Assembly: GCA_023248635.1 (NCBI GenBank)
Contig: JAHFED010000016.1
Span: 69,539-105,716, forward strand
Reading direction: 5' to 3'
Source: Myxococcales bacterium
Lineage (GTDB): Bacteria > Myxococcota > UBA727 > VGSZ01
Length of the DNA: 36,178 nucleotides
Made by a program: the position numbers and the translations under genes. The notes under the pieces were generated by a model. That model was not told the origin of the DNA. It saw only the letters and a list, made by a program, of their open reading frames with translations, and ran no database searches. Shown in pieces: positions 1-36,178 of this stretch (positions are counted from its first letter, which is position 1; every line of letters begins with the position of its first letter).

Positions 1-121
1 CCGTTGGCACGGCGCACCGTGCTTCCTGCTTTGCGCCGTTGGCACGGCGCACCGTGCTTCCTGCTTTGCGCCGTTGGCACGGCGCACCGTGCTTCCTGCT
101 TTGCGCCGTTGGCACGGCGCA
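1..121. repeat. 35-bp tandem repeat, 3.5 units
   Basis: Three exact 35-bp units begin at 1, 36 and 71, followed by a partial unit at 106-121. Each starts CCGTTGGCACGGCGCA. The array ends 20 bp before the start codon at 142. Decayed relatives occur at 33371-33475, again just upstream of a gene. The unit begins with a sigma-54 -24-like TTGGCACG, but the -12 GC element is absent at the right spacing. The array may extend left of the window. Confidence 0.9.
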
Positions 122-141
122 AATAGACCCAGGCCACCCGC

Positions 142-1968
142 ATGAGCCCGGAAACCCGAAGCTTCAACCTGCGCACATGGTTCTGGGGCGGCGCCGTCCT
201 GGCCGTCGTCGTCGCCTTGACCTTCGCATCGAGCGCGACGGCACCTTTTCTGACCTTTGATGATCCTCTCTATGTGCTCGGAAATACGCCGATTCAGACC
301 CCAGGTCTGGCGGGAATCATGGCCTTGTGGAATCCCCGCGATGCTGAGCTCGGGCACTTCATCGAATATTTTCCGGCGCGCGATTCTATCTACTGGGTGC
401 TGTGGCAGCGTTTTGGTGCCTGGCCGACGGCGTTTCATGTGGCCAATCTCCTGTTTCATTTCACGTCATCGATCTTGGTGGTGGCGCTGGGCGTTCGCCT
501 CCGCCTGTCGCCTGGGGCCTGCTGGAGCGCCGGGCTGATCTTTGCCGCGCATCCTGGGCACCTCGAGGCTGTGGCCTGGATCGCTGCCCTGAAGGACCCG
601 ATGTACACGGCCTTCCTCCTGGCCGCCGTGCTCTGCTACGCACGCTCTATCGACGATGGACGGCGCCTGGCCTCTCCGGCCACCCTTGCCTTCTTGGTGT
701 TGTCCCTGTTGTCCAAGAGCATGGGTTTTATTGCGCCTGTGCTGTTTATTTTGATTGAGATATTTGCCGAGAATTCGATGTTGGATATCAAAAAAATCAT
801 CGGTCGGTTGGTGCTGCCTACGCTGATCTCAGCGCTGTTCTTGTTGCATTTTCTATGGATTGCAAAGGCCAATGGTGTCATCGTGCCACCCCATGGTGGA
901 AGCTGGGGCAACCACGTCGTCTTCGCTCTGTGGGGGTTCACGCGCTACCTGCAGCAAGCCCTCGTGCCCTTCGATTTCGAGTTCAACCGCTGCTTCGCAT
1001 TTCCCAACGGCGCCAGGGACCCGCGCTTCGCCGTGAGCATCGTCGTCGTCGTCGTCTACGCCGTGGCGCTGCTGCATCTTGGGCGCCGGGCTCGACGTCG
1101 GCCTCTGCCTTTCTTCTTGTTGGCTTGGTTCACGGCCGCGCTCTTTCCGGTCTTGAACCTCATCCCCTTCCCCGCTCTCGTTGCCGACCGCTACCTCTAT
1201 GCTCCGAGCGTGGCCCTGGCCTTGGCCCTGGGTTGGGCGGGGGACCGCTTGCGGCCGCGGCTGCGTCTGCCCGTGTTGGTGGCGGTCGTGGGCACCTTGG
1301 CCTCCGTCACGGCGCTGCGGGGGGCCCTGTGGCACCAGGAATGGCTGCTCTGGCAAAACACCGTCGACGACGAAGCTTGCCCGGACAACGGGCTGGGCCA
1401 CCTCAACGTCGGCGCGGCGCTGGGGGGGCACGACCAGCGCGCGGCCCTGCAGAGCTTTCACCGCGCCTTCAACCGTCCGGGCTTTGGCACCCTGGATCCT
1501 GCGACTCAATGCCAGGCCCACGCCGCCGCCGCCCAGCTGTCGTTGGCGCTGGGCGACCCCGCCCTGGCGCGGCGTCACGTCGAGCGTGCCATCTCGCTGT
1601 GCCCACAGAGCGCCGCCATTTGGGAGGCCGCCACCACGGTCTATGCCGGGACCGATGATGCGGTGCGCGAGCTTGAGGCCGCAGAGCACGCCGTCGCCTT
1701 CTCGGCTTTGCCCCGCCCGCAGAATTTCGGGCGCAGCGACGGGCGGCCCATTCTTGGTTTCGTCTGGAACCGCGGCCTCGCACGCTGGCAGGCCGGAAAG
1801 GTCGACGCCGCCGCCGCCGACTTCTTGTCCTGCTTGCAAGCCGACCCCGCGCAATTTTGCGTGCTCTACGAGGCCTGGCGTCACAGCGAGGAGGCCGGAA
1901 TCGACGCCGGCGCCAAAGAGCGCGTCGTTGGGATCGTTGGACCTGCTTGCGCCAACGAAGGGCGTTGA
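142..1968 (+). CDS. TMTC-like GT-C membrane glycosyltransferase with C-terminal TPRs
   Basis: A 608-aa integral membrane protein. The N-terminal two thirds hold about ten hydrophobic segments. After the first one comes an acidic FDDPLYV loop, and later a HPGHLEAVAWIAALKD segment. Both are typical of the TMTC/DUF1736 group of dolichol- or polyprenyl-phosphate-dependent sugar transferases, whose acidic first loop is catalytic. Residues about 410-600 are helical repeats resembling tetratricopeptide repeats, as in TMTC proteins. The predicted role is transfer of a sugar from a lipid carrier to an exported protein, with TPRs facing the partner; the sugar and substrate are unknown. The ATG at 142 follows only a weak ribosome site. 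A stretch around 715-870 is clearly more AT-rich than the rest of the gene. It is convergent with the next gene, and the two stop codons abut in TGATCA. Confidence 0.8.
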   Translation: MSPETRSFNLRTWFWGGAVLAVVVALTFASSATAPFLTFDDPLYVLGNTPIQTPGLAGIMALWNPRDAELGHFIEYFPARDSIYWVLWQRFGAWPTAFHVANLLFHFTSSILVVALGVRLRLSPGACWSAGLIFAAHPGHLEAVAWIAALKDPMYTAFLLAAVLCYARSIDDGRRLASPATLAFLVLSLLSKSMGFIAPVLFILIEIFAENSMLDIKKIIGRLVLPTLISALFLLHFLWIAKANGVIVPPHGGSWGNHVVFALWGFTRYLQQALVPFDFEFNRCFAFPNGARDPRFAVSIVVVVVYAVALLHLGRRARRRPLPFFLLAWFTAALFPVLNLIPFPALVADRYLYAPSVALALALGWAGDRLRPRLRLPVLVAVVGTLASVTALRGALWHQEWLLWQNTVDDEACPDNGLGHLNVGAALGGHDQRAALQSFHRAFNRPGFGTLDPATQCQAHAAAAQLSLALGDPALARRHVERAISLCPQSAAIWEAATTVYAGTDDAVRELEAAEHAVAFSALPRPQNFGRSDGRPILGFVWNRGLARWQAGKVDAAAADFLSCLQADPAQFCVLYEAWRHSEEAGIDAGAKERVVGIVGPACANEGR

Positions 1969-3423
1969 TCAGAGCACGTCGAAATTGACCTCGAGCCCCA
2001 AAGACGCGCCTTCGTCGACGACGTACTCGCCGGCATCGTCTCCGGCTGCCACGTGGGCCCGCCAGGCGCGACCGACCAGGTGCAGAACGTTGAGAATCAA
2101 GCCCACGCGTCCTTCGGCGGTGACGACGAAGCCTGGTCCGAGCAGCTGGTTTTGTCCGATGCCGGTCTGGGTGGCGGTGACAGCGCCGCCGGCCATCACG
2201 ATCCAGGTGGAGGCGCCGACCGTCGTCGTCAGGTTGCCGCTGCCCCGCTGCTCGTCGAGGGGAAGCTGGTCTTTGATCTCGGCGAACACCGTCACCATCT
2301 CGAGCACGCCGAGCTGCGCGCGCGCCTGATAGCCCCAGGATCCTGGCCGATCGAGCGCGAGCTTCGGCTTGCCCGTGCCCAAGGTGGACACGCGCTCGAG
2401 GGTGTAGAGCCGGTCGAACATGCGTGGCTGGTAGCCATCGCTGCCCCAATTGAATTCGCCGTCGACGTCGGCGCGCACGCCGCCGATGTCGAACATCAGC
2501 TGCAGCCCGGGGTGGACGCCGAAGCCGTTGACGGTGCGGCCCGAGGCCTCGGTCGTCAGCGCGTTCACGTCGAGGGAGGCGATGACCTTGACCAATTGGT
2601 TGTCGAGCACCGCCGCCTCGTTGTCGACCCCGTAGGCAGCGACCGTGCCGGTGCCCTGCGCCGCCGGGGCGTCGAAGTCCGCCGCCCCACTGACCCCGAT
2701 CAGCCAAACGCCGAGGACCTCGGTGCGTGGGTCGAGGTCGAGCTCGTTGGGTTGGAAGGTGGCATCGGGTGCCATGAACCAGAGCAAGGGCCGTCCATTC
2801 ACCCGACCCGCCAGGAAGCTCTGGGGGGCCAAGACGTCGCCGACGGCGATGCTGCCGCCGAGTCCAGCGAGATTGCCCTCGGCCAGCATGCCCACCCGCC
2901 GGGCCAGGCCGTCGGGACTGTTGGTCATGCGATCGACGAGGGTGTGGTGACCGAGGCTGAAAGAGAGGGCGCCGAGCTGCAGGTGCCCGAGCTTTTTCTC
3001 CTCGCCCAGCTCGAGCTGGGGAACCAGCGCCGACAAATCCCTCGTCGGCTCGGCGGCGAGCTGCAAGCCTGAAAAGGCCAAGCCCGTCGAGGTGAAGCCG
3101 CTGGCGAAGGGGCCGGCGCCCAAGCCGCTCGACGACAGCAGCCAGGGCAGCCGCCAACGCAGCTTGAAGAAGCGACGGTCGTCGGAGATCGGAGCCCCAA
3201 ACGAGGCCGCGCTGGGATTCTTGCGGGCGTCTTGGGTGAGGCCGGCGCGCTCCGTCGCCCCCGCGAGGCCCAAAGACACCGGCACGTCGGCGTGGACGAC
3301 GCTTGCCGCCAGAGCAACGACGACAAAGGCGGCGCCGACGCCGGCGACTTTGCAAGGGGCCGCCCGGCCTGAGGGCACAGAAATTTGATGTTCCAGCCGC
3401 TGGCGCGGCTTGCCTGTGCGCAT
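1969..3423 (-). CDS. exported beta-rich protein, possible outer-membrane protein
   Basis: A 484-aa protein of no family I recognise. I chose the ATG at 3423 because a strong GAGGGGAGG ribosome site lies just before it; the frame stays open upstream to 3525. The N-terminus is a long basic stretch followed by a hydrophobic run (GAAFVVVALAASVVHA) that reads as a signal peptide with cleavage after VHA. The mature part has many alternating hydrophobic/polar strands rich in Gly, Ala, Val and Leu, with few charges in the strands, and ends in NFDVL. This suggests a beta-barrel or other beta-rich envelope protein, but I see no diagnostic motif. It is transcribed away from panB and converges on the TMTC-like gene without intergenic space. 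Confidence 0.7.
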   Translation of the reverse strand: MRTGKPRQRLEHQISVPSGRAAPCKVAGVGAAFVVVALAASVVHADVPVSLGLAGATERAGLTQDARKNPSAASFGAPISDDRRFFKLRWRLPWLLSSSGLGAGPFASGFTSTGLAFSGLQLAAEPTRDLSALVPQLELGEEKKLGHLQLGALSFSLGHHTLVDRMTNSPDGLARRVGMLAEGNLAGLGGSIAVGDVLAPQSFLAGRVNGRPLLWFMAPDATFQPNELDLDPRTEVLGVWLIGVSGAADFDAPAAQGTGTVAAYGVDNEAAVLDNQLVKVIASLDVNALTTEASGRTVNGFGVHPGLQLMFDIGGVRADVDGEFNWGSDGYQPRMFDRLYTLERVSTLGTGKPKLALDRPGSWGYQARAQLGVLEMVTVFAEIKDQLPLDEQRGSGNLTTTVGASTWIVMAGGAVTATQTGIGQNQLLGPGFVVTAEGRVGLILNVLHLVGRAWRAHVAAGDDAGEYVVDEGASLGLEVNFDVL

Positions 3424-3758
3424 GAGCCTCCCCTCTTGGTTGGCGACCCAGTCCACAATCCGCGTCCAAGACAGATCTGTATTTGATTTCAAGCTGTTAT
3501 GGCCTCGGTTTTCAGCGACATCCAAACCCCAGCGCCTGAGGGCGGTGACAACGGTCAGGGCGACGCGGACTGTTCCGCTTCCTGACTTCGATCGATAGAT
3601 TGCCTCGTAGCGCCCGGGATCGCCCGGGACGGATCGGATCGCTTGGCAGCCGGGCTCGACCGGAATCCTCCGGCGGGCACCTCCTTCCCAGGTGCGACGT
3701 CTGCGCGAGCAGGCCCGCAGCTGACACGGGGCCAGCGCGTCTCACCGGAAAGCCCGTC
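3424..3758. other. divergent intergenic region, no clear gene
   Basis: This 335-bp region separates two divergent start codons (3423 minus, 3759 plus) and so should hold both promoters. I see no convincing -35/-10 pair, operator or riboswitch fold. The panB frame is open back to 3600, but that extension lacks panB-like sequence. Confidence 0.5.
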
Positions 3759-4679
3759 ATGTCGTCCCAGTTCCCCGTGACGCCGACTGCCTCCAATGCG
3801 TCCCCGAAACGGCCCCCGGTCACGCTGCGCACCCTCGCCCAAATGAAGAGAGACGGTCAGCGCATCACCATGCTGACGGGCTACGACGCCACCTTCGCCC
3901 GGCTGCTCGACGGCGCCGGCATCGACATGATCCTCGTTGGTGACTCCCTCGGCATGGTCGTCAAGGGCGAGCAGAACACCCTCAACGTCAGCATCGAGCA
4001 GATGGCCTACCACACCTCCGCCGTGGCCAAGGGCGTGTCCCGCGCCCACGTCGTCGGCGACATGCCCTTCATGAGCTACCAGTCCAACGACGACGACGCG
4101 CTCAAGAACGCTGCGCGGCTGCTGCAGGCGGGGGCGTCGTCGGTGAAGCTCGAGGGCGGCGCCAAGATCGCAAAGACTGTGGTGCGCCTCGTCGAAGCCG
4201 GCATCCCCGTGATGGGCCACGTCGGCTTGATGCCCCAGAGCGTGCACGCCATGGGCGGCTTCGTGGTGCAGGGCAAAGATCCCGAGAGCCGCCAGCGCGT
4301 GTTCGACGACGCCGTCGCCCTGCAAGAAGCCGGTGCCTACGCCATCGTGCTGGAGGGGATCCCCGAGGACCTCGCCCGAGACATCACCGACACCCTCACC
4401 ATTCCGACCATCGGCATCGGTGCGGGCAACTGCTGCGACGGCCAGGTGTTGGTGCTTTACGACCTGCTCGGGCTCAACCCGGATTTCACGCCCAAGTTCG
4501 TGAAGAAGTACGTCGACGGCGCCGCGGTGGTGCAAGAGGCCGTGCGGACCTACGTCGACGAAGTGAAGCGCCAGGTCTTCCCCGACGACGACCACACCTT
4601 CCATGCGCCCAAGCCCAAGGTGGTGTCCAAAGAGTCGCTCACCTTGGTGCACGGCCAGAAGGTCGTTGGCCACCACTGA
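3759..4679 (+). CDS. panB: 3-methyl-2-oxobutanoate hydroxymethyltransferase
   Basis: A 306-aa cytoplasmic enzyme of pantothenate (coenzyme A) synthesis. It transfers the hydroxymethyl group of 5,10-methylene-tetrahydrofolate to 2-oxoisovalerate to give ketopantoate. The protein carries the PanB hallmarks in order: TLAQMKRDG, the MLTGYDATFARLLDGAGID segment, the metal-binding VGDSLGMVV, the MPFMSY loop, SVKLEGG, PVMGHVGLMPQS, and the C-terminal IGIGAG...DGQVLVLYDLLG. Length is normal for the family. I chose the ATG at 3759 because similarity to the family begins shortly after it; the upstream frame is unlike PanB. No panC neighbour is visible. It converges with the retron array on the opposite strand. 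Confidence 0.95.
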   Translation: MSSQFPVTPTASNASPKRPPVTLRTLAQMKRDGQRITMLTGYDATFARLLDGAGIDMILVGDSLGMVVKGEQNTLNVSIEQMAYHTSAVAKGVSRAHVVGDMPFMSYQSNDDDALKNAARLLQAGASSVKLEGGAKIAKTVVRLVEAGIPVMGHVGLMPQSVHAMGGFVVQGKDPESRQRVFDDAVALQEAGAYAIVLEGIPEDLARDITDTLTIPTIGIGAGNCCDGQVLVLYDLLGLNPDFTPKFVKKYVDGAAVVQEAVRTYVDEVKRQVFPDDDHTFHAPKPKVVSKESLTLVHGQKVVGHH

Positions 4680-4732
4680 TCCCGCGTCCGCTTGATGTTC
4701 GACCGCGTTCCGAGATGGGAAAGACGCGGGAT
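4679..4732. other. 10-bp inverted repeat after panB
   Basis: A perfect 10-bp inverted repeat, ATCCCGCGTC at 4679-4688 and GACGCGGGAT at 4723-4732, is separated by 34 nt and starts on the last base of the panB stop. It could pair in transcripts from either strand between panB and the convergent retron array. It has no U-tract and a long loop, so it is not a classical terminator. Confidence 0.35.
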
Positions 4733-4956
4733 GATGCGCGTGAAGCGCGCCCGCGGCCCGCGTCCGGCTCCGCCGGCGCGGGGGGAGGTCTGCACCAGAG
4801 CTCCCAGAAGAGCATCTCCGACGGCGATGAACGAGACCGCTCCGCGGTCGAAGTTCAGCGAGATCGGGGATGAGCAGCTGCTGGGGCTCGATGATCGATG
4901 GGTGCCGCGTGGGCCGGCGCGCCCACGCTGACCGCGCGGGCCCGCTACAGGAGAAC

Positions 4957-5315
4957 GAAGCAGGCACAGACGTTTTCTTCCAGGCGTCGAAACAGCTCCG
5001 AAGGACCAGAGTGGGTGAACGAATCACCATCACTCTTGGGGCATCGGATGCCTCACCGGCCCACCGGGGGAGCAGCTTCAATTGCAGCTCCCTCCACGGC
5101 GGTCGGCGTCGTGGCCTCAGCGAGGGAGCTGCAATTGAAGCTGCTCCCCCGAAGTGGGCCAAGAACAGGCATCCTTGCGGAGGATGTCAGGCGGGTGTCC
5201 AGGTCGACGCAACATCGACCTTGTGCGCGAGGCACAACGGCTGAGCCGTTACCCACTCTGATCCTTCGAAAAACCTGTTCGACGTCGTCAAAGAAATCGC
5301 CTGTGCGTGCTCCTT
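4957..5315 (-). ncRNA. retron msr-msd RNA, copy A (distal downstream)
   Basis: A 359-nt unit, read on the minus strand like the reverse transcriptase. Its ends (4957-about 4995 and about 5272-5315) are imperfect inverted repeats, as expected for a1/a2, each holding the ACAGACG/ACAGGCG core. An inner pairing GAGTGGGT...ACCCACTC extends this closing stem. Just inside a1, the minus strand reads CAGCCG, with a candidate branching G at 5241. Three msr hairpins follow: TTGTGC/GCACAA, GGTCGA/TCGACC and CATCC/GGATG. The msd stem has arms 5065-5094 and 5122-5151, exactly complementary over 30 nt, around a 27-nt loop (5095-5121). The arm centre contains CAATTG. The msr and loop match copies B and C, but the stem does not. 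Confidence 0.88.
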
Positions 5316-5343
5316 CTCTCTCTTCAGTTCAGTAACCAAAAAT

Positions 5344-5700
5344 AGCAGACACAGACGTTTCCTTCTACGGCGTCGAAGCAATCGGAAGGACCCGGAGTGG
5401 GTGAACGAATCACCATCACTCTTGGGGCATCGGATGCCTCACCGGCTCGCCGGGGGAGCACCCCACGGTGCTGCTCCCTCCACGGCGGTCGGCGTCGTGG
5501 CCTCAGCGAGGGAGCAGCACCGTGGGGTGCTCCCCCGAAGCGAGCCAAGAACAGGCATCCTTGCGGAGGATGTCAGGCGGGTCTCCAGGTCGACGCAACA
5601 TCGACCTTGTGCGCGAGGCACAACGGCTGAGCCGTTACCCACTCCGAATCCTTCAAGAAAACTGTTCGACGCTGTAGAACAAATCGTCTGTGCGTGCTCC
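5344..5700 (-). ncRNA. retron msr-msd RNA, copy B (proximal downstream)
   Basis: A 357-nt unit starting 29 nt after the reverse transcriptase stop on the minus strand. The outer a1/a2 arms (5344-about 5380, about 5664-5700) pair across GCACGCACAGACG and the TTCTAC-GCGTCGAA segment. The inner GAGTGGGT/ACCCACTC stem matches copy A. The candidate branching G is at 5627. The msr hairpins and the 27-nt apical loop (5481-5507) match the other copies. The msd arms 5451-5480 and 5508-5537 are perfectly complementary over 30 nt. Compared with copy A, a central 12-nt block of each arm is replaced, with matching replacement in the opposite arm; the flanking GGGGGAGCA and GCTCCCTC are kept. Confidence 0.88.
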
Positions 5701-5729
5701 TTTCTCTTCAACAATCAATCACTCGAAAA

Positions 5730-7181
5730 TCAGTTGGTGGCGGCGGCTTCGAGGGCGTCGATTTCGACGAGGAAAGCGCGGCCTTTCACGGGATCGCTCT
5801 GAAACACGAAAGCTGCCAACCCCCGCAGGTGGGCCAAGCTCTCGCCTTCTTTGATCTTGCCCTTGGCGCGGTTGTGCAGCGCCGCCCGCAGGGTGCGCAC
5901 GACTTCGCGGGGAACACGGGTGGCCGACGTCGACGGCGACGACGCTGTCGCTTTGGGCCTCTTGTTGATGATGAGGCCAGTGACCACCTGACGCGCGCCA
6001 CCGCCCATGACAGTCGTCTTCTTGGCGTTGAGCTCGAAGCCTTCGCCTTGCAACACCACCCGCACACCATGGAGCAAAGATCCGATGGGTGCCGTCGACG
6101 ACGCGTCTTTCTTCTTGAAGGAGAAAGTGAGGTCGTCGGCGTAGCGGGTGTAGGTGCAGCCGAGCTTGCGGCCGAGGCCGGCCATGCGCTTGTCGAGCCG
6201 CACGCACAGCGCGTTGGTGATCATCGGCGACGCAGGCGATCCCTGGGGCAAGGCGCGCGCACCAGTGGCGACGTAGAGCGTCTGGCCGCGGAAATCGACG
6301 ACGTCGCGGGGGCTCTCGGTGCAGAGGAGCGCGACCAGCGTGGCCACTTGCTCGGGCAAGCCGGACTTGCGCAGCAGTCCTTTGACGCGCGGCAGAGTGA
6401 TGGTGGGAAAGAAGTCTTTGATGTCGACTTTGACGACGACGTCGGCGCCGGCGTGCACCAGGGCGTTGGTCTGGATGCTCTTTTTCGCGATGAAGCCATG
6501 GGCCGCCGAGTGCACCGTCAGGCGGTCGAGCAGGTTGTCGAGCAGATGACGCTGCACGCGCTTCAGGTCGGTCTTCGGTGCGGTGATTTGGCGGGCGCTG
6601 CCGTCGCGCTTGGGGATGGTGAAGCGGATGTAGTGGGAGCCCGTGTCGACGTCTTTGTGAAAGGCCAGCCAACGCAGACGCGAGATCGACAGACCCAAAG
6701 CCGACGCCAGCTTCGTCGGCGTCGTCCAGTCCGGGAGCCCGAGATCTTTGGCGCGGTCTTCGCGGCGTTCGATGTCGAACTTATCGATGTCGACAAGGTC
6801 GTTGTAAAAGACAGCGGACCCAAGATGATTGATGTGGGTTGCATGATAAGCCTGCCAGGCCAGCTTGCGCAGACGACGCTTCTCTGAGGCTTCAGCTTTC
6901 TTTCTTTCTTTGTACGACTTTTTCTGCGCGTCGGTGAGGGTCGCAGGATCCTCGGTCACCGCCAAGCCTGCCGCCACCAGTTGGGCGTGCAGCCACTTCT
7001 CGATGCCGCCAGCTTCATCGATGTCGGCCTGCCTCTTCACCCGGGCAGCCTGCTCGATCACCCGACGCTCACGCTCGGCTTCGGCGATCTTCGCCAGCAA
7101 AGGCGTCGGCGCCACCTCGAGGGCAGCGGTCTCTCGGACTTGGGGCGCATCGGCGCGCAGGAGGGAGTCGCTGGGCTGCAT
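5730..7181 (-). CDS. ret: retron reverse transcriptase
   Basis: A 483-aa retron-type RNA-directed DNA polymerase, close in length to the long-N-terminus myxobacterial enzymes such as Mx162. Visible motifs, numbered from the chosen start: a basic, helical N-terminal extension (about 1-170); the finger strand IRFTIPKRDG; HGF followed by the retron-diagnostic NALVH (239-243); catalytic VKVDIKDFFP (Asp253); QGSPASPMITN; the YADD catalytic box (347-350); and VTG in QVVTGLIINKR (400-402), the retron thumb motif. It would prime from the 2'-OH of a branching G in the msr RNA. I chose the ATG at 7181 because TGAGGT lies 6 nt before it. Alternative starts are the ATG at 7193 and a TTG at 7199. It lies between msr-msd copy C upstream and copies B and A downstream. 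Confidence 0.95.
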   Translation of the reverse strand: MQPSDSLLRADAPQVRETAALEVAPTPLLAKIAEAERERRVIEQAARVKRQADIDEAGGIEKWLHAQLVAAGLAVTEDPATLTDAQKKSYKERKKAEASEKRRLRKLAWQAYHATHINHLGSAVFYNDLVDIDKFDIERREDRAKDLGLPDWTTPTKLASALGLSISRLRWLAFHKDVDTGSHYIRFTIPKRDGSARQITAPKTDLKRVQRHLLDNLLDRLTVHSAAHGFIAKKSIQTNALVHAGADVVVKVDIKDFFPTITLPRVKGLLRKSGLPEQVATLVALLCTESPRDVVDFRGQTLYVATGARALPQGSPASPMITNALCVRLDKRMAGLGRKLGCTYTRYADDLTFSFKKKDASSTAPIGSLLHGVRVVLQGEGFELNAKKTTVMGGGARQVVTGLIINKRPKATASSPSTSATRVPREVVRTLRAALHNRAKGKIKEGESLAHLRGLAAFVFQSDPVKGRAFLVEIDALEAAATN

Positions 7182-7210
7182 GCAAGACCTCATACCCAAA
7201 GAGTCAGAAG

Positions 7211-7597
7211 GGAGCAGGAACAGACGCTGTCTTCATCGACGTCGAAACAGAAACGAAGCGGAGCGGGGCGAAGAGATCACCATCACTCTTGGGGCATCGG
7301 ATGCCTCACCGGCTCGCCGGCCGATGACCCCTCGGGGTCACCGGTTCCACGGCGGTCGGCGTCGTGGCCTCAGCGAACCGGTGACCCCGAGGGGTCATCG
7401 GCCGAAGCGAGCCAAGAACAGGCATCCTTGCGGAGGATGTCGGGCGGGTTTCCAGGTCGACGCAACATCGACCTTGTGCGCGAGGCACAACGGCTGAACC
7501 CTTCGCTCCCACTCCATTCAAGACGCGCAAGCGTCTTGAATATCAAATACTGCAAATCCTATCCGACCTCGAAGAAGAAATCGTCTGTGCGTGCTCC
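7211..7597 (-). ncRNA. retron msr-msd RNA, copy C (canonical, upstream of RT)
   Basis: A 387-nt unit in the usual retron position, between the SWIM gene stop (27 nt away) and the reverse transcriptase start (29 nt away). The outer a1/a2 arms, 7211-7243 and 7564-7597, pair across GGAGCA...ACAGACG and continue with TTC-TCGA-GTCG. The inner closing stem pairs GGAGCGGGGCGAAG with CTTCGCTCCCACTCC; it differs in sequence from A and B but still pairs. The candidate branching G is at 7494. msr hairpins lie at 7455-7473 and 7474-7490. The msd arms 7318-7347 and 7375-7404 are perfectly complementary and largely unlike those of A and B. The 27-nt loop (7348-7374) is the same. Only this copy has an extra 11-bp hairpin at 7516-7541. 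Confidence 0.9.
7516..7541 (-). other. extra hairpin unique to msr-msd copy C
   Basis: A perfect 11-bp stem (ATTCAAGACGC with GCGTCTTGAAT) with a 4-nt loop lies between the a1 arm and the branching-G region. It accounts for most of the roughly 28-nt length excess of copy C. No U-run follows on the minus strand, so it is not an obvious terminator. It may mark or regulate the copy that is co-transcribed with the reverse transcriptase. Confidence 0.7.
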
Positions 7598-7624
7598 TTT
7601 CTCTGTCAAAATAATATCAAGAAA

Positions 7625-9478
7625 CTACTGGCGGTCGGCGTCGACGAAGCCTTCTGTTATCAGGGCTTCCAGTCTCTGAAAATAGGCGTCGCGGGCCTCG
7701 GAATCACTGTCGAACCAAATGCGCTGGTGGCGCGGCGGCGCGAGGGCCAATCCCCAGGAGAGCAGGACCACTTTGTCGTCGAGGGACACGCGGGTGACCG
7801 TCTGTTTCCCGCTCAGGCCATCGCGCTTCAAGAAGGTGCGGGTCTCGGCGCGGATGAGCTTGCGGCCCTCGGGCGTGTCGCGCTTCTTTTCGTCGTCGGC
7901 GCGCTTGCGGCCCCAGGCCACGCGCAAGGCGATCATGTGCTCGCAGGGTCCTTCGCGCATCGCTGAGCGGCGGAAGCGGGGGCAGGTGCAATGGGCCTCA
8001 GAAACGCGGCCTTCGACGTCGGAGGTGAAGCGCGGTGCATAGGTGCGCTGCTGGGCTTCGTCTTTGACCTCGCCGTGCACCTCGACGCCGTCGCTGCCTT
8101 GATCGTGCAGCTTCACCAACTGCACCGCGTTCTTCTTGGCCAACAGGCGGTGCGCCTCGCGCTCGCGTTCGGAACCAAAGGCCGTGACCTCGTCAGCGAC
8201 AGCAGCGCCGAAGATGCTGCGGGGGCGATACACGCCGTCGGCGATGTCGAACACGATCTGTCCGCGCAGACAGAGCCGCTGCACCCCGCCCCTCACCTGA
8301 TCGACAGGCTTCTTGGTGGCGGCGACCAAGGCTTCGAGAGTCTGGGGTCCATCACCGACCAGCTTCTTCTCGAGCGCGTTGATCAGGGTTTCGTCGTCGA
8401 CGGTGGGCATCAAGGCGTCGAAGGCGACCGCTGAGGCCCAGCTCGATTCCGTCCAGCCCGACAGACCCAGAGTCAAAGTCGCGTTGGGCAATTCGACGAC
8501 GAAGAAGGAGGGGAGTCCGGCTCCCAAGAGGTGCACGCGCATGCCGTTGGCGTGGGGCAAGAGGCGCTGCAGCAGAGCAAGCCGGGTGCGGCCGAAGATG
8601 CGGGCCACGCGTGGCGCTTTGCCAGCAAAGACGGGTCCGTGGCTCTCGAGCACCAGCTCCCAAGGCTCGAGGACGACGCGGGGCCGTTCGCCGGGGATGA
8701 GCTCGAAGCGGATGGAGCGCGGCGGGTTCTTTGCCTTGCGGAGGCGCAGCTGCAGCAAGATGTTGTAGAGGTCGATGGGGGCCAGCGTGCACGACGTCGA
8801 CGGTAACGTGGCCGCCGATTGCACCTGCAGGAAACCGCGCAACCACGCATGCGGCACGTCGTAGTGACGCTCGACGGGCGCGCGCTGGGCAGTGGCCGTC
8901 GCCGTCGACGTCGCTTCGATCTGCAGGGGGCGATAGGCCGGCACGGACTCGAAGCTCGCGCCGGCCTCTTTGGAAGCGTCGAGAAACACGGTGCCGTGGT
9001 TGGCCTTGCGCTCGGCGAAGCTCGGGTTCTTGAAGGCGAGTCGCGCGTAGGCGCTTTCGTCCTTGGAAAAGACCTCGAGCGAGATCTCATCGGGGTGAAC
9101 GGTGAAGAGGGGATCGAGCTCCCGCGTCGTCGACTCGGCTTTGAACGCTTCTTCGAGAAAGGCCTTCTGCGCTTCCCAAATCGCTGCCGTCGCCTTCTTG
9201 CCCTTCTTCATCAAGAAGGCGAGGTAGGCGGCGCGATCGCGGCCTTTGTAGCGCAGATCGCTGTCCTTGATGGCCATCGTCGTCGCCAGCGCGTCGCGGA
9301 ACAATGCGGGATCGAGCACCTTGGCCAAGAAGCCGACGGCGCTGCTCTGGCCGCCTTGATCGAGTGCCAGCGCCAGCGTGGTGCCGTCGACCCCGGCCAC
9401 GAGCGCGGACTCACGCGGATAGCGCACTGCCACCGCGGTGGCCGCCGTCGCCGTCTTCGCCGCCATCGTCGCCGTCAT
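7625..9478 (-). CDS. SWIM zinc-finger protein with C-terminal WGR-like domain, retron partner
   Basis: A 617-aa protein, the last protein gene before the retron RNA. Its start overlaps the stop of the giant gene as ATGA (9475-9478), a sign of translational coupling. Around residues 495-516 is a SWIM zinc finger, HCTCPRF...CEHM, the CxC-x(n)-CxH pattern used for nucleic-acid or protein binding. After it, about 548-612, a segment ending with SWGLALAPPRHQRIWF and a conserved helix resembles a WGR domain, the nucleic-acid-binding fold also present at the operon start. The N-terminal half is Ala/Leu-rich and unassigned. Family knowledge suggests DNA or RNA contact; a role in recognising msDNA or its target is my inference. 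Confidence 0.85.
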   Translation of the reverse strand: MTATMAAKTATAATAVAVRYPRESALVAGVDGTTLALALDQGGQSSAVGFLAKVLDPALFRDALATTMAIKDSDLRYKGRDRAAYLAFLMKKGKKATAAIWEAQKAFLEEAFKAESTTRELDPLFTVHPDEISLEVFSKDESAYARLAFKNPSFAERKANHGTVFLDASKEAGASFESVPAYRPLQIEATSTATATAQRAPVERHYDVPHAWLRGFLQVQSAATLPSTSCTLAPIDLYNILLQLRLRKAKNPPRSIRFELIPGERPRVVLEPWELVLESHGPVFAGKAPRVARIFGRTRLALLQRLLPHANGMRVHLLGAGLPSFFVVELPNATLTLGLSGWTESSWASAVAFDALMPTVDDETLINALEKKLVGDGPQTLEALVAATKKPVDQVRGGVQRLCLRGQIVFDIADGVYRPRSIFGAAVADEVTAFGSEREREAHRLLAKKNAVQLVKLHDQGSDGVEVHGEVKDEAQQRTYAPRFTSDVEGRVSEAHCTCPRFRRSAMREGPCEHMIALRVAWGRKRADDEKKRDTPEGRKLIRAETRTFLKRDGLSGKQTVTRVSLDDKVVLLSWGLALAPPRHQRIWFDSDSEARDAYFQRLEALITEGFVDADRQ

Positions 9479-12400
9479 TGCGTCACCTCGGTGCTCTTCT
9501 TGGCGCTCAGAGCAGCGCCCTTCCAGCTCGGCAGGGCATCGGTGGTTTTCTTCTGACGCCCACGCGCCGTCTGCAAGCGCATCGAGCGTCGCAGCGCACG
9601 ATAGGCGGCTTTGCGCGTGGCCTCGTCGAGCCCATCGTCTCTGGCCAACTCCGAGAGCTTCTCGCGCACGCCGTCGTCGTCGGCCCTCGACAGGGCATCG
9701 ATGATCGGCCGGCGGGTCCCGGCGTCGTCAACGGCGGTGGTCAGCGCCTCGGTGTCTGTGCGCAGCAGCAAGGGGAGCAAAGCCGGTCGGGCCGAATCAT
9801 CGCTCAAGAGTGAAGGATCTCTCGGCATGACGTCGACGAAGCGGTGGGGATCTCGGGCTGCCGCTCCCTTGCCGCGGTTCCAGGCATCTTTGCCAGCGAG
9901 AGCGCGTAGGGACTGGGCGGCGGCCACCCGGCAACCGATCTCGGGATCGCCCAGGGCCGTGACGAGCAACTGAATGTCCGTCGTCGTGCCACCGCGCCCA
10001 AGGGCTGAGAGCAGAGTTCGTCGGACGGCGGCCGGCAGATTTTCGCCGAGGCGACTGCGGGCCAGTCCAGCAGCGCGGGCGACGTCGACGTGGGCGGCGG
10101 ATCCGATCACAGCAATCCAAGCGGCCTGACGGGGAGCGTCTTTGTCGCTGTCGCCGCCGTCGTCGTTGCTCTTTTTCAGCAGGGCCTCGCTGGCCAAGAG
10201 CGCGTCGGCCAGCACCTTGGCGTCGGGCGAAGACCAAGTGCGGCCCGCGACGACGGCAGCGCCTTCGGTGACCGCCGCGTTTCCTTTGGCAGCGGTGCTG
10301 GTGCTCGCCAACAAGGCCACCAAAGGCGGCAGCGGCAGGGTCTCACGGCGCAGCAGGCCCACGCGCAGGCGCGCCCGCAGCTCGTCGTCGTCGAGGGAGG
10401 ATAAGCGCGGCAGCAGCACGGCGGCGTCGCCTTCGGCAGCGAGGTAATTGGCGGCCTTTTTCTTTTCTTCGCCGTTGTTAGCGTTGTCGAGCACGTGGAG
10501 CTCGACGCGGGTGCGGTCCTTGGGAAAGAGCTTGTCCAGGGCCGTGCGCGCGGCCTTGCGGACGTCGACGTTCCAGCTCTCGAGCACTTCGGCGAGGGCG
10601 CCTTCAGCGTCGGTGACCCCGAGGGCGGCGACGGCCTCACAAGCTTCTTTCAGCACGTCGTCGCCGGGCTCGTTGTCGAGCACGCGCACCAGCGTGGCCT
10701 TCGCCCGGTCGTCACCGATGGCCCGCAGCGCGCGCACGGCGCGGTAGGCACGAAGGTTGTCGTCGTCGAGAGCGCCGGCCTCCACGCGATCCCAGATGCG
10801 CGTGCGGGCGGCCATGTCGCTGAGACTGTTGTGCAAACGTCCCAGGCCTTCGAGGGCAGCGCGCATCATGTCGGGCTCGGCCGGTGCTTCTTCGGTGCCG
10901 CCGTCGACGATGAGCTCGAGCTCCGGCAGCGCTCGGGCATCGCCCAAGCGACCCACCGCGACCAGCGCGCGGCTGCGATCGTCGCCTTCGCCGGCGCGCG
11001 ACACGAGCAGCAAGGGCACCAAGGTGAGGGCGGCGGCGTGGTGACCGGTGGCTTGGGCGAGACCTTCGCAAGCACCCAGCGTCAACTCACGTGCACCCTT
11101 CTTGACGACGTCCTCCAGGGGTCCGGGTGGCGACGCGGTCTTGCGCGCGCGCTCGGCGTAGCAGGCAACGGCAGCGGTACGGACCTCGATCTCGCGATCG
11201 GAAAACGCGGCCACGACGGCGTCGTCGGCAGCAGATCCTCTGCCAGACCAGGCCAGCTCTTTGAGCGCGAGCTTCTTGGTCTCGGGATCTTTGCTCTTCA
11301 CAGCGATGGGGAAGAAGGCGGCAGCGCGGATGTCGTCGCGCTTCTTCTTGGTCTTGCCGACGACGAGGAGCCCGGCTTCGAAAGCCGCAGCGCGCACGCT
11401 CGCGTCGTCGTGGTCGCAGAGCCGGGCCAGGGTCTCGAGGGTGGCCTGGCGCTTGGTCGCACCGAGGCAGCGGGCCAAACCTGGAAGATCTTTGGCGCCG
11501 GGTTCGTCGACGAGGGCCAGCAAAGCCGCCGTCGCCGCCTTGTCTCCCAGCAAAGCGAGAGCCGCTCTCGCGCGCCGAACGTGGTTGTCGTCTTCGCCTT
11601 TGGCCTGGGCAATCAAGGCGTCGACGCAGCGCTCGGTGTGCCTTTCTTCTTGACGCTCGGCGAGGATCTCAGCGGCGCGCAACACCAGCCCCTTGTGCTC
11701 GCTGTCGAGGGCCGCAGCGAGGGCGTCGCCGATGGATTTGTCGTCTTTGCGCTTGGCGAGTTGCTCGACCACCGACAAACGCAGGTCGTCGTGCTCGCTC
11801 CTCAGCGCCTGCACCAGGTGAGCGATGGACCCCTTCGCCGCCCTCTTCTCCAACGTCTCGAAAGCGAGCTTCCGCACTTCGGCGACGGGCGAATTGAGGG
11901 CCTGCTCCACGCGGCTGGTCTGTCCCCGTTCGGCCAACTCATCGAGCGCGGCCTTGGCGACGTCGGAGGCCGGCACCCGCAACGCAAGCGCGAGGGCGTC
12001 GTCGACGGAGGCGCCGGTGGCCGCAAAGAGCTTCTTCAAGCCCGCGAGAGCGGCCTTGCGCACCAGGTGCTGGCCGTCGTCGAGAGCGCGGGTCAGCGCC
12101 GGCAACGCGGCTTCGCGACCAACCCCTTGGGGCATCGGATGAGAGCCCAGCTCGACGATGCGGTCGACGGCGTCGCGGCGCACGCGTTGGGCGTCGTCGC
12201 CCGAGGTGGCCTGGCGCAACAAGCCGACGTAGGCGCCGAAGGCCAGCAGGCGCAGGCGCAGTTGTTCCTCGGGAGAGAGCTTGCTGGGCGTCGGCGAAGC
12301 CGGAGCGGCACCGGGCGTGCGATCGGATCCCGGTGAGAACACGCGACGCAAGAAGCCTTTGACCCGGCTGGCAGGGGGAGCGCCGGAGTCGTCGGCGCGG

Positions 12401-15400
12401 GGGCGGTTGTCCGGCGTCCACGGCGACGTCAACGACTTCATCTTCACCGCGTCTTCGGCGGCTTTGAAGAAGGTCTTGGGCGTGGCCTTGTGCAGCAATG
12501 CCGACGCTGCCGCGTAACGCTGCTCGGGCACCGGGCTGCCAAGGGCTTCGGCCAGGGACACCATCAGGCGCGCGCGGGCTGCTTCATCCGGCCAGCCCTT
12601 CATGTCGGCGACCTTCTCCGGCTTTTCGGGCCCCAGCACCTCGACCAGGTGAGCCGTGTAGGCGTCGACGTCGGAGCGCAACTCGAGGGCCCGGGCCGCG
12701 GCGTAACGCACCTCGGGGCGAGCGGCCGACAACGACGCTGCCAGCAAGGTCGGGGAGTCGCCGCGACGGGCCAACAAGAGGTCGTGCGAAAGCACGATGG
12801 AAAAGACCAGCTCTTCGAGCTCGCGGCTGTCGTCGTCGAGCCCCTGCAGCAGTCCCGCGTAGCCTTCAGCACCAAAGGCCGAAAACGAGAGCACAGCACC
12901 CCGGCGAATGGCGAGGTTCTCGTGGCGCAAGGTGCCGACGAGCACGGGCAGACAGCGCGCGTCGCCGAGGCGGGCCAGACCTTCGCCAGCCCAAGAGCGC
13001 ACCCACACATCCTTGTGGCCGACGGCTTCGAGCAGGTAGCCCTCGTCGCCACGACGACAAGCCGTGGCCAGGCCGCGGGCGGCTTCTTCGCGCAGGCCAG
13101 CGTCATCGTCCTTCATCAAATCGGTGGCGAGGTATTTGACCGTCGAAGGCTTGCCGAGGGTGGCGATGGCCGCGGCGGCCCGACGACGAAGCTGGGCCAC
13201 ATAGTCCGCGGGATAGAGGCGCAGCAGCTCGTCCTTTGACGAAATGATGAGCTTCATGGCATCGAGAAGATTGTCGTCTTTGCGGAGCGCCAACAGCTCG
13301 CCAGCGCGCACTTTGACGTCGTGGTGCTTGGCCACGAGCCCAGTGATCAGGGGACCGTTTTCGTTGGGCAGCAGCACATCGAGGGCTTCGAGAGCGGCGA
13401 TGCGGGCGCTGTGGTCCTCGTCGAGGATCTGCTTGATGAGAGGCGAGCGCACTTCATCGGGTCTACAGCGCCGTGCACCCTTGGCAGCCAGTGCCCGCAA
13501 CGACGCCAGGGTCGAAGCCAGTCCCGCCAGGTGGGCTTCGGCGTTGTCGACGTCGTGCTTTCTCTTGCCGCTGTCGTCGGTGGGATTGCGGCGCTTGACC
13601 AGGCCTTCATAGGCCGTCGTGGCCACCCCGGCGTCGAGGTCGGCGATGGCCCGCAGGGTGTGTCCTTCGGCCCAGCTCTCGTTGATGCTGAGCAGCTCGT
13701 CGACGGCACGGCGGCGCGTATCGGCGAAGCGTCCTTGCAAGGCACGCACGAGCGCAGGCTCTTTGCTGCCGGTCGCGAAGGTCCACAGCGTCTTGAAGGC
13801 CTCACCGCGCACCTTGGCGCTCTCGTCTTCGAGGGCGTCTTGCAACAGCGCTTCATGCTCGGCGGTCTTGCCCCCCTCGGCGGATTTCAGCAGCGCCTCG
13901 AGGCCACGCACGCGAATGTCCTCGTGGGACGAGCGCAAAGCGACGTCGGCGACGGCCCGCTTGTCACTCTCACCGGCCGCGAAGGCGTCGAAGGCGGCGG
14001 CGCGCACGGGGGCGGCAGCGTCGTCGAAGAGCCAGACCAAGCGGGTGCGGGCGTCGTCGTTCTTATAGGCCGCGAGCAAAGTGGCAGCGCTCTTGCGCAC
14101 GTCGGCTTCGGGATGGCGGGTGAGCTGCAACAGAGCGCCGAGGGCCCGCACATCGCCGAGGTTCGCCAACACCCAGGCGCCGCGCATGGCGGTGTCGGGC
14201 AAGCGCGAAGCCAAGGCCAGCAGCAGGGGCCGCTCGTCGTCGACGCCGATGGAGGCAGAGCCGTCTTGGGGGAGCTTTTGCAGGGCGGCTTCGGCTTCGG
14301 CGTCGTCGATCTTTTTCGCGGGATTGCCGCTCTCGAGCTGGGCCACGCGGCGCCCGATCTCGATGCTGCGCCGCCCGAAGGACGCGTCCTTTTTCAAGAA
14401 GGCCAGGGGCTTGCGCAGCAGGGTCGCCAGCGTGAACGCGCGCTCGCGCGTGGTGAGGTCGTCGTCGTCGAAGGCGCGGGCAAAGAGATCGGAGAGCGCG
14501 GGATCGCGGTGGTGGCCGAGCAGCGCGGCTCGGATGAGGGCGTCGAGGCGCACAGTGGCATTGCCGCGCAAGAGTCCGGTGCGCAGGGCCTCGGTGCGCT
14601 CCTTGGAAACCTGAAGCAATGCCTCAAGAGCGATGGCGGCGACGGCGGCGTCGGAGTCGACCAGCTTCTTGGTCAACAAACCGGGAACGACGGCGCTGCC
14701 GGGCTCTCCTTTGCTGCCGCGCTGCGCGAGCTCCCGCAGAGAACGAACGCGCAGATCGGGGTGACGGCTCTGCAGACCCGCGCGCGGAGCGGCGAAGATG
14801 TCGTCGGGCTCGAGCGTGTGCAGGGCGTCGACGGCGGCGTTGCGCACGGTGGGGGCGGCGTCGTCGACGGCGGTCTTCAACATGCGCCGGGCAGCGCGGG
14901 CCGGCAGTGTGCTTGGATCGCGCGCGGACAATCCGGTGACCACGAGGAGGCGAACCTCGGGCTCTTTGTCGTTCTTGAGGCGATCCTCGAGCAGATGCAG
15001 GGCTTCGTCGTCGTCGAGCCCGGCGAGGTCGTTGATCGCCTCTTCGCGCTTGGGCTTGGCGCCGGTGAAGGCATCCTTGGCGCGCTCAAAGCCGTCGGCC
15101 AGGGTGTGGTTCGAGCCTTCCCACTCGTTTGGAGCGTCAATGTTCTTCTTGCGCACCTTGCGCGCGTCACCCGAGAAAAAGAGGGTGCCTGCCCCCGCTT
15201 TGCCCGGCTTCTCGACGAGGCACAGGCACTGGAAGAGCTCGCCGGCCTCGTCGGTGCGGGGCTTCTTGCGGTCTTCGAGACGCCAGGCGCGGACGCCATC
15301 GCCGCCGACGGAATAGAGCCGATCCTGCGTGGTGCCGTCGACAGCCGCGTCGCCGGAAGACACATGCACGAGCGCGCGCACACCACCGGCGTGACCGGAG

Positions 15401-16035
15401 GAATCGGCCCCGCGCGTCTCACAATCGGGCGCGCCCGTGAGGTACCAAAGACGGATGGTGCCGTCGTCGCCGCCGGAGGCCAGCCGCCCATCGCGGGGCA
15501 AGAAGGCCAGGGCACCCACGCCGCCGTCGTGACCCACCAGCTCCTTGGGAGCAGCAGCGAGATCCGCCCGCGCGAGCACCCGAACGACGCCGTCGTCGCC
15601 GGCAGCGGCGATCTGATTGGCGTCGATGACGATGGCGCGCAGGCGCCGGTTGGACAGCGCGCGCGTTGCCGTGACAGCCAGTGCAGCGTCGACGAGGGCG
15701 ATGGATCCGTCGCGCAGCGCCAGCGCGATGTGCTCGCCGGCAAGGGCGAGAGCCGCGATCGACGCCGCGAGCTTGACCTCGCCGCTGACCTTGCCTTCGT
15801 CGTCGACCTTGCGCAGCACGCCGTCGTCGCCGCCGACGAACCAGCCGGCCTTGCTCACCGCCAGCGCATTGATGGCACAGGGGAGCGCGAGGCTCGCTTT
15901 GGGCTTGTTCGAGACGTGATCGAAGAGAGTGAACAGCGAGTCACCCCGCGCGCGCCGACCGCCAACCGCCAGCAGCCGGGGCGTGGCGGCGAGCGCCTGA
16001 ACCTTCTCGAAGTGACCAAGGAAGGGGGAAGCCAT
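9475..16035 (-). CDS. giant WD40-HEAT repeat protein, retron partner
   Basis: A 2186-aa protein. Residues about 1-290 show WD40-type repeats, best seen in ALAFLPRDGRLASGGDDG followed by TIRLW, and in similar GGDDGV segments; this predicts a beta-propeller. From about 325 to the end the sequence is an almost unbroken alpha-solenoid of HEAT/PBS-lyase-like units. These are about 30-40 aa long with recurring patterns such as VRxxAAxAL, ALxxLLxDxxxxVR and LARLGDARCLPVL. Such solenoids are scaffolds for large partners. It starts 3 nt after the stop of the upstream gene with GGAG in front, and its stop overlaps the SWIM gene start. No enzyme motif is visible. A platform linking msDNA-bound proteins is a plausible inference. 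Confidence 0.85.
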   Translation of the reverse strand: MASPFLGHFEKVQALAATPRLLAVGGRRARGDSLFTLFDHVSNKPKASLALPCAINALAVSKAGWFVGGDDGVLRKVDDEGKVSGEVKLAASIAALALAGEHIALALRDGSIALVDAALAVTATRALSNRRLRAIVIDANQIAAAGDDGVVRVLARADLAAAPKELVGHDGGVGALAFLPRDGRLASGGDDGTIRLWYLTGAPDCETRGADSSGHAGGVRALVHVSSGDAAVDGTTQDRLYSVGGDGVRAWRLEDRKKPRTDEAGELFQCLCLVEKPGKAGAGTLFFSGDARKVRKKNIDAPNEWEGSNHTLADGFERAKDAFTGAKPKREEAINDLAGLDDDEALHLLEDRLKNDKEPEVRLLVVTGLSARDPSTLPARAARRMLKTAVDDAAPTVRNAAVDALHTLEPDDIFAAPRAGLQSRHPDLRVRSLRELAQRGSKGEPGSAVVPGLLTKKLVDSDAAVAAIALEALLQVSKERTEALRTGLLRGNATVRLDALIRAALLGHHRDPALSDLFARAFDDDDLTTRERAFTLATLLRKPLAFLKKDASFGRRSIEIGRRVAQLESGNPAKKIDDAEAEAALQKLPQDGSASIGVDDERPLLLALASRLPDTAMRGAWVLANLGDVRALGALLQLTRHPEADVRKSAATLLAAYKNDDARTRLVWLFDDAAAPVRAAAFDAFAAGESDKRAVADVALRSSHEDIRVRGLEALLKSAEGGKTAEHEALLQDALEDESAKVRGEAFKTLWTFATGSKEPALVRALQGRFADTRRRAVDELLSINESWAEGHTLRAIADLDAGVATTAYEGLVKRRNPTDDSGKRKHDVDNAEAHLAGLASTLASLRALAAKGARRCRPDEVRSPLIKQILDEDHSARIAALEALDVLLPNENGPLITGLVAKHHDVKVRAGELLALRKDDNLLDAMKLIISSKDELLRLYPADYVAQLRRRAAAAIATLGKPSTVKYLATDLMKDDDAGLREEAARGLATACRRGDEGYLLEAVGHKDVWVRSWAGEGLARLGDARCLPVLVGTLRHENLAIRRGAVLSFSAFGAEGYAGLLQGLDDDSRELEELVFSIVLSHDLLLARRGDSPTLLAASLSAARPEVRYAAARALELRSDVDAYTAHLVEVLGPEKPEKVADMKGWPDEAARARLMVSLAEALGSPVPEQRYAAASALLHKATPKTFFKAAEDAVKMKSLTSPWTPDNRPRADDSGAPPASRVKGFLRRVFSPGSDRTPGAAPASPTPSKLSPEEQLRLRLLAFGAYVGLLRQATSGDDAQRVRRDAVDRIVELGSHPMPQGVGREAALPALTRALDDGQHLVRKAALAGLKKLFAATGASVDDALALALRVPASDVAKAALDELAERGQTSRVEQALNSPVAEVRKLAFETLEKRAAKGSIAHLVQALRSEHDDLRLSVVEQLAKRKDDKSIGDALAAALDSEHKGLVLRAAEILAERQEERHTERCVDALIAQAKGEDDNHVRRARAALALLGDKAATAALLALVDEPGAKDLPGLARCLGATKRQATLETLARLCDHDDASVRAAAFEAGLLVVGKTKKKRDDIRAAAFFPIAVKSKDPETKKLALKELAWSGRGSAADDAVVAAFSDREIEVRTAAVACYAERARKTASPPGPLEDVVKKGARELTLGACEGLAQATGHHAAALTLVPLLLVSRAGEGDDRSRALVAVGRLGDARALPELELIVDGGTEEAPAEPDMMRAALEGLGRLHNSLSDMAARTRIWDRVEAGALDDDNLRAYRAVRALRAIGDDRAKATLVRVLDNEPGDDVLKEACEAVAALGVTDAEGALAEVLESWNVDVRKAARTALDKLFPKDRTRVELHVLDNANNGEEKKKAANYLAAEGDAAVLLPRLSSLDDDELRARLRVGLLRRETLPLPPLVALLASTSTAAKGNAAVTEGAAVVAGRTWSSPDAKVLADALLASEALLKKSNDDGGDSDKDAPRQAAWIAVIGSAAHVDVARAAGLARSRLGENLPAAVRRTLLSALGRGGTTTDIQLLVTALGDPEIGCRVAAAQSLRALAGKDAWNRGKGAAARDPHRFVDVMPRDPSLLSDDSARPALLPLLLRTDTEALTTAVDDAGTRRPIIDALSRADDDGVREKLSELARDDGLDEATRKAAYRALRRSMRLQTARGRQKKTTDALPSWKGAALSAKKSTEVTQ

Positions 16036-16038
16036 CGA

Positions 16039-18786
16039 TCACTCCGCAGCGGCAACAGAGGAAACAGACGCAGCGGCCGAGGAGTGGGCGGCGTCGATGG
16101 CACAGAGGGCCTGCAAGCAGGCTTGCCATTCACCGTCGGCGATGGAGGCCGACATTTCTTCGAGCAGGGGACGCACGAGATCGGTGAAAGCCCGGTCTTC
16201 GACGGCGAGGTCGCGCACGATCTGCACGACGCGACGCTTGGCCACCGACGACGAAATGCGCCGGAACGCTCCGTCTTCTTTGGCTTCCATGCAACGGCCC
16301 GGCGGCAGCGCGAACATCACGCGACGCAAGAACCAGCGCAGAGCGTCGTCGTCGGCGAAGCGATCGGAGAGATCGAGCACGGAATTCTTCGGCTTCCACG
16401 TCGACGGAAAAGAGCGGGGCCGGTGTTTCTCCCAGAGCAAGCGCACGGCAAACAGGCGCACCTCGCGGTCCGCCGTCGTCATCAGCCACGCCAAACGTTC
16501 CTGGCCCCCCAGCGTCTTGTAGTGGCGACGAATGAGCTCCATCCCCGCTTCGCGCACGGGACGTCGGCGGGACTCGGTGAGCGGGAACACCACCTGCGGC
16601 AGCAATTCGTCGACGGTGGCCGTGCAGGCAGGATCGGACGCGGGATCGCCAGCCTTGAGCATGGCCTCGAGAGCCAAGCGGCGGACTTCGACGGCGTCGG
16701 TGTCCACGATCTCCCCGAGGCGGGCCATGGCATTCCAGCGGCGCAGCTCGACCTTGGCGATGGCGACGGCGAACTTGCGCACGTCTTCGCGGTTGTCGCG
16801 CAGGCCAGGCCACAAGCGCTCGATGGAGTAGGCCTCGCGCTTGAGCTGCGGCTTGAGGCCGATGAGCTTGGCCTCGGGCTGCTGCTCACCGATCTCGGGG
16901 TGATGACAGCGCAAGAAGGTCTGCGCGAATTTCCGCAGCAGCTCCGCTTCCGTCGACGACAACGCCATCTCGAAGAGCCGGGCTTCGCCCTTTTTCTTGT
17001 CGCCGTCTTCGGAGCCTTCTTGGCCGCCCGGCCCGAGGGCACAAAACTCCGCGGGGCCCATGCTCTCGAGCAGGGTGCGGTTGGCGAACTCCTGCAGCGT
17101 GGTGTCTTTGCGTTTGGCCAGAGCCAACAACCAGGGAATCCCGAGCTGCTTCGGATTCACCAGGTGCTTGTTGGCGAGGATCGAGAGCGCGGGCTCTTGC
17201 AGCACGCGATCGAAGAGCATGCCCTTGACGCGTTCGACGTCGAGACCAGGGAAGCTCTTGGCCTCGCCCAACCAGCCGCCGATCTCGCTGGTGATCTGGT
17301 GGTCTTTGCGCCGCACCATGAGGTCGAGCAACCAGTCGGCGCCGATCTCCTCGGCTCCTTTGCGATCGGCAGCGATCTTCTTGAAGGCGGCAACCGCTTC
17401 GGTCGGAAGGTTGTAGTCGTCCTCGATGCGATCGTCGTCGAGCACGCGCTTCCACAGCGCCGCCGACAGCTGGTGCTTCTTGTCGAGCTTCAAGAAGAGC
17501 TCATGACCGCCGTCGTCGTCGTCGTAGGCGAGGTCGACGATGAGCGCATCACCCAGCTCGTTGGGGGAGAAGGCCTCGAGCAGGGATTTTTCGGCGAAGG
17601 TCTTGAGGGTGTGGACGGCGAGCATGTTCTTCAGCAGCGCCGGACCGAGGTCGCGCGGCTTTTGGACCGTGAGAATGTCCTTGGCGAGGTCGTGCACCTC
17701 TTTGGCGGAGCTGCGCTTGGCGAAGTCGACCAAAGTCGCTGGGGCAATGTCTTTGGCGTTGGCGCGGGCCAGTTCGACGGCGAAGGCGCGGGCGTCTTTG
17801 GCCTTGCTCAACAAGAGCCGCAGGGCGGGTTGGAAGAGGCCGAGGTTGGCGAGCTGGGCATGGGCAAAGGTCGGCGACTTCCGGGCGATCTCGACGAAGA
17901 TCTCGTGGCGCGCTTCGTTGTCGTCGGCGATGAGGGTCTTGACCCACGAGGGTGCGGGCTCCTTGGCCGCGTCGGCGTGGAGCTTCTTGAGCGCGGCCCA
18001 GGCTTGCTTGACGGTGTAGGTGAGGCCGCAACCCTGCACGATGAGCAGCAGAGGCTCGGGCTTCAGCTTCCACGACTCAAAGAGGGCTGCAGGGATCCGA
18101 TGGCTCTTGGCCGCAAAGCTCGAAGTGATGTTTCCGAGGGCGACGCAGTGCTTGTTGCCGGTGCGCAAGCAGAGCTCGGCGGCCCACCAGGGATAGAGCT
18201 CGGGCGCGGCCCGTCCGAGATCGCGCAGGAACCGCCAGGCGCGCCTCTGGAGGTACGTTCGCGTGGCTGGCGACGGCGACGTGTGCTCGGAGCTGACCTT
18301 GCCGTTGACGAGGGCCCAGGTCACCGCGTCGAGCTGATCTTCCGCCAGCTTCGCGATGCGCTTGACCGCGGCGTAGAAGCCGATCTTCCACTCAACCTCG
18401 CCGATGCAGCGCAGGGCCATGGCGCGGCCCGTTGCTCCACCGTTGAGGTAGAGGTCGGTGACGATGTCGGCGGTGGCAAAACGGGGTGGCAGCGGCGCCT
18501 TTTGCGTCAGGAACTTCCGCCACACATCCGTCGACGCTTTGATGCGGGCCTGCTTGCTGCGTTTGCGCCTCGCGGCGTTGAGCTGGTTGACCAGATCGTT
18601 GGTGCGCATCGTGCCCGCGGGAGGATCTTTGAGCGGCGGGTCGGGCTCGTCGAGGAAGCGCTGCAGCAAAGCCGGCGCATTGGGATCGCTCGAGCGCAGC
18701 GCGCGTTCAACGTCGCTGAGGCGCAGGCCCGCGGGCTCACCCTCGTTGCTCTCAGTGCCGGTGTCGTCGTTGTCGAGCTCCGTCAC
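16039..18786 (-). CDS. alpha-solenoid protein of the WGR/HEAT/SWIM retron operon
   Basis: A 915-aa, largely helical protein. It starts with GTG at 18786, nine nt after the WGR gene stop, with AGGTGA as ribosome site, so the two are translationally coupled. The first 75 residues are acidic and probably flexible, followed by a basic AARRKRSKQARIK stretch. TYLQRRAWRFLRDLGR (about 176-191) and the following YPWWAAELCLR form a helical signature that I associate with proteins found beside WGR domains. HEAT-like helices continue to the C-terminus (for example REDVRKFAVAIAKVELRRW, VRRLALEAMLKAGD). No catalytic motif is seen. It sits between the WGR protein and the WD40-HEAT giant and presumably forms a complex with them. 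Confidence 0.8.
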   Translation of the reverse strand: MTELDNDDTGTESNEGEPAGLRLSDVERALRSSDPNAPALLQRFLDEPDPPLKDPPAGTMRTNDLVNQLNAARRKRSKQARIKASTDVWRKFLTQKAPLPPRFATADIVTDLYLNGGATGRAMALRCIGEVEWKIGFYAAVKRIAKLAEDQLDAVTWALVNGKVSSEHTSPSPATRTYLQRRAWRFLRDLGRAAPELYPWWAAELCLRTGNKHCVALGNITSSFAAKSHRIPAALFESWKLKPEPLLLIVQGCGLTYTVKQAWAALKKLHADAAKEPAPSWVKTLIADDNEARHEIFVEIARKSPTFAHAQLANLGLFQPALRLLLSKAKDARAFAVELARANAKDIAPATLVDFAKRSSAKEVHDLAKDILTVQKPRDLGPALLKNMLAVHTLKTFAEKSLLEAFSPNELGDALIVDLAYDDDDGGHELFLKLDKKHQLSAALWKRVLDDDRIEDDYNLPTEAVAAFKKIAADRKGAEEIGADWLLDLMVRRKDHQITSEIGGWLGEAKSFPGLDVERVKGMLFDRVLQEPALSILANKHLVNPKQLGIPWLLALAKRKDTTLQEFANRTLLESMGPAEFCALGPGGQEGSEDGDKKKGEARLFEMALSSTEAELLRKFAQTFLRCHHPEIGEQQPEAKLIGLKPQLKREAYSIERLWPGLRDNREDVRKFAVAIAKVELRRWNAMARLGEIVDTDAVEVRRLALEAMLKAGDPASDPACTATVDELLPQVVFPLTESRRRPVREAGMELIRRHYKTLGGQERLAWLMTTADREVRLFAVRLLWEKHRPRSFPSTWKPKNSVLDLSDRFADDDALRWFLRRVMFALPPGRCMEAKEDGAFRRISSSVAKRRVVQIVRDLAVEDRAFTDLVRPLLEEMSASIADGEWQACLQALCAIDAAHSSAAASVSSVAAAE

Positions 18787-18795
18787 GGGATCACC

Positions 18796-19647
18796 TCAAG
18801 CAGCGAACAGGGTCGTGCGACGGGCGACGACGGCGTCGCCGTTGTCCATCGCCGTGAGCCATTTCTGCAGCCCGCCCGACTTGGCGGCACCTGCCTCGAC
18901 GAAGGGGCACACCTTGGCAAAGCGAGCGGCAGCGGCATCGTCGTCGGCGCCACTGTCGCAGAGCGCGAGGCCCGCGCGCAGCGCCAGCTCGTCGTCGCCC
19001 AAGGTCAGAGCGATCTCCGTCAACGTCGTGATGGCCTTGGCGCAGGGGCCCGCCGGCTTCTTTCCCCAGCGGGCCAACGCGCGCGCGAAAGCCGCGGCTG
19101 GCAACTCGGCGCACAGCGAGAGCACGAAGGAGAGAGGCAATGAAGGCTTGCTGGTCACGGCGTCGACGACGGCGTCGAAGGCGGTGGCGAGCTCCTCGTG
19201 GGCGCTGAGATCGACGCCGCAGATTCGGTGCAGCGCGCGGCGGGCTTCTTTGGCGGCGCGGGCGCGGCGCCATGAGCGACCCGTGGTCGAGCGGGCCAGA
19301 GCCTTGAGCGACGTCGACGCCGCCCTGATCAGCGCGGGATCGAAGCAGGCAGCGATGGTCAGGCGCGGGGGCAGGGTGAGCTTCGGCGATGCGGCTTCGG
19401 CGCCCTTCTTGCCGACCGTGGCTGGGGCAGCGGCGCCGTCGACGACGACCTCGGCGTAGCCCTCTTTGAGCTTCTCGGCGATCTTCTTCTGCATCTCGGC
19501 TTCGGCGTCGGCCTCGTCGTCGAATTCCTTTTCCTTGCGCTGGCCGTCGCTGCCGAGCCTGCCGAACACGATGGTGAAGACGCCGCCGTCGACCCTGCAG
19601 GTCCAGAACTTGGCGCTGCCTCCCCCGACGAATTCGAAGCGACGCAT
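18796..19647 (-). CDS. WGR-domain protein, first gene of the retron operon
   Basis: A 283-aa protein. The N-terminus (about 1-67) is a WGR domain: MRRFEFVGGGSAKFW, then FTIVFGRLGSDGQ and the helix with EMQKKIAEKLKEGY. WGR domains occur in poly(ADP-ribose) polymerases, MolR-type proteins and DNA ligases and contact nucleic acid. The remaining 200 residues are helical and Ala/Leu-rich, without a recognised fold. I chose the ATG at 19647, where GGAGA precedes by about 5 nt and the WGR motif begins at once. The frame is open to 19827 and the stretch just upstream also looks helical, so a longer form cannot be excluded. It heads the minus-strand gene series that ends in the retron. Confidence 0.85.
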   Translation of the reverse strand: MRRFEFVGGGSAKFWTCRVDGGVFTIVFGRLGSDGQRKEKEFDDEADAEAEMQKKIAEKLKEGYAEVVVDGAAAPATVGKKGAEAASPKLTLPPRLTIAACFDPALIRAASTSLKALARSTTGRSWRRARAAKEARRALHRICGVDLSAHEELATAFDAVVDAVTSKPSLPLSFVLSLCAELPAAAFARALARWGKKPAGPCAKAITTLTEIALTLGDDELALRAGLALCDSGADDDAAAARFAKVCPFVEAGAAKSGGLQKWLTAMDNGDAVVARRTTLFAA

Positions 19648-19823
19648 GACATCTCCGATCGCACGTGCCCGACGCGCAGCGTCTTCAGCCAGCAAGAAGG
19701 CGACGAGTCGCGCATCCAGACGATCGAAGTCAAGCGTGCCGACGCAGGCCTCTGGTGCTCGCGTCACGTTGGCGTTGTCACGCGACCACAGCCATCGATC
19801 TCGAATGCAGCAGGCGTCGGCGC

Positions 19824-20100
19824 TCAAGACAAATCGACAACCACAGCTGGGTGGTCAGAGGCAGAGCCCAAGCTCGAGCACGGCTGCGTCGACCACACAG
19901 CGCGGCGAGGGTCGACGACGAAACCGTCTTCGCCTTGCCCTCGTCGTGGGCTTGCCGGTGCCGGAGCTCTGGTGATCGGGGGAAGAGCCATCGACGACGG
20001 GAACCAACACCGCGTCGGCCTTGCAGCGGCGGCAGCGGATCTCGATGCCGCGGCGGTCGGCGCCGAAGGCAAGGCCGACGGGCACCGAGACCTTGGCGTT
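19824..20100 (-). pseudogene. possible gene remnant cut by the 158-bp repeat
   Basis: On the minus strand, protein-like sequence begins directly at the edge of the repeat element: KVSVPVGLAFGADRRG, then a CRRCKADAVLVPV zinc-ribbon-like piece. About 30 residues later the plausible reading moves to another frame (GEDGFVVDPRRAVWSTQPCS...HPAVVVDLS). This looks like a small protein that lost its 5' end to the repeat and has a frameshift, or simply a chance open stretch. There is no credible start codon or ribosome site. Confidence 0.3.
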
Positions 20101-20102
20101 TA

Positions 20103-20260
20103 ATCCCAGAGATCAGTTGAATCTGCATCTTCGGGAGCGGAGCGACCACGGATGGGGAGGGCCCCGTCGGCGACTTGCTCGACGACGGGAGGGGGCGCAG
20201 CCCCCTTTGAAACACAATCCCTGGGTTCAGTTGAGTACAAACTCAACTGAATCCAGGGAT
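20103..20260. repeat. 158-bp structured repeat, single copy
   Basis: This unit recurs, nearly identical and of the same length, in tandem at 35712-36178. Its ends are imperfect inverted repeats: TAATCCC-N6-CAGTTGA on the left against the complement of TCAACTG-N6-GGGATTA on the right. Inside are three hairpins: CCCGTCG/CGACGGG, GGGGGC/GCCCCC, and a 13-of-14-bp stem around GTTGAGT-ACAA-ACTCAAC near the right end. The size, terminal repeats and lack of coding capacity fit a MITE-like or REP-like non-autonomous element. No transposase is present in the window. Confidence 0.85.
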
Positions 20261-20415
20261 TAGGCAGCCGCAGCGACAGCGCAGGTCGCTCCTTGGCAGA
20301 TGGGTGCCAACATTTTGGGTGGCAACCGGCCCGAAGCTCTGCACGCGCTCTCTCCGAACCGAGGGGTCGCTCTTGGTGACGCCGAACCTCCGCGACCCAG
20401 CCCAACAGTGATGAT
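20261..20415. other. intergenic stretch before the Fur box
   Basis: This stretch lies between the 158-bp repeat and the Fur box. I see no gene, RNA fold or strong promoter in it. Short imperfect direct repeats of GGGTG-CCAAC type occur near 20304-20332. Confidence 0.4.
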
Positions 20416-20434
20416 GACATTGATAATCGTTATC
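20416..20434 (+). promoter_or_regulatory. Fur box upstream of the iron/haem operon
   Basis: GACATTGATAATCGTTATC matches 16 of 19 positions of the classical Fur consensus and lies in an AT-rich island within otherwise GC-rich DNA. It is 136 nt before the ATG at 20571. Control by the ferric uptake regulator fits the EfeO/imelysin gene downstream. Confidence 0.75.
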
Positions 20435-20560
20435 GACAAATCCTCAAACCGTCGTCCACCGGCGCAAGCTGCAGACGTCGTCACGCCTGTGCCTGCGGCT
20501 GAGACCCAGCGGCGATCAGAGAGCCCAGAACCCTTGACCAGGTTGGGCGCAGGTGCTAGC

Positions 20561-20579
20561 AATATTGATAATGAAGATC
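20561..20579 (+). promoter_or_regulatory. second, weaker Fur-like box over the start codon
   Basis: AATATTGATAATGAAGATC matches 14 of 19 consensus positions and spans the ATG at 20571. It could be an additional Fur site blocking transcription or translation, or chance similarity caused by the AT-rich N-terminal codons. Confidence 0.4.
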
Positions 20580-21797
20580 AATTTCATATTCATCTCTTCG
20601 CTCGCCCTGGCCTGGGCCGCTTCGTGCCTCGACGCTCCCGTCCTCGAGCAGGATCCCCAGCGCCCCACCGTCGACGAAGACCCCACTGCTCGGCCTCTGC
20701 CCGGCATCAGCTCCACCCTGCAGCTCACCTTCGACAAAGGCGACGCCGCCTTCGAGGCGCGCTTTTTCCCCTCTCAGGGCCTGGGTCCCCTTTACATCCG
20801 CACGGCCTGCGCCTCCTGCCACGCAGGTGACGGCAAGGGCCCCGGCTTCGTGACCAAGATGGTGGTGCTCGATGACGATGGCGTTGCAGTTGCGGCGGCT
20901 CTCCCCTTTGGTGGCACCCAGCGGCCCTTCTTTCAGACTCCGGCCACCCAGCCCCTCTCTGCTCCCGTGGTTGATGGTTTGGTGCTCTCGACGCGCATGG
21001 GCCCGGCGGTCTTTGGGCGTGGCTATGTCGAGGCGGTGGCCGAGAGCGAGCTGCAGCGCGTGGCGGAAGAACAGGCCGCCCGAGGTGACGGCATCAGCGG
21101 TCGCATTCATCGCGTGACCTACAACAGCAAGTCCAATCCTGATTCGACCTTCAACAACCATACGGAAGGCCAAGCTGGTCTGGTCGGTCGCTTCGGCCTG
21201 AAGGGTCGCATCGCCTCCGTCGACGAATTCGTTGCTGATGCTCTGCAGGGTGACATCGGCATCACCAGCCCCCTGCGTCCCACCGAGCTGCCGAATCCCG
21301 ATGGCGCGCTGGACGATGCCAAGGCCGGCGTCGACGTCGACGCTGACTTTGTGAACACCGTGGGCACCTACATCCGCTTGCTCGAGATCCCGCGGCGGAC
21401 GTTTCGTGACCAAGAGGCCGGGGCCGAGCTCTTCGCCCGCGTCGACTGCGCCGTCTGCCACGTGCCGAGTCTGCGCACCGATCCTGAATATCCGCTGGCT
21501 CCCCTCGCCGACGTCGACGCTCCGATTTTCTCGGACTTGTTGTTGCACGACATGGGCGAAGCGCTCAGCGACTCCTTCGTCGAAGGCGATGCCTCGGGCG
21601 CGGAGTGGAAGACGCCGCCCCTGATTGGAATTCGCTTCTTCGACGGCTGGCTGCATGACAACCGCGCCTCCACCGTCGACGAGGCCATCGAGTTTCACGC
21701 CTCCGTCGGCTCGGAGGCCAATGCCGCCGTCGACCTGTACCACCAACTCAGTGAGGACGAGCGCGCGTTGCTCGTCTCTTACGTCGAGAGTCTGTGA
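20571..21797 (+). CDS. di-haem oxidoreductase family lipoprotein
   Basis: A 408-aa envelope protein of the di-haem oxidoreductase (DHOR, DUF1111, 'thiol oxidoreductase-like') family. From the ATG at 20571 the N-terminus is a lipoprotein signal with lipobox AASC (Cys19). Two CxxCH haem c motifs are present: CASCH at residues 80-84 and CAVCH at 293-297. In between are family features such as RMGPAVFGRGYVEAV and GRFGLKG, and near the end are LLLHDMG and TPPLIG. A GTG at 20553 would give a longer form, but without a better ribosome site. Family members are usually paired with imelysins in iron-responsive operons, as here. The likely role is periplasmic electron transfer linked to iron or haem handling; the precise reaction is unknown. 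Confidence 0.85.
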   Translation: MKINFIFISSLALAWAASCLDAPVLEQDPQRPTVDEDPTARPLPGISSTLQLTFDKGDAAFEARFFPSQGLGPLYIRTACASCHAGDGKGPGFVTKMVVLDDDGVAVAAALPFGGTQRPFFQTPATQPLSAPVVDGLVLSTRMGPAVFGRGYVEAVAESELQRVAEEQAARGDGISGRIHRVTYNSKSNPDSTFNNHTEGQAGLVGRFGLKGRIASVDEFVADALQGDIGITSPLRPTELPNPDGALDDAKAGVDVDADFVNTVGTYIRLLEIPRRTFRDQEAGAELFARVDCAVCHVPSLRTDPEYPLAPLADVDAPIFSDLLLHDMGEALSDSFVEGDASGAEWKTPPLIGIRFFDGWLHDNRASTVDEAIEFHASVGSEANAAVDLYHQLSEDERALLVSYVESL

Positions 21798-21833
21798 GCT
21801 CCGCGTCACCGATCACACCGCTCGAGGATTGTC

Positions 21834-22895
21834 ATGAATAAGATCGCTGTAGTTATCTGTTTCTCATCTCTTGGATTGACTGGGTGCCCAGCCAACAATC
21901 CAGTCATCGACGACGACGGCTCCGCCGCCGCGAAAGAAGGGGTGAAGAGCTACGTCAACGCCGAGCTGACTTCCTTGAACGTGGCCACGACATCGCTGCA
22001 AGCCTTGGCTCCTGCTGCCGACGCCGACGGATGGAACGCCTCCGACGACGCCGCCGCTGTCGCCGGCATGAGGCTGCGGTGGACCAACGCCCGCGTCAGC
22101 TACGAGCGGGTCGAGGGCGCCATCGCCGTGCTCTTCCCCGGGCTCGACGCATCCACCGATGAGCGCTGGGATGGCTTCATCGGCGACGCCGCCGACGCCA
22201 ACCTCTTCGACGACGTCGGCGTCACCGGTGTTCATGGCATCGAGCGCATCCTCTTTTCCGACGTGGTGCCGGGCTTCGTGCAGACCTTCGAGCAAGGCGT
22301 CGGCGACGGGTTCACGCCCTCGCGCTACACGCCTCCCGCGTTCCCCGCGACGCTGAGTGAGGCCGAGGACTTCAAGACCAAGCTCGGCCAGCGCCTCGTC
22401 ACCGACACTGCCATCATGAAAGACGAATTCGGCGTCGTCGACCTGGCGCTCGAAGCAGCCTTCCGTGGCGTGCTCGGATCGATGGAAGAGCAAGCCGAGA
22501 AGGTGAACCTCGCGGGCACCGGCGAAGACGAGAGCCGCTACGCCCAACACACCCTCGGCGACATGCGCGCCAACCTCGAAGGCGGCCTGGCCATTTTTCA
22601 GACCTTCGAAGGGATGTTCGCGGCCAAGGGCGAAGAGGGACAGGCCAGCTACGACGAGATCCACGCGGCCTTCGAGCGCGTCGCGGCGACCTACGACGCC
22701 ATCGACGGCGACGCGATCCCAGCGGTTCCTGCGACGTGGAACCCCGCTGCGCCCTCCGCCGACGACCAAGCGAGCCCCTACGGGTCCCTCTTCCTCTTCC
22801 TCGCCGACGAGACCGACTTCAGCAAAGAGAGCTCTTTCGTCAGCGTCTTTGAGCGCGGTGCTGCATTGCTCGAGATCCCCGAGCTGGCCGAATAG
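21834..22895 (+). CDS. EfeO/imelysin-family iron-uptake lipoprotein
   Basis: A 353-aa lipoprotein. The signal peptide ends in lipobox LTGC (Cys18). The imelysin (peptidase M75-like) domain fills the rest and carries the diagnostic GxHxxE motif as GVHGIE at residues 132-137. Its helical bundle segments include MRLRWTNARVSYERVEGAI early in the domain and LGDMRANLEGGLAIFQTFEG later. In EfeO-type proteins GxHxxE binds metal during ferrous/ferric iron uptake; classical peptidase activity is doubtful. It lies 36 nt after the di-haem gene and overlaps the next gene by one nt (TAGTG), so the three form an operon under the upstream Fur box. No EfeU permease or EfeB peroxidase is seen nearby. Confidence 0.87.
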   Translation: MNKIAVVICFSSLGLTGCPANNPVIDDDGSAAAKEGVKSYVNAELTSLNVATTSLQALAPAADADGWNASDDAAAVAGMRLRWTNARVSYERVEGAIAVLFPGLDASTDERWDGFIGDAADANLFDDVGVTGVHGIERILFSDVVPGFVQTFEQGVGDGFTPSRYTPPAFPATLSEAEDFKTKLGQRLVTDTAIMKDEFGVVDLALEAAFRGVLGSMEEQAEKVNLAGTGEDESRYAQHTLGDMRANLEGGLAIFQTFEGMFAAKGEEGQASYDEIHAAFERVAATYDAIDGDAIPAVPATWNPAAPSADDQASPYGSLFLFLADETDFSKESSFVSVFERGAALLEIPELAE

Positions 22896-23482
22896 TGCGC
22901 CACTTCGTCGTCGTCGTTGTCGCTGCTGGGTTGGGGGGCTGTCCCTTCCTCCCTGATCATGAGCTCGGCGACCAGGGAGCACCCGAGCGTCTCATCGCCT
23001 TCGCGAGCGACTTCGAGGGTTATCGCTCCTGGCCCCACGTCGTGGTCGGCACCGGGCCCATCGAAGGCGGCCACAACCTCGACGCGCCGCGCACCGTTTT
23101 CGTCAACGCGCTGCCCGACGACGATGCCCTCACCTGGCCGGTGGGCACCGTGATCGTCAAAGAGGGATCGGGACAAGAGGTCGAAGGCGGCACTGGCACC
23201 CAGACCCACGCCATGGTCAAGCGCGGAGGCAACTTCAACGTCGACGGCGCCTTGGGTTGGGAGTGGTTCGAGATCCAAAGCAACGGCGACGCCGTCGTCA
23301 TCGTGTGGCGCGGCGAGCATCCGCCCGACGGCGAAGGCTATGGCTGCATCTCAGGCGTCTGCGTCCCGTCCTCGTTCGGCGAATGCAACGCGTGTCATGC
23401 TGGCGCCCGCGGCAACGACTTCGTCAGCTCCTCGCAGCTCCAGCTGGGCCGCTTCGACGCGTCCCTCCTCTTGCCGCGCTGA
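22895..23482 (+). CDS. cytochrome P460-like haem lipoprotein
   Basis: A 195-aa protein starting with GTG that shares its first base with the preceding stop (TAGTG). The N-terminus MRHFVVVVVAAGLGGC is a lipoprotein signal with lipobox GLGGC. The body resembles the cytochrome P460 family: a W-PVGTVIVKEGS strand, a WEWFEIQSNGD strand, and a single C-terminal CxxCH (CNACH, 164-168) followed by a D-F segment. P460 proteins are small periplasmic c-type haem proteins with a modified haem; whether this one has the crosslinking residue cannot be judged by eye. It completes the Fur-associated operon with the di-haem oxidoreductase and imelysin, probably as an electron carrier. Confidence 0.75.
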   Translation: MRHFVVVVVAAGLGGCPFLPDHELGDQGAPERLIAFASDFEGYRSWPHVVVGTGPIEGGHNLDAPRTVFVNALPDDDALTWPVGTVIVKEGSGQEVEGGTGTQTHAMVKRGGNFNVDGALGWEWFEIQSNGDAVVIVWRGEHPPDGEGYGCISGVCVPSSFGECNACHAGARGNDFVSSSQLQLGRFDASLLLPR

Positions 23483-23545
23483 TTCGACGTCGAGCCACGA
23501 CTCGGCCGGGTTTTCTTTTGCGCGGCGACTGGGGAAGGATGCCCC

Positions 23546-24958
23546 ATGCCAGACATCGCCGACGGAGAAGTCGTCTTCATCCAGGGCAGCGCCAAGGAGC
23601 CCTACGAGCTCAAGAATGTCGGCGGTGTGTACTCCTGCTCCTGTCCGGCCTGGCGCAACGTCGGTGGGCCCATCGACCGGCGCACCTGCAAGCACCTCAA
23701 ACAGCAGCGGGGGATCGACGCCGAAGCCGCACGCTTGGGAGCAGACCCACATTCGATGATCTCGGCGCCCAAGCCGAAGAAGGCAAAGGCCGCCAGCCAA
23801 GACAGCGACGACGACAACGGCGACGATGCCCCGCCGGTGCTCTTGGCCCACAAATGGGAAACCGACGTCGACCTCAAGGGCTGGTGGATGAGCGAAAAGC
23901 TCGACGGTGTGCGGGCCTGGTGGGACGGCGAGAAGTTCCTCTCGCGCCTCGGCAACAAGTTTTGGGCACCGAGCTGGTTCACAGCGAACTTGCCGAACAG
24001 GACTCTCGACGGCGAGCTTTGGGTCGGACGCCAAGAGTTCCAGACCACAGTGTCGGTCGTGCGTCGCCAAGATGCCGGCCGGGAATGGGAAAAGGTGAAG
24101 TTCCTGATCTTCGACGCCCCCCATCTCGGCAGCGGCTTCGAAGAGCGCGTGGAATGGATCAGGGGCTTCGTCGCCGAGCAGCAGGCCGCCCACGTCGTCG
24201 CCGTCGCTCATGAGCGCTGCCAAGGCACGGCCCATCTCAAGGCTGAGCTGGCGCGGATCGAGAGCCTCGGTGGCGAGGGGCTGATGATGCGACGGCCGGG
24301 CAGCAAGTACGAGGCAGGGCGCAGCACGAGCCTGCTGAAGGTGAAGACCTTCCACGACGCTGAGGGCCGGGTCGTCGGTCATGAAGGCGGCAAAGGCAAG
24401 CACAAGGGCCGCCTCGGTGCGCTGGTGGTGCAGATGCCCGACGGCACGCGCTTCAACGTCGGCACGGGTTTCACCGACGATGAGCGCCGCGAGCCGCCCC
24501 CCGTCGGCAGCATCGTCACCTATCGCTACCAGGAGCTCTCCAAAGACGGCGTGCCACGCTTTCCAAGTTGGGTGGGGTTGGCCATCGACAAGGCGGTGCC
24601 GACGGCTGCTTCGGGTGCCGCGCTGCCGAGCACGGCGGACGCTGCGTCACTTTCACAGACGAAGAAGATCGACATTTCTGCGACTGTCGAAGCGACCAAA
24701 GCGCCGCCCAAGCCCGAGCTGTCGTCGTCGGCCACCTTGCGCTTCGTGGGCAACGAGGGTGGCGTGGAGAAATTCTGGGAGATCACCGTCGACGGCGCCT
24801 CGCACTCGCTGCGCTTTGGCAAGGTCGGCTCCGCAGGCCAGGAACGCACGCGGACCTTCGCCTCCGCCGCCGCCGCCGTCGCAGATGCGGACAAGCTGGT
24901 GAAAGACAAGGTCAGCAAGGGCTACCGTCCAACGTCGATGCTGGAAGACGCGCGCTGA
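23546..24958 (+). CDS. SWIM-ATP-dependent DNA ligase-WGR fusion protein
   Basis: A 470-aa three-domain protein. Residues 22-52 hold a SWIM zinc finger (C31-S-C33 ... C48-K-H50). After an acidic linker comes an ATP-dependent DNA ligase adenylation domain. Lys118 in SEKLDGVRA is the expected AMP-accepting lysine, followed by TLDGELWVG, FLIFDAP, GGEGLMMRRPGS and SLLKVK. An OB-fold segment (KGRLGALVV, VGSIVTYRYQELS, PRFPSWVG) completes the ligase core. The C-terminus (about 390-462) is a WGR domain with EKFWEITVDG and FGKVG. The ATG follows a GGGGAAGG ribosome site. It should seal nicks in DNA, with SWIM and WGR giving substrate targeting. The same two accessory domains occur in the retron partner genes 4 kb away. 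gpmI follows 13 nt later. Confidence 0.92.
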   Translation: MPDIADGEVVFIQGSAKEPYELKNVGGVYSCSCPAWRNVGGPIDRRTCKHLKQQRGIDAEAARLGADPHSMISAPKPKKAKAASQDSDDDNGDDAPPVLLAHKWETDVDLKGWWMSEKLDGVRAWWDGEKFLSRLGNKFWAPSWFTANLPNRTLDGELWVGRQEFQTTVSVVRRQDAGREWEKVKFLIFDAPHLGSGFEERVEWIRGFVAEQQAAHVVAVAHERCQGTAHLKAELARIESLGGEGLMMRRPGSKYEAGRSTSLLKVKTFHDAEGRVVGHEGGKGKHKGRLGALVVQMPDGTRFNVGTGFTDDERREPPPVGSIVTYRYQELSKDGVPRFPSWVGLAIDKAVPTAASGAALPSTADAASLSQTKKIDISATVEATKAPPKPELSSSATLRFVGNEGGVEKFWEITVDGASHSLRFGKVGSAGQERTRTFASAAAAVADADKLVKDKVSKGYRPTSMLEDAR

Positions 24959-24971
24959 CCCTGAGGATCTC

Positions 24972-26642
<1,671 letters not shown>

Positions 26643-26792
26643 TTGCCGAGACGACGATCAGCCTCCAGCGGCGTGCGCCTTCAGGTCCTGTTTGACGCTC
26701 AAGATCCGTCGGGATGGCTCGCTCGGTGACGCGAATCGAGACGGGGACGCAAGAGAACGGGGGCGGGCCGGCGCGCGGGCCATAGTCGACGC

Positions 26793-29700
26793 ATGAGTCT
26801 TTTGCTGTTGGCCCCCTTCGTCGTCAACGCCACCGTGCTCCTGACGGTCAACACCACGAGCTCAAGCAACGACGGCGTTTGCAATGCGGCGGATTGCAGC
26901 TTGGTCGAGGCGCTCGACGCCGCCACCAGCGCCTTGATCGTGGGCGACGCCGTTGTCGTACGCATCACGCCGCCCGGGCCACCTCCCTTCATCATCACCG
27001 CCCCCTCCTTCAGCATCGTCGCTTTGAACACCTTGGGCTGCACCCTGGAAATCGACGGCACCCAGGCGACCGGGTTCTCGTCATCCTTGGGGCCGGTGGT
27101 CGAGCTGCAGGCGACCGATCCCACCGGCTTCGCGCTCGACATCTCCATCCTGGGCCCCGTTTTTTTGCATGGGCTCGCGCTGACGGGCGCCCCCCTGGCA
27201 ATCAGCGATCGGGACTTTGGCGGCGTGCGCGTCGAAGACACTCGCCTCGGCGTCGGCGCCGATGGTCAAGCGCGCGGCTCCAACCGCAATGGAATGGAGC
27301 TGAACGCACAAAACGTGACCCTGCGCCGGGTGAGCGTCGTCGGCGCCGTCGGTCATGGCATTTTGGTCGGAGACGCCACGGTGTTTTTTGCGGAAGACAG
27401 CGTCGTATCCGGGAACGGCCTCGACGGCGTGCACTGCGACGACAGCCCGAGCTTCACCTTCACCCGCTGCACCTTCGCCAACAACCACGGCGACGGCGCG
27501 GAATTGCTCGGCGCCTCCGCACAGCTGGGCTTCCCCAATGTCACCAACATCACCGACTCGAATTTTGTGGGGAACACTGGCAACGGCTTGGTGCTCAACC
27601 TGCGGCAGGCCTTCATCGCGCGTTCGACCTTCCTCGGCAACGAAGTCGGACTGCTGACGGACTCCAACCTCGACGTCGACGACAGCAGCTTCGGCGTCTC
27701 GCGCGACGGTCTGGTCGCCAATGGCAACAGAAGCGAAGGGCTGCTGGTCGCGAGCGTCGACAACCGCGTCGAGCTGCGCGTGTCGACAACGCGTTCGAGC
27801 AACAACGCCGTCGGCATGAGCGTGTCGGGAGGGGCGGTGTTGCTGCTCTCGGAGTCCCAGATCGACGACAACCTCGGCGATGGCCTCGACATCACCGACA
27901 GCGAGCTGAACATCACGGACACGAGCGTCGATGGCAACGTCGCCAAAGGGCTGTCGGCTGTGGGCGGCCTGCTCTCGGCGTTCGCGACCACCTTCAACGG
28001 CAACAACGAAGGCGTACGGCTGTCGGGCACCGAGGTTGGACGACTCGAGCGCCTGGAGACCAGTGGCAACACCGGCGGCGGCTTCGTGGCCAGCGGCGTC
28101 GAGGTGACCAGCAACGTCATCATGAGCGTGATCGCCGACGCCAACGGCGCCGAGGGTCTTTCTCTGAGCGGCACCGTCGCTGGGAGTGGCAGCTTCGGTG
28201 CAACCGGGGGCGCGGGCGCCTCGACGCTCGATGTCTCCGCCCGGGGCAACCGATCCACCGGCGTGGTCCTCGTTTTTCAAGGCTCCCTACAGGTGCACGG
28301 CATCGCCGCAGACAACGTTGGCGATGGCCTCGATGTCACCGCGACCGATGGCGCGTTTGGGCTGACGTCCTTTGTGGCCACCGACAACGGCGGCGACGGC
28401 GTCTTCGTCGGGGGATCCGGCAGCGCCGATCTGTTCGAGGTCGTCGCGCGCGGCAACACACGGCACGGCGTCAACATCGAGATCGAGCCCAGCCCCGCCC
28501 AAGGCTCCAGCGCGTTGAGCCTCTTGACCTTCCTCAGTCTTGGCGACGTCGAGCCGGGCGCCGGCAACCACGGCTCCGGATTGCGCTGCGGTGCCCATGC
28601 CGTCGTTGACGCCCAAGACGTCGACGCCGACGGCAATGGCATCGGCGTCGAGGTCGCCGACGACTGTCGGCTCGTCGCTTTGACATCCTCATCCATCGGC
28701 GTGAGCAACGCCTTTGGCGGCAACATCGGTGAGGGCGTGCTCGTGCACAACCAGGGCCGCGCCAGCGTTGGCGCTGACGCCTTTGGCGAGAGCGAGGGGC
28801 GGGAGTTCGGCACCCGAGGCTTCACGGTGATCGGCTTTCACGATGCTGGCGGCATCGTGGTGCTCGATGCCGGTCGAGTGACCGTCGGCAGCGTGCAGAT
28901 GTTCGACAACGCCGGCCCGGCCGTGGACATTCGCGGGGACGGGCACAGCTTCAACGACGTGGGCGACACCGACGGTGTCCTCAATTACCCCTATATCGAG
29001 TCTGTGCGCCGCGAAAGCAACGCGACCGTCATCCACGGCATGGTGGCGGCGGGATCGCAGGTCAATTTCTTCCTGGCCGATCGCGACGCAGGCGACGGAC
29101 AACCCGTCCGGCTGCTGGGCTCCGACGTCGAGGGCGGTGCTGGCGGCTTCGACACCGACAGCGGCGTCGGCTCCTACAATGATCCCGCATGGGGGGCCGA
29201 TCAGAACGTCGCGCGCTTCGCCTTTCGTCTGGCCTTTTCCGACACCGGTCCCGTGGGTTTCGACAACACGCGACTGATGGCGACGGCGCAGCAGGGCGAT
29301 CGCAGCTCTGAGATGTCGCCGGTGTTTTTCACCGACCCCTGTGCGCTGAGCCTCAATGCCGACTTTTGTGACCGCGACAACGACGGGATCGACAACCGCG
29401 ACGAGATCGCGCGGGGCACCGACCCTGTCCGCTTCGACACCGACAACGATCTCCGCCCCGACGGCGAAGAAGGTCTGATCGACAGCGACGGCGACGGCGT
29501 CATCGATGCGCTCGATCCCTGCGTGCCCGACAGCACTGGGTTCGCCTGCGTCGGTCCGGGAGCTCCCCCGCCCCCGACCGGCCCCCCGCCCCCACCGCCC
29601 ACGTCCCCCCCGCCGGGGGAGGTGCCGCCGGGGAGCGGGGACTTCGACCGCGACGGCCTCGATTTCCCCGACGACGTCGACGACCGCGACGCTTGCAACC

Positions 29701-31076
29701 CCGATCCCCAGGCCCGCGTCTGCGATCAAGATCTAGACGGGCTCACCAACGAAGACGAGCTGCGCTTTGGCACCGATCCCCGTGACCCCGACAGCGACGC
29801 CGACGGACTGCTCGACGGCAGCGAGGCGCGCCTCGACACCGATGGGGACGGCATCAACAACGCGACCGAGTCCAACTTCGACGACGTCGACCACGACGGC
29901 GTTCCTGATGCCCTCGATGCCCAGGTGCTGCTCGACCAATGCCGCGGGAAGAATGTGCGACGCGGCGGCTTCTCCTTGCTGACAGCGGCCGACGTCGGCG
30001 CCCTCGCGGGCGCCACCTGCGTCATCGGCGACCTGCGCATCCAGGGCCCAGCCGGCGCGCTTTCGCTGCCCGGCCTGCAGGTAGCGACCGGACGCATCAT
30101 CCTCGTCGACACCGCGGTCACCGCGCTCGAGCTGGGTGGCCTCGTGCACGCGGGCCAGATCCTCGTGCGCGACAACGCCGAGCTCACCGAGCTGTCGCTG
30201 CCGGCGCTCGGGGGCATCGATGGCGATCTGGCGTTGAGCAACAACCCCCAGCTGAGCGCAGTGGGCCTCTCCCAGCTCGTCGGCGTCGGCGCCAGCCTCG
30301 AGGTGACCAACAACAACGCGCTCGTCGTGCTGACCGCGCCCCTGCTCACCGACGTCGGCGGGGATTTGGACATCTCCGACAACGACGCCCTCGAGTCGAT
30401 CCTCTTTCAGCAGGTCCTACGTGTCGGTGAGGACCTCATCATCAGCGACAACGATGCGTTGATCGAGCTGCTGCTCTCGGTCGTCGAGGCTGTGGGCGGC
30501 GATCTCTTCATCGGCGGCAACGGACAGCTCGAGTCCGTCGATCTCACCTCTCTCGAGACGGTGGGCGGGGACCTGGACATCGAAGACAACGCCGCGCTCG
30601 ATGACGTCGGCCTCGGCTCGCTGAGCACGGTGGGGGGCGATCTCACCGTCGCCGACGTCGCCGACGACGCCGACATCGATCTGGACGACCTCGACAACGT
30701 CGGCGGCCTCATCGACCCCGCCGTCGGGGACGCGCTGCCCGCCGGCTTCAGCTGCAGCGACCAAAGTTGCGACGCCGTGTGCGGCGACGGCACCGCCATC
30801 AACGGCGAGCAATGCGACGACGGCAACGCCGTCGACGACGATGGGTGCTCTGGCTGTGTCATCGACGCGGGCTTTCTGTGTGGCGGTGCCCCCAGCCTCT
30901 GCGCCACGCTCGACGACATCGCCGCGCGCTCGCCGCCCGACACCACTGTGCCACCCAGCGAGACCTGCGCGTCGACGTCGACGTCTTCATCGTTGCTGGC
31001 ACTGACGCTCCTGGTGCTGCTGCGTCGTCGTCGACCCAGCCGGGGCCTCACCTCGGGGCGGGGGGCGGCAGCTTGA
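26793..31076 (+). CDS. giant surface protein: beta-helix, TSP3 repeats, L-domain-like repeats, DUF4215, sorting tail
   Basis: A 1427-aa secreted or surface protein. After a short hydrophobic N-terminus comes a CSLREA-like start (DGVCNAADCSLVEALDAA), then about 700 residues of right-handed beta-helix repeats (NxGxGxx turns such as NGLDGVHCDD, NTGNGLVL, NGGDGVFV). Residues about 855-1045 hold calcium-binding thrombospondin type-3 motifs (DRDNDGIDNRDE, DSDGDGVIDALD, DTDGDGINN) split by a proline-rich linker. Residues about 1055-1310 are receptor-L-like short repeats (LxxVGGDLxIxDNxxL). Residues about 1328-1369 are a DUF4215 cysteine-rich repeat (CGDG..NGEQCDDGN). The C-terminus has one Cys, a hydrophobic stretch and RRRR, like a MYXO-CTERM sorting signal. 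Adhesion or matrix binding is likely; the ligand is unknown. It overlaps the convergent next gene by 29 nt. Confidence 0.85.
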   Translation: MSLLLLAPFVVNATVLLTVNTTSSSNDGVCNAADCSLVEALDAATSALIVGDAVVVRITPPGPPPFIITAPSFSIVALNTLGCTLEIDGTQATGFSSSLGPVVELQATDPTGFALDISILGPVFLHGLALTGAPLAISDRDFGGVRVEDTRLGVGADGQARGSNRNGMELNAQNVTLRRVSVVGAVGHGILVGDATVFFAEDSVVSGNGLDGVHCDDSPSFTFTRCTFANNHGDGAELLGASAQLGFPNVTNITDSNFVGNTGNGLVLNLRQAFIARSTFLGNEVGLLTDSNLDVDDSSFGVSRDGLVANGNRSEGLLVASVDNRVELRVSTTRSSNNAVGMSVSGGAVLLLSESQIDDNLGDGLDITDSELNITDTSVDGNVAKGLSAVGGLLSAFATTFNGNNEGVRLSGTEVGRLERLETSGNTGGGFVASGVEVTSNVIMSVIADANGAEGLSLSGTVAGSGSFGATGGAGASTLDVSARGNRSTGVVLVFQGSLQVHGIAADNVGDGLDVTATDGAFGLTSFVATDNGGDGVFVGGSGSADLFEVVARGNTRHGVNIEIEPSPAQGSSALSLLTFLSLGDVEPGAGNHGSGLRCGAHAVVDAQDVDADGNGIGVEVADDCRLVALTSSSIGVSNAFGGNIGEGVLVHNQGRASVGADAFGESEGREFGTRGFTVIGFHDAGGIVVLDAGRVTVGSVQMFDNAGPAVDIRGDGHSFNDVGDTDGVLNYPYIESVRRESNATVIHGMVAAGSQVNFFLADRDAGDGQPVRLLGSDVEGGAGGFDTDSGVGSYNDPAWGADQNVARFAFRLAFSDTGPVGFDNTRLMATAQQGDRSSEMSPVFFTDPCALSLNADFCDRDNDGIDNRDEIARGTDPVRFDTDNDLRPDGEEGLIDSDGDGVIDALDPCVPDSTGFACVGPGAPPPPTGPPPPPPTSPPPGEVPPGSGDFDRDGLDFPDDVDDRDACNPDPQARVCDQDLDGLTNEDELRFGTDPRDPDSDADGLLDGSEARLDTDGDGINNATESNFDDVDHDGVPDALDAQVLLDQCRGKNVRRGGFSLLTAADVGALAGATCVIGDLRIQGPAGALSLPGLQVATGRIILVDTAVTALELGGLVHAGQILVRDNAELTELSLPALGGIDGDLALSNNPQLSAVGLSQLVGVGASLEVTNNNALVVLTAPLLTDVGGDLDISDNDALESILFQQVLRVGEDLIISDNDALIELLLSVVEAVGGDLFIGGNGQLESVDLTSLETVGGDLDIEDNAALDDVGLGSLSTVGGDLTVADVADDADIDLDDLDNVGGLIDPAVGDALPAGFSCSDQSCDAVCGDGTAINGEQCDDGNAVDDDGCSGCVIDAGFLCGGAPSLCATLDDIAARSPPDTTVPPSETCASTSTSSSLLALTLLVLLRRRRPSRGLTSGRGAAA

Positions 31077-32286
31077 CGCCCGGGATGCCCGACGCCTTGG
31101 GCGCTTCACTGACGACGGCGCGGCCCCTTTCGGGCCGCGCGGTCTTTGGTGGCGTGCTCTTGAAGCCAAAGAGCTCGGCGAAGGCGGAGGCGAGGCGCAC
31201 CGCCTGGTAGTGGTCTTCGATGTTGCGGGCGATGAGCTTGCTGTTTTGCAGGCGGCCGCGCGTGAAGGGGAGGGGAGGCTGGTCGTCGTCGAAGGCGGCG
31301 ATCTCGATGCTGGCGTCCTTGAAGATCGTGATGTTGATCAAGGCCGTGACGGTGTTGTTCTGCTTGTCGATGATGCGCACCGGCATGCGCGATAGTTTGA
31401 TGGGGAAGAGCTTGGGCCGGTAGGTCAGCCCCACCATGCAGCGCACATCGAGCCGACCTGCGGCGATGGTCACGCCCCGTGGCTCCTCGAGCTTCATCTG
31501 CAGCACCTCGGCGGGAGCAGCGAAATCGAGCAGTCCGATGCGCTTCTTGGGAACGTAGATTTGGTTCGCGCGCTCCAAGTAACTGTCGAGGCCAGGGCGG
31601 GTCTCGAAGTGCGCAAAGACCGTGGGGATGATGGGCATCCACGACGCAATCGGACGCTCGGTGCGCACGTTGACTTCGGCGCCGCGTTCGGTGGCGGTGC
31701 AAAGGTAGACGGCGTCGGGTTTGCCTTGCTTGGATCCCGCCTCGGGCGCACCGCCCTTCTTCGCTGCCGCCGCGCGGGCCGCTCGTCGGGCTTGCCGCTT
31801 TGCTTCTCGCTCGGCGCGCCTTTTCTCGCGCTCGGCTTGCCACTCGGCGCGGGCTTTCTCGCGTTCGGCGATGCGCTGGGCCAGATCGCCGTTGAGATCG
31901 GGGGGCAAGACCGGCGGCGCCGTCGGCGGCTCGGGGACTTCGGGTTCGTCGGCTTCTTCGGGCTCCTCGGCCGCTTTGGGCTCGACCGGGGGCTTTGGGG
32001 TTTTCACCGGCGCGGGGCTCGGCTCGACCTCATCGGGAGCGTCGATGTCGACGTCGTCGGGGGCCTCCACCAGCTCTTCGGCGGGGGGCAGGGGCATGGC
32101 CTCGATCTCGATGGTGACGGGCAGGGTCGTGACGCTCGAGTGCGGCCAGAAGACGCCGCCAAAGGGGATGCCGCTGTGCACCAACACCGAGAGCGCGATG
32201 CCGACCGCGAGCAGGCCCGTGCCCCCGCGGGCGGCGTCGGGGTCCCAGGGGCGCGGGACTGCGGGCTTGCGAGAGACGGGCGTCAC
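31048..32286 (-). CDS. TonB-like inner-membrane-anchored periplasmic protein
   Basis: A 412-aa protein with one N-terminal membrane anchor (LLAVGIALSVLVHSGIPFGG). An acidic, proline-rich spacer follows (PAEELVEAPDD... PKPPVEPKAAEEPEE), then a charged Arg/Glu/Ala coiled coil (IAEREKARAEWQAEREKRRAE) and a globular C-terminal half of about 215 residues. The architecture (anchor, Pro/Glu spacer, helix, globular end) resembles TonB or TolA, but the C-terminal half lacks a recognisable TonB YP-type motif and no ExbB/ExbD genes are near. The start is GTG at 32286 with only a weak ribosome site. Its last 29 nt overlap the 3' end of the surface-protein gene. A role in envelope energy coupling is possible but unproven. 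Confidence 0.75.
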   Translation of the reverse strand: MTPVSRKPAVPRPWDPDAARGGTGLLAVGIALSVLVHSGIPFGGVFWPHSSVTTLPVTIEIEAMPLPPAEELVEAPDDVDIDAPDEVEPSPAPVKTPKPPVEPKAAEEPEEADEPEVPEPPTAPPVLPPDLNGDLAQRIAEREKARAEWQAEREKRRAEREAKRQARRAARAAAAKKGGAPEAGSKQGKPDAVYLCTATERGAEVNVRTERPIASWMPIIPTVFAHFETRPGLDSYLERANQIYVPKKRIGLLDFAAPAEVLQMKLEEPRGVTIAAGRLDVRCMVGLTYRPKLFPIKLSRMPVRIIDKQNNTVTALINITIFKDASIEIAAFDDDQPPLPFTRGRLQNSKLIARNIEDHYQAVRLASAFAELFGFKSTPPKTARPERGRAVVSEAPKASGIPGVKLPPPAPR

Positions 32287-32385
32287 GACGGAGCCATCCT
32301 ATCCGCATGTCTGGTCGGTGGATCTCATCCCCACCCTGACGAAACGCCGGGTTGCGTGATTCGATCTCGCTCCTACAGCTGCGGG

Positions 32386-33297
32386 ATGCACTTCGTCGTC
32401 GACAGTTCTGCGCGGGCACGGCTCTTGGTTCGGGGGCCTGATGCGGGCGCCTTCCTGCACCGGCTGTCGACGCAGCATGTGATCGACCTCAAGCCCGGGG
32501 AGGCGCGGCTGGCGGTGCTCACCACCGACAAAGGCCGAATCAAGGATCTGGTGCACCACGTCGTCGTCGCCCTGTCCGGGGCCGAGCAACCCAGCGTGCT
32601 GCTCATCGGCCACCGCGCTGCCGCCGCCGAACTGATGGCTTGGCTCGATCGCTATCTCTTCACCGAGAAGCTGGTGCTGCAAGACGCCACCGCAACAAGC
32701 CGTTGCGTCGACGTCGACGGCGACACGGCTGAGTCTCTGGTTCCCGGCAGCCGCACGCTCTTGCCCTGGGAGATGAAGCAAGAGGGCGACGTCGTCGTCG
32801 TCCGCGCCTTCGATCGGGTGACACCCGCGGGAGCACCGGTGGCCAGCTACGTCGTCGTCTCCTTCGGGCCCGCGCTGCCCCCGCCGACCTTGTCGTTCAG
32901 CGAAGACGCGGCGATGCGTTTGGCTGCCGGCATCCCCGACGTCGAATTCTCCGACGCCTTCACGCCCTTGGACCTCGACCTGCACGACGCCATCCACTGG
33001 AACAAGGGCTGCTACATCGGCCAGGAGGTCATCGCGCGCCTCGACACCTATGGAAAACAGCGGCGGCACCTTGTGGGACTCGTCGTCGATTCCACAGCGG
33101 TCAAGGTCGCCGAAGCCGTCGTCGCTGCTGGCAGTCCACTGGGCACGGTGACGTCGGTGGGGCCGGCGTCGTGGGGGGCGGGGCTGCCCAACGCGCTGGC
33201 GATGCTCAAGATCGGGACCGAAGTCAGCGACGTCGTCGTCGGCGCCGCCCCTGGCCGGATCGTGCCGCGCCAAGCCGCCCAGCGCCCACACGAGTAG
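32386..33297 (+). CDS. ygfZ: YgfZ/GcvT-like folate-binding protein
   Basis: A 303-aa cytoplasmic protein of the YgfZ (IbaG-independent, GcvT-related) family, which binds tetrahydrofolate and supports maturation or repair of iron-sulfur enzymes. The family signature is clear near residue 207: HWNKGCYIGQEVIARLDTYGK, containing the K-G-C-Y-x-G-Q-E motif with its conserved cysteine. The N-terminal LLVRGPDAGAFLHRLSTQHV and LTTDKGRIKDLV segments also match. I chose the ATG at 32386, where the folate-binding fold starts; the frame is open much further upstream but that part is antisense to the TonB-like gene. It is divergent from the TonB-like gene with about 100 nt between starts. Confidence 0.9.
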   Translation: MHFVVDSSARARLLVRGPDAGAFLHRLSTQHVIDLKPGEARLAVLTTDKGRIKDLVHHVVVALSGAEQPSVLLIGHRAAAAELMAWLDRYLFTEKLVLQDATATSRCVDVDGDTAESLVPGSRTLLPWEMKQEGDVVVVRAFDRVTPAGAPVASYVVVSFGPALPPPTLSFSEDAAMRLAAGIPDVEFSDAFTPLDLDLHDAIHWNKGCYIGQEVIARLDTYGKQRRHLVGLVVDSTAVKVAEAVVAAGSPLGTVTSVGPASWGAGLPNALAMLKIGTEVSDVVVGAAPGRIVPRQAAQRPHE

Positions 33298-33370
33298 CGC
33301 TGCGGGAATCGGGGAGCGCAGGGACAGGTTGGTCTGGGCGGAGCAAGAGTTTGCGCTGCTGGTGGTTGGG

Positions 33371-33475
33371 CCGTCGGCACGCGCACCGCTGTTGCTTTTT
33401 GCCGTTGGCGCAGGCCGATGGTTGAGCCGCTGGCCCGGCTCGAGTGCTGATGCTTTGGGCCGTTGGCACGGCGCA
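33371..33475. repeat. degenerate relatives of the 35-bp repeat
   Basis: Four decayed units start at about 33371 (CCGTCGGCACGCGCACCG), 33402 (CCGTTGGCGCAGG), 33428 (CCGCTGGCCCGG) and 33460 (CCGTTGGCACGGCGCA). They are spaced about 26-32 bp apart. The last one equals the first 16 nt of the unit at positions 1-35. As at the window start, the cluster lies directly upstream of a gene. Confidence 0.65.
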
Positions 33476-33521
33476 AGGGTGTCGGCTTTGTTGCGGACCG
33501 GCGGTCACCGTGGAGATGCTC

Positions 33522-33869
33522 ATGGGCGTGCCCCTCTTTGCCGAACCCCTGCGCTGTGCCGACGCCGAAGCCCGGCTGGGACTGCTGGCCGACGGCGAGC
33601 TCCAAGACGAGGTCGAGCTCGCGGAGCTGCGGGGCCATGTGGCGGGTTGTTCGTCGTGTGAGGTGGCCTGGCGACGGCTGCACGATGGCAAGCGGGCACT
33701 GCAAGCGGCTGCCCTGGCGCGCACACCGGACGAGCTGTGTCCGCCTGCCCTGTTGGCCGCCGTCGACGACGTCGTGGCTGCCGATGTGCGCCGCTCGGTG
33801 GCGCAAGCCGTGGCCAAGGTCGCCGTCGTCGTCGTGTTGGCCGTCTTCGTCGTCTTTGCCTGCTGGTAG
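33522..33869 (+). CDS. zinc-binding anti-sigma-factor-like membrane protein
   Basis: A 115-aa protein. The N-terminal 50 residues carry the ZAS pattern of anti-sigma factors: Cys in LRCADAEARLGLLADGEL, then HVAGCSSC (HxxxCxxC). The C-terminus is one membrane helix (AKVAVVVVLAVFVVFACW) ending almost at the stop. This layout fits a small membrane anti-sigma factor with a cytoplasmic zinc head. No ECF sigma-factor gene is adjacent, so the partner is unknown, and an unrelated putative zinc-finger role is possible. I chose the ATG at 33522 because GGAG lies 6 nt ahead; an ATG at 33516 is also in frame. Confidence 0.75.
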   Translation: MGVPLFAEPLRCADAEARLGLLADGELQDEVELAELRGHVAGCSSCEVAWRRLHDGKRALQAAALARTPDELCPPALLAAVDDVVAADVRRSVAQAVAKVAVVVVLAVFVVFACW

Positions 33870-33919
33870 CTGGGATCGAACCCCGTGCGCGGATTGGGGC
33901 GACGGGTTACCCCAAGGGC

Positions 33920-34780
33920 GTGCGTGCCTTGGCCCTTTTGGTCACAGCTCTCTGCGCGTGTCCGACGGAGGCGCCACCGCGGCCTCCCATCTCCTTGTCT
34001 TTGCAGCTGGGGACCCGCCAATCCTGCGGCGTCTTCTCGGGGCTCGACTACGACACCAGCTGCCTCTCGGCCGTCTACGTCGCCGTGCGCGATTTTCCCT
34101 CTCGGCAGATCGTCGTCGAGCAATGCACCACGCTGAGCGTCCGCAAGGCCGAGCTGGGAGATCTGCTGCGCGGTGAACCCGTCGTCGATCTGCAGGGGCT
34201 CTCGGCCAACCGCACGGTGACCTTCGAGGTGCGCGGGCTGCACGACAAAGGCGACGACGGCGCCGACCGCTGCGCTGATTTCTTCCAGGACGACCACTGG
34301 CTGTTCTGGGGCGAAAGCGACGCCGTCGACCTCGCTGCCTTCGACGACAAAGGCGGCAACCTCCTGGTGCGGATCGTGGTGGATTGCCGCGACTGCGCCT
34401 TCGCCTGCGCCGCCGGCGACTGCTTTGGATGTGAGGCCTTGGGCAACACCTGTCCCGCCGCTCTTCCCGACAGCTTCTGCGTGCCCGGTGTCAGCTTCGA
34501 ATGCGACAAGCAGTGCAACGACGACGACGACTGCTTCGAAGGCGCGCGCACCTGCCTGCCCTCGGGCAAATGCGACACCCAGGAACCGACGGGCGGCCTC
34601 TGCTCTCCCTGCGCCCTCGTCGATGGCGCTGTCGACGGCTGCGGCGAGGGTTTCACCTGCGTCGGCCCCCCGGGATCCACCCAGGGCTTTTGTGCAGAGA
34701 GTTGTCCGCAGCGCTTTTGCGTTCAGGGCACGCGCTGCAACCGCATCGGCAACAACCTCGACGTCATCGCTCCGCCCTGA
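33920..34780 (+). CDS. cysteine-rich putative lipoprotein
   Basis: A 286-aa exported protein without a recognised family. From the GTG at 33920 the N-terminus VRALALLVTALCAC reads as a lipoprotein signal with two candidate acylated cysteines, followed by a Pro-rich linker. Residues about 25-150 form a strand-rich domain (SLSLQLG, VYVAVRDFPSRQIVVEQC). The last 130 residues are dense in Cys (CRDCAFACAAGDCFGCEALGNTC and CNDDDDC), a pattern common in extracellular Myxococcota proteins with disulfide-rich tails. The frame is open further upstream to 33737, but that part is Arg-rich and overlaps the anti-sigma gene. The stop abuts the next, convergent stop in TGATCA. Confidence 0.7.
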   Translation: MRALALLVTALCACPTEAPPRPPISLSLQLGTRQSCGVFSGLDYDTSCLSAVYVAVRDFPSRQIVVEQCTTLSVRKAELGDLLRGEPVVDLQGLSANRTVTFEVRGLHDKGDDGADRCADFFQDDHWLFWGESDAVDLAAFDDKGGNLLVRIVVDCRDCAFACAAGDCFGCEALGNTCPAALPDSFCVPGVSFECDKQCNDDDDCFEGARTCLPSGKCDTQEPTGGLCSPCALVDGAVDGCGEGFTCVGPPGSTQGFCAESCPQRFCVQGTRCNRIGNNLDVIAPP

Positions 34781-35149
34781 TCACTCGAGCTCGGCTTCGA
34801 CTTCGACCTCAGCAAGACCGGCCAAGAGCCGCTCGACGGCCCGGGCCGCAGCCTGCTGCTCGTGGCGTGGTGCGCCGGCGAGCCCAAGGCGACAGCGAAG
34901 CCGAGCGCCTTCGACGACGACGACGGCAGCCACCGCGGCCTCCTCGAGCAGCCAGAGCAGCAGCTCGCTGCCGGGGATCTGCAGGGCGCGGTGGGCATCG
35001 AGAGTGGTCGCCCATTGGCTCACGTGCCCGTTGTCGTGCAGCACGAAGAAGCGCTCCGCTTTGCCGCGCACGGGGAAACCGCAGACCTGCAAGGCGGCAA
35101 CGACGTCGTCGAGGTCGGGAGCGGCGAAGGAGACGTGGATGAAGCTCAT
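34781..35149 (-). CDS. small protein of unknown function
   Basis: A 122-aa protein that I do not recognise. It starts MSFIHVSFAAPDLDDVVAAL, alternates short strands and helices (ERFFVLHDNGHVSQWA, GSELLLWLLEEAAVAAVVVVEG), and ends in a helical, acidic EVEVEAELE tail. No signal peptide, membrane span or catalytic motif is visible. It begins 13 nt after the stop of the membrane-protein gene on the same strand and is probably co-transcribed with it. The ribosome site is weak. The frame is open to 35314, but that extension overlaps the upstream gene and reads as low-complexity. Confidence 0.6.
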   Translation of the reverse strand: MSFIHVSFAAPDLDDVVAALQVCGFPVRGKAERFFVLHDNGHVSQWATTLDAHRALQIPGSELLLWLLEEAAVAAVVVVEGARLRCRLGLAGAPRHEQQAAARAVERLLAGLAEVEVEAELE

Positions 35150-35162
35150 GGCACAGCGACCA

Positions 35163-35624
35163 TCAGTTGGTGGGCCCGAGGTCGATGATGCCGAGCGCTT
35201 CGGCGGCGAAGGCGACCGGCACCGCGAGGACGACGAACGCCACCAAGGCCCCCAAGACGACGCCGACGACGCGCCAATGGGAGCGCTGATCGGCGGTGGG
35301 CATCGCCCCCTCAAACCAGCTCTGGGACAGCTGCCGCGCCAGCATCACCTGGGGAAGGGTGAAGGCGACGCCGGGCACCCCCTCTGGCAGCCAGCAGGCG
35401 AGTCCAACGATGACCAGCGTCAGCCCCGCCGCTGCCAGAAGCGTCAGGTTGCCGCGGGAGGTCTGGCCCAACGCCCGCCAGTTGGCCCGTGCCATCCATC
35501 CTGCGGCGAGCAGCGAGCCAAAGAAGGCTGCGACGCCGATTTGCCCAGGCGAAAAGAGCAGAGGCGGCACCGGCAAGGCAGCGTCGACGTCGGGTTGGGG
35601 GACTTGGGTGCTGCTCTGGCTCAT
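35163..35624 (-). CDS. small multi-pass membrane protein
   Basis: A 153-aa protein with a Pro/Gln-rich N-terminal tail (MSQSSTQVPQPDVD) and three hydrophobic segments: GQIGVAAFFGSLLAAGWMA, NLTLLAAAGLTLVIVGLACW and WRVVGVVLGALVAFVVLAVPVAFAA. I chose the ATG at 35624 because AAGGGG lies a few nt upstream; an ATG at 35690 is in frame but has no better site. The family and function are unknown. It precedes the 122-aa gene by 13 nt, suggesting a two-gene transcript, and its 5' end is about 88 bp from the tandem repeat array. Confidence 0.65.
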   Translation of the reverse strand: MSQSSTQVPQPDVDAALPVPPLLFSPGQIGVAAFFGSLLAAGWMARANWRALGQTSRGNLTLLAAAGLTLVIVGLACWLPEGVPGVAFTLPQVMLARQLSQSWFEGAMPTADQRSHWRVVGVVLGALVAFVVLAVPVAFAAEALGIIDLGPTN

Positions 35625-35711
35625 TTGCCCCTTGTGCGGGCTTTGATGCCTTCGCTCAAGGGCCTCGAGTGCGCCCTCCTGTGCGACCATCACCCCGCCT
35701 CACCCTGATTC

Positions 35712-36178
35712 ATCCCAGAGATCAGTTGAATCTGCATCTTCGGGAGCGGAGCGACCACGGATGGGGAGGGCCCCGTCGGCGACTTGCTCGACGACGGGAG
35801 GGGGCGCAGCCCCCTTTGAAACACAATCCCTGGGTTCAGTTGAGTGCAAACTCAACTGAGTCCAGGGATTCATCCCAGAGATCAGTTGAATCTGCATCTT
35901 CGGGAGCGGAGCGACCACGGATGGGGAGGGCCCCGTCGGCGACTTGCTCGACGACGGGAGGGGGCGCAGCCCCCTGTGAAACACAATCCCTGGGTTCAGT
36001 TGAGTGCAAACTCAACTGAATCCAGTTCGGGAGCGGAGCGACCACGGATGGGGAGGGCCCGTCGGCGACTTGCTCGACGACGGGAGGGGGCGCAGCCCCC
36101 TTTGAAACACAATCCCTGGGTTCAGTTGAGTGCAAACTCAACTGAATCCAGTTCGGGAGCGGAGCGACCACGGATGGG
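35712..36178. repeat. tandem array of the 158-bp structured repeat
   Basis: Unit 1 is 35712-35869, complete and equal in length to the copy at 20103-20260. Unit 2 starts at 35872, giving a 160-bp period, and ends early at 36025. Units 3 (36026-36151) and 4 (36152 to the window end) lack the first 27 bp and follow at 126-127 bp, each joined at a CCAG-TTCGGG junction. The shared junction means the shortened unit was itself duplicated. All units keep the three internal hairpins. The array continues beyond the window. An apparent minus-strand reading frame through it is an artefact of the repeat. Confidence 0.9.

What the first reader, a model, noticed from the sequence alone, without database searches (positions are those of the whole stretch)
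5065..7404. Exactly 30-nt msd stem arms swapped between copies with full compensation
Arms 5065-5094/5122-5151, 5451-5480/5508-5537 and 7318-7347/7375-7404 are each perfectly self-complementary over 30 nt. They flank the same 27-nt loop and the same outer sequence. A and B differ in a central 12-nt block; C differs over most of the arm. Length and pairing are held constant while sequence is free, in contrast to the strongly conserved msr. This looks like a constant frame with a variable double-stranded insert, as if the msDNA duplex were diversified bait or specificity sequence.
Basis: partly seen in the sequence, partly recalled or inferred. Interest (0 to 1): 0.92.

Follow-up and report, generated by a model that had tools for sequence, protein, structure and literature searches.

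The report
Retron with three interchangeable DNA stems
This bacterium's retron, a known kind of anti-virus system that copies RNA into small DNA hairpins, carries three copies of its hairpin gene; only the 30-base-pair stem sequence differs between them, and 77 relatives show that stem length and pairing are fixed while stem sequence is nearly free.

Summary
The window holds three perfect 30/27/30 hairpins, the only perfect inverted repeats of 13 nt or more in its 36 kb. They are the msd stems of three msr-msd units on the minus strand of one type XIII retron operon: HEAT915, HEAT2186, SWIM, unit C, RT, unit B, unit A. A covariance model found 77 units in 70 of 195 genomes of the phylum. Nearly all keep a 30-bp stem, a 26-27-nt loop and 101-103 nt between fixed anchors. 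The stems pair by strict Watson-Crick rules with almost no G.U, so the DNA hairpin appears to be what is conserved. Among orthologs both arms change together at about the synonymous rate; msr and loop change 3-5 times more slowly. Two other lineages carry two-unit arrays, again with unlike arms in near-identical frames. In one pair of species the arm types have traded places relative to their flanks. So the 'constant frame, variable duplex' reading is supported. 'Diversified bait' is not shown: orthologous arms drift steadily, and no arm matches phage DNA beyond a shuffled control. A modest excess of short palindromes in arms keeps the idea alive. I rate it a new variant of a known kind.

The parts
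5065..5094 (-). Unit A, stem arm (30 nt, perfect)
5122..5151 (-). Unit A, partner arm (30 nt)
5095..5121 (-). Unit A, 27-nt loop, identical in A, B and C
5451..5480 (-). Unit B, stem arm (30 nt, perfect)
5508..5537 (-). Unit B, partner arm
5481..5507 (-). Unit B, loop
7318..7347 (-). Unit C, stem arm (30 nt, perfect)
7375..7404 (-). Unit C, partner arm
7348..7374 (-). Unit C, loop
5058..5160 (-). Unit A full msd stem including 7-bp outer stem (5058-5064 with 5154-5160) and AA bulge; counterparts B 5444-5546 and C 7311-7413
4955..5315 (-). Unit A, whole msr-msd with a1 (about 5277-5315) and a2 (about 4955-4992)
   Evidence: a1/a2 pairing in RNA fold; repeats I6, I8
5342..5702 (-). Unit B, whole msr-msd
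   Evidence: fold, model hit 5423-5568
7211..7600 (-). Unit C, whole msr-msd, in the canonical position between SWIM gene and RT
   Evidence: fold, model hit 7290-7435, synteny
5730..7199 (-). Retron reverse transcriptase (489 aa), PADLOC RT_XIII, YADD and VTG motifs
7625..9478 (-). SWIM zinc-finger protein (617 aa), PADLOC SWIM_XIII
9475..16035 (-). WD40 + HEAT-repeat protein (2186 aa), PADLOC HEAT-ARM_XIII
16039..18786 (-). HEAT-ARM_XIII protein (915 aa), weaker WGR_XIII match

Best explanation
This is a type XIII retron of the myxobacterial Mx162 kind in which one RT serves three msr-msd units. SHOWN from sequence: the msr, the loop and the outer frame are conserved; the msd stem is held at 30 bp of near-perfect Watson-Crick pairing; its sequence is largely free; multi-unit arrays carry different arms in almost identical frames. 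INFERRED: (1) The frame is what the RT and the protein partners recognise, so copies served by one RT stay alike. (2) The stem works as a DNA duplex of fixed length, a rigid three-turn rod or ruler in the msDNA-RT-HEAT/SWIM complex, so its length and pairing are selected and its sequence is mostly not. (3) The two arms change together because one arm is recopied from the other by fold-back template switching, so a double change is one event. (4) Array copies therefore drift apart in the arms while the frame is held, and the retron makes three msDNAs that differ only in the duplex. Whether that diversity is itself used (a set of baits) is open.
For: RT, SWIM and two HEAT proteins match type XIII models at E 1e-143 or better, and the same operon order occurs in Sorangium and Myxococcaceae loci. 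77 units in 70/195 genomes; all 77 analysed units with standard geometry keep 30-nt arms and 26-27-nt loops, anchor spacing 101-103, 0-1 mismatch (one has 2); G027 keeps the same total length with no bulge. Pair count over 60 distinct units: 98.9% of cells paired, 39/44 pairs change on both sides, 674 double-changed cells against 155 in shuffles. One-sided G.U changes are nearly absent: 10 cells, 9 of them at the bulge-adjacent pair. Apart from that pair, 21 of 25 mismatch entries over 55 distinct units are A.C in RNA sense, which is G.T in the msDNA strand, against 1 G.T in RNA sense. Both point to pairing selected in DNA, not RNA. Rates in 27 disjoint ortholog pairs: arms 0.153, RT 4-fold sites 0.124, loop 0.040, msr 0.032; 115 double changes against 9 single. 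Paralogs: arms 7-19 of 30 different, loop 0-3 of 26-27, msr 1-4 of 61-75, in six genomes. Template switching is a documented source of one-step compensatory stem changes (PMC8794818). In Retron-Eco1, re-pairing the msd stem (P4) with another sequence restored msDNA yield (PMC11754653).
Against: Arms are not compositionally neutral. Short palindromes are in excess (73 vs 50 in shuffles), each arm is a loose quasi-palindrome (mean self-fold -11.6 vs -8.0 kcal/mol with halves exchanged, 0/1000), and TA/CTAG are strongly enriched in Myxococcaceae arms (9/20 arm clusters vs 0.4% of flanking 30-mers). A pure ruler does not predict these. No biochemical evidence exists here for msDNA production or for a ruler.
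Confidence: 0.6

Rival explanations
1. Diversified bait: each msDNA displays a different 30-bp duplex, and phage DNA-acting enzymes (methyltransferases, nucleases, repressors) that act on one of them release the HEAT/SWIM effectors. Extra units widen the range of phages sensed.
For: A phage adenine methyltransferase acting at GATC triggers two retrons, and its motif lies on the ncRNA of both and in the confirmed RT-DNA of one (PMC12548924). Arms carry an excess of ungapped palindromic 4-mers (73 vs 50, P < 1/1500; 45 vs 30.8 over 12 strict lineages, P 0.001) and 6-mers (24 vs 15, P 0.009); RT-coding and flank controls show none. Array copies have unlike arms in three separate array-bearing lineages, and both arm types persist while changing places between G130 and G132.
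Against: Ortholog arms drift at the synonymous rate without acceleration. No arm match to phage above a shuffled control. Arm B of the window contains no palindromic 4-mer (read from the sequence). The palindrome excess falls to P 0.01 without CCGG/GGCC, and to P 0.05 in the strict set.
Confidence: 0.28
2. Mutational by-product only: the palindrome rewrites itself by template switching, copies A and B are recent duplications, and neither arm diversity nor array number has any function.
For: Double changes dominate even at very low divergence. Quasipalindrome correction is well documented in bacteria (PMC7202029, abstract only) and for RNA stems (PMC8794818). Clustering of changes is not significant once position is allowed for.
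Against: Mutation alone would not hold the length at 30 bp with no indel across the phylum, nor keep mismatches to 0-1 with a bias to msDNA G.T pairs. All three window units keep a complete msr, a1/a2 and fold.
Confidence: 0.1
3. CRISPR- or DGR-like acquisition: arms are inserts taken from, or targeted to, foreign or host DNA.
For: Fixed frame with an exchangeable insert; arms behave as cassettes relative to flanks.
Against: No phage or host source found. Changes are not confined to adenines, and arms diverge gradually among orthologs.
Confidence: 0.02

Closest known systems
Retron Mx162 / Sa163 of Myxococcus and Stigmatella (Retron-Mxa1, Retron-Sau1)
   Same: Same RT class with long N-terminal extension, CAGC priming-guanosine context, long msd hairpin; close ncRNA homologs through Myxococcaceae and Sorangium.
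   Different: The classical loci have one msr-msd per RT; here one RT is accompanied by three units with different stem arms, two of them downstream of the RT.
Type XIII retron (RT + SWIM + HEAT/WGR proteins, PADLOC)
   Same: All four protein families present, in the same order as in relatives.
   Different: Multi-unit ncRNA array. I found no description of such arrays in the library searched, but the defining paper (Mestre 2020) was not held.
Retron-Asa1 / -Squ1 (methyltransferase-triggered)
   Same: Shows that the site content of RT-DNA can decide which phage triggers a retron.
   Different: Single ncRNA, GATC site; no array and no arm diversification described.
Template-switch-maintained RNA hairpins (Monttinen and Loytynoja 2022)
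   Same: Mechanism by which both sides of a stem change in one event.
   Different: There the unit is structural RNA; here pairing follows DNA rules.

Membership tests
Type XIII retron | RT of the type XIII group | tested here: met
   PADLOC RT_XIII E 1.9e-143, far ahead of the next model
Type XIII retron | Associated SWIM and HEAT/WGR proteins in the operon | tested here: met
   SWIM_XIII 3e-144, HEAT-ARM_XIII 0 and 3e-183, weaker WGR_XIII; same order in relatives
Retron | YxDD catalytic motif and VTG of region Y in the RT | tested here: met
   YADD and VTG read in the translation
Retron | msr-msd with a1/a2 inverted repeats and a long msd hairpin | tested here: met
   folds of all three units
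Mx162-like ncRNA | CAGC context of the priming guanosine | tested here: met
   CAGC present in msr of all three units; CAGC is the context given for Mx162/Sa163 in PMC6868368
Retron | Production of branched msDNA with 2'-5' linkage | not testable with these tools
   needs nucleic acid from the organism
Type XIII retron | One ncRNA per RT | tested here: not met
   three units here; two in G104, G130, G132, G184 and probably G180. This is usual practice rather than a stated criterion.
Diversity-generating retroelement | Adenine-specific mutagenesis of a variable repeat | tested here: not met
   arm changes involve all bases
CRISPR-like memory | Inserts derived from phage or plasmid | tested here: not met
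   no match above shuffled control in viral contigs; plasmids not searched

The most novel reading that the evidence does not exclude
Type XIII retrons with ncRNA arrays run a germline repertoire of msDNA baits: one RT and one effector set read several msDNAs that differ only in a 30-bp displayed duplex, and arm turnover by fold-back copying plus array recombination is the diversifying mechanism.
Probability: 0.25. Interest if true: 0.9.

Novelty: new variant of a known kind. Interest (0 to 1): 0.62.

Why it matters
The function of the oldest known msDNA (Mx162, 1984) is, to my knowledge, still unknown. These data say what evolution protects in it: the frame, the stem length and DNA-type pairing, but not the stem sequence. 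They also name natural loci where one RT serves several msDNAs differing only in the duplex, which makes 'does the stem sequence matter?' directly testable by swapping arms between units of the same cell. Because G.U is almost absent and G.T is tolerated in the DNA strand, the family also offers a case where selection on DNA pairing can be told from selection on RNA pairing.

Tried and rejected
Rfam: no family matches the window. Phage origin of arms: 18-mers of A, B and C in IMG/VR; A's 35 hits are equalled by a dinucleotide-preserving shuffle, none extends. Arms elsewhere in the host: only a decayed orphan fragment. A common motif in arms: CACTAC in 5 of 29 arm groups, not above the best hexamer of shuffles. 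Block-wise replacement as a general rule: changes are clustered under uniform placement but not once position-specific variability is allowed for (P 0.11), so I dropped it. CTAG and host-avoided words: true of Myxococcaceae arms (P 0.001) but not of the three window arms. Gapped inverted repeats inside arms: no excess, so the quasi-palindrome signal is carried partly by short ungapped palindromes. Accelerated evolution of arms against synonymous sites: not found in orthologs. Units near more distant type XIII RTs in L017 and L019: not found. Mestre 2020: not in the library.

Full report
What is there. The three 30/27/30 hairpins are exact and are the only perfect inverted repeats of 13 nt or more in the window. 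They lie in three repeated units of about 360-390 nt (families D1 and D2), read from the minus strand. Each unit has a1/a2 outer repeats, an msr with a conserved CAGC context for the priming guanosine, and a long msd hairpin. RNA folds of all three give the same architecture. The plus strand, which is the msDNA sequence, folds as DNA into one continuous hairpin in all three. The RT (5730-7199 minus) is RT_XIII at E 1.9e-143 with YADD and VTG motifs. Upstream of it in the operon come SWIM_XIII and two HEAT-ARM_XIII proteins. Unit C is in the canonical place between SWIM and RT; units B and A follow the RT. The same protein order is found in Sorangium and in Myxococcaceae.

The frame rule across relatives. 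I aligned nine units and built a covariance model, then searched the 195 genomes of the phylum held: 70 have units, 77 hits in all. I fetched these with their RTs. Apart from G027 (no bulge, same total length), every unit analysed has 30-nt arms and a 26- or 27-nt loop, with 101-103 nt between two fixed anchors and at most two mismatches. Two more divergent units (G034, G044) were read but not placed in the fixed geometry. Sequence in the arms is free: 55 distinct arms in 78 units, counting three Sorangium loci.

The stem is conserved as DNA. On 60 distinct units the named structure pairs in 98.9% of cells; 39 of 44 pairs show changes on both sides; double-changed cells number 674 against 155 in shuffles and about 110-155 with slid partners. 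RNA stems usually evolve through G.U intermediates. Here one-sided standard changes occur in 10 cells, nine of them at the pair next to the bulge. Where mismatches occur away from that pair, 21 of 25 entries are A.C in RNA sense, that is G.T in the msDNA strand, against one G.T in RNA sense. These entries are not independent, since several clades inherited theirs. The simplest reading is that pairing in the msDNA is what is selected.

Rates. In close orthologs arm divergence follows RT 4-fold-degenerate sites: 0.056 vs 0.073, 0.101 vs 0.125, 0.165 vs 0.182, 0.209 vs 0.228; loop and msr are several times slower. At larger distances arms exceed 4-fold sites, but those saturate early in GC-rich genomes. 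In 27 disjoint pairs, 115 changed arm positions are changed on both arms and 9 on one. Two independent fixations per pair at the synonymous rate are implausible; copying one arm from the other in one event is the natural explanation. It is documented in bacteria and for RNA stems (PMC7202029, PMC8794818). This step is inference.

Arrays. Two-unit arrays occur in G130 and G132 (one genus), and in G104, G184 and probably G180 (two further genera; in G180 the copies lie at contig ends). They sit in tandem between SWIM and RT, unlike the window's layout, so array formation happened at least twice and probably three times. In every case paralogous arms differ strongly (7-19 of 30 on both arms) while the loop differs at 0-3 positions and the msr at 1-4 of 61-75. 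For equal arm divergence, paralog frames fall in the most similar 1-4% of ortholog pairs. Sharing one RT, or gene conversion of the frame, would both explain this; some msr substitutions are genome-specific and shared by both paralogs. In G130 and G132 the flanks are syntenic (82-91% identical), but the arm type most like G131's is upstream in G130 and downstream in G132, and the type most like G133's is the reverse (z 3.6-5.5 for the main matches, 0.1-2.1 for positional partners). Arms therefore move relative to flanks, most simply by unequal crossing-over of the array. Five array genomes plus the window is a small sample.

Is the sequence used? Against: steady ortholog drift, no phage match, no shared motif. 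For: palindromic 4-mers in arms exceed dinucleotide-preserving shuffles (73 vs 50, z 4.2), as do 6-mers (24 vs 15); RT-coding and a1-flank controls do not. The signal weakens without CCGG/GGCC and in a strict set of 12 lineages. CTAG, among the most avoided tetramers of these genomes, is in 9 of 20 arm clusters but in 0.4% of flanking 30-mers; the window's own arms lack it. Each arm also folds on itself better than half-exchanged controls. A phage methyltransferase acting at GATC triggers two other retrons whose ncRNAs carry GATC (PMC12548924), so site content of msDNA can matter. I put a functional bait repertoire at about one in four.

Verdict. The functional reading remains a testable possibility. 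The find is a new variant of a known system: a type XIII retron with several msDNA templates per RT that differ only in a length-fixed duplex. The literature search covered open-access papers only, so an earlier description of such arrays cannot be excluded.

Noticed in passing
G000:C64:44631-44713 (L203:4632-4713; L005): Decayed orphan piece of the msd, 84% identical to unit B over 86 columns. Its homology starts at CCTGTTCTT, close to where I infer the msDNA 3' end, and runs out at or just beyond the loop. It may be a retro-inserted msDNA piece, as reported for Nannocystis exedens (Lampson 2002, known here only from its reference-list entry).
   Followed up: partly
arms of Myxococcaceae units (L060-L125): TA steps 2.1 times expected in arms versus 0.24-0.29 in flanking DNA, AA depleted, CTAG in 9 of 20 arm clusters against 0 of 77 upstream flanks. 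Arms are built from words the host genome avoids.
   Followed up: partly
all units, arm positions 21, 23, 25, 30: The single mismatch per stem is nearly always G.T in the msDNA strand (A.C in RNA sense), most often at position 25.
   Followed up: partly
5065-5094, 5451-5480, 7318-7347: Each arm is itself a loose palindrome centred near its middle (self-fold z -4.3, -3.9, -3.5 for A, B, C), so the duplex has approximate dyad symmetry.
   Followed up: partly
7516-7543: Unit C has an extra hairpin (TTCAAGACGC...GCGTCTTGAA) between a1 and msr that A and B lack.
   Followed up: no
L017 (Polyangiaceae Prado144), 9870-10012: A complete type XIII protein operon with only about 140 nt between SWIM and RT matches and no recognisable unit there or downstream; its ncRNA must lie elsewhere or differ.
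   Followed up: partly
L210-L220, L222: A second group of RT_XIII-like RTs carries short msd hairpins (13-14 bp stem, 29-32-nt loop); stem length is again held while arm sequence varies with compensation.
   Followed up: partly
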